NCBI RefSeq assembly: GCF_001722335.1
Contig: NZ_MIHA01000034.1
Span: 1-39,678, forward strand
Length of the DNA: 39,678 nt
Origin: Mycolicibacterium flavescens
GTDB lineage: Bacteria > Actinomycetota > Actinomycetes > Mycobacteriales > Mycobacteriaceae
Direction of reading: 5' to 3'
Each line of letters opens with the position of its first letter. The stretch's first letter is position 1. Positions 1-39,678 of the stretch are shown piece after piece. The position numbers were made by a program, and so were the translations under genes. The notes beneath the pieces are model-generated. The model was given only the letters and a program-made list of their open reading frames with translations, was not told the DNA's origin and searched no databases.

Positions 1-321
1 CGCACCTGGGTCGGCGTGGCAGGCACCATGACCACGCTGGCGGCGTTGGCGCACCGGATGGACGCCTACGACTCCGACGCGATCCACCTGTCGCGGGTGC
101 CGTTCGGCAGGCTGCTCGAGGTCTGCGAGGAGCTGATCGCGATGCCGCGGTCCCGGCGCGCGGCGCTCGGCCCGATGCACGAGGGCCGGGTCGACGTGAT
201 CGGCGGCGGCGCGATCATCGTCGAGGAACTCGCCGACGCGTTGGCCCGACGCGCGGGCATCGACGAACTCGTGGTCAGCGAGCACGACATCCTCGACGGC
301 ATCGCGCTGTCGATCGCCTAG
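1..321 (+). CDS. ppx: Ppx/GppA exopolyphosphatase family protein, C-terminal fragment
   Basis: The reading frame is open from base 1 to a TAG at 319-321, so only the last ~106 residues are in the window and the start lies upstream. The visible part has the Ppx/GppA C-terminal pattern: VAGTMTTLAAL, then HEGRVDVIGGGAIIVEEL, then SEHDILDGIAL. Family members hydrolyse inorganic polyphosphate or the pentaphosphate of pppGpp. It resembles the second mycobacterial paralogue (Rv1026 type), an attribution from memory of that sequence. It is probably the end of an upstream housekeeping operon and marks the left boundary of the dormancy island; the next gene has its own promoter in the 72-nt gap. Confidence 0.85.
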   Translation, partial: RTWVGVAGTMTTLAALAHRMDAYDSDAIHLSRVPFGRLLEVCEELIAMPRSRRAALGPMHEGRVDVIGGGAIIVEELADALARRAGIDELVVSEHDILDGIALSIA

Positions 322-343
322 GGGGCCGGGGTAACACCCGGAA

Positions 344-358
344 GTGACTTACTGCCCT
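344..358 (+). promoter_or_regulatory. DosR box of the first Acg operon
   Basis: GTGACTTACTGCCCT matches the DosR consensus GGGACTTNNGNCCCT at 10 of 12 informative positions. It ends 35 nt before the GTG start at 394, the same distance found at several other starts here. Confidence 0.75.
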
Positions 359-381
359 GTCGCGGGCACCTCCGCGCGCGG

Positions 382-387
382 GATTCT
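382..387 (+). promoter_or_regulatory. -10 box, leaderless start of first Acg gene
   Basis: GATTCT fits the mycobacterial -10 pattern TANNNT except at the first base. It starts 23 nt after the DosR box and lies 6 nt before the GTG at 394, so transcription probably begins at the start codon itself. No Shine-Dalgarno sequence precedes that GTG, which agrees with a leaderless mRNA. Confidence 0.6.
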
Positions 388-393
388 CATGGT

Positions 394-1416
394 GTGACTA
401 CCTCCCTGGAGCGCGGGCTGTCGACCCGCAGCGGTCCCGACGCCGAAACGCTGCGCACGGCACTGGCACTCGCGGTCAGGGCCCCGTCGGTGCACAACTC
501 GCAGCCCTGGCACTGGAAGATCGGCGCGCAGAGCCTGCACCTGTACGCCGACCCGTCGCGGCACCTGCCCGCGATCGACGCCGACCGGCGCGACCTGATG
601 ATCAGCTGCGGGGCCACACTGCACCACGCGGTCGTGGGCCTGGCCGCGATGGGCTGGCGTGCCAAGGTGACGCGGTTCCCCGACCCGGCGGACCCCACCC
701 ACCTGGCCGCCATCGCGCTGGTCGCGCAGGAGCCCACCCCGACCGACGTCGCGTTGGCCGCCGCGATCTCGCGGCGCCGCACCGACCGCAGACATTTCAG
801 CAGCTGGCCGGTGTCGCTGGCCGACATCGCCGCGATCGGGGCCCGCGTCGCGCGGATGGGTATCGTGATGCGCCGGGTGGAGATGTCGATCGACATCAGA
901 TCGATTGTGGAGCAGTCGGTTCGGCGTCATCGGGCCGATGACGCCTACCGCGCGGAGCTCGCCGCGTGGAGTGGTCGGCACGCCGCGCCGTACGGGGTGC
1001 CCGCGCGCAACATCCCCGAATCCGATCCGGCCGCCCGCCTACCGGGCCGGTTGTTCGCCGCCGCGGAACTCGCGCAGCCGGCCGGGGCGCCCGCGCTGGC
1101 GGATCAGGGTGTGTTGCTGGCGCTGGGCACCGCCGCCGACGACGACGCGGCGCGGCTGCGGGCAGGGGAGGCGTCGAGCCTGCTGCTGCTCACCGCCACG
1201 TGTTTGGGCCTGGCCAGCTGCCCGGTCTCCGAGCCGCTCGAGCTCGCCGAGACCCGCTCGGCCGTCCGCGACGAGGTGTTCGACGGGCGGGAGCACCCGC
1301 AGATGATGTTCCGGGTCGGGTGGGCCGCGGTCGGCGCCGAACCTCTGCCCGCGACGCCACGGTTGCCGCTCGACGCAGTGGTCAGCCGACTGGACATCGA
1401 GGAGGAGCGACGATGA
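394..1416 (+). CDS. Acg-family nitroreductase-fold flavoprotein (copy A)
   Basis: 340 residues with the usual Acg-family length. The N-terminal signature RAPSVHNSQPW (29-39) and the C-terminal GEASSLLLLTATCLGLASC region are typical of the mycobacterial Acg/Rv3127/Rv3131 group. These proteins have a fused two-domain nitroreductase fold that binds FMN; the characterised mycobacterial member holds FMN under a lid and shows little classical nitroreductase activity, so flavin storage is a possible role. The GTG start is chosen because a DosR box and a -10 box are correctly spaced for a leaderless message. The stop overlaps the next ATG by 4 bases (ATGA), indicating translational coupling with the alcohol dehydrogenase. 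The exact physiological substrate is unknown. Confidence 0.88.
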   Translation: MTTSLERGLSTRSGPDAETLRTALALAVRAPSVHNSQPWHWKIGAQSLHLYADPSRHLPAIDADRRDLMISCGATLHHAVVGLAAMGWRAKVTRFPDPADPTHLAAIALVAQEPTPTDVALAAAISRRRTDRRHFSSWPVSLADIAAIGARVARMGIVMRRVEMSIDIRSIVEQSVRRHRADDAYRAELAAWSGRHAAPYGVPARNIPESDPAARLPGRLFAAAELAQPAGAPALADQGVLLALGTAADDDAARLRAGEASSLLLLTATCLGLASCPVSEPLELAETRSAVRDEVFDGREHPQMMFRVGWAAVGAEPLPATPRLPLDAVVSRLDIEEERR

Positions 1417-2489
1417 AAGCACTGGTGTATCACGGACCGGGGCGGCGAAGCTGGCAGGATGTGCCCGATCCGGTGATCGAGCAGCCGACCGACGTCATCG
1501 TGCGTGTCGACGCGGTCACGATCTGCGGTACCGACTTGCACATACTGAAAGGCGATGTGCCGGAAGTCGAACCGGGACGGATCCTCGGCCACGAGGCGGT
1601 CGGCACCGTGACGGCCGCCGGGGCCGCCGTCCGCACGGTCGCACCCGGGGACCGCGTGCTGGTCTCGTGTATCAGCGCCTGTGGCACCTGCCGGTACTGC
1701 CGCGACGGCAGCTACGGGCAATGTCTGGGTGGTGGCGGCTGGGTGCTCGGTCATCTCATCGACGGAACACAGGCCGAGTATGTGCGAGTTCCGTTCGCCG
1801 ACAACTCGACCCACCGGATACCCGACGGTGTCACCGACGAGCAGATGGTGATGTTGGCCGACATCCTGCCCACCTCCTATGAGGTGGGTGTCCTCGCCGG
1901 CGCCGTTGCGCCCGGTGACGTGGTCGCCATCGTCGGCGCCGGCCCGATCGGTCTGGCTGCCATCCTGACCGCGAAGTTGTTCAGCCCCAGTCATGTCGTC
2001 GCGATCGACGTCGCTGATTCCCGATTGGAGGCGGCCCGCAAGTTCGGCGCCGACATCGTGGTGAACAGCAGCCGGGAGGATCCGCGCGCGGTCGTCGACG
2101 CCGTCTCCGGTGATCTGGGCGCCGACGTGGCGATGGAGGCGGTGGGTCTACCGGAAACGTTCGAACAGGCCGTGTGCCTGGTGCGACCGGGTGGGCGGGT
2201 ACCCAACATCGGTGTGCACGGTGCTCCCGCCACACTGCACCTGGAACAGATCTGGATCAAGAATCTGACGATCACCACCGGTCTGGTGGACACCCACTCC
2301 ACCCCGACCCTCGTCAGGCTGGTCGGCAACGAGCAGATCGACACCACACCGATGATCACCCACCGCTTCACGATGGACGAATTCGAGCGGGCTTACGACG
2401 TTTTCGGCAGAGCCGGCGAAACCGGTGCGCTGAAGGTGCTGCTCACTCCGTCGACGTCAAGATCGAGCCGCGAAGGCACCAGGACATGA
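1413..2489 (+). CDS. Zinc-dependent medium-chain alcohol dehydrogenase
   Basis: 358 residues starting MKALVYHGPG, preceded by GGAGGAG at 1401-1407. It shows the full MDR zinc dehydrogenase set: catalytic-zinc residues C38 (ICGTDLH) and H60-E61 (GHE), structural-zinc cysteines C90, C93, C96 and C104, and a Rossmann motif GAGPIG at 175-180. It should oxidise an alcohol or reduce an aldehyde with NAD(P) in the cytoplasm. It is coupled by 4-base ATGA overlaps to an Acg gene on each side, so it belongs to the DosR-driven operon starting at 394. This suggests a role in fermentative redox balance under hypoxia, which is inference. The open frame extends upstream of 1413, but that part is antisense-like sequence within the preceding gene. 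Confidence 0.88.
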   Translation: MKALVYHGPGRRSWQDVPDPVIEQPTDVIVRVDAVTICGTDLHILKGDVPEVEPGRILGHEAVGTVTAAGAAVRTVAPGDRVLVSCISACGTCRYCRDGSYGQCLGGGGWVLGHLIDGTQAEYVRVPFADNSTHRIPDGVTDEQMVMLADILPTSYEVGVLAGAVAPGDVVAIVGAGPIGLAAILTAKLFSPSHVVAIDVADSRLEAARKFGADIVVNSSREDPRAVVDAVSGDLGADVAMEAVGLPETFEQAVCLVRPGGRVPNIGVHGAPATLHLEQIWIKNLTITTGLVDTHSTPTLVRLVGNEQIDTTPMITHRFTMDEFERAYDVFGRAGETGALKVLLTPSTSRSSREGTRT

Positions 2490-3481
2490 ACGCACCCCGT
2501 CCCGATATCGAAACCTTCCGCGCGGCGCTGCTGCTGGCGACCCGGGCGCCGTCGGTGCACAATTCACAGCCGTGGCTCTGGCGAGTGGGTGAGCGCAGTG
2601 TCCACCTCTACGCCGATCGCCGGCGACAGCTGCCCAACACCGACCCTGACGGCCGGGACTTCCTGCTCAGTTGCGGTGCCGCGCTGAACCACTGCCAGAT
2701 CTCCTTCGCCGCGCTGGGGTGGCGTGCCGAGGTCCACCGGTTCCCGAACCCGGACGATCCGGACCACCTTGCGGCTCTTGAGTTACACCGCCATCCGGCC
2801 GAGCAGACCGACATCAGCCTGGCCGCCGCCATCCCGCGGCGGCGCACCGACCGGCGTCGCTACGGTTCGGCACGCGTCGAACACGCCGACGTGATGTCGA
2901 TCGGGTCCCGCGCGGCCGAACTCGACGTCGTCGTGCGACGGGTCACCGACCTCGATGGTCTGGGTAAGCTCGTTGCCGAGGCGGCCCGGCGGCACGCGGC
3001 GGACTACGGGTATGCGGCTGAATTGGCAACGTGGAGCGGCCGTTACGCGGCCACCGCAGGTGTTCCGGCTCGCAATACGCCGAAACCCGACGGCACGGCC
3101 ACCGCTCGGGCCTTCGCCGGGCCGGTGTTACCGCAACCGGCCGGTTCGGAATCGGCGGTGGACAACGCCGTCGTTCTCGCGCTGGGCACTTCCGACGACT
3201 CCGATCTGTCCCGTCTGCGAGCCGGTGAGGCGACCAGCCTGACCTTGCTCACCGCCACTTCGATGGGCCTGGCGAGCTGTCCGATCACCGAACCGCTGGA
3301 GGTGGCGGGTACTCGAGATGAGGTCAGGGCGCAAGTGTTCGGCGACGGGTACTTTCCGCAGATGTTGATCCGGATCGGGTGGGCACTGCTCAACGCCGAC
3401 CCGCTACCGCCCACCCCGCGCCGCGAGCTGTCCGAAGTCGTTGTCCGGTTGGACGGTTCGCCGTTCGCCCCCTTGGCGTGA
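2486..3481 (+). CDS. Acg-family nitroreductase-fold flavoprotein (copy B)
   Basis: 331 residues, clearly paralogous to the gene at 394: the same RAPSVHNSQPW signature, a LRAGEATSLTLLTATSMGLASCP stretch near the C-terminus and the closing PPTPRRELSEVV. Start ATG at 2486 overlaps the dehydrogenase stop as ATGA, so it is the third gene of the operon. As for copy A, FMN binding is expected from the family, while the physiological reaction is not known. Two Acg genes flanking a dehydrogenase suggests either functional pairing or a duplication followed by capture of the dehydrogenase. Confidence 0.87.
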   Translation: MNAPRPDIETFRAALLLATRAPSVHNSQPWLWRVGERSVHLYADRRRQLPNTDPDGRDFLLSCGAALNHCQISFAALGWRAEVHRFPNPDDPDHLAALELHRHPAEQTDISLAAAIPRRRTDRRRYGSARVEHADVMSIGSRAAELDVVVRRVTDLDGLGKLVAEAARRHAADYGYAAELATWSGRYAATAGVPARNTPKPDGTATARAFAGPVLPQPAGSESAVDNAVVLALGTSDDSDLSRLRAGEATSLTLLTATSMGLASCPITEPLEVAGTRDEVRAQVFGDGYFPQMLIRIGWALLNADPLPPTPRRELSEVVVRLDGSPFAPLA

Positions 3482-3511
3482 TGACACGCCGTCAATTCCG
3501 AGGAGTCCCAA

Positions 3512-4387
3512 ATGAACACAGCATCAACACACCACGGCATCGTCGCCGCCGTCGACGGATCCCCGGCCGCCAAGGCCGCGGTCGTCTGGGCTGCTCGCGA
3601 GGCCGCCGGGCGAAGAGTTCCGCTGATGCTCGTGCATGTCGTGCAATCGCCGGCGGTGCGAATGTGGCCCGAGGTGCCGATGCCGCCGGAGGTCGTCGAC
3701 CAGATCAGGCAGCGCGGTCGCGAAGTGCTGGCGTCGGCACAGGAAGACGCGAAGGCGGCCGCTGAGAACATTGAGGTGACAACGCAGTTGGCTACCGCCG
3801 ACGTGGTTCCCACGCTCGTGGAGCTCTCCGAGAAGGCCGACATGGTCGTCGTGGGCTGCCGTGGATTGGGCGCCATCGCGCGCCGACTGCTGGGGTCTGT
3901 CAGCTGGGGACTGCTCCATCACGCGAAGTGCCCGGTCGCGGTCATCCATGAGGGCGCGCCCGAACCGGGTTCCACCGCACCGGTCGTGGTGGGCATCGAC
4001 GGATCGCCCGCCTCGAAAGCCGCAACCGCGATGGCATTCGACATGGCGTCGCGGCGGGGGGTGCAACTCGTCGCCGTGCACGCCTGGAGCGATTTCTCTG
4101 CGTACGAGTTGCCTGGCCTCGAGTTCCTGGCTCTCAAGCAGGAAGCCGAAGAAGCTCTCAGCGAGAACCTCGCCGGGTGGCGGGAGCGGTATCCCGATGT
4201 CGATGTCCGGCGCGTCGTCGTGCTCGACCGGCCCGCACACCAACTGCTCGAACAGGCGCGGCGCGCGCAGCTGACCGTACTGGGTAGCCACGGTCGGGGC
4301 GGATTCGCCGGGATGCTGCTCGGTTCAGTGAGTTCCGCGGTCGCGGAGTCCGCAGGCACACCGGTGCTGGTGGTCCGCGGCTCGTGA
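3512..4387 (+). CDS. Universal stress protein, tandem UspA domains (1)
   Basis: 291 residues made of two UspA domains (about 8-148 and 157-291). Both carry an intact nucleotide-binding motif of the G-2x-G-9x-G(S/T) type: the first within GCRGLGAIARRLLGSVS, the second within GSHGRGGFAGMLLGSVS. Such tandem USPs (Rv2623 type) bind ATP and slow growth in hypoxic mycobacteria. GAGGAG lies upstream of the ATG. It follows copy B by 30 nt and is the last gene of the 394 operon. It ends only 8 nt from the stop of devR on the opposite strand. Confidence 0.9.
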   Translation: MNTASTHHGIVAAVDGSPAAKAAVVWAAREAAGRRVPLMLVHVVQSPAVRMWPEVPMPPEVVDQIRQRGREVLASAQEDAKAAAENIEVTTQLATADVVPTLVELSEKADMVVVGCRGLGAIARRLLGSVSWGLLHHAKCPVAVIHEGAPEPGSTAPVVVGIDGSPASKAATAMAFDMASRRGVQLVAVHAWSDFSAYELPGLEFLALKQEAEEALSENLAGWRERYPDVDVRRVVVLDRPAHQLLEQARRAQLTVLGSHGRGGFAGMLLGSVSSAVAESAGTPVLVVRGS

Positions 4388-4395
4388 CCGGCGGG

Positions 4396-5043
4396 TCACT
4401 CGTTGGGGCGGCGCGACGTGTCGAGTTTCGAGATGAACACCGCGGCCTGAGTGCGTCGTTCCATACCGAGTTTCGCCAACAGTCGGGACACGTAGTTCTT
4501 CACGGTTTTCTCGGCCAGGAACATCCGAGCGGCGATCTGCTTGTTCGTCAAACCCTCTCCGAGCAGGTCCAGCAGCACCCGCTCCTGGTCACTGAGCCCA
4601 GCCAGGGGGTCGGCCTTCTCCGCGGCTCCGCGCAGTTTGGCCATCAGGGCGGCCGCGGCGCGGTTATCCAGTAGCGAACGGCCGGCACCGACATCCTTGA
4701 TCGCCTGCGCGAGCTCCATCCCCTTGATGTCTTTGACGACGTAACCGCTGGCACCGGCGAGGATCGCGTCCAGCATTGCCTCGTCGGACGTGAAAGAGGT
4801 CAACATCAGACAGCGCAGGTTCGGCATCCGGGAGAGCAGGTCGCGGCACAGTTCGATGCCGTTGCCGTCCGGTAACCGGACGTCGAGCACGGCCACGTCG
4901 GGCTCGAGCGCGCGGATCCGTGCCATCGCCTGGGCCACCGAACCGGCTTCGCCGACCACCTCGAGATCGGGATCCGCGCTGAGCAGTTCGATGAGCCCGC
5001 GACGGACCACCTCGTGATCATCGACGAGGAAGACCTTCACCAT
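4396..5043 (-). CDS. devR: DevR/DosR dormancy response regulator (NarL/LuxR family)
   Basis: 215 residues beginning [13 protein letters not shown]; the ATG at 5043 is chosen over an upstream in-frame start because AGGAGGG lies just before it and because it matches the known N-terminus. Receiver residues D8, D9, phospho-acceptor D54, T82 and K104 are in place. The LuxR-type helix-turn-helix contains the DosR DNA-contact residues K179, K182 and N183 in the stretch [20 protein letters not shown]. It therefore should recognise the same 20-bp DosR palindrome, and such boxes are abundant here. It is the second gene after a DosR-driven Acg gene (98-nt gap) and also has its own -10 candidate. Its kinase gene is not adjacent: devS lies at 19827-21551. 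Confidence 0.96.
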
Positions 5044-5081
5044 CAGGTGCCCTCCTGACCTTCGGCCGATCCGTTTCGCCC

Positions 5082-5087
5082 ACAATA
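5082..5087 (-). promoter_or_regulatory. Candidate -10 box of devR
   Basis: On the minus strand TATTGT fits TANNNT and lies 38 nt before the devR ATG, leaving a leader that contains the AGGAGGG ribosome-binding site. No DosR box is placed at the usual distance, so this may supply constitutive devR while read-through from the Acg gene supplies induced levels (inference). Confidence 0.4.
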
Positions 5088-5140
5088 CTCAGGAACCCGC
5101 GGCCTGCGGTCTCGCTCTTCAGGTGTGGCGCCTCGGGCCA

Positions 5141-6130
5141 TCACCGGGGTTTGACGTCGAGCACCTCGGTGAGCGGTCGGCGGGGCGTGGCCGGTGGCGG
5201 GTTCTCCATTTTCGGCGCCGACCCCACCCTGATCAGCAGCTGCGGCAACGCGACCCGGTCGATGAGGTACGCGACGATGTCCCGGCTCGCGCGCAACTCG
5301 GTGATGTGCGACAGCGTGCACGTGGCCAGCCCAGACACGGTGGCGTTCAACAGAACCGCCGACAGCGTTTCGCCGCACCGAAGGACGCTGGCACGGTCGT
5401 CGTCGTAGGTCGACAGCACCACGACTTTTGATCTGTCGTCGCCGTATGCGGAGCGTCGGTTGTGCTCGTCATGGGAAACCGGAAAGCTGCGCCCGATGGC
5501 GACACGGTCGCTTTCGGCGGCTGTCGGCAGCATCCCGCGGGGGATACCCTCGCGCATCTCGAACGGGGCGGTCCACCACTGCAGCTCCTCGTGGTAGTAG
5601 GAGTCGTAGAACCGCAGCGATTCGGTGAGCCGGGAGGCCTGGGCGAGTTCGGGGCGCAAGTCGTCGGCGATCACGTCGAGCCGGACGTACTCGGTGGCAT
5701 CGAACCGGCGCAACTGCGCTTCGACGGCGGGCCAGTCCGCGGGCTCGGCGAACGGCAACCGGTCCGTGCGCCTGAGCAGTATCGCGTCGGCTCGCCGGCG
5801 ATGTCCCTCGGTCACGAAGCTGATCGGTGAGAACTCGATGGTTGCCAGGTGCAGTGTGTTGTTGGGATTCGGATACCGTTCGATGTTGGCATCCCATCCG
5901 GCGGCCGCCATTGCGACGCGCAGGTGATCGAGCACCGCACCACAGGCCAGCAAGGCCTCGCGACCCGAATGGTCATGTGCGGGCAGCACCCGGTTCTTGT
6001 CGAGGAACAGGTGTGCAACGGCCCCGTCGATCGTCCAGTGCCATGGCTGACTGTTGTGCAGCGACGGGGCCCGGCATGCCACACGGATGGCGTTTGTGAG
6101 CACATCCGTCGTGACCAGCGGCTTTCCCAT
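5141..6130 (-). CDS. Acg-family nitroreductase-fold flavoprotein (copy C)
   Basis: 329 residues starting MGKPLVTTDV, with the family signature CRAPSLHNSQPWHW near residue 20 and the C-terminal LLNATVSGLATC and TPRRPLTEVL segments. It is more divergent than copies A and B. The ATG at 6130 is chosen because it is 6 nt downstream of a -10 box and 34 nt downstream of a DosR box, giving a leaderless message; longer in-frame starts would fall upstream of that promoter. It precedes devR on the same strand, taking the position held by the USP gene Rv3134c ahead of devR-devS in M. tuberculosis. Confidence 0.87.
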   Translation of the reverse strand: MGKPLVTTDVLTNAIRVACRAPSLHNSQPWHWTIDGAVAHLFLDKNRVLPAHDHSGREALLACGAVLDHLRVAMAAAGWDANIERYPNPNNTLHLATIEFSPISFVTEGHRRRADAILLRRTDRLPFAEPADWPAVEAQLRRFDATEYVRLDVIADDLRPELAQASRLTESLRFYDSYYHEELQWWTAPFEMREGIPRGMLPTAAESDRVAIGRSFPVSHDEHNRRSAYGDDRSKVVVLSTYDDDRASVLRCGETLSAVLLNATVSGLATCTLSHITELRASRDIVAYLIDRVALPQLLIRVGSAPKMENPPPATPRRPLTEVLDVKPR

Positions 6131-6136
6131 ACAACG

Positions 6137-6142
6137 ATTCTC
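6137..6142 (-). promoter_or_regulatory. -10 box, leaderless start of third Acg gene
   Basis: GAGAAT on the minus strand starts 22 nt after the DosR box at 6165-6179 and ends 6 nt before the ATG at 6130, repeating the geometry seen at 382-394. Confidence 0.55.
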
Positions 6143-6164
6143 TGCCCCCGAATGCGCCCGAACC

Positions 6165-6179
6165 AGGGCCAATGGTCCC
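6165..6179 (-). promoter_or_regulatory. DosR box between divergent Acg and kinase genes
   Basis: GGGACCATTGGCCCT on the minus strand matches the DosR consensus at 10 of 12 informative positions. It lies 34 nt from the Acg start at 6130. The identical 15-mer recurs at 12808-12822. Its centre is 22 bp from the next box at 6187-6201, so it may also act as the distal site for the gene at 6237. Confidence 0.78.
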
Positions 6180-6186
6180 CACGCCG

Positions 6187-6201
6187 GGGTCTTCTGGCAC
6201 T
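6187..6201 (+). promoter_or_regulatory. DosR box of the kinase-USP operon
   Basis: GGGTCTTCTGGCACT matches the DosR consensus at 10 of 12 positions and ends 35 nt before the ATG at 6237. Confidence 0.7.
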
Positions 6202-6223
6202 GTTCCCAGCCGCCGGCGGGGCC

Positions 6224-6229
6224 GACCAT
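6224..6229 (+). promoter_or_regulatory. -10 box, leaderless start of kinase gene
   Basis: GACCAT begins 22 nt after the DosR box at 6187-6201 and lies 7 nt before the ATG at 6237. No ribosome-binding site precedes this ATG. Confidence 0.5.
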
Positions 6230-6236
6230 TGATTTC

Positions 6237-7727
6237 ATGAGCGCTGTGGTGGAGCAGTTCGATCACATTCCCGGACCCGCGGTGGTGGGCGACCTGGCGG
6301 CGCGAATTCGCGAAACTCACACCGGTCTGGTGGTGCTGGCCGGCGATCGGGCCTACAAGACGAAGAAGCCGGTCGTCACCGACTTCCTGGATTTCGGCAC
6401 GGCGGAGCGCCGCACAGCTGCCTGCGAACGCGAAGTGGAGCTGAATCGCAGGCTGTCTCCGGACAGCTACCTGGGCGTCGGACGCTTCGACGATCCGCTG
6501 ACAGGTTCGCACGAACCCGTGATCGTGATGCGTCGCTACCCCGATCACACCCGGCTGGCCGCGCTTGTGCGCACCGGCCGCCCGGTCCACGATGTCTTGG
6601 AGGTCATCGTGCGAAGACTTGCGTCTTTTCACCGTGACGCCGAGCGTGGCGACGCTGTCGACAGCTGCGGCAGGCCAGATGCGGTTGCCGAACGGTGGCT
6701 GCAGAACCTGGACGAACTCGACCGCCACGGCGTCCTGGACCGAGACGACATCGGCGAAGTCCGGCGGCTCGCGACGCAGTTCATGACCGGCAGGGCGGCG
6801 TTGTTCGACCGGCGTATCGCCGACCGGCGCATCGTCGACGGCCACGGTGACCTGTTGGCCGACGACATCTTCGTGGCAGCAGACCATCTCGCGATCCTCG
6901 ATTGTCTCGAGTTCGACGATCGCCTGCGCTACGTCGACGTGCTCGACGACATCGCTTTCCTCGCCATGGATCTCGAGTTCCTCGGCCGCCCGGATCTCGG
7001 GGAGTTCTTCGTCGAGACGTACCGGCGCGGTGTCGGTGACACCGCGCCGGAATCACTTGTGCATTTCTACATCGCCTACCGGGCCGTGGTCCGCGCCAAG
7101 GTCGACTGCGTCCGAGTGGCGCAGGGCCATCCCGAAGCGGGCGAGGACGCCTGCCGGCACCTGGCAATCGCGCTTGACCACCTGCGGGCGGCCACCGTGC
7201 AGCTGGTCGTCGTGGGTGGCGGGCCGGGCACCGGTAAGAGCACTTTGGCGGCAGCACTCGCCGAACATCTTGCAGCGGAAGTCATCTCGACCGATGTAGT
7301 GCGCAAGCAGATGCAGCAGGCCGGAGTGATTTCAGGTAGCACGGGGTCGATGGGCACCGGACTCTACGCCGCGGAGAACGTCGAAGCCGTCTACGACGAG
7401 GTGTTGCGCCGCGCGCGCGCCGCGCTCGGCGACGGCACCTCGGTGATCCTGGACGGCACCTGGCGCGACCCTGAGCGCCGCGAACACGTGCGTGCCATCG
7501 CGGGCCTTTTGGGTACACCGTTGACCGAGTTGACCTGCGCCACAACGGTGACCAATGCGCAAGACCGGATCAAGACCCGCCGAACCGGTGCTTCCGACGC
7601 GACCCCCCAGATAGCGGCCGCCATCGCCGAGGCTGCACCGGAGTACGGCGGTCACGTCATCGACACCACGCGTCCGTTCCTCGAATCGCTGGCCGAGGCG
7701 CGTCAGATCTGCTGCGCGGCGATCTGA
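6237..7727 (+). CDS. Two-domain kinase: phosphotransferase-like plus P-loop (Rv2004c-like)
   Basis: 496 residues, matching the length of M. tuberculosis Rv2004c, a DosR-regulon protein. Residues ~1-310 resemble an aminoglycoside-phosphotransferase-like fold with a catalytic-loop candidate H203-G204-D205 (VDGHGDLL) and a following LDCLEFDD. Residues ~320-496 form a P-loop kinase domain of the AAA_33/zeta-toxin type with Walker A GGGPGTGKST at 327-336. The substrate is not known for this family. The start at 6237 is set by the DosR box and -10 box; an upstream open frame continues without translation signals. The USP gene 19 nt downstream is probably co-transcribed, the same pairing as Rv2004c-Rv2005c. 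Confidence 0.85.
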   Translation: MSAVVEQFDHIPGPAVVGDLAARIRETHTGLVVLAGDRAYKTKKPVVTDFLDFGTAERRTAACEREVELNRRLSPDSYLGVGRFDDPLTGSHEPVIVMRRYPDHTRLAALVRTGRPVHDVLEVIVRRLASFHRDAERGDAVDSCGRPDAVAERWLQNLDELDRHGVLDRDDIGEVRRLATQFMTGRAALFDRRIADRRIVDGHGDLLADDIFVAADHLAILDCLEFDDRLRYVDVLDDIAFLAMDLEFLGRPDLGEFFVETYRRGVGDTAPESLVHFYIAYRAVVRAKVDCVRVAQGHPEAGEDACRHLAIALDHLRAATVQLVVVGGGPGTGKSTLAAALAEHLAAEVISTDVVRKQMQQAGVISGSTGSMGTGLYAAENVEAVYDEVLRRARAALGDGTSVILDGTWRDPERREHVRAIAGLLGTPLTELTCATTVTNAQDRIKTRRTGASDATPQIAAAIAEAAPEYGGHVIDTTRPFLESLAEARQICCAAI

Positions 7728-7746
7728 GCCGGCGCAGGAACAGGTC

Positions 7747-8598
7747 ATGGACCCCCAGAGCCATCCGGTCGTCGTGGGCGTCGACGGGTCACAGGAAGCC
7801 CTCCAGGCCGCACGGTGGGCGGCGGCGGCGGCGGAGCGACTCGACGCTCCGCTGTGCGTCGTGCATGCCCGGCCCTACTCGGGTCACAATCCGTCCGACA
7901 CGGTCGCCGCGGTACGGGTCGCCGAGCGGGGGGCCGCACGAGAGACTGCGGATTCCGGGACGGTGCTGGCTGCTGCGCAGGACGCGATCGGCCGTCACCA
8001 CACGGGTGTGAACGCCGAGTTCGTCTACATCGCCGAACCGGTAGACGAGGTGCTCGTCCGATTGAGCGTGCACGCCACCATGGTTGTCCTCGGATGCGGC
8101 AGCGTCTCGCCCGGTGCTGCGATTCTGGTCGGTTCGACGACGGTGGCGGTGGTTTCGCGTGCACAGTGCCCCGTGGTGGCCTGGCGGGGGGACGTGACGG
8201 AACCGGACCAGCGCCCGATCGTCGTCGGGGTGAACGGTGACGACGATGCCCGGATCGCCGTCACCGCCGCTTTCGAACTCGCCGACCGCTTCGGGGCCGG
8301 CGTCGTGGCCGTGCACGCGGGCACGATGGCCAGATCGGCGGAGGAGTCGCACCTGTCCGCGGTGATCGATCCGCTGGTGCGGCTCTACCCGGACGTCGAG
8401 GTGACCCTGGTGGTCGACAAGGACAAACCCGCCCGTGCGCTCCTACGCCAGCTCGACGGCGCACAGCTGGTGATAGTCGGAAGCCGTGGACGCGGCCTGC
8501 TCACCGGCGCTCTGCTCGGTTCGACGGGATTGAATCTGCTGCATCACAGTCCGGTGCCGGCGATGATCTGCCGTTCGAGTCGGGCCTCACACGACTGA
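7747..8598 (+). CDS. Universal stress protein, tandem UspA domains (2)
   Basis: 283 residues, two UspA domains (about 6-145 and 155-283). The second has an intact nucleotide motif in GSRGRGLLTGALLGST. The first is altered to GCGSVSPGAAILVGST, lacking the glycine/arginine pair of the motif, as also seen in the USP at 8723. It resembles Rv2005c in length and in following the Rv2004c-like kinase. The ATG at 7747 follows the kinase stop by 19 nt. It converges on the USP gene at 8723 with 124 nt between them. Confidence 0.88.
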   Translation: MDPQSHPVVVGVDGSQEALQAARWAAAAAERLDAPLCVVHARPYSGHNPSDTVAAVRVAERGAARETADSGTVLAAAQDAIGRHHTGVNAEFVYIAEPVDEVLVRLSVHATMVVLGCGSVSPGAAILVGSTTVAVVSRAQCPVVAWRGDVTEPDQRPIVVGVNGDDDARIAVTAAFELADRFGAGVVAVHAGTMARSAEESHLSAVIDPLVRLYPDVEVTLVVDKDKPARALLRQLDGAQLVIVGSRGRGLLTGALLGSTGLNLLHHSPVPAMICRSSRASHD

Positions 8599-8722
8599 CG
8601 CAAGGACCACTGACGCGCTGACGTGAGTTGGCCGGAACGACGAAAGGGCCTGTGAACCTTGGGAAGTCCGGTAGAAGGTGCGGCGGAAGTGACCGTCGAA
8701 CGCGTGTCGTACGCGAGCACCC
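8599..8722. other. Intergenic gap between convergent USP genes
   Basis: 124 nt between two stop codons on opposite strands. I see no gene, no U-tract terminator and no DosR box here. Confidence 0.5.
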
Positions 8723-9634
8723 TCAGCCCGTGCTCGGCTGACGGTGACACACCATGACGGGGACGGGGCAGTGGTGCAGCAAGCTGAGGCTGGTCGAACC
8801 GAGCAGTGCACTGGCCAGGACGCCTCGTCGCCGTCCGCCCACCACCACGAGCTGAGCGTCCTCCGCGTGGCGCAGCAGGCACGTGTTCGCCGACTCCGGT
8901 TCCAGGTAGTAGCGCACTTTCACGCCGGGATACCTGGCGGTCCAGGGGTCCAGAGCGGTGAGAAGACCCTGCCATTGAAGTGTCTCGAAGGCGTCGGCAT
9001 CGGTCAGGTATGGGTTCACCAGACCCGGGAGCCGGAACTTCGGCCAGGCGTGTACGGCGCGCAGCTCGACGCCGAGACGCGCGGCGACCTCGAACGCAGC
9101 GTCGAAAGCGGCCATGCCGACGGCCGGATCATCAACACCCACAACGATCGGTGCGGCGGTCGGGGTATCGAGCTTGCCCCGCCATGCGACCACCGGACAT
9201 GCGGAACGGGCGGCGACGGTCAGCGTTGTCGAGCCGACCAGGATCGCCGCCGCCGGCGAGACCTGGTCTGTTCCCAACACCACCATGCGAGCGGTGTTGC
9301 TGCGTGTCGCCAGCGCTTCACCGGCAGGGACATCGCAACGCAGGCTGATCAGATCCAGTCCAGGGAATCGAGTGCGTAAATCCTTCTCGTGTCGTTGCAG
9401 TACCGAGGTGGCCCAGTGTCGTTGCCGTTCGCTGACGGGGGAGAGCAGTGCAGCGGCGGCATCGGCCAGCGCGGTACCTCTCGTTGACAGCCCGGTCACC
9501 AGCTCCAGCGGCGCATCGAACTTCCCGGCAAGCGCGGCCGCCCAGTGTGCGGCCGCCGCCGCGGCCTGCGACCCGTCGACGCCGACGACGATCGGAGCGT
9601 CGCCCTCGCGCGCCGTGTCTGACCGCGCCGTCAC
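8723..9634 (-). CDS. Universal stress protein, tandem UspA domains (3)
   Basis: 303 residues with two UspA domains (about 14-158 and 165-298). The first nucleotide site is degenerate (GTDQVSPAAAILVGST), like that of the USP at 7747; the second is nearer the consensus (GGRRRGVLASALLGST). The strong likeness of the two first domains (SPxAAILVGSTT and CPVVAWRG) points to a gene duplication across the convergent gap. Its GTG start overlaps the stop of the upstream USP as GTGA, so it is translationally coupled and forms the third gene of the PEP synthase operon. Confidence 0.88.
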   Translation of the reverse strand: MTARSDTAREGDAPIVVGVDGSQAAAAAAHWAAALAGKFDAPLELVTGLSTRGTALADAAAALLSPVSERQRHWATSVLQRHEKDLRTRFPGLDLISLRCDVPAGEALATRSNTARMVVLGTDQVSPAAAILVGSTTLTVAARSACPVVAWRGKLDTPTAAPIVVGVDDPAVGMAAFDAAFEVAARLGVELRAVHAWPKFRLPGLVNPYLTDADAFETLQWQGLLTALDPWTARYPGVKVRYYLEPESANTCLLRHAEDAQLVVVGGRRRGVLASALLGSTSLSLLHHCPVPVMVCHRQPSTG

Positions 9635-10416
9635 GGACGCACCACCAGTACTGACGATTGTGCGTGCCGGAACCGATGCCGGCCTTGGGGACCCAGGATC
9701 GCGGGCAGTCTGGCGATCTCGGATCCGCCGATCACCGCGAGTTGCACATACTCATCCTGTCTCTTGAGGAACGCTGCCACGTCGGCGCCATCTCGAACCG
9801 GGTACACCCGGATCCCGGGGTTGCTTCGACGTAGATCGTCGGCGTCGCTTTCGAGATCATCGCGCTGCCCGACGATCAGCACGGGGGCGTTACGTAGCTT
9901 CGCCTCCCGGGTTGCCATCTCGAGTATCGGCCTGTCTTCAGCGGTCCCGTTGGCGGCCACCAAGATCCAGCTGATCGTGTCGGTCGGTTCGTCCGACCGT
10001 GCCCGGATGATGGCGACGGGGCAGCGCGCGTTCTCCGCGACCTCGATCGAGGTGGAGCCGAGAATCGAACGCGCGAAGCGACGGATCCCCACCGATCCCA
10101 CGCATAGCAGGGCGGCGTAATCGCTTTCCGAGACGAGCGCCGCCCCGGGGGGACCGTCGATGATTGCTGTTTCCACTTCGACCGGTTTTCCGGACTCCTC
10201 GACGGCCGCCCGCGCGGCGTATACCGCGTCCTCGGCGCGGTGCACATCGTCGTAGTAGTCGTCGGCGCTCTGGTGACGCGCTTCGGTCACCGCGATCAGG
10301 CGCAGGGGTACCTCTCTCGCCACTGCTTCGTCGGCGGCCCACAGCGCGGCCTGCACCGCTGCCTCCGAGCCGTCGATACCCACGATCACCGATGACGTCG
10401 TGCGGTTTCTGTTCAT
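9631..10416 (-). CDS. Universal stress protein, tandem UspA domains (4)
   Basis: 261 residues. Domain 1 (about 8-140) has GSVGIRRFARSILGST in place of the standard nucleotide motif; domain 2 ends with a strongly altered GGSEIARLPAILGPQG and probably does not bind nucleotide. The ATG at 10416 is preferred over an in-frame TTG four codons earlier because GGGGAG precedes it. It lies 35 nt after the PEP synthase stop and overlaps the next USP by 4 bases. It resembles the smaller mycobacterial USPs such as Rv2028c or Rv2624c; the exact orthologue cannot be settled by eye. Confidence 0.85.
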   Translation of the reverse strand: MNRNRTTSSVIVGIDGSEAAVQAALWAADEAVAREVPLRLIAVTEARHQSADDYYDDVHRAEDAVYAARAAVEESGKPVEVETAIIDGPPGAALVSESDYAALLCVGSVGIRRFARSILGSTSIEVAENARCPVAIIRARSDEPTDTISWILVAANGTAEDRPILEMATREAKLRNAPVLIVGQRDDLESDADDLRRSNPGIRVYPVRDGADVAAFLKRQDEYVQLAVIGGSEIARLPAILGPQGRHRFRHAQSSVLVVRP

Positions 10417-10451
10417 TTCACTCCCCAATCACTCACCGGCTTTGGTGTCGG

Positions 10452-12728
10452 TCAAGGACTCGCTGTTGCTCGCGCGGCGTCCAACAGCAGCTGCCGTTCG
10501 GCTGAAGCAACCACTCTGCGCGCGTCGTCGGCCGCGTCGGGGTTCACCGATACCGAGGTGATGCCCATCCGGACCAGGTGTTCGGCGAACGCCGGCTTCG
10601 TCGACGGCGCCTGACCGCACAGGGAAGAGGTGATACCTAACCTTCTTGCCTGGCTGATGATCTGGCCGATGGCGTCCAGCACGGCAGCATCGGATTCGTC
10701 GAACAACTCCGCGCAGATGTCCGAGTCACGGTCGACGCCCAGCATCAACTGCGTCAGATCGTTGCTGCCGATCGACACGCCGTCGATGCCCATCCCGACG
10801 TATTCGGGCAGCCAGTACACGACCGACGGGACCTCGGCCATCACCCAGCGGTGAAGTCCGCGTTGACGACCCAGTGCACTGTCATCGACGAGGGTCAGGC
10901 ATTCCTCGAGTTCCCACCGGGTCCGCACGAACGGGAGCATCAGGTGCACGTTCGGGGACTGCTCACGGACCCGGGCCAACGCCTGCAGCTCCAGCGCGAA
11001 CAACTCCGGCTCCTTGATGTAGCGGTAGCAGCCGCGGTAGCCGATCATCGGATTGTGCTCGACGGGCTCGTAACGCTCACCCCCCTCGAGTCCGCGGAAC
11101 TCGTTGCTGCGGAAGTCTGTTGCTCGGTAGACGACGGGCCGCGGCGCGAACGCGGCGGCGATCCGGCCGACCGAGGTGACCATCCGGTCCACCAGGGCAC
11201 CCTGCTCGCTGCGCGCGATCAGGTCTCGGGGATGCCGTCCCTGCAGCGCTTCGGTGAGCATGAACTCGGCTCTGAGCAGGCCGACGCCGTCGACGGGCGC
11301 AGCCGCCACCGTCTCCGCACTGTCGGGCATCGCGAGATTGACGTAGATGCGCGTCGCGGTGGTTTCGGCGGGTTGTGCGATGACTCGAGTCCTCTCGGAG
11401 ACAACGGTATTGCGCACGGCATCGCCGGTGTCTCCGGCCAGAACACGGCCCTGCGATCCGTCGACGGTCACCAGCGTGCCGTCGTGCAGGTCGCGGGTCG
11501 CTGTGCGAGCACCCACGATGCAGGGCACACCCAACTCCCGGGCCACGATGGCAGCGTGACAGGTCATACCGCCGGTATCGGTCACCAGGGCGGCCGACCT
11601 GCGGATGGCCGGTAACCAGTCCGGATTGGTCATCGGGGCGACGAGGATCTCGCCGTTCTGCAACCGTGCCCCCTCATCGGGTGACGCGAGGACCCGCACG
11701 ATGCCCGTGGCCGTCCCAGGTGCCGCGGCCAATCCTTGGCCCAGTACCTCCCCGGACGCGGGCGCGGGGTGCAGCGTCGTGATCGGGCGCGCCTGAACGA
11801 GATAGACCGCTCCGTCCTCGATCGCCCACTCCGTGTCCTGCGGGTTGCCGTTGTGCTTCTCGGCGGCAACGGCGAGATCAGCGATCTGCCGGAGCTCGGC
11901 GTCGCCGAGCACACGGGCGTCGGCTTCGTGATCGTCGAGGTCGACGGTTTCGTCGTGTCCGTCCGCGCCGCGGACGATCTTGAACGACTTGTGACCCACC
12001 CGGACGTCGAGGATCTCTCGGGTCTGTTTTCCGACGATGTAGGTGTCGGGTTCGACCTTGCCGGAGACCACGACCTCGCCGAGCCCGAAAGCAGCTTCGA
12101 TGACCACGCGGTCGGTGTCGCCGGTACTGGGGTCTGCGGTGAACGCGACACCTGCCTTGTCGGAGTTGATCATCCGCTGAACCACCACGGCCATCGCCGG
12201 GTCACCGGTGAAGCCGCGGGTCGCCCGGTACGTGATCACCCGCGGGCTGAACAGCGAGATCCAGCACCGCAGCACGGCATCGATCAAACCTTGTTCGCCG
12301 ACGATGTTGGTGATGGTGGCGTTCATCCCGGCGAAGGAGGCATCGCTGCCGTCCTCACCCGTGGCCGACGAGCGCACCGCGACGGCCGCTTCGCGACCCA
12401 GTGCGGCGTACGCCGAAAGCACACGGACCCGAACACTGTCACAGACCCCGGCGGACTGCACCAGTCCCTGCAGCCGCACGCACAACTCGTCGAGGCCGGC
12501 CGGATCATCGACAGCATCGAGTGCCTCTCGGTGCAGCTTGGCGAGCTCGGACTCGACTCCGGCGGCGCGCATCGAATCGAGATAGCAGTTCCGCAACAGG
12601 ACGAAACCCGGTGGGACGGGTAGCCGCGCAGCGACCAGCTCACCCATGTTCGCTCCCTTGCCGCCGGCCTCCTCGGCATCGGTGATCCTCAGCGCGGCGA
12701 TGTCGGACACGTATTCGTCGTTACTCAT
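10452..12728 (-). CDS. ppsA: Phosphoenolpyruvate synthase
   Basis: 758 residues, close to the usual ~790 of PEP synthases (pyruvate, water dikinase: pyruvate + ATP to PEP + AMP + Pi). Order of domains: N-terminal ATP-grasp (GGKGANMGEL near residue 22, AVRSSATGED near 110), the swivelling phosphohistidine domain with catalytic H391 in GGMTCHAAIVARELGVPC, and the C-terminal PEP/pyruvate barrel ending in SIGSNDLTQLMLGVDRD and SLCGQAPS with the conserved cysteine. ATG at 12728 is chosen because a GA-N3-T box lies 6 nt before it and a row of DosR boxes lies upstream. It leads an operon with two USPs. Its place under DosR suggests PEP regeneration from pyruvate during dormancy, which is inference. 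Confidence 0.93.
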   Translation of the reverse strand: MSNDEYVSDIAALRITDAEEAGGKGANMGELVAARLPVPPGFVLLRNCYLDSMRAAGVESELAKLHREALDAVDDPAGLDELCVRLQGLVQSAGVCDSVRVRVLSAYAALGREAAVAVRSSATGEDGSDASFAGMNATITNIVGEQGLIDAVLRCWISLFSPRVITYRATRGFTGDPAMAVVVQRMINSDKAGVAFTADPSTGDTDRVVIEAAFGLGEVVVSGKVEPDTYIVGKQTREILDVRVGHKSFKIVRGADGHDETVDLDDHEADARVLGDAELRQIADLAVAAEKHNGNPQDTEWAIEDGAVYLVQARPITTLHPAPASGEVLGQGLAAAPGTATGIVRVLASPDEGARLQNGEILVAPMTNPDWLPAIRRSAALVTDTGGMTCHAAIVARELGVPCIVGARTATRDLHDGTLVTVDGSQGRVLAGDTGDAVRNTVVSERTRVIAQPAETTATRIYVNLAMPDSAETVAAAPVDGVGLLRAEFMLTEALQGRHPRDLIARSEQGALVDRMVTSVGRIAAAFAPRPVVYRATDFRSNEFRGLEGGERYEPVEHNPMIGYRGCYRYIKEPELFALELQALARVREQSPNVHLMLPFVRTRWELEECLTLVDDSALGRQRGLHRWVMAEVPSVVYWLPEYVGMGIDGVSIGSNDLTQLMLGVDRDSDICAELFDESDAAVLDAIGQIISQARRLGITSSLCGQAPSTKPAFAEHLVRMGITSVSVNPDAADDARRVVASAERQLLLDAARATASP

Positions 12729-12734
12729 ACGCCC

Positions 12735-12740
12735 AGCTTC
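12735..12740 (-). promoter_or_regulatory. -10 box, leaderless start of ppsA
   Basis: GAAGCT on the minus strand lies 6 nt before the ATG at 12728. An alternative -10 is TATCCG at 12758-12763, which would give a leader of about 23 nt. Confidence 0.45.
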
Positions 12741-12762
12741 GGCATCCCGCGCGGTGCCGGAT

Positions 12763-12777
12763 AGCGGCCGAGGACCG
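12763..12777 (-). promoter_or_regulatory. Weak proximal DosR-like box of ppsA
   Basis: CGGTCCTCGGCCGCT matches the DosR consensus at only 8 of 12 positions. It is reported because it sits at exactly the expected distance (34 nt from the start) and 22 bp from the stronger box at 12785-12799. Confidence 0.35.
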
Positions 12778-12784
12778 CAGCCGA

Positions 12785-12799
12785 GGGGATCAAGGTCCC
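12785..12799 (-). promoter_or_regulatory. DosR box of ppsA, middle
   Basis: GGGACCTTGATCCCC matches the consensus at 9 of 12 positions. Its centre is 23 bp from the centre of the next box. Confidence 0.6.
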
Positions 12800-12807
12800 C
12801 GATGTCG

Positions 12808-12822
12808 AGGGCCAATGGTCCC
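12808..12822 (-). promoter_or_regulatory. DosR box of the ppsA/otsB1 divergent region
   Basis: GGGACCATTGGCCCT matches the consensus at 10 of 12 positions and is identical to the box at 6165-6179. It lies between the divergent ppsA and otsB1-type genes and could serve both. Confidence 0.75.
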
Positions 12823-12835
12823 TGGCCCGCGCGAG

Positions 12836-12850
12836 ATGACTTCCTGCCCT
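12836..12850 (+). promoter_or_regulatory. DosR box of otsB1-pfkB operon
   Basis: ATGACTTCCTGCCCT matches the consensus at 9 of 12 positions and ends 35 nt before the ATG at 12886. It closely resembles the box at 344-358. Confidence 0.65.
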
Positions 12851-12873
12851 AGCGGGCTCGACGCGTCTGCGGA

Positions 12874-12879
12874 GAGGTT
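12874..12879 (+). promoter_or_regulatory. -10 box, leaderless start of otsB1-type gene
   Basis: GAGGTT starts 23 nt after the DosR box and ends 6 nt before the ATG at 12886, the same spacing as at 394. Confidence 0.55.
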
Positions 12880-12885
12880 TGGACG

Positions 12886-15800
12886 ATGACCGGCGCACCT
12901 GTGAGGCCCTCGAAGCGGGTCGGGATGATCGACCCGCGACTCCACGACGCGGTGATCTTCGACCTCATCGGCCTGGCTGAGGCCGGGATCACCCTGGATT
13001 CGACCAGTCCCCTGACCCGCAAGCTCGCCGATGCTGAGGTCCAGACGGTGGTCTGCTCTGAGGTGGACGGATACCGGCTGAACGCCGCCGAAGAAGCGCA
13101 CACGACACCGGAACGCGTCGTTGTCGTCACAAGCACCGCGCAGCGCGTGCAGCGGGCATCGCGTTGCGGTTATGCCCTGGTCGTCGGGGTCCGCCCGGCC
13201 GGCTGCCCGGAGGCTCTCGAGTCCAGCGGCGCCGATGTGGTGGTGAGCGACCCGATCGAACTCTCTGTCAGGGCCGGCACCCGGCGTATCTCTGAGCTGC
13301 TGGACGTCGCCGAGTGCTACGGGCAGTTGATCGCCGCGGTCGACAGCAGAACCCCGTTCGTGTGTCTGGACTTCGACGGGACCCTGGCGCAGATCGTGGC
13401 GGACCCGGCAGAGGCCCGGCTGGTCGACGGTGCGGCAGAAGCATTGACCGAGTTGGCCCGGCAATGCCCAGTAGCCATCCTCAGCGGACGCGAGCTGTCC
13501 GACATCCGCGAACGAGTGGGCATTCCGGGGTTGTGGTACGCAGGTTGTCACGGGTTGCAGATCGTCGGCCCGGACGGTACCGAATACCGTAATGATGCTG
13601 CTGCCCAAGCCATACCGGCACTGCAAGCCGTGAGCGACGTATTGCGGCGCGAACTCGCCGGCATCCGGGGAGTCGTGATCGAACAGAAGTCGTACGGTGT
13701 CGCCGTGCACTACCGCAACGCGGGCGGACAACTTGCGGACAAGATCATCGACGCGGCACGCCGCAGCGCGAAACGGCTCTCGCTGCGAGTGACGACGGGC
13801 CGCAAGCTGGTGGAACTGCGTCCCGACATCGACTGGGACAAGGGCAAGGCGCTGACCTGGATCCTTCACCAGATCTCAGACGACCACCGGAATGCTCCGA
13901 TCTACGTCGGTGACGATCTCACCGACGAAGACGCATTCGACGCCCTTCGGTTCAGCGGAATCGCGGTCGTGGTCCGCAACTCCGAAAGCGGTGACAGGCC
14001 CACCGCGGCGCGGTTCGCCGTCAGCGACCCCGCCGAGGTGCCTAACCTGCTGGCCACAGGTGCGCGTTGGCTTGAACATCGGAAATGCCAGTGGAATTCG
14101 GCGTGGGAACTCCGTTTCGACGGTTACGAACCGCACAGCGAAAAGCTCCGTGAGGCTCTCTGCACGCTGGGCAACGGCTACTTCGCCACCCGCGGCGCAG
14201 CTCCGGAGTCCGCTGCCGGTCAGGTGCATTACCCGGGTACGTACGTGGCCGGGGTGTACAACCGCCTCGAAGACACCCTCGCCGGGGCAAACCTCGACCA
14301 CGAGAGCCTGGTCAATCTGCCCAACTGGCTGTGCCTGACCTTCCGCATCGAGGGCGCGGAGTGGTTTGATGTCGACGCGGTGAACCTGTCGTCGTATCAC
14401 CAGACCCTCGACGTCCGATCGGGCATCCTTACCCGCGAGTTGACCTTCGACGACGACGCCGGTAGGACCACCTCGGTGGTCCAGAGACGTTTGGTGGCAA
14501 TGCATCAGCCGCATGTCGCGGCGCTCGAGACCCGGATCACGGCGAAGAACTGGTCGGGCCCTCTCGAGATCCGGTCCACGATCGATTCCAGTGTGTCCAA
14601 TCGCGGGGTCGACCGCTATCGGGATCTCGGCAGCAACCATCTCGAATCCGCGCAGACGTCACATCTCAGCGAGAACTCGGTGTTGCTGACCGTGCGCACC
14701 AACCAGTCGCAGATACCCGTTGCGCTCGCCGCCCGCACCACGGTGTGGACGGAGGAGAACCCGGCCGCCGCGAGATACCGCGCTGTCGACAGTGACTTCG
14801 AGGTCGGTCACGAGATACTCGTCCACGTCGGCGGAGGACAGACCGTGACCGTCGACAAGGTGGTCACGCTGACGACGGGCCGCGACGTCGCGACCTCCGA
14901 ACCGGCCGCCGGAGCGGTACGGCAACTGGACCGGCAGGGTCGATTCGACGAGATCCGCCGCGGGCACTCGCTGGCTTGGGCCCATGTCTGGGAACGGATG
15001 TGGATCGAACTGGAGGGCCACCAAGGGGAACTGGGCATTCTGCGACTGCACATGTTCCACCTGCTGCAAACCGTGTCGAATCACAGCGAGGATTCCGACG
15101 TCGGAGTCCCGGCCCGCGGCCTGCACGGGGAGGCGTACCGCGGTCACATCTTCTGGGACGAACTGTTCATCTTCCCGGTGCTCAACCTGAGATTCCCGAT
15201 GATCACGCGAGCGTTGCTGCGTTACCGGTACCGGCGCCTCACCGAGGCGCGTCGCGCCGCCCGGCTCGCCGGCTACGCCGGGGCGATGTTCCCCTGGCAG
15301 TCAGGTAGCGACGGCCGTGAGGAAAGCCCCACGATGCATCTGAATCCGCGCTCCGGGCGCTGGAATCCGGATGCCAGCCACCGCGCTCATCACGTCGGCA
15401 TTGCCGTTGCCTACAACGTCTGGCAGTACTACCAGGCGACCGGCGATTTGGCCTACCTCATCGACTACGGCGCGGAGATGCTCATCGAGATCGCCCGTTT
15501 CTGGGTGAGCCGCTCGACGTACCGAGCGACGCGGAACCGTTATGACATCAACGGGGTCATCGGGCCCGACGAGTTCCACTCCGGCTATCCGGACCACCCA
15601 TTCGACGGCATCGACAACAACGCCTATACGAACGTCATGGCGGTCTGGGTGATCCTGCGGGCCATCGACGCCCTCGAAGCGCTTCCCCTGCCCAACCGAC
15701 TGGACCTGCGCGAGCGACTCGGGCTCACCGACACCGAACTGGACGAATGGGATCACGTCAGTCGTCAGATGTTCGTTCCCTTTCACGACGGGATGATCAG

Positions 15801-16485
15801 CCAGTTCGAGGGTTATGACCTGTTGTCCGAACTCGACTGGAGGACATACCGAGAGCGCTACGGAGACCTACAGCGTCTCGACCGGATACTGGAAGCCGAG
15901 GGCGACGACGTGAACCGGTACCGCGCCTCCAAGCAGGCCGATGCGCTGATGCTGCTCTACCTGCTGTCCTCGGAGGAACTGCGCGAGCTTCTTCACCGGC
16001 TCGGTTACGCTTTCGCGCCCGAGAAGATACCCGAGATGGTCGATTACTACCTGGGCCGGACCTCGCACGGTTCCACACTGAGCGCCGTGGTGCACTCGTG
16101 GGTATTGGCGCGCGCCAACAGGAAACGGGCGATGGACTTCTTCCGGGCCGTGCTCATCTCCGATGTCGACGACATCCAGGGCGGAACCACCTCCGAAGGA
16201 ATCCATCTCGCCGCCATGGGGGGCAGCGTGGACCTCGTGCAGCGGTGTTACACCGGCCTGGAGACCCGGCAGGATCGGCTGGTGCTCGCCCCGCACTGGC
16301 CCGAAACGCTGGGCGTGCTCGCCTTTCCGATCCACTACCGTGGGTTGCATCTGCACGTCCGCGTCAGCGGGCGGGGCGCGCAAGTGAGTGTGGGCCAGCA
16401 GAATGTGCCGCCGGTGAAACTGGAGTGCCGGGGGCGGGTATACGACCTGGCCCCCGGTACGGTCGTTCGGCTGCCTGCCGAATGA
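12886..16485 (+). CDS. otsB1: OtsB1-type fusion: HAD remnant, trehalose-phosphatase, GH65
   Basis: 1199 residues, the architecture of M. tuberculosis Rv2006 (OtsB1, a DosR-regulon protein of 1327 residues). Residues ~1-145 look like a shortened HAD domain without its aspartate motif (the start reads VIFDLIG). Residues ~155-390 are a trehalose-6-phosphate phosphatase domain with nucleophile pair D162/D164 in LDFDGTL, SGR near residue 204 and GDDLTDEDAF with D343-D344. Residues ~400-1199 are a glycoside hydrolase family 65 module with GNGYFATRG near 428 and the catalytic-acid candidate E896 in GPDEFH. GH65 enzymes are mostly phosphorylases of trehalose, maltose or kojibiose. The fusion may release and then phosphorolyse a disaccharide, which is inference. 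The stop overlaps pfkB as ATGA. Confidence 0.9.
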   Translation: MTGAPVRPSKRVGMIDPRLHDAVIFDLIGLAEAGITLDSTSPLTRKLADAEVQTVVCSEVDGYRLNAAEEAHTTPERVVVVTSTAQRVQRASRCGYALVVGVRPAGCPEALESSGADVVVSDPIELSVRAGTRRISELLDVAECYGQLIAAVDSRTPFVCLDFDGTLAQIVADPAEARLVDGAAEALTELARQCPVAILSGRELSDIRERVGIPGLWYAGCHGLQIVGPDGTEYRNDAAAQAIPALQAVSDVLRRELAGIRGVVIEQKSYGVAVHYRNAGGQLADKIIDAARRSAKRLSLRVTTGRKLVELRPDIDWDKGKALTWILHQISDDHRNAPIYVGDDLTDEDAFDALRFSGIAVVVRNSESGDRPTAARFAVSDPAEVPNLLATGARWLEHRKCQWNSAWELRFDGYEPHSEKLREALCTLGNGYFATRGAAPESAAGQVHYPGTYVAGVYNRLEDTLAGANLDHESLVNLPNWLCLTFRIEGAEWFDVDAVNLSSYHQTLDVRSGILTRELTFDDDAGRTTSVVQRRLVAMHQPHVAALETRITAKNWSGPLEIRSTIDSSVSNRGVDRYRDLGSNHLESAQTSHLSENSVLLTVRTNQSQIPVALAARTTVWTEENPAAARYRAVDSDFEVGHEILVHVGGGQTVTVDKVVTLTTGRDVATSEPAAGAVRQLDRQGRFDEIRRGHSLAWAHVWERMWIELEGHQGELGILRLHMFHLLQTVSNHSEDSDVGVPARGLHGEAYRGHIFWDELFIFPVLNLRFPMITRALLRYRYRRLTEARRAARLAGYAGAMFPWQSGSDGREESPTMHLNPRSGRWNPDASHRAHHVGIAVAYNVWQYYQATGDLAYLIDYGAEMLIEIARFWVSRSTYRATRNRYDINGVIGPDEFHSGYPDHPFDGIDNNAYTNVMAVWVILRAIDALEALPLPNRLDLRERLGLTDTELDEWDHVSRQMFVPFHDGMISQFEGYDLLSELDWRTYRERYGDLQRLDRILEAEGDDVNRYRASKQADALMLLYLLSSEELRELLHRLGYAFAPEKIPEMVDYYLGRTSHGSTLSAVVHSWVLARANRKRAMDFFRAVLISDVDDIQGGTTSEGIHLAAMGGSVDLVQRCYTGLETRQDRLVLAPHWPETLGVLAFPIHYRGLHLHVRVSGRGAQVSVGQQNVPPVKLECRGRVYDLAPGTVVRLPAE

Positions 16486-17462
16486 GGCAGCGCAGTGCGG
16501 GTGCGGGGCGATCGCGCATCGTCACGTTGACGATGAACCCGGCCCTCGATATCACCACCACCGTCGAAGCGATACACCCGACGAGCAAGGTGCGATGCTC
16601 GGCAGCTCGCTACGACGCGGGCGGCGGAGGCATCAATGTGGCCCGGATCGCCTCGGTTCTGGGGATCCCCACGTCGGTGGTCTTCCCGTCAGGTGGATCG
16701 ACCGGAGCGCATGTCGAGAGCCTGCTGTCCCGAACAGAAGTGCCGGCCCGGGTGGTGCCCCTCATCGATTCGACGCGGGAGAGTTTCACGGTCCACGAAC
16801 GCGCGACCGGCGAACAGTACCGGTTCGTGCTGCCCGGCCCGCACCTGACCATCGCCGAGCGGAACAGATGTCTCGAGGAGCTGCGGCTGGCGGCCCAGTC
16901 CGTCGAGTTCGTCGTTGCCAGTGGAAGTCTGCCCCCCTCAGTGCCCGCGGACTGGTACCAGCTCGTCGCCGACATCTGCCGTGACGTCGGAGCGCGACTG
17001 GTGCTCGACACCTCCGGTAACGGGCTGATGAACGTTCGCAGCGGCGTGTTCCTGCTCAAGCCGAGCCTTCGCGAACTGCGCGAGTGCGTCGGCCGCGACC
17101 TCGTCTCCCATTCGGAACAGGTTGACGCCGCGCGCGAACTGATCGACCGGGGGATCACGGAATCGGTCGTCGTCTCGTTGGGCGCCGACGGGGCGCTGCT
17201 GGTGACTGCCCGTGAGGCTCACCACTTCGCCGCGGTGGCCGTCAACGTGGTCAGCGGCGTGGGCGCCGGCGACGCGATGGTCGCCGGAATCGTCGTCGGC
17301 TTGGTTCAGGGTCAGCCGCTGGTCGAAGCGGTGCGCCTGGGCGTCGCGGCGGGAACGGCGATGCTGCTGACACCGGGCACCGCGGCTCCCTCCCGGTCGA
17401 GTGTGGAGCGGTTCGTCGATCTCGTGTCCGCGCCGACCTCGGTGGCACCGCTCACGGCGTGA
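16482..17462 (+). CDS. pfkB: PfkB-family sugar kinase (6-phosphofructokinase 2 type)
   Basis: 326 residues similar to M. tuberculosis Rv2029c (PfkB), a DosR-regulon kinase. Visible features are TLTMNPALDIT at the N-terminus, the glycine-rich sugar-binding GGGGINVARI, RESFTV, and the C-terminal signature SGVGAGDAMVAG with catalytic base D264. The ATG at 16482 overlaps the otsB1 stop (ATGA), so translation is coupled. The pairing suggests that hexose phosphate released by the GH65/phosphatase fusion is passed to glycolysis. The gene ends 13 nt from the stop of a convergent gene. Confidence 0.92.
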   Translation: MRQRSAGAGRSRIVTLTMNPALDITTTVEAIHPTSKVRCSAARYDAGGGGINVARIASVLGIPTSVVFPSGGSTGAHVESLLSRTEVPARVVPLIDSTRESFTVHERATGEQYRFVLPGPHLTIAERNRCLEELRLAAQSVEFVVASGSLPPSVPADWYQLVADICRDVGARLVLDTSGNGLMNVRSGVFLLKPSLRELRECVGRDLVSHSEQVDAARELIDRGITESVVVSLGADGALLVTAREAHHFAAVAVNVVSGVGAGDAMVAGIVVGLVQGQPLVEAVRLGVAAGTAMLLTPGTAAPSRSSVERFVDLVSAPTSVAPLTA

Positions 17463-17475
17463 CAGCCGAACGAGA

Positions 17476-18345
17476 CTATCGCCGGTACAGGGCCGCGCCC
17501 GCGGAGAACCCCGCACCGGCGGCGACGACGAGTACCTGCTCGCCGACCGAGGTGGCCGCAAGTGCCTTGGTCAGTGCGGATGCGAACGAGGCGGTGTGCT
17601 GACGCGGATCGTCAGCGACCGTGATGAGGTCGACCGGCACATTCAGCTGCGCCGCCAACTCGGTGCGGTATTCCTGCCCGGCGGGGGCAGCGACGACCGC
17701 ATCGATCCGGTCGAGCGGGGTCGCAGCGGCGCCCAGGCAGCGGCGTGCCGCCCCGGCTGCGACATATGCGAGTTCAGAAGCTGCCGAGGCAGTTTCGGCT
17801 ACCCGCAGCACGTTGTGATCACCGGCCATCGCGATGGTGGCGGATACGAGTCGCCGGTTGTCCGGCGACCTCTCCCAGGCAACCGGGCCCAGACCGCGGG
17901 CGTCCTCGTGCCAGGTGCACAGCAGCGCCGAGCCGGTCGGGCTGTACGGGAATGACTCACTGCACCTCCGACCCGGATCGGCATCGGCCGCGACCACCAG
18001 CGCGCAATCGATGACGCCCGCACCGAGGAAACCGTCGACGATCTGCAGAGCCGTCAAAGGGCCGCAGGACCCGTTGGCGACATCGAAGGAGAACGTTCCG
18101 TGGGTACCGGTGGGCGGTGGTTCGGGGTTGGCTCCGATGTCGTGCTGGATCATGGACGCCAGCGCCGGCTCGCCGAGGTTGCGGTCGCGGTAGATTCCGA
18201 CGTTCACCAGCAGATCGACCTCGTCGGCGGGTCGTCCCGCAGCGCGCAGGCAGTCCCGGGCGGCACGGTCGGCCAGCCGCAGGGCACTGTGCCGGTCCCG
18301 CCAGCCGGCTTCGACCACCGAGATCTGGTCAACGACGGTTCCCAT
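17476..18345 (-). CDS. Ketosynthase III-like protein with altered catalytic triad
   Basis: 289 residues with a thiolase/FabH-like fold but shorter than the usual 320-340, missing the first strand region. The nucleophile is kept: C94 in NGSCGPLTAL. The segment that carries the catalytic histidine in FabH reads VVAAPAGQEY and has none, and the position of the catalytic asparagine appears to be H250 (RQHTASFASAL). The ATG at 18345 lies inside the 3' end of the neighbouring ketosynthase gene (17-base overlap, different frame). A degenerate partner tightly coupled to an intact FabH-like protein recalls the PqsB-PqsC heterodimer; this is an analogy, and the product is unknown. Confidence 0.7.
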   Translation of the reverse strand: MGTVVDQISVVEAGWRDRHSALRLADRAARDCLRAAGRPADEVDLLVNVGIYRDRNLGEPALASMIQHDIGANPEPPPTGTHGTFSFDVANGSCGPLTALQIVDGFLGAGVIDCALVVAADADPGRRCSESFPYSPTGSALLCTWHEDARGLGPVAWERSPDNRRLVSATIAMAGDHNVLRVAETASAASELAYVAAGAARRCLGAAATPLDRIDAVVAAPAGQEYRTELAAQLNVPVDLITVADDPRQHTASFASALTKALAATSVGEQVLVVAAGAGFSAGAALYRR

Positions 18346-19435
18346 GGCGTTCCACCATCTCCTTGTCGAGGGTGAGAAGCACGAAGCCGATCTCCAGTCC
18401 GGATGCCAACGCGATGAGCGCGATCGTCTCTCCGGGGCGAATATGTCCGGCCTCGAGCTCTTCGACCAAGGCGACGGTGTGCGTGGTCGACGCGGTGTTC
18501 CCGTAGCGGTCCACCGTGATCACGGCGTCGTGACGGGGAGAACCACCGAAGGCCTCAGAGACCTCGGCCATACCTTCGCGAATGGCCCGCGCCGACGTCT
18601 GATGCGTGATGACGTGGTCGATGCCGTCGATTCTGAGTTCCAGCTCGTCGAGAACCTCGTGCAGCAGAAACGGTGTGTGTGCCATCGCGGCCCGGTGGAT
18701 TCCTCGTGCGTCGGTGAACATCCGCGCACCCGGCTGATTCCCCTTCGGATAGCCCATGCACAGCCGGCTGTAGTCGGCCAGCGTGGTGAAACCCGCCAGG
18801 ACAACGCCGTCGCTGCCGGCCGGGGCCCGCTCCAGCAGCAGCGCCGCGCCCGCGTCGCCGAGGGTCAGCGACGCCAACTCCTTGCTCATGACGTTGTGCA
18901 CGTGGCGGGCCGCGTTGCGCCCAAGCGGAGAAATGTACTCACCGCTGACGATCAGAGCGCGTTCGACAGTGCCCTGGCGAATCCAGTTGTTGGCCACCGT
19001 GAGCCCGGTGAGCATGCCTGCGCAGGCGTTGTTGATGTCGAAAGTCATCGCACTTGTCGCGCCGATCGCCTCGGCGACGGCGGAACTCATCGTGGGTTCC
19101 AGCCACTGTGTGAGGCCGTCGCGGAACTTCGTGATACTGCAGTTGATGACGACGTCAATCGAGGCGGGATCCCGTCCGCCCCGGGACAGGCAGTCCATCG
19201 CCGCCGTGGCAGCCAGGCTGAACGAGTCCTCATCACCGACCGACACACGGCGCTCTGCAATCCCGGTCAGCCGTTCGAGGTCGACGTGAGTGCGGTGGCG
19301 GGTGGTCGCCATCAACTCCCGGGTCGTCAGCCGGGTGGCGGGCAGGTGGCGGCCAGCCGCAGCCAGTCGCGATCGGTACGCCGAACCGGGACCGGTCCCG
19401 GGCGGTTCCATGACCAGCCAGTGCGTACGTGCCAT
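18329..19435 (-). CDS. 3-oxoacyl-ACP synthase III (FabH-like)
   Basis: 368 residues with an intact ketosynthase III triad: C138 in INNACAGM, H278 in VITHQTS and N313 in YGNTAST. GIAERR near residue 58 and GDAGAALLLE near 193 are also typical. Family members condense an acyl-CoA (or acyl-ACP) with malonyl-ACP, or form esters or other acyl products. It is the first gene of a two-gene operon with the degenerate partner. The ATG at 19435 gives the full N-terminus; an in-frame ATG eight codons later is possible. It is divergent from a DosR-driven ORF; the palindromic box at 19494-19508 is 58 nt away and might act in both directions. Confidence 0.85.
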   Translation of the reverse strand: MARTHWLVMEPPGTGPGSAYRSRLAAAGRHLPATRLTTRELMATTRHRTHVDLERLTGIAERRVSVGDEDSFSLAATAAMDCLSRGGRDPASIDVVINCSITKFRDGLTQWLEPTMSSAVAEAIGATSAMTFDINNACAGMLTGLTVANNWIRQGTVERALIVSGEYISPLGRNAARHVHNVMSKELASLTLGDAGAALLLERAPAGSDGVVLAGFTTLADYSRLCMGYPKGNQPGARMFTDARGIHRAAMAHTPFLLHEVLDELELRIDGIDHVITHQTSARAIREGMAEVSEAFGGSPRHDAVITVDRYGNTASTTHTVALVEELEAGHIRPGETIALIALASGLEIGFVLLTLDKEMVERHGNRR

Positions 19436-19493
19436 GTATCGAGTCTGGAGCTGTCGATCGCCCCCACACAGAGCGTTTCGACCGTCGTCGATG

Positions 19494-19508
19494 AGGACTT
19501 TGGACTCT
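19494..19508 (+). promoter_or_regulatory. DosR box upstream of the devS operon
   Basis: AGGACTTTGGACTCT matches the DosR consensus at 10 of 12 positions and ends 35 nt before the ATG at 19544. Confidence 0.72.
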
Positions 19509-19531
19509 TAGGGTTGCGGCGGGGGAATCAT

Positions 19532-19537
19532 CAGCTT
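19532..19537 (+). promoter_or_regulatory. Weak -10 box for the ORF upstream of devS
   Basis: CAGCTT keeps the second-position A and last T of TANNNT. It begins 23 nt after the DosR box and lies 6 nt before the ATG at 19544. Position, rather than sequence, is the main support. Confidence 0.35.
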
Positions 19538-19543
19538 CGGTCC

Positions 19544-19798
19544 ATGGCTGAGCACAAAGGTTCGCTGGCAGCGACTTTGGCTGCGCTGGCCGCAACAGCT
19601 ACGTATCGAGCCCGGGTGCGGCCACGGCTCTACACCTGGGGCGCCACGGACCACGAGATCGCTGTCGAGCTACCCGGCGACGGACTCGTGTCGAAGGGGT
19701 GCCCGCGACGGGCGGAGCGAACCGCGGCACACGCTCGTCGAGACGGCGGGCAGCAGCCTGCGGCCGAACTGAACGAAAGGCCGTCGATTCGTCGCTGA
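19544..19798 (+). pseudogene. Truncated N-terminus of an SRPBCC (polyketide-cyclase-like) protein
   Basis: 84 codons. Residues ~1-50 include an alanine-rich helix and LYTWGATDHEIAVELPGDGLV, which resembles the lead segment WGATDxEvxxxLPGDeLv of mycobacterial SRPBCC lipid-binding proteins. In those proteins an ATRAVTIDAP-type strand and the ~150-residue ligand fold follow. Here the sequence turns into low-complexity SKGCPRRAERTAAHARR and stops, and no other frame restores the domain. It is therefore probably a deletion remnant, but it keeps a DosR box and a leaderless start at the standard spacing. It ends 28 nt before devS and may now act as a translated leader for it. Confidence 0.55.
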
Positions 19799-19811
19799 CC
19801 GGTATGACTGA

Positions 19812-21551
<1,740 letters not shown>

Positions 21552-21589
21552 GTCCACCCCGGCTGCCGCCGCCCCGGCGTGATGAACAC

Positions 21590-21595
21590 TAGGGT
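21590..21595 (+). promoter_or_regulatory. Candidate SigA-type -10 box of the fifth USP gene
   Basis: TAGGGT fits TANNNT and lies 44 nt before the GTG at 21640. The resulting leader carries AAAGGTG as ribosome-binding site. No DosR box is seen, so this USP may be expressed differently from the others. Confidence 0.45.
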
Positions 21596-21639
21596 GGGAC
21601 CCGCACCGGCCTCGGTGTGGTCCGAGCGAAAGGTGATGT

Positions 21640-22488
21640 GTGTCGCGCAGTTGGGGAGTGGTCGTCGGCGTCGACGGTTCGCCGTCGTCGGACGCCGCGG
21701 TCCGGTGGGCCGCACACGACGCCGCGCTCCGGGGCGCGCAGCTCACCGTCGCCCATGCGACGACGCCGGCGATCGGGTCGCTGCTTGTGTCCGACACGCT
21801 GCCCGACGCGGACACCGGCCTCCTCGAGCGGGCCGAACGGCTCGCCGCCGAGACCGCGGGCACGTCATTGCCGATCAGGGCCGAGGAGGTGTCGGGCGCA
21901 CCGGCGCGCGCGCTGCTGCAGATGTCGGCCGATGCCGACTTGGTGGTCGTCGGGCGCAGGGGTCGCAGCAAGCTCGCCAGCGTTCTGTTGGGTTCGGTGA
22001 GCATGGCCCTGCTGCACCACAGCCGTTGCCCCGTCGCGGCCATTGAGGCCGATCACGACGGCGACGTGCCGTCAGCGACGGCTCCGGTCCTGGTCGGGGT
22101 CGACAATTCGCCGGCCTCCGACGAGGCGCTCGAATGGGCCTTCGCGGAAGCCTCCCGCCGAGGCGTCGGTCTTCTCGCAGTGCATGCGTGGTGGAGCCCG
22201 GGGACCTTCGAGTTCGCCGGAACCGACTGGGAGACCATCCGACCCGACGTCGAGAAGGAGTTCGACGCGCAGTTCGACCCCTGGTGCAGGCGATTTGCGG
22301 ATGTCGAGGCGGATCGCGTCGTCGTGCGCGACGAGCCCGCGCGGGAGATCACCGAGCGGTCCGGCGACGCGCAGCTCGTCGTTGTCGGCAGCCGGCGTCA
22401 CGGGGAGATCGCCAGCGTCCTGCTGGGCTCGGTGAGCTCCGCGGTCGTCCAGGCGGTGCGTACGCCGGTCGTCGTGGTCCGCTCCTGA
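21640..22488 (+). CDS. Universal stress protein, tandem UspA domains (5)
   Basis: 282 residues, two UspA domains (about 4-138 and 147-282). The first has an intact nucleotide motif in [17 protein letters not shown]; the second is slightly altered, [17 protein letters not shown]. The GTG start is preceded by GAAAGGTGAT. It lies 88 nt after devS and has its own -10 candidate, so it may be transcribed both alone and from the devS promoter. It ends 3 nt from the stop of the convergent TetR-family gene. Confidence 0.89.
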
Positions 22489-22491
22489 CGG

Positions 22492-23124
22492 TCAGCCGTT
22501 CATGCGCGCATCGAAAGCCGTGATCATCGAGGTGTCGGCGAGGAGGCCGTGGGTGTAGATCTCCAAGGCCGGCATGATCATGTCATTCGCATAGTCCCTC
22601 AACACCGCCGCCATGTCTTTGGGCGTGGCATGACGACGGAGATAGAGCAGGAAACCGCCCGCGTTGTTCAGCGCCAGGAAGGTGGCCCGGGCTCTGGGGT
22701 CGCGGCTCGGCTTCAGTGTCCCGGCCCGAACTCCTGCTTCCAGATAACCGATCGCGTTCTCGATCATCCGATCGAGCATCGAACGTCCCAAGCTTCCGCC
22801 TTCGTCGAGGCTGCGGACCAGATAGGCCATCATCGGCGCAAAGGACCCGATATCGTCGAGCGCGGCGAACCATAGCTCCGGGGATGTCGATTGCAGCGCA
22901 TCGGATTTCATTGTGCGAACGGTTTCGGCGATGTACTCGTCGCACGCGCTGACCAGCTTCTGTTTGGAACCGTAGAGGTCGAGCAGCACGTCCGGTGGGA
23001 CGCCGGCCGCGCCGGCGATCGTCCGCACCGGGGTTCGGAAGCCGTGCCGGCCGATCTGGTCGATCGCTGCGTCGCGGATGCGTACCCGCAGCGCTTCCTC
23101 GGTGGTGGTGTCGGTGGCGGTCAT
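22492..23124 (-). CDS. TetR/AcrR-family transcriptional regulator
   Basis: 210 residues from the ATG at 23124, which follows GAGGAG. The N-terminal TetR helix-turn-helix is visible: IRDAAIDQIGRHGF, then VRTIAGAAGVPPDVLLDLYGSK (about residues 17-55). The C-terminal ligand domain is helical (about 60-210) and resembles mycobacterial TetR proteins linked to transporters or lipid genes. It is divergent from the SulP permease with 174 nt between starts, so it may control that gene and itself; no convincing operator was picked out by eye. Confidence 0.82.
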   Translation of the reverse strand: MTATDTTTEEALRVRIRDAAIDQIGRHGFRTPVRTIAGAAGVPPDVLLDLYGSKQKLVSACDEYIAETVRTMKSDALQSTSPELWFAALDDIGSFAPMMAYLVRSLDEGGSLGRSMLDRMIENAIGYLEAGVRAGTLKPSRDPRARATFLALNNAGGFLLYLRRHATPKDMAAVLRDYANDMIMPALEIYTHGLLADTSMITAFDARMNG

Positions 23125-23298
23125 GTCCAACTCCTCAGGGCGACTTAGCGCACTGTCGTCCAGCATGGCTGCAAGCCGGTTTCCGGTGTGAGAGTCGAAA
23201 GTCATTACCTGCGTGAGCAGAAGGTCTGAAAAATCGGGCTATCGCGTGCGCCGGCCCGGTTCGTGAGTAGCTTCTACGCATAGTTCGAGGGAGGTTCG
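23125..23298. other. Divergent intergenic region between TetR and SulP genes
   Basis: 174 nt. It holds a small perfect inverted repeat CCGGTTTCCGG around 23174-23184, a candidate -10 TAGCTT at 23268-23273 on the plus strand and the SulP ribosome-binding site GAGGGAGG at 23287-23294. A 9-of-12 DosR-like match at 23140-23154 lies too close to the TetR start to fit the local promoter geometry. Confidence 0.4.
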
Positions 23299-24996
23299 AT
23301 GGAACTGACCGTGGCGTGGTGTCGGCACTGGGCACCCGGGCTCGCGTCGCTGTCGGGCTATCGGCGGGCGTGGCTGCGCGGCGACGTCGTCGCGGGAGTG
23401 ACAGTCACCGCATACCTCATTCCGCAGGTGATGGCGTACGCCTCGCTCGCGGGGGTGCCTGCGAGCGCGGGGTTGTGGGTGGCCGTTGTCGCGTTGGCCG
23501 TCTACGTCGTCCTCGGATCCTCGCGCAAGTTATCGGTCGGACCGGAGTCCACGACCGCACTGATGACCGCTGCCGTGGTGGCGCCGATTGCGGCGGGCGA
23601 CGCAGCGCGGTACGTCGCGTTGTCGGCGGCGTTGGCGCTGCTCGTGGGCGGCCTCTGCATCGCCGGTGCGGTGGCCAGGCTCGGCTTCCTGGCCAACCTG
23701 CTGTCGGGTCCGGTCCTCACCGGGTACATGACCGGCATCGCGGGCCTGATGATCGTGAGCCAGATCGCGAAGGTGACCGGAATTTCGTTATCCGGCAACG
23801 ACATCGGTGGTCTACTTGTCGATCTCGTCCGGTCTGTCCGCTTTGTTCACTGGCCTACGTTCGGCATGGCCGCCGGTGTGCTGGCCATGTTGTTCATTCT
23901 GAGGCGCTGGGCGCCGCGGTGGCCGGGTCCTCTGCTGGCGGTGCTGGCGGCGACCGCCGTGGGGGCGGCCTTCTCGCTCGACCGCGCCGGTGTCGAAGTC
24001 GTCGGCCCCATTGCCGCCGGCTGGCCGAAAGCCGGCTTGCCCACGGTGGCGCCGAGCGACCTTGCCACACTGCTGCTTCCCGCCGTCGGCGTCGCAATCG
24101 TGGCATTCTCCGACAACGTCCTGACCGCACGGGCTTTCGCCACGCGAACCGGCGAGATCGACGCGAACGCCGAGTTGCGCGCGCTCGGCGTGGCGAACCT
24201 GGGGGTTGGCCTGACCCACGGTTTTCCGGTCAGTTCCAGTGGATCACGGACCGCGCTGGCGCACGCGGTGGGCAGCCGCACTCAGCTGTACTCAGCGGTC
24301 GCTGTGGTTTCGATACTGCTGGTGCTGTGGCTCGGCCGCGATGTGATCGCGCATTTTCCCACCGCGGCGCTGGGCGCTCTCGTGGTTTACGCGGCCGTCC
24401 AGCTGGTCGACGTCGCCGCGTACCGCCGCCTCGCCGGTTTCCGCCGCAGCGAGTTCGTGCTCGCCGTGGCGACCACCGCTGCTGTTCTCGGACTGGGTGT
24501 GCTCTACGGCGTGCTGGTAGCGGTCGCCCTGTCGATTCTCGACCTGCTGCGCCGCGTGGCCCACGCCCATGACAGCGTGCTCGGTTTCGTCCCCGGTATC
24601 GCCGGTATGCACGACATCGAGGACTACCCGGACGCGAGACCGGTACCCGGTCTGGTGATCTACCGGTACGACGCGCCCTTGTGTTTCGCGAATGCAGAGG
24701 ACTTCCGTAAGCGGGCGCTGTCCGCGGTCGACGACAGCGACGGCTGTGTCGAGTGGTTCGTCCTCAACGTAGAGGCCAACGTCGAGGTCGACCTCACCGC
24801 GCTCGACGCGCTCGAGTCCCTGCGGCAGGAACTCGATCATCGAGGCATTGTGTTCGCCATGGCGCGGGTCAAGCAGGACCTGCGTGACGCGCTGGAAGCG
24901 GCGGACATGGTCGGCCGCATCGGTGAGCACCGTATGTTCATGACGCTGCCGACCGCGGTCGAGGCGTTCCGGAACCGAGGAAGCGTCAGCGGTTGA
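23299..24996 (+). CDS. SulP-family anion permease with C-terminal STAS domain
   Basis: 565 residues. Residues ~25-420 contain about ten to twelve hydrophobic segments beginning with the SulP signature region GVTVTAYLIPQVMAYASLAGV (about 32-52). Residues ~440-560 form a cytoplasmic STAS domain, recognised from VIYRYDAPLCFANAEDFRKR and the later LDALESLRQEL. Members move sulfate, bicarbonate or related anions; it resembles M. tuberculosis Rv1739c, which lies beside the DosR-controlled narK2 cluster. The start is supported by GAGGGAGG. The last 11 bases overlap the 3' end of the PPOX-fold gene on the other strand. Confidence 0.9.
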   Translation: MELTVAWCRHWAPGLASLSGYRRAWLRGDVVAGVTVTAYLIPQVMAYASLAGVPASAGLWVAVVALAVYVVLGSSRKLSVGPESTTALMTAAVVAPIAAGDAARYVALSAALALLVGGLCIAGAVARLGFLANLLSGPVLTGYMTGIAGLMIVSQIAKVTGISLSGNDIGGLLVDLVRSVRFVHWPTFGMAAGVLAMLFILRRWAPRWPGPLLAVLAATAVGAAFSLDRAGVEVVGPIAAGWPKAGLPTVAPSDLATLLLPAVGVAIVAFSDNVLTARAFATRTGEIDANAELRALGVANLGVGLTHGFPVSSSGSRTALAHAVGSRTQLYSAVAVVSILLVLWLGRDVIAHFPTAALGALVVYAAVQLVDVAAYRRLAGFRRSEFVLAVATTAAVLGLGVLYGVLVAVALSILDLLRRVAHAHDSVLGFVPGIAGMHDIEDYPDARPVPGLVIYRYDAPLCFANAEDFRKRALSAVDDSDGCVEWFVLNVEANVEVDLTALDALESLRQELDHRGIVFAMARVKQDLRDALEAADMVGRIGEHRMFMTLPTAVEAFRNRGSVSG

Positions 24997-25447
24997 GGTG
25001 GTGTGCCCGGTTCTGGTCCACCCCGCGGTACTCGGGGGTGCCGCGGTCGCGGAAGCGACGTCCGGTGATCTTCTCGGTGCGGATCCGCACGAAGTGGTCG
25101 CGTCGCCCGGCCGCCCAGGGTTCGACGAAAGTGCCTGACAGGTCGACGAGTTCGTCGATGTCGGTGACCGGTTGGGCGTGCCCGACAACGGTGACACTCC
25201 AGCCGTCGCGCAGGTCGGGATCGAGTTCGTCGGCCTGGAACGCCACGACCTGATTGTCGGTGGCGGCGGCCAGCTTCGGCCCGCCGGCCACCCGGATCAC
25301 CAGATCGTCGCGCCACAGCCGGAAATTGACCGGCTGCACGGCGGGCAGGGCGTCCTCGGTGAACACCAGCCTGCCGACCCGCACGCCAGACAGCAGATCC
25401 AGACACTGTCTGCGGTTGAGGGTTTCGAGCTCACGGCCCTTGGTCAT
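24986..25447 (-). CDS. PPOX-fold (pyridoxamine 5'-phosphate oxidase-like) flavin-binding protein
   Basis: 153 residues. The family pattern is visible as LNRRQCLDLLSGVRVGRLVF, then PAVQPVNFRL, and the strand VTVVGHAQPVTD. Proteins of this fold bind FMN or F420 and reduce small molecules, or store flavin. In size and character it resembles Rv0080, a DosR-regulon protein. The ATG at 25447 is one base after the tgs1 stop and has a strong AAGGAGG site inside the tgs1 3' end, so it is probably the second gene of the tgs1 operon. Its specific substrate cannot be read from sequence. Confidence 0.83.
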   Translation of the reverse strand: MTKGRELETLNRRQCLDLLSGVRVGRLVFTEDALPAVQPVNFRLWRDDLVIRVAGGPKLAAATDNQVVAFQADELDPDLRDGWSVTVVGHAQPVTDIDELVDLSGTFVEPWAAGRRDHFVRIRTEKITGRRFRDRGTPEYRGVDQNRAHHLNR

Positions 25448-25448
25448 G

Positions 25449-26837
25449 TCAGCCTCCTTGTACCAGAGCGAGTGTCCCTGCCGGGGTGCTGCGCCAGTGG
25501 CCGGTGCTGAGCTCGGCCAGTTCGCTCACCGCGCGTTCGATCCCGGTGGCCAGTTCGTCGACGTCGGGCGCCGCGTCGTAGTCGCCGATGATGCCGAACG
25601 CGAGGTGGTCGGCGTAGCTCAGCATGGCCACGCCGGTGCGCAGCCGCATGGCCAGCGGCGGGATCGGCAGCAGCCGGATGACCTCGCGGCCGAGGACACG
25701 CATGCGTTTGCGCGGGCCGGGCACGTTGGTGGCCAGCGTGACGATGCCGCGCTGCGGTAGCCGGCCCAGCGTCCGCACCGCCCACGCGGTGACCGGGAAC
25801 GGGATCGCGTTCGCCGCGGCGATCAACGCACTTCCGGCCTGCCGCTGGCCGCTGCCCTTGGCCCTGGTCATGCGGGCGTGCACGGCCTGCAGCTGCTGCA
25901 GGACGTCGGACTTCTCGACCGGCAGGTACGGCAGCATGATCGAGACGCGGTTGTCGGCCCGGCCCGCCGCGTCCCCGGAGCGCACCGACACCGGCACCAG
26001 CGTCCGCAGCGACGTGCGCCGCGGCTGTTCGCCCCGCCGCAGCAGCATGGTCCGGAAGCTGTCGGTGATCGCGGTCAGCGCAACGTCATTGACCGTGACC
26101 TCGAACCGCTGACAGATCTTCTCGACGTCGTGCATCGACACCTCGACCGTCGCGTAACGGCGCATGTCGGTGACCGGGCCGGTCAGCGACGACGCGGCCG
26201 CCGGCCGCAGCAGGCCGCCCGCGATGTCGAGCGCGCCGTGCAGGGCCTGGGTGGTCGCGGCGGTCAGGCCGGTCGACGTCCGCCACGCTGCGGTCAACCA
26301 GTCGACCGGGTTGAGCGGCACCGCGGGCAACCGTCGCCGCGGCGGCCGACGGGTCTCGGCCGGCTCGGTGTACCCGTCGCACAGCCGGGTCAGCAGCTGG
26401 GTGGCCGCGACTCCGTCGGCCATGCAGTGGTGGATCTTGATCAGGATCGCCCACCGGTTGTGCGCGAGCCCGTCGACCACCCAGCACTCCCACAGCGGCC
26501 GGTCGCGGTCCAGGCGGTGCTCTATCACGTCGGCGGCCCACCGGAACAGCGCCGCGTCGTCACCGGGCCGCGGCACCGCCGCCCTGCGCACGTGGTGCGA
26601 GATGTCGAGGGAGGCGTCATCGACCCATTCCGGGGCGCCGAGATCCAGCGGATGGGTGCGCAGCACCTGGGTGAAGCGGGGCACCGAGGTGATGCGCTCG
26701 GCCAGTTCCGCGGTCAGCACGGCGAAGTCGGGCATCGGCCCGGCCAACACCGCGATCGCGCCGATCGCCAGGCTCACGTGCGGGTCGGAGTCCTCAGCCT
26801 GCAGGAACCCCGCGTCCAGGATCGTCAACTGCTCCAT
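25449..26837 (-). CDS. tgs1: Wax ester synthase/diacylglycerol acyltransferase (Tgs1-type)
   Basis: 462 residues, matching M. tuberculosis Tgs1 (463), the main triacylglycerol synthase of dormancy. It carries the acyltransferase active-site motif HHCMADG with H136, H137, D141 and G142, an N-terminal LDAGFLQAEDSDPHVSLAIG and a C-terminal ATNVPGPRKRMRVLG segment, all typical of WS/DGAT enzymes. It joins acyl-CoA to diacylglycerol to form storage lipid at the membrane. The ATG at 26837 lies 34 nt from a DosR box and 6 nt from a GA-N3-T box, as at the other DosR starts. The fdxA gene upstream ends inside that DosR box. Confidence 0.93.
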   Translation of the reverse strand: MEQLTILDAGFLQAEDSDPHVSLAIGAIAVLAGPMPDFAVLTAELAERITSVPRFTQVLRTHPLDLGAPEWVDDASLDISHHVRRAAVPRPGDDAALFRWAADVIEHRLDRDRPLWECWVVDGLAHNRWAILIKIHHCMADGVAATQLLTRLCDGYTEPAETRRPPRRRLPAVPLNPVDWLTAAWRTSTGLTAATTQALHGALDIAGGLLRPAAASSLTGPVTDMRRYATVEVSMHDVEKICQRFEVTVNDVALTAITDSFRTMLLRRGEQPRRTSLRTLVPVSVRSGDAAGRADNRVSIMLPYLPVEKSDVLQQLQAVHARMTRAKGSGQRQAGSALIAAANAIPFPVTAWAVRTLGRLPQRGIVTLATNVPGPRKRMRVLGREVIRLLPIPPLAMRLRTGVAMLSYADHLAFGIIGDYDAAPDVDELATGIERAVSELAELSTGHWRSTPAGTLALVQGG

Positions 26838-26843
26838 GTCTTC

Positions 26844-26849
26844 ACCTTC
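26844..26849 (-). promoter_or_regulatory. -10 box of tgs1
   Basis: GAAGGT on the minus strand begins 22 nt after the DosR box and ends 6 nt before the ATG. The same bases could also act as a Shine-Dalgarno sequence if transcription comes from fdxA, so the site may have two uses. Confidence 0.5.
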
Positions 26850-26871
26850 GTCCGTGCGGGCTGCGCGCAGA

Positions 26872-26886
26872 AGAGGCTTAGGTCCC
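26872..26886 (-). promoter_or_regulatory. DosR box of tgs1, overlapping the fdxA stop
   Basis: GGGACCTAAGCCTCT matches the DosR consensus at 10 of 12 positions, 34 nt before the tgs1 start. The last codons of fdxA (stop at 26878-26880) lie within it. Confidence 0.75.
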
Positions 26887-27225
26887 TAGCCTTGCCGGGA
26901 ACCCGGCGACCAGCGGCGTGTCCACCCCGACCGGCCCGAGCTTGGCGGCACCACCGGGGGCGCCCAGCGGCGCGTCGCGCCCGGGCAGGACGTCGGCGAA
27001 GAACGCGGCGTTGTCGGCCAGGCGGCGGTGCTCCTCGTCGGGCAGATCGGTCTCGTAGTAGATCGCGCCTTCTTCGCACGCCAGCTTGCACGCGCCGCAG
27101 TCCACGCATTCCTCGGGATTGATGTAGAGCGAGCGGGCGCCCTCGTAGATGCAATCGACCGGGCATTCGGGTACGCAGGACTTGTGCATCACGTCCACGC
27201 AGGCACTGCTGATCACGTAGGTCAT
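26878..27225 (-). CDS. fdxA: Seven-iron ferredoxin FdxA
   Basis: 115 residues, matching M. tuberculosis FdxA (Rv2007c, DosR regulon). Cysteines C9, C17, C21, C25, C40, C43, C46 and C50 form the CxxxxxxxCxxxCPVDC and CVDCGACKLACE patterns of a [3Fe-4S]/[4Fe-4S] ferredoxin, followed by a C-terminal tail of ~60 residues. It should act as a low-potential electron carrier. ATG at 27225 is chosen because the family N-terminus is MTYVISSACVD and because TACACT lies 6 nt before it; an in-frame extension further upstream is unlikely. It lies between the nar genes and tgs1 on the same strand. Confidence 0.94.
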   Translation of the reverse strand: MTYVISSACVDVMHKSCVPECPVDCIYEGARSLYINPEECVDCGACKLACEEGAIYYETDLPDEEHRRLADNAAFFADVLPGRDAPLGAPGGAAKLGPVGVDTPLVAGFPARLGT

Positions 27226-27231
27226 GGCCGC

Positions 27232-27237
27232 AGTGTA
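27232..27237 (-). promoter_or_regulatory. -10 box, leaderless start of fdxA
   Basis: TACACT is a full TANNNT match on the minus strand, 6 nt before the fdxA ATG. Confidence 0.6.
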
Positions 27238-27259
27238 TGAACCACCCGGGGTCGGTGAA

Positions 27260-27274
27260 GCGGGCCGAAGGGCT
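27260..27274 (-). promoter_or_regulatory. Very weak proximal DosR-like site of fdxA
   Basis: AGCCCTTCGGCCCGC matches only 7 of 12 consensus positions. It is listed because it falls exactly where a proximal site is expected (22 nt before the -10) and 23 bp from the strong distal box. Confidence 0.25.
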
Positions 27275-27282
27275 TCAGGGGC

Positions 27283-27297
27283 AGGGACCAAAGTCCT
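27283..27297 (-). promoter_or_regulatory. Strong DosR box of fdxA
   Basis: AGGACTTTGGTCCCT matches 11 of 12 consensus positions, the best in the window. It lies 57 nt before the fdxA start, between that gene and narI. Confidence 0.85.
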
Positions 27298-27306
27298 TAT
27301 CGCAGA

Positions 27307-28038
27307 TCACCATCCGCGCCGCGGCGGATGGGTCGCCACCAGCTCCCGGCCGTTGCCAGCCTCCCGGCTGCGGTACACGATGTAGGGCCGGAACAGGTAG
27401 CCGATCGGCGCGCTGAACACGTGCACCAGCCGGGTGAACGGCCACAGGCAGAACAGCACCAGCGCGATCGTCACATGGATCTGGAACCACGCCGGCGCCT
27501 GCACCATCAGATCGCCGCGCGGCTGCAGAATCCAGATCGACCGGAACCACGGCGACACCGTCTGGCGGTAGTCGTGTTCGGCGCCGACCGGTGTGGCGCC
27601 GATCAGCGTGCAGGCCAGGCCGGCGACGATCGCCATCACCAGCACCAGGTACATGATCTTGTCGTTGACGGTGGTGGCCATGAACACCGGCCCGGTGGTG
27701 CGCCTGCGGTACACCAGCAGCGCGATCCCGCCCAGCGTGCTGACCCCCGCGATGCCGCCGAGTATCAAGGCCTGCACGTGGTAGGCGTGATCGCTCAGTC
27801 CGACCGCCTCGGTCCACGATTCGGGGATCACCAGGCCGATCACGTGGCCGACGATGACCACCAGGATGCCGAAGTGGAACATGGGGCTGCCGATCCGCAG
27901 CAGCCGCGACTCGTAGAGCTGCGACGAACGCGTCGTCCAGCCGAACTTGTCGTAGCGGTAGCGCCACCAGATGCCGACCGCCACCACCGCCAGCGTGACG
28001 TACGGGACGACGTCCCAGTAGATCTCCAGACCCGACAT
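27307..28038 (-). CDS. narI: Respiratory nitrate reductase gamma subunit (cytochrome b)
   Basis: 243 residues with five hydrophobic helices, starting YVTLAVVAVGIWWRYRYDKFGWTTRSSQ. Histidines in MFHFGILVVIVGHVIG and in FQIHVTIALVLF...LVHVF are placed as the axial ligands of the two b hemes. NarI takes electrons from menaquinol in the membrane and passes them to NarH. It is the last gene of narKGHJI and starts 13 nt after narJ. Confidence 0.93.
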   Translation of the reverse strand: MSGLEIYWDVVPYVTLAVVAVGIWWRYRYDKFGWTTRSSQLYESRLLRIGSPMFHFGILVVIVGHVIGLVIPESWTEAVGLSDHAYHVQALILGGIAGVSTLGGIALLVYRRRTTGPVFMATTVNDKIMYLVLVMAIVAGLACTLIGATPVGAEHDYRQTVSPWFRSIWILQPRGDLMVQAPAWFQIHVTIALVLFCLWPFTRLVHVFSAPIGYLFRPYIVYRSREAGNGRELVATHPPRRGW

Positions 28039-28051
28039 GTCAGCTGGCTCC

Positions 28052-28678
28052 TCAGCTCGTACGGCGCGGCGGCACGGTCAACGTGAACGGTTGCAGGCCC
28101 ACCGCTTCGGCCGGTGGTCCTTCGGCGGCCAGCCGCCGGGCCCGCTGCACCTCGGTGTCGGTGGCGGCGGGCAGCGTGCCCAGCACCGCCGCGACGGCGT
28201 GTACGTACGGGGAGCCCGCCTCGGTCAGCGCCCGGTGCAGCACCTCGATCGGCACGCGGTGCTCGGCGAGCAGGCGCCGACCCGCCGCCGGGTCGACGGT
28301 GGCGGCGAACTCCAACACGACCGGCAGGAAGTCGGGCGCCTCGTCGCCGGGCGGCGTCACGCCCGCCGCGCGGTACGCCTGGGCGAAGGCCAGCATCGCG
28401 TTGCCGCGGTTGCGGGTGTCGCCGGCGGTCCAGTACGTCAGGTACATGGTGCAGCGGCGCCGCAGATCGAAGGTGGCGACGTAATCTTGGGCGGCCCGCA
28501 TCGGGTCCCGGGCGCGCAGCGCCGCCGCAGTCTCCGAAAGGCCCTCGGCGGCAGCGTGTTCCAGCAGTTCGTCGGCCAGTGCCAGGCGCTCCGGGTCGGG
28601 GTAGTTCAGCAGCAGCGACGCGCACTGCCACACCAGCCGGTCCTCGAGTGTGGAGCGCGCCCGTTTGAGCAGCCTCAT
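28052..28678 (-). CDS. narJ: Nitrate reductase assembly chaperone NarJ (delta)
   Basis: 208 residues of the TorD/NarJ helical chaperone family, seen in WQCASLLLNYPDPE near the N-terminus and YVATFDLRRRCTMYLTYWTAGDTRNRG in the middle. NarJ holds apo-NarGH until molybdenum cofactor is inserted. Its ATG overlaps the narH stop (ATGA). The C-terminus (after about 185) is low-complexity. Confidence 0.92.
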   Translation of the reverse strand: MRLLKRARSTLEDRLVWQCASLLLNYPDPERLALADELLEHAAAEGLSETAAALRARDPMRAAQDYVATFDLRRRCTMYLTYWTAGDTRNRGNAMLAFAQAYRAAGVTPPGDEAPDFLPVVLEFAATVDPAAGRRLLAEHRVPIEVLHRALTEAGSPYVHAVAAVLGTLPAATDTEVQRARRLAAEGPPAEAVGLQPFTLTVPPRRTS

Positions 28679-30330
28679 CGGCCGTCCCCGTTCGGCGGGA
28701 AGATTCCGTGCGGGGTGCCGCGACCGTCCCAGTTGAGCAGGTTCACCCGCGACGGCCGGCTTTCGCTGGCGGCCATGCCGTCGGAGGTCTGCCGGTGTTG
28801 CAGCGCGTGGAAGGTCTCCACCGCCACCGGCACCGGGTCCCCGCTGGCCTCGCCGAACGGACCGGACTCGTACATGCCCGGCCCGCCCTCGAAGTCCAGC
28901 GAGCAGCCGGTCTCCTCCACTGAGCCGGGCACGGTCGCGGCGTACGCGGTGGGAATCACATAGCGCTCATCGTATTTCGCCAGGGCCAGCAGCCGGTACA
29001 TGTTGTAGACCTGCTCCTCGGTCATCCCGACGGCCTGCGGGATGTGCGGCTGTGTCTCGCGGCCGAGGTTGATGTCGCGCATGTAGGACCGCATCGCGGC
29101 CAGCCGCTGCAACACCTTTTCGACGACGGCGGTGTCCCCGGCGGTGAACAACCCGGCCAGGTATTCGATCGGGATGCGCAGTGACTGCAGCGCGCCGAAC
29201 AGGTTGCCGAGATCCTCGCCGTCGTGGCCGTCGCGGGCCACGGCGTCGACCACCGGCGACAGGGGCGGGATGTACCAGACCATCGGCATGGTGCGGTATT
29301 CCGGATGCAGCGGCAACGCCACCTGGTATTCGTGGATCAGCGCGTAGACCGGTGAGCGCTGCGCGGCGCCGATCCACTCGTCGGAGATGCCTTCTGCGCG
29401 CGCCCCGGCGATCACCCGCGGATCGTGGGGGTCGAGGATGATGCGTTTCTGCGCCTCGTAGAGCTCGGTGTCCTTCTCCACCGAGGCAGCCTCGGTCACC
29501 CCGTCGACGTCGTAGAGCACCAGCCCGATGTAGCGCAGCCGCCCCACGCAGGTCTCCGAACACACCGTCGGCAGCCCGACCTCCACGCGCGGGTAGCAGA
29601 ACGTGCACTTCTCGGCCTTGCCGGTCTTGTGATTGAAATACACCTTCTTGTAGGGGCATCCGGACACACACATCCGCCAGCCGCGGCAGCGGTCCTGATC
29701 GACGAGCACGATGCCGTCCTCGGCGCGCTTGTACAACGCCCCCGACGGGCACGACGCCACACACGACGGATTGATGCAGTGCTCACAGATCCGCGGCAGG
29801 TAGAACATGAACGTCTCTTCGAGTTCGAACTTCACCTGCTCGTTGATCTTCTTGAGCACCGGGTCGCCCGGCACGATCTCCGTCGACCCGCCGAGGTCGT
29901 CGTCCCAGTTCGCCGACCACTCGATGGTCATCGGCTCGCCGCTGATCAGGCTGCGCGGCGGCGCGGTCGGCATCTGGTCGCCCGCCGGGGCGGACAAAAG
30001 GTTGTCGTAGTCGTAGGTCCACGGTTCGTAGTAGTCGGCCATGCTGGGCATCTTCGGGTTGGCGAAGATCCGCGCCAGCTTGGAGAACCGGCCGCCGTCG
30101 CGCAGGCGCAGCCGGCCCTTGCGGTCGCGGATCCAGCCGCCGCGCCACCGTTCCTGGTCCTCGTAGGTGCGCGGATAGCCTTGTCCGGGACGGGTTTCGA
30201 CGTTGTTGAACCACACGTACTCGGTGCCAGGACGGTTGGTCCAGGCCTGTTTGCAGGTCACCGAGCAGGTGTGGCACCCGATGCACTTGTCGAGGTTCAT
30301 CACCATCGCCAACTGCGCCATGACTTTCAT
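28675..30330 (-). CDS. narH: Respiratory nitrate reductase beta subunit (iron-sulfur)
   Basis: 551 residues. Four cysteine groups are in order: CIGCHTCSVTCKQ near the N-terminus, CEHCINPSCVASCPSG, CRGWRMCVSGCPYKK (the tryptophan marks the [3Fe-4S] cluster) and CTFCYPR...CSETCVGR, giving one [3Fe-4S] and three [4Fe-4S] clusters. It relays electrons from NarI to NarG on the cytoplasmic face. ATG at 30330 lies 2 nt after the narG stop, with AGGAAGTGG at the end of narG as ribosome-binding site. Confidence 0.96.
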   Translation of the reverse strand: MKVMAQLAMVMNLDKCIGCHTCSVTCKQAWTNRPGTEYVWFNNVETRPGQGYPRTYEDQERWRGGWIRDRKGRLRLRDGGRFSKLARIFANPKMPSMADYYEPWTYDYDNLLSAPAGDQMPTAPPRSLISGEPMTIEWSANWDDDLGGSTEIVPGDPVLKKINEQVKFELEETFMFYLPRICEHCINPSCVASCPSGALYKRAEDGIVLVDQDRCRGWRMCVSGCPYKKVYFNHKTGKAEKCTFCYPRVEVGLPTVCSETCVGRLRYIGLVLYDVDGVTEAASVEKDTELYEAQKRIILDPHDPRVIAGARAEGISDEWIGAAQRSPVYALIHEYQVALPLHPEYRTMPMVWYIPPLSPVVDAVARDGHDGEDLGNLFGALQSLRIPIEYLAGLFTAGDTAVVEKVLQRLAAMRSYMRDINLGRETQPHIPQAVGMTEEQVYNMYRLLALAKYDERYVIPTAYAATVPGSVEETGCSLDFEGGPGMYESGPFGEASGDPVPVAVETFHALQHRQTSDGMAASESRPSRVNLLNWDGRGTPHGIFPPNGDGR

Positions 30331-30332
30331 AG

Positions 30333-33300
30333 TTAGAACACCACTTCCTGGCTGCGACGGCGCACCACCGTCACCTCGTCGCGCTGGTTGCCGGTGGGCC
30401 CCAGGTAGTTGAACGCGAACGCGTTCTGCGCGTACCCGCCGGCCATGTGCGTGGGCTTGATCAGCAGGCGGGTCAACGAGTTGTGGATGCCGCCGCGTTT
30501 ACCGGTGGTCTCCGACAGCGGCACGTCGATCGTGCGTTCCTGGACGTGATAGACGAACACCACCCCTTCGGGCATCCGGTGGCTGACGATCGCGCGGCAC
30601 ACCAGCACCCCGTTGGGGTTGACCGCCTCCACCCAATCGTTGTCGCGCACCTCGATTTTCGCCGCGTCAGCCGGGCTCATCCACATCGTCGGCCCGCCCC
30701 GCGACAGCGACAGCATCAACAGGTTGTCCTGATACTCGGAGTGGATCGACCACTTCGAGTGCGGGGTCAGGTAGCGCACCGTCAACCCGAGGCCGTCCTG
30801 GTGGCCGACCGCCTGCGCACCGAACAGCCGGGCCATGTCCAGTGGCGGGCGGTACACCGGCAGCTGCTCGCCGAGTTCCTCGAGCCAGTCGTGGTCCAGG
30901 TAGAAGTGCATCCGGCCGGTCAACGTGTGGAACGGCTTGAGGTGCTCGATGTTCACCGTGAACGGGGCGTACCGGCGGCCGCCGGTCTCGCTGCCGGACC
31001 ACTCCGGGCTGGTGATCACCGGCACCGGGCGGGCCTGGGTGTCGGCGAAGGTGATGCGGCGTTCCTCGCTGCCCTCGGCCAGGTGCACCAACGGCCGGCC
31101 GGTGCGTTTCTCCAGTTCGCGGAATCCCTCGACGGCCAGCCGGCCGTTGGAGGTGCCCGACAGCGCCAGGATCACCTCGGCCATCCGGGCGGCGGTGGTG
31201 ATCGCCGGCCGTCCCGCCGCCACCCCCTTGTTCATCACGCCGAACGTCTTGGCCAGTTCGGCGGTCTCCTGCACCGGCCAGGTGGTGATGCCCTTGGTGG
31301 TGACGCCGAGCTCCTCGACCAGCGGGCCCAGCGTGGCCCACTTGTCGGCGATCGCGGTGTAGTCGCGCTCGACGACCGTCAGCGGGCCCATGGTCTTACC
31401 GGGCACCGGGACCTCCCCGGTGACCCGCCAATCCCGCTCCACCCCACCGGGATAGGCCATCGCGCCGGGGGTGTCGTGCTGCAGCGCACCGAGCACGACG
31501 TCGGTGCGGGTGCCCAGGTGCTTTTTGGCCAGGGTGGCGAACGAGCGGACGATCGCGCCGAAAGCGTCGTAGTCCGACCGGGTTTCCCACGGCGGGTCGA
31601 TGGCCGGGGTGAACGCGTGCACGTACGGGTGCATGTCGGTGCTGTTGAGGTCGTGCTTCTCGTACCAGGTGGCGGCGGGCAGCACGACATCGGACAGCAG
31701 CGTGGTCGAGGTCATCCGGAAGTCGATCGACATCAGCAGGTCGAGCTTGCCTTCGGGGATCTCGTCCGGGTAGGTGATGTCGTTGGGCCGCAGGTCTTCC
31801 GGGGCGGGATCGGCGCCCAGGTTCGAGTCGGTGCCCAACAGGTGACGCAGGAAGTACTCGTTGCCCTTGCTCGACGAGCCCAGCAGGTTTGACCGCCACA
31901 CGCTGAGCACCCGCGGCCAGTTGCGCGGATTGTCCGGATCGGTGACCGCCAGTTTCAGTTCGCCCTTCGCCAATTGCTCGGCGACGTAGGCCGGTATCTC
32001 CTGGCCGGCGGCCTTGGCATCGTCGGCGACGTCGAGGCTGGACCGGTCGAACTGCGGGTAGAACGGGTTCCAGCCCATCGCCGTCGACGACGCCAGCACA
32101 TCCATCGTGTGTTTGTCGCGGAACCGGCCGCGGCCGAGCGGGCTGGCCAACGCGTCGGCGCGGTACCGGTCGTAGCTCCACTGGTTGGTGTGCACGTACC
32201 AGTAGGACGTTCCGGGCATCTGTCGCGGCGGGCGGGCCCAGTCGGTGCCCATCGCCATCGTCGCCCACCCGGTGACGGGCCGGCACTTCTCCTGGCCGAC
32301 GTAGTGCGCCCACCCGCCGCCGTTGCGGCCCATCGACCCGGTCAGCAGCAGCATCGCCAGCACCGCGCGGTAGGTGGCGTCGCCGTGGAACCACTGGCAG
32401 ATGCCGGCGCCCATGATGATCATCGACCGGCCGCCGGACTCCTGAGCGTTGCGGGCGAACTGGGTGGCGATCCGGATCGCCTGTGCCGCAGACACTCCGG
32501 TGATCTGCTCCTGCCACGCCGGGGTGTAGGGCCGGGTGGCGTCGTCGTAGCCGGTGGGCCAGTCCCCGGGCATCCCGGGCCGGGGGACCCCGTACTGCGC
32601 CAGCATCAGGTCGAACACCGTGCACACCCGGTGCTCGCCGACCTGACGCACCGGCACCCCGCGGGTCAGGGTCTGGCCGCGCCCGTCGATGCTGTCGAAA
32701 CAGGGCAGTTGGATCTCGACGGCTTCGCCGCCGTCGGTGCGCACCGTCAACGCCGGCACCACCGCCCCGAGGTCGAGGTTCCACTTGCCGACGCCGTCGT
32801 CGCCGTAGCGGAAGCCCAGCGAGCCGTGCGGCACCGTGACGGTGTCGGTGGCGCCGTCGAGCAGCGCGGGCTTGAACGGCGCGTTCGCCACGTCGTGGCC
32901 GAGATCGGCTGCGGTGAGCATCTTCCCGGGCACCAGCGCGCCGTTGCGCTCCTCGAGCTTCACCAGGAACGGTAGGTCGGTGTACTTCTGGACATAGTCG
33001 ACGAAGAACGGCACCCGTTGGCGGACAAAGAATTCGGACAGGATGACGTGGCCCATCGCCATCGCCAGCGCGCCGTCGGTGCCCGCCGCGCACGGCATCC
33101 ACTCGTCGGCGAACTTGGTGTTGTCGGTGTAGTCGGGGCTGACGGAGACCACCTTGGTGCCGCGGTAGCGGACCTCGGCCATCCAGTGGGCGTCGGGGGT
33201 GCGGGTGATCGGGACGTTGGAGCCCCACATCATCAGATACGCCGCGTCCCACCAGTCGCCGGACTCGGGCACGTCGGTCTGGTCACCGAACACCTGCGGC

Positions 33301-34013
33301 GAGGCCACCGGAAGGTCGGCGTACCAGTCGTAGAACGACGTCATCACCCCGCCGAGCAGTTCGATGAACCGCGACCCGGCCGCGAACGACACCATCGACA
33401 TGGCCGGGATCGGCGAGAACCCGGCCACCCGGTCGGGACCGTACTCCTTGATGGTGTGCACGTGGGCGGCCGCGATCATCTCGGTGGCCTCGGCCCAGTT
33501 GATCCGGACCAGCCCGCCCTGGCCGCGGGCCCGCTGGTAGCGGCGGCGGCGCTCGGGGTCGGCCTGAATGTCGGCCCACGCCAACACCGGATCGCCGAGC
33601 CGGGACTTCGCTTCCCGGTACATCTCGACGAGCACGCCGCGGGCGTACGGGTAGCGCACGCGGGTGGGGGAGTAGGTGTACCAGGAGAATGCCGCCCCGC
33701 GTGGACACCCGCGCGGTTCGTACTCGGGCCGGTCCGGTCCGACGGACGGGTAGTCGGTCTCCTGCGTCTCCCAGGTGATGATGCCGTCTTTGACGTAGAC
33801 CTTCCACGAGCACGACCCGGTGCAGTTGACGCCGTGCGTGGAGCGGACAACCTTGTCGTGGCTCCAACGGTCGCGGTAGAACACGTCGCCTTCGCGGCCG
33901 CCGCGGCGGGTGACGGTGCGCCCGTCGTCGGAGAACTCCCCGGGCGTGAAGAAGCGGCCGCTGCTCTTCAGCAACTCCTCGACGGGTCCGCCGGTCCTGG
34001 GTGTCGTGGTCAC
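30333..34013 (-). CDS. narG: Respiratory nitrate reductase alpha subunit (molybdopterin)
   Basis: 1226 residues, similar along its length to M. tuberculosis NarG (1232). The FS0 cluster ligands are H60, C64, C68 and C103 (STHGVNCTGSCSW and EPRGCPRG). The FYDWYADLP stretch (about 227-235) holds the aspartate that binds molybdenum, followed by GDQTDVPESGDWWDA. It reduces nitrate to nitrite with a bis-MGD cofactor, facing the cytoplasm. The GTG at 34013 is chosen from the family N-terminus (MTTTPRTGGPVEELL) and because it overlaps the narK stop as GTGA; the frame stays open further upstream but that is inside narK. Confidence 0.97.
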   Translation of the reverse strand: MTTTPRTGGPVEELLKSSGRFFTPGEFSDDGRTVTRRGGREGDVFYRDRWSHDKVVRSTHGVNCTGSCSWKVYVKDGIITWETQETDYPSVGPDRPEYEPRGCPRGAAFSWYTYSPTRVRYPYARGVLVEMYREAKSRLGDPVLAWADIQADPERRRRYQRARGQGGLVRINWAEATEMIAAAHVHTIKEYGPDRVAGFSPIPAMSMVSFAAGSRFIELLGGVMTSFYDWYADLPVASPQVFGDQTDVPESGDWWDAAYLMMWGSNVPITRTPDAHWMAEVRYRGTKVVSVSPDYTDNTKFADEWMPCAAGTDGALAMAMGHVILSEFFVRQRVPFFVDYVQKYTDLPFLVKLEERNGALVPGKMLTAADLGHDVANAPFKPALLDGATDTVTVPHGSLGFRYGDDGVGKWNLDLGAVVPALTVRTDGGEAVEIQLPCFDSIDGRGQTLTRGVPVRQVGEHRVCTVFDLMLAQYGVPRPGMPGDWPTGYDDATRPYTPAWQEQITGVSAAQAIRIATQFARNAQESGGRSMIIMGAGICQWFHGDATYRAVLAMLLLTGSMGRNGGGWAHYVGQEKCRPVTGWATMAMGTDWARPPRQMPGTSYWYVHTNQWSYDRYRADALASPLGRGRFRDKHTMDVLASSTAMGWNPFYPQFDRSSLDVADDAKAAGQEIPAYVAEQLAKGELKLAVTDPDNPRNWPRVLSVWRSNLLGSSSKGNEYFLRHLLGTDSNLGADPAPEDLRPNDITYPDEIPEGKLDLLMSIDFRMTSTTLLSDVVLPAATWYEKHDLNSTDMHPYVHAFTPAIDPPWETRSDYDAFGAIVRSFATLAKKHLGTRTDVVLGALQHDTPGAMAYPGGVERDWRVTGEVPVPGKTMGPLTVVERDYTAIADKWATLGPLVEELGVTTKGITTWPVQETAELAKTFGVMNKGVAAGRPAITTAARMAEVILALSGTSNGRLAVEGFRELEKRTGRPLVHLAEGSEERRITFADTQARPVPVITSPEWSGSETGGRRYAPFTVNIEHLKPFHTLTGRMHFYLDHDWLEELGEQLPVYRPPLDMARLFGAQAVGHQDGLGLTVRYLTPHSKWSIHSEYQDNLLMLSLSRGGPTMWMSPADAAKIEVRDNDWVEAVNPNGVLVCRAIVSHRMPEGVVFVYHVQERTIDVPLSETTGKRGGIHNSLTRLLIKPTHMAGGYAQNAFAFNYLGPTGNQRDEVTVVRRRSQEVVF

Positions 34014-35230
34014 GGCGGGGCCTCTTCCTGTTTCGGTTCGTGGGCGTGTAGCCGCAACGCGGTGTAGGCGAGCGCGATCAGCGCGGTCGCGACCAGCAGC
34101 AGCAGACCCACCGTGTAGTTGTTCTCCGCGGAGTTGTACGTGGCGCCCATCACCAGCGGTGGGAAGTAGCCGCCCAAACCGCCGGCGGCGGAGACGATTC
34201 CGGTGACCGAGCCGACCGATGCCACCGGTGCGCGTCGCGCCACCCAGGCGAACACCCCGCCGGTGCCGATCCCGAGGAACACTGCCAGCGTGATGAACGT
34301 CGCCGCCGACCAGACGTCGGGCGGTGGCTGGAACACCGCGATGAACGCCATCACCGCGGTGCCGGCGAACGAGGTCAGTACGACGTACTTCGGTGGTATC
34401 CGGTCCGAGAGCGCGCCGCCGACCGGCCGCGCCAGCACCGCCGCCAGCGCGAACCCCGCGGTGCGGGCACCGGCGTCGACCGCGGAGAAGTCGTAGATCA
34501 TCTTGATGTACGTGGGTAGGTAGTTGCTGAACGCCACGAAGCCGCCGAACACGATCGCGTACAGCAGCGACATCTCCCAGGTCACCCCGAGCTTGGCGGC
34601 GGCTTTGAGTTTGGGCAGCACCGGGTCGGTGTTCGGGGTGAAGGCCGGTGCGTTGCGCATGGCGACGACGCACAGCACCGCGGTCGCTGCGAGTGCGACC
34701 GCAACCAGCACGTGGGTGGTGAACAGGCCGAACGAGGCCACCAGGCGCGGCGTGAAGAACGCCGACAGCGCAGTGCCGACCATGCCCATCCCGAACACCC
34801 CGGTGGCGAACCCGCGGCGGGCCGGTTCGTACCAGTTGTTGGCGAACGGTATGCCGACGGCGAAGATCGTGCCGGCGATGCCGAGGAAGAACCCGAACGC
34901 GACGAGCAGCGGGTACGACCCCGCCGCCCCGGCCGCTCCGACCGCCAGCACCGGCACGATCGACGCCAGCGAGATCGCGATGAACATCACCCGGCCGCCG
35001 TACCGGTCGGTCAGCGCGCCGACCACCACGCGACCGACGGCGCCGACCAGAATCGGCGTGGCCACCAGGATCGACGCGTCGGTGCTGCTCAAGCGGAGAT
35101 CGGAAGCGTAGGTGGTCGACAGCGGGCCGATCATGTTCCAGGCCCAGAAGTTGATGGCAGAGACCCAGGTGGCCAGTGCCAGGTTGATTCCCCGTTTAGC
35201 GTCGGTGTCCGGCGCGGTCGCCGTGCTCAC
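34010..35230 (-). CDS. narK: Nitrate/nitrite transporter NarK (MFS)
   Basis: 406 residues, 12 hydrophobic segments. NarK/NNP motifs are present: FWAWNMIGPLSTTYA in helix 1, GALTDRYGGR after helix 2, the glycine-rich GVFGMGMVGTALSAFF and a second GIGTGGVFAWVARRAP. It imports nitrate and/or exports nitrite. It is the first gene of the narKGHJI operon and overlaps narG by four bases. The GTG start has only GGATGA upstream. No DosR box of the type found at the other operons is seen in the 87 nt before it, so its control may differ or come from further upstream. Confidence 0.93.
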   Translation of the reverse strand: MSTATAPDTDAKRGINLALATWVSAINFWAWNMIGPLSTTYASDLRLSSTDASILVATPILVGAVGRVVVGALTDRYGGRVMFIAISLASIVPVLAVGAAGAAGSYPLLVAFGFFLGIAGTIFAVGIPFANNWYEPARRGFATGVFGMGMVGTALSAFFTPRLVASFGLFTTHVLVAVALAATAVLCVVAMRNAPAFTPNTDPVLPKLKAAAKLGVTWEMSLLYAIVFGGFVAFSNYLPTYIKMIYDFSAVDAGARTAGFALAAVLARPVGGALSDRIPPKYVVLTSFAGTAVMAFIAVFQPPPDVWSAATFITLAVFLGIGTGGVFAWVARRAPVASVGSVTGIVSAAGGLGGYFPPLVMGATYNSAENNYTVGLLLLVATALIALAYTALRLHAHEPKQEEAPP

Positions 35231-35317
35231 TCATCCAGACAACCACGAGTCACCGGCAGATGTGCGAGTATTACGAAAAGCGTTGCACGGCAGGATTGAT
35301 CACCTACCCGACCCTGT

Positions 35318-36019
35318 TCAGCTGCTCAGCGACAGTCCAGCCGCGACTGCGAAGCCCAGTACCGCCGCCAGTCCTGCTTGGCGACCGGCCTTTTCGGTCG
35401 CTTCGGGAATCATCGACGTGACCAGCATGACAAGTAACGCGCCGGCAGCGAATCCATCGATCCCACCCCGAAGTTGGCTTCCTGCGACCTCTTGGAACTG
35501 GTAACCGGCAACGGTGGCGGCCACGCACAACACCGCAACTCCGGCCCAGCCGGCGATGATGTGGGTGCCCCGTCGGCCGTTGGCCTTGAGGTCGCTCGCC
35601 GACCCGACCGCTTCGGGCAGATTCGACACGAAAATCGCGACCAGCAGCGAGATGCTGACCACCCCACCGCCGGCGATGCCGATGCCGAGCACCGCCTGTT
35701 CCGGAATCCCGTCGAGCAGCGCACCCAGCGCCAGTGGCAACCCGGCCCGACCGTTTCGCCCGCCGACGCGGACGACACCGAAGTCGGCAAGGAAGAACGC
35801 CAGACCGCCGACCGCCAAACCGACCGCGACGGGAAGCGCGCCGCCGATCCGAAAGCCCTCCTCGGCCAATTCGAAAGAAATGCTGGCCACCAGCGCGCCG
35901 GCACCGAAACCCAGCACCCACCCGACGAACCGCGGTTTCCAGGGGCGGACGACACCCGCGATCGCACCTACGACCAGTGAACACGCCGCAACGGCTCCCC
36001 ACAGCAACGCGCTCAGCAC
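35318..36019 (-). CDS. ZIP-family-like metal transporter
   Basis: 233 residues, about seven to eight hydrophobic helices and few charged residues. The ZIP-type Pro-Glu motifs are present but lack the usual histidines: SFELAEEGF (48-56), LDGIPEQAVLG (102-112), VSNLPEAVGSAS (131-142) and MIPEATEK (203-210). In zinc transporters the corresponding motifs are HNxPEG and HExPE. It may carry another cation or be a divergent branch. It is 9 nt after the DUF4383 gene and 87 nt before narK on the same strand. Confidence 0.72.
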   Translation of the reverse strand: MLSALLWGAVAACSLVVGAIAGVVRPWKPRFVGWVLGFGAGALVASISFELAEEGFRIGGALPVAVGLAVGGLAFFLADFGVVRVGGRNGRAGLPLALGALLDGIPEQAVLGIGIAGGGVVSISLLVAIFVSNLPEAVGSASDLKANGRRGTHIIAGWAGVAVLCVAATVAGYQFQEVAGSQLRGGIDGFAAGALLVMLVTSMIPEATEKAGRQAGLAAVLGFAVAAGLSLSS

Positions 36020-36028
36020 GGCGCAAGC

Positions 36029-36448
36029 TTAGGCGCGAACCCTTCTGCGGCGCTTGGTCGGATCGTGCTGTCCGGCCAGCGTCAAACCCAGGATGATCAT
36101 GACGACACCCAGCGCGAACGTCAGCCACCCCCACGGTCGCGCGGTGGCCAGGCCGTAGATCCATACCGCGAGGTACAGAACACCGCTGCCGAGGAAGTAG
36201 GCGCGGGCCAACGCGTAGGTGCGCGCCATCACCAACCCCAGCGCGCCGATCACCAGGTTGACGATGTTGTGCGCGATCGACACCACGAACAGCCCGAACA
36301 GTCGAGCCTGGGACTGGTGGCTAAACCAACCCAGGTGGTCGAGGTCGGAGGTGACTCCGGGGATGAACCCGAGCACCCCGACGAGCAGCAGGACGGTGCC
36401 GACGATCAGCGCGGCGCCCTGCACCGCCATGTAGCGGGGCTTTGCCAT
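36029..36448 (-). CDS. DUF4383 four-helix membrane protein
   Basis: 139 residues with four hydrophobic segments and a basic C-terminus (KRRRRVRA). The segments LFGLFVVSIAHNIVNLVIGALG and LTFALGVVMIILGLTLAG, and the GWFSHQSQARLFGLF loop, fit the DUF4383 family, common in actinobacteria and of unknown role. Of two adjacent ATG codons, the second (36448) is chosen because GGAGGT is then 5 nt away rather than 2. It is 9 nt upstream of the ZIP-like gene and probably co-transcribed with it. Confidence 0.8.
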   Translation of the reverse strand: MAKPRYMAVQGAALIVGTVLLLVGVLGFIPGVTSDLDHLGWFSHQSQARLFGLFVVSIAHNIVNLVIGALGLVMARTYALARAYFLGSGVLYLAVWIYGLATARPWGWLTFALGVVMIILGLTLAGQHDPTKRRRRVRA

Positions 36449-36475
36449 CATCCACCTCCGTCGTTATTGACGGAT

Positions 36476-36505
36476 CGGTTACCCCGCGCGTCGGCGGGTT
36501 AACCG
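36476..36505. repeat. Inverted repeat upstream of the DUF4383 gene
   Basis: CGGTTACCCC pairs with GGGTTAACCG across a 10-nt loop (one mismatch). It lies 28 nt upstream of the chosen DUF4383 start and could be an operator or part of a terminator for the preceding small gene. Confidence 0.4.
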
Positions 36506-36527
36506 TGTGCGCGATCGGCACGCCGGA

Positions 36528-36565
36528 CTCCCTCGCAGGTGGGCGCGGTGCCACCCGCGAGGGAG
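36528..36565. terminator. Strong hairpin after the cysteine-rich gene
   Basis: CTCCCTCGC (36528-36536) pairs with GCGAGGGAG (36557-36565), and GGTGG pairs with CCACC inside it, with one A-C mismatch and an 8-nt loop: a 14-bp stem. It lies 14 nt past the stop of the small gene on the minus strand. No T-tract follows, as is common for mycobacterial terminators. Confidence 0.55.
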
Positions 36566-36579
36566 AGGAACAAACCCGG

Positions 36580-36687
36580 CTATTTGCGGACGTTGCAGTT
36601 GGGTCGGTTCCCGCAGTGATGACCGGATTCGCACACGTTGCAGCGGCAGCTACAACCGCTGGGTGCCTTGACTGCAGAGATACGCAT
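36580..36687 (-). CDS. 35-residue cysteine-rich, metallothionein-like peptide
   Basis: A small gene of 36 codons: MRISAVKAPSG followed by CSCRCNVCESGHHC and a tail ending NCNVRK. Cysteines are C12, C14, C16, C19, C25 and C31, with adjacent H23 and H24, so 8 of the last 24 residues are potential metal ligands. AAAGGAG lies 10 nt before the ATG, a TATATT -10 candidate lies further upstream, and a strong hairpin follows the stop, so all parts of an independent gene are present. The pattern suits binding of Cu(I) or Zn(II), but it does not resemble the known mycobacterial MymT beyond its cysteine content. I do not recognise a named family. Confidence 0.72.
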   Translation of the reverse strand: MRISAVKAPSGCSCRCNVCESGHHCGNRPNCNVRK

Positions 36688-36743
36688 CGCTGTTCAACTC
36701 CTTTGTTGACGCGCCGCGGCGGGCGCATAGTGGACGCATCTCG

Positions 36744-36749
36744 AATATA
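36744..36749 (-). promoter_or_regulatory. Candidate -10 box of the cysteine-rich gene
   Basis: TATATT on the minus strand fits TANNNT and is unusually AT-rich for this region. It lies in the gap after the prpE stop, 56 nt before the ATG. Confidence 0.4.
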
Positions 36750-36776
36750 TGCCGATCCGTTTGGGGTTTGGGCCGG

Positions 36777-38648
36777 TTAGCGCGTGTGCAGAATCGGCTT
36801 GAGGGTTTCCAGCACGCCGGGATCCTCGATCGTCGACGGCACCGGTTCGTCCTTACCGTGCGCGATGCCGCGCATCGTCTTGCGCAGGATCTTGCCCGAG
36901 CGGGTCTTCGGCAGGGCCGGCACGATGTCGACGGCCTTCAAACACGCTACCGCGCCGATGTTCTCGCGTACCAGCGCGACGAGTTCGTCGGCCAGTCCCT
37001 CGGCCTTCGCGCCGGACTGCAACACCACCAAGCCGCGGGGTACCTGTCCTTTGATGTCGTCGTTGACGCCGATCACCGCGCACTCGGCGACCGCCGGGTG
37101 CGTCGCGAGCACCGCTTCGATGGAGCCCGTCGACAGCCGGTGCCCGGCCACGTTGATGACGTCGTCGATGCGACCCATCACGAACAGGTAGCCGTCTTCA
37201 TCGAGGTATCCGCCGTCGCCGGTGAGGTAGTAGCCCGCGTACTCGCGCAGGTAGGAGGCCTCATAGCGGGCGTCGTCACCCCACAGCGTGGGAAGGGTGC
37301 CCGGCGGAAGGGGCAGCCGGATGCAGATCGCGCCTTCCTCGTTCGGTTCGCAGGAGGAGCCGTCGACCCGAAGGATGCGCACGTCGTAGCCGGGCATCGG
37401 CACGGTCGGCGACCCGGGTTTGATCGGCATCGGGTCCAACCCCATCGGGTTGGCGGCGATCGCCCAACCGGTCTCGGTCTGCCACCAGTGGTCGACGATC
37501 GGGATGCCGAGTTTCTGCGATGCCCACTGATAGGTGTCGGGGTCGAGGCGCTCACCGGCCTGGAACAGGTACTTCATCCGCGACAGGTCATAGCGGCCGA
37601 TGTGCTCGCCGTCGGGGTCCTCCTTGCGGATCGCGCGCAGGGCCGTCGGCGCGGTGAACAGCGCCTTGACCCCGTGCTCGGAGGCGACGCGCCAGAACGC
37701 GCCGGGATCGGGTGTTCCGATCGGCTTGCCTTCGTAGAGAACGGTGGTGGCGCCCAAAAGCAGTGGCGCATAGACGATGTACGAGTGGCCGACCACCCAG
37801 CCGACGTCGGAGGCGGTCCAGAACACGTCGCCGGGCGAGATGTCGTAGATGTTGCGGATGCTCCACATCAGCGCCACCGCGTGCCCGCCGTTGTCGCGCA
37901 CGATGCCCTTGGGCTTGCCGGTGGTGCCCGAGGTGTAGAGCACGTAGAGCGGGTCGGTCGCCGCGACCGGTACGGGGTCGACGGGTGCGGCCGAGGCCAC
38001 GTAGTCCCAGTCCAGATCGCGGTCGGCGATCAACTCGCAGCGATGACGTTCGCGCTGTGCGATCACGCAGACGCGCGGCGGGTGTTCGGCCATCTGCAGC
38101 GCGGCGTCGAGCATCGGCTTGTACTCGACGGTGCGGGTCGGTTCGATGCCGCACGACGCGGAGACGACGACGGTGGGCCTGGCGTCGTCGATGCGGGCCG
38201 CGAGTTCGTGGGCAGCGAACCCGCCGAACACCACCGAATGCACCGCGCCCAGGCGCGCGCACGCCAGCATGGCGATGACGGCCTCGGGGATCATCGGCAT
38301 GTAGATGACGACGCGGTCGCCCTTCGCGACGCCGAGTCCGCGCAGTCCGCCCGCGAATTTGGCTGTGGCGTCGAGTAATTCGCGGTAAGTGTAGGTGCGC
38401 TGGGTGCCGGTGACGGGCGAGTCGTAGATGAGCGCGGTCTGATCGGCGCGGCCGTTCTCGACGTGCCGGTCCAGCGCGTTGGCGCAGGTATTGAGCTCGC
38501 CGTCGGGGAACCATCGGTAGAACGGCGGATTCGAGTCGTCGAGGATCTGCTGGGGCGCTCGCGTCCACGTCACCGCCTTGGCGACCTCGGCCCAGAACGA
38601 CTGTGGATCGGCGATGCTGGCGTCGAACAACTCTCGATATCCGGACAT
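36777..38648 (-). CDS. prpE: Propionyl-CoA synthetase / acetyl-CoA synthetase-like ligase
   Basis: 623 residues of the acyl-adenylate ligase family. YTSGTTGKPKGIVRDNGGHAVAL (about 235-257) is the PrpE form of the ATP-binding loop rather than that of Acs. WWQTETGW and GYYLTGDGGYLDEDGYLFVMGR follow. The C-terminal catalytic lysine lies in PKTRSGKILRK, the site that is acetylated in relatives. It activates propionate (or acetate) to the CoA thioester. The ATG at 38648 lies 6 nt from TACCGT, so the message is probably leaderless. Propionate versus acetate preference is inferred from the loop only. Confidence 0.88.
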   Translation of the reverse strand: MSGYRELFDASIADPQSFWAEVAKAVTWTRAPQQILDDSNPPFYRWFPDGELNTCANALDRHVENGRADQTALIYDSPVTGTQRTYTYRELLDATAKFAGGLRGLGVAKGDRVVIYMPMIPEAVIAMLACARLGAVHSVVFGGFAAHELAARIDDARPTVVVSASCGIEPTRTVEYKPMLDAALQMAEHPPRVCVIAQRERHRCELIADRDLDWDYVASAAPVDPVPVAATDPLYVLYTSGTTGKPKGIVRDNGGHAVALMWSIRNIYDISPGDVFWTASDVGWVVGHSYIVYAPLLLGATTVLYEGKPIGTPDPGAFWRVASEHGVKALFTAPTALRAIRKEDPDGEHIGRYDLSRMKYLFQAGERLDPDTYQWASQKLGIPIVDHWWQTETGWAIAANPMGLDPMPIKPGSPTVPMPGYDVRILRVDGSSCEPNEEGAICIRLPLPPGTLPTLWGDDARYEASYLREYAGYYLTGDGGYLDEDGYLFVMGRIDDVINVAGHRLSTGSIEAVLATHPAVAECAVIGVNDDIKGQVPRGLVVLQSGAKAEGLADELVALVRENIGAVACLKAVDIVPALPKTRSGKILRKTMRGIAHGKDEPVPSTIEDPGVLETLKPILHTR

Positions 38649-38654
38649 ACCGGC

Positions 38655-38660
38655 ACGGTA
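38655..38660 (-). promoter_or_regulatory. -10 box, leaderless start of prpE
   Basis: TACCGT on the minus strand is a TANNNT match 6 nt before the ATG at 38648. Confidence 0.55.
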
Positions 38661-38677
38661 GCGCGATCACCGGTCTC

Positions 38678-38683
38678 TATAGT
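38678..38683 (+). promoter_or_regulatory. -10 box, leaderless start of the alpha/beta hydrolase
   Basis: TATAGT is a TANNNT match 6 nt before the ATG at 38690. It lies 17 bp from the opposing prpE -10 box. Confidence 0.6.
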
Positions 38684-38689
38684 CCGTTT

Positions 38690-39553
38690 ATGCCTGCTGG
38701 ACCCCCGCCCATCGCCGGTGTGCGGCGATCCTTCGTCGACGCCCGCGGGGTGCGCTTCCACGTGACGGAGGCCGGGCCCGCCGACGGGCGGCCGGTGCTG
38801 GCGCTGCACGGGTGGCCCCAGCACCACTGGGTCTACCGCGATCTTCTGGCCGACCCGCCGCCGGGGTTGCGGATCATCGCGCCCGACCTGCCGGGTTACG
38901 GATGGTCCGGGCCGGCCCCGCACCGGTGGGGTAAGGACGACGTCGCCGCCGATGTGGAGGCGCTGCTCGACGCGCTGGGCCTCGATCGGGTTCTGCTGGT
39001 CGGCCATGACTGGGGCGCGTTCGTCGGGTACCGCCTGCTGGCGATGGCGCCGGAGCGGTTCGACGGCTACCTGGCGATGAACATGGCCCACCCGTGGAAC
39101 AGTCCGCGCGCGTTGGTGCCGCATATGTGGCGGTTCTGGTATCAGGTGCCGTTGGCCATTCTCGGTCCGCGGTTGCAGCAGCGGGCGAAACTCGTTGCGC
39201 GGGTGTTCCGCAGTGCGTCGCGGGTGGACCGGGAAACGGCGAAGGTCTACACCGAACGTTTCCGTGATCCCGTCGTCGCGCGCGCGGCCCGAGATACGTA
39301 CCGGACGTTCCTGCTGCGCGAACTGCCGACCGCCGGGACCGCGCCCGCACCGCCGCGCGCGACGATCCCGATCCGCTGCCTGTTCGGCGCCGGTGACCGC
39401 GCCGTGCACCCGTCGATGGTCGCCGCGGAGACCGCCAGGGCCGACGACTACACCTTGGAATTGGTCGACGCCAGCCACTTCATCGTCGACGAACGACCGG
39501 ATCTGGTCCGGGCGCGGTTGATCGCGCTCGCCGAGGAGACTGGCCTCAAATAA
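38690..39553 (+). CDS. Alpha/beta hydrolase, epoxide hydrolase/dehalogenase-like
   Basis: 287 residues. The oxyanion motif is HGWP (40-43), PDLPGYGWS follows near 65, and the nucleophile elbow is GHDWGA with D107, so the nucleophile is aspartate as in epoxide hydrolases and haloalkane dehalogenases. FGAGDRAVHP holds the likely acid residue and DASHFIVDERPD the catalytic histidine. A cap domain covers about 130-220. The ATG at 38690 is chosen because TATAGT lies 6 nt upstream, giving a leaderless message; there is no ribosome-binding site. It is divergent from prpE. The substrate is unknown. Confidence 0.85.
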   Translation: MPAGPPPIAGVRRSFVDARGVRFHVTEAGPADGRPVLALHGWPQHHWVYRDLLADPPPGLRIIAPDLPGYGWSGPAPHRWGKDDVAADVEALLDALGLDRVLLVGHDWGAFVGYRLLAMAPERFDGYLAMNMAHPWNSPRALVPHMWRFWYQVPLAILGPRLQQRAKLVARVFRSASRVDRETAKVYTERFRDPVVARAARDTYRTFLLRELPTAGTAPAPPRATIPIRCLFGAGDRAVHPSMVAAETARADDYTLELVDASHFIVDERPDLVRARLIALAEETGLK

Positions 39554-39611
39554 CTTCTGTCACTTTGGTTTCTGGGGCCACATTTGGGGGTGTGGTGTCG
39601 GTGGGGGTGGT

Positions 39612-39617
39612 TAGTGT
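39612..39617 (+). promoter_or_regulatory. -10 box of the right-edge gene
   Basis: TAGTGT is a TANNNT match 6 nt before the GTG at 39624. Confidence 0.45.
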
Positions 39618-39623
39618 CGGGTT

Positions 39624-39678
39624 GTGGGTATCGAACGTATGTACGAAGCGCTTGCGGTGGTTCGCCGCGAGCTCGACG
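39624..39678 (+). CDS. 5' end of an unidentified gene, possibly DUF222/HNH type
   Basis: An open frame from GTG to the window edge (18 codons), reading VGIERMYEALAVVRRELD. The -10 box 6 nt upstream supports a real leaderless start. The short helical opening would suit the DUF222 proteins of the mycobacterial 13E12 repeat family, but too little is visible to assign it. Confidence 0.4.
   Translation, partial: MGIERMYEALAVVRRELD

Follow-up and report, generated by a model that had tools for sequence, protein, structure and literature searches.

Several described systems bear comparison with a very short, cysteine-rich gene product from a mycobacterium. The metallothionein SmtA is longer and has more cysteines than the 35-residue peptide considered here, and MymT is longer and has another cysteine pattern; the CCHC zinc knuckle has the spacing CX2CX4HX4C. 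We take PF02069 to be the Pfam accession of the SmtA/BmtA prokaryotic metallothioneins. MymT is presented in PMC7387436 as a copper metallothionein of Mycobacterium tuberculosis, and PMC4353254 places smtA with smtB in the smt locus. Cysteine-rich uORFs have been described in mycobacteria (PMC4633059, PMC9094748), and Canestrari et al. 2020, as cited in PMC9094748, describe polycysteine short ORFs that serve as cysteine-responsive attenuators.

The stretch analysed here, "the window", is 39,678 nucleotides of Mycolicibacterium flavescens DNA, in which a sequence-only reading had proposed an unlabelled cysteine-rich gene of 35 residues (Table 1). The product is MRISAVKAPSGCSCRCNVCESGHHCGNRPNCNVRK, with cysteines at positions 12, 14, 16, 19, 25 and 31 (CxCxCxxCx5Cx5C) and a histidine pair at H23-H24, just as had been read. 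A search of the window finds the motif a single time, and none of 100 shuffles contains it. The proposed ribosome-binding site is also present, and sites of the GGAG or AGGTG type precede the starts in relatives, where the choice of start was partly steered by such sites. The proposed -10 candidate exists as a TATATT, but a consensus scan of the window found no sigma-70 promoter for the gene. The hairpin said to follow the stop is likewise strong, GC-rich and terminator-like, but it lacks a T-run and went unlisted in the terminator scan of the window, which gave one weaker site (0.8 expected). An Rfam scan of the window returned 0 families.

Table 1. Features of the peptide gene and its neighbours in the window.
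Feature	Position	Strand	Details
Cys/His-rich mini-protein gene (CxCxCxxCx4HCx5C)	36580..36687	minus (36687..36580)	35-codon ORF plus TAG
Ribosome-binding site AAAGGAG	36698..36704	minus (36704-36698)	10 nt before ATG
-10-like TATATT	36749-36744	minus	
Promoter-region block GGATCGGCATATATTCG	36742..36758	minus	contains TATATT
Hairpin TCCCTCGCGGGTGGCACCGCGCCCACCTGCGAGGGA	36529..36564	minus	36 nt, 3' of the peptide stop, -28.6 kcal/mol
SigF-type promoter candidate GTTA-N15-GGGTA	36480..36503	minus	before DUF4383
DUF4383 protein gene	36029..36451	minus	next gene downstream of the peptide; PF14325, E 2e-29
ZIP-like metal transporter gene	35318..36019	minus	Pfam Zip 22.8 bits, below the cut-off of 35.1

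A degenerate-pattern scan of one genome per species, covering 84,980 species, returned 81 loci. The pattern fixed the six cysteines, H24 and G26, and it is strict, missing the CHNIGSGC form. On reading the frames, we assigned 61 loci to mycobacteria (L081 on the basis of its peptide) and six to the Acidobacteriota, and left out 14 that by eye look like chance, one of these being acidobacterial (L025). M. hodleri is one environmental species in which the gene is found. The core consensus of the mycobacterial members is C-x-C-x-C-N-A-C-D-G-G-H-H-C-G-N-P-P-N-C. Profile searches scored part of each genome's candidates, and their counts are lower bounds. Profile A1 matched at least 122 of 396 genomes at E ≤ 0.001 in the genus of L042's genome. 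For the wider profile A2, 297 genomes from a single mycobacterial genus gave matches in at least 117 at E ≤ 0.01 (at least 113 at E ≤ 0.001), a count in which two of the weakest matches have an internal stop and some genomes contribute paralogues only. Matches were found in at least 20 of 401 genomes drawn from the family, in at least 3 of 246 drawn from the phylum (all three also among the genus draws), and in at least 3 of 199 drawn from the acidobacterial phylum, one of which is the centre genome and one L115, without H24 and C25. A tblastn search against plasmids and phages gave partial matches at E 1-7 and nothing more. Locus counts below refer to 79 mycobacterial loci, the window included; the paralogue L098 and the acidobacterial loci are left out, and the set contains one duplicate, L113 being taken as the same contig as L027.

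The peptide evolves as a protein and is the product of a conserved, real gene. The six cysteines, G22 and H24 are invariant in all 30 rows of the A2 alignment, in which no cysteines are adjacent and most rows have a basic C-terminal tail (R/K). For the selection estimate we used 57 distinct cores from the 79 loci, each 20 codons long and all with the same spacing; forms with other spacings lie outside this set. All 57 of these main-form cores have G22, N27, P29 and N30, four residues that the search pattern left free. The pN/pS ratio is 0.17 in frame, or 0.24 once the eight codons fixed by the search pattern are removed; reading the cores in the two alternative frames gives 2.8 and 1.6. Variation falls 12612 times on third positions, compared with 3047 and 3532 for the others. 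The family combines free synonymous sites with conserved non-cysteine residues. The cysteine pattern and the frame are thus retained in relatives by the species scan, the profiles and pN/pS, so that the gene survives the check that the sequence-only reading had itself proposed, and the excess of synonymous-site change it suggested looking for is there. The very short length would suit a chance ORF, but conservation across genomes, the shuffles, the species scan and pN/pS rule this out, and we give it practically no weight.

None of 30 members matches any Pfam family at E ≤ 0.1, and none of the 30 matches NCBIfam at the same threshold; together with the species scan, the genus-wide profile matches and pN/pS, this bears out the earlier description of a real gene without a label. 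No PDB chain was found at E ≤ 1 by profile, with one match at E 5 by sequence, and an AlphaFold2 model (pLDDT 53, no confident fold) decides nothing. We found no description of the family in the open-licence PMC literature. A protein search of limited sensitivity, with a longer relative as lead, yielded 26 relatives from 278 scored candidates; none has a Pfam domain, one is named 'calcium-binding protein', and the rest are 'hypothetical' or have no usable name.

The Pfam profile test places the peptide outside the known prokaryotic metallothionein family. Like SmtA/BmtA it is small and cysteine-rich with histidine, and an ArsR/SmtB-type sensor gene lies near it in 19 of 79 loci, as smtB lies near smtA; unlike them, it has 35 residues, six cysteines and no Pfam or PDB match. 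It shares with MymT the character of a short cysteine-rich mycobacterial protein, MymT being the longer of the two and different in its cysteine pattern. The metallothionein-like traits present are the small size, six cysteines among 35 residues, and conserved CxC and histidine.

We consider it about an even call that the gene encodes a translated, probably cytosolic mini-protein acting like a small metallothionein and buffering or storing a thiophilic metal. The conserved Cys6His core, along with the lack of a visible signal peptide (as far as the short N-terminus allows it to be read), makes metal coordination the best account, and the ZIP transporter, NmtR-like regulator and heavy-metal ATPase near part of the family agree with it. 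We infer translation in the cell, this location and metal binding, together with the stoichiometry, the choice of metal and the buffering role that follow: a single compact cluster would be built from conserved residues, all six cysteines plus one histidine (H24) or more, and would take up either several Cu(I) or some two divalent ions, most likely Zn but possibly Ni, Co or Cd; in this way the peptide would buffer or store the metal. The peptide appears to come from a separate short transcript, not shared with the ZIP or the nitrate unit; the gene has a promoter block to itself and, in the window, is followed by a 3' hairpin.

A close rival, which we rate as somewhat unlikely in itself, is a structural zinc mini-finger that would serve as a regulator or adaptor by binding DNA, RNA or a protein partner, the metal being structural and not cargo. 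In this geometry C16-x2-C19-x4-H24 ... C31 would resemble a CCHC knuckle, with which the peptide shares the C-x2-C-x4-H core, and the other ligands would form a second site. Some non-cysteine residues are conserved beyond what a simple metal sink would require; this speaks for a folded finger or a partner and keeps the mini-finger reading alive, and the basic tail also suits it. Against it, the last cysteine follows at x6 or x7 (CX2CX4HX6C or X7) and not at the x4 of the knuckle, there are three extra cysteines, and the family, as noted, matches no Pfam or NCBIfam family and no PDB chain.

To place the metallothionein-like reading in context, we considered the identities of nearby genes. Downstream of the peptide gene in the window, on the same strand, are the DUF4383 gene, the ZIP-like gene, a NarK-type transporter gene and the nar genes, an order that agrees with the sequence-only reading; an acetate/propionate-CoA ligase gene lies upstream. 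By tblastn, with re-fetched loci shorter than 3.2 kb left out of synteny, the neighbours include an AcsA-like gene in 52 of 79 loci, a convergent Ppx/GppA gene in 50, DUF4383 in 31, ZIP in 21 and a nar gene in 10, all of these being lower bounds, with at least 2.5 kb of downstream sequence in 56 of the 79. Gene clusters place an NmtR-like regulator in 19 of 79 loci and a heavy-metal P-type ATPase in 18, with a piece in L023. For one NmtR-like representative the best PDB match is NmtR, 2lkp (E 3e-46); NmtR is a Ni/Co sensor. Weak ATPase matches by tblastn in L096, L104, L106 and L107 were left out (26-35% identical, far upstream and read as Kdp-type), and the labels enolase, FtsB-like and Kdp-like are readings of the sequence. 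The recurring gene order suggests one locus running from AcsA-like to Ppx, with varied genes inserted around the peptide, and the metal-linked loci, which are mutually related, look like variants of one locus.

The metal-gene setting proposed from the window holds for part of the family: 26 of the 79 loci have ZIP, an NmtR-like gene or both, but neither was seen in the other 53, the usual neighbours being AcsA-like and convergent Ppx genes, and this speaks against the metallothionein-like reading. ZIP was found in 30 of 297 genomes (E ≤ 1e-40), and the peptide in 22 of these 30 versus 95 of the 267 others (Fisher p 8e-5, kinship ignored). In all 22 co-occurrences the two genes lie on one contig in the same orientation, the peptide gene first and ZIP after a gap of 96-1164 nt. 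This adjacency, along with the NmtR-like and ATPase neighbours, would fit a dedicated partner of a ZIP or efflux system that delivers metal to the transporter, takes metal from it or tunes it. We regard such a partnership as unlikely, ZIP having been seen in 21 of 79 loci and in 30 of 297 genomes as against 117 with the peptide. Eight of the 30 ZIP genomes are without the peptide, which counts against both the partner and the metallothionein-like readings; a scan for cysteine-rich frames in nine ZIP loci from these eight genomes found no hidden copy. Some ZIP loci (L032, L041, L065, L068 and L080) then have a prolipoprotein diacylglyceryl transferase paralogue and a radical SAM protein with an HMPTM-type zinc ribbon.

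The synteny with the nar cluster in the window had also suggested a link to nitrate or NO, under which the peptide would be linked to nitrate respiration as an Fe-S or NO sensor or buffer. The ten loci with a nar gene give this some footing as a lower bound, but no nar gene was seen in the other 69, in a count limited by short loci; we consider the reading very unlikely and reject the link as a family trait.

The region upstream of the peptide gene contains a recurring block, which in its full form in many relatives is GAACTATTGTGA-N6-CATATGTTGAT and which by eye is a direct repeat, TATTGTGA-N8-TATGTTGA (L003, L008, L017, L100 and others). The form found in the window's group, GGC[AC]TATATTCG, occurs in 11 of 79 loci, the form CTAT[TCG]GTGA in 46, and some form in 64. 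A 27-nt version, a query derived from the peptide gene's own promoters, was found with at most three mismatches once in each of six out of seven genomes, each time right before the peptide gene, and at 0 sites in the seventh. The 16-nt core with three mismatches gave 24 matches in four genomes versus 8 with a reversed control; with at most two, only the four sites ahead of the peptide were found. Such a once-per-genome block would suit a dedicated or self-acting regulator, as in the mini-finger reading. Between the ATPase and NmtR-like genes stands a repeat that differs from the block and, by eye, does not recur ahead of the peptide gene, which gives no indication of control by NmtR. Folding of the 5' leaders gave a mean z of -0.78 over 62 distinct leaders, with 21 below -1.5 and the window at 0.6, and many of the strongest-folding leaders are in ZIP/NmtR-type loci; on these scores we rejected a general RNA element in the leader.

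The genes downstream appear to be transcribed differently. The SigF consensus is given in PMC5401905 as GTTT-N15-17-GGGTA. A GTTW-N14-17-GGGTA sequence precedes 26 of 40 DUF4383 ORFs, versus 0.25% of mononucleotide shuffles, and is found within 200 nt of none of 84 peptide genes. The DUF4383 gene, and perhaps the ZIP gene behind it, look like members of the SigF stress regulon, and since the SigF-type promoter precedes DUF4383 but not the peptide, the peptide gene and DUF4383/ZIP look like separate transcription units. The promoter is seen before DUF4383 in the window and in L006, L009, L019, L022, L100 and others.

This arrangement bears on the possibility that the peptide is a leader, that is, a cysteine-responsive attenuator acting in cis on the next gene. 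It is a cysteine-rich mycobacterial short ORF, cysteine-rich uORFs are among those described in mycobacteria in PMC4633059 and PMC9094748, and in most loci, the window included, it formally lies on the same strand directly upstream of the next gene. In 23 of 79 loci, however, the next gene is convergent, at a distance of 75-184 nt. The consecutive cysteine codons of the attenuators are not found in the family; the peptide has spaced cysteines, a Shine-Dalgarno site, free synonymous sites and conserved non-cysteine residues. Given this protein-level selection, the convergent neighbours and the SigF-type promoter before DUF4383, we think a leader peptide most improbable and reject it as the family role. 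The earlier suggestion of a regulator of the ZIP gene, if taken as acting in cis, is likewise not supported as a role for the family: most of the loci lack ZIP, the next gene is convergent in the 23 just mentioned, and DUF4383/ZIP apparently use a SigF-type promoter of their own.

Returning to the metallothionein-like reading, the family extends beyond the main form. Among 20 profile matches fetched without the search pattern, 19 keep the six cysteines and H24, the exception being L115, and L114 has a different spacing ahead of the last cysteine; all nine of a further pattern-free set keep them as well. G22 is kept by some, not all, of these matches. Their tails include GHHCHNIGSGC and HHCHNRPNC in the first set, among others, and CHNMSSGC, CHNVAAGC and RANNC in the second. 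The weak profile matches, of which the weakest A2 matches were fetched in part, thus appear mostly not to be noise. Two matches per genome occur in 6 of 297 genomes. L182, L183, L184, L187, L188, L189 and L098 are paralogous cysteine-rich mini-proteins with the same core and unrelated N-termini, and the neighbours differ among five of the seven. In four of the six acidobacterial loci (L039, L040, L048 and L076), the peptide gene adjoins a convergent, conserved ORF of 70-85 residues (VYAMNTLLIxKGxYTQxEF-like), two members of which gave no Pfam match above the cut-off.

It is quite possible, if a little short of an even prospect, that these genes make up an undescribed micro-metallothionein family, mostly of 28-39 residues with a Cys6His core, serving the ordinary metal economy of about two-fifths of the species within one mycobacterial genus; the family would include sister forms in the Acidobacteriota and several paralogous subfamilies, and many members would be driven by a gene-specific upstream element. 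At 35 residues the peptide would be, to our knowledge, among the smallest bacterial metallothioneins, if it is one, and it is a test object that is easy to synthesise. If the metal role is true, many mycobacteria carry a metal buffer that has no annotated name, and a part would be missing from models of how mycobacteria handle zinc, nickel or copper.
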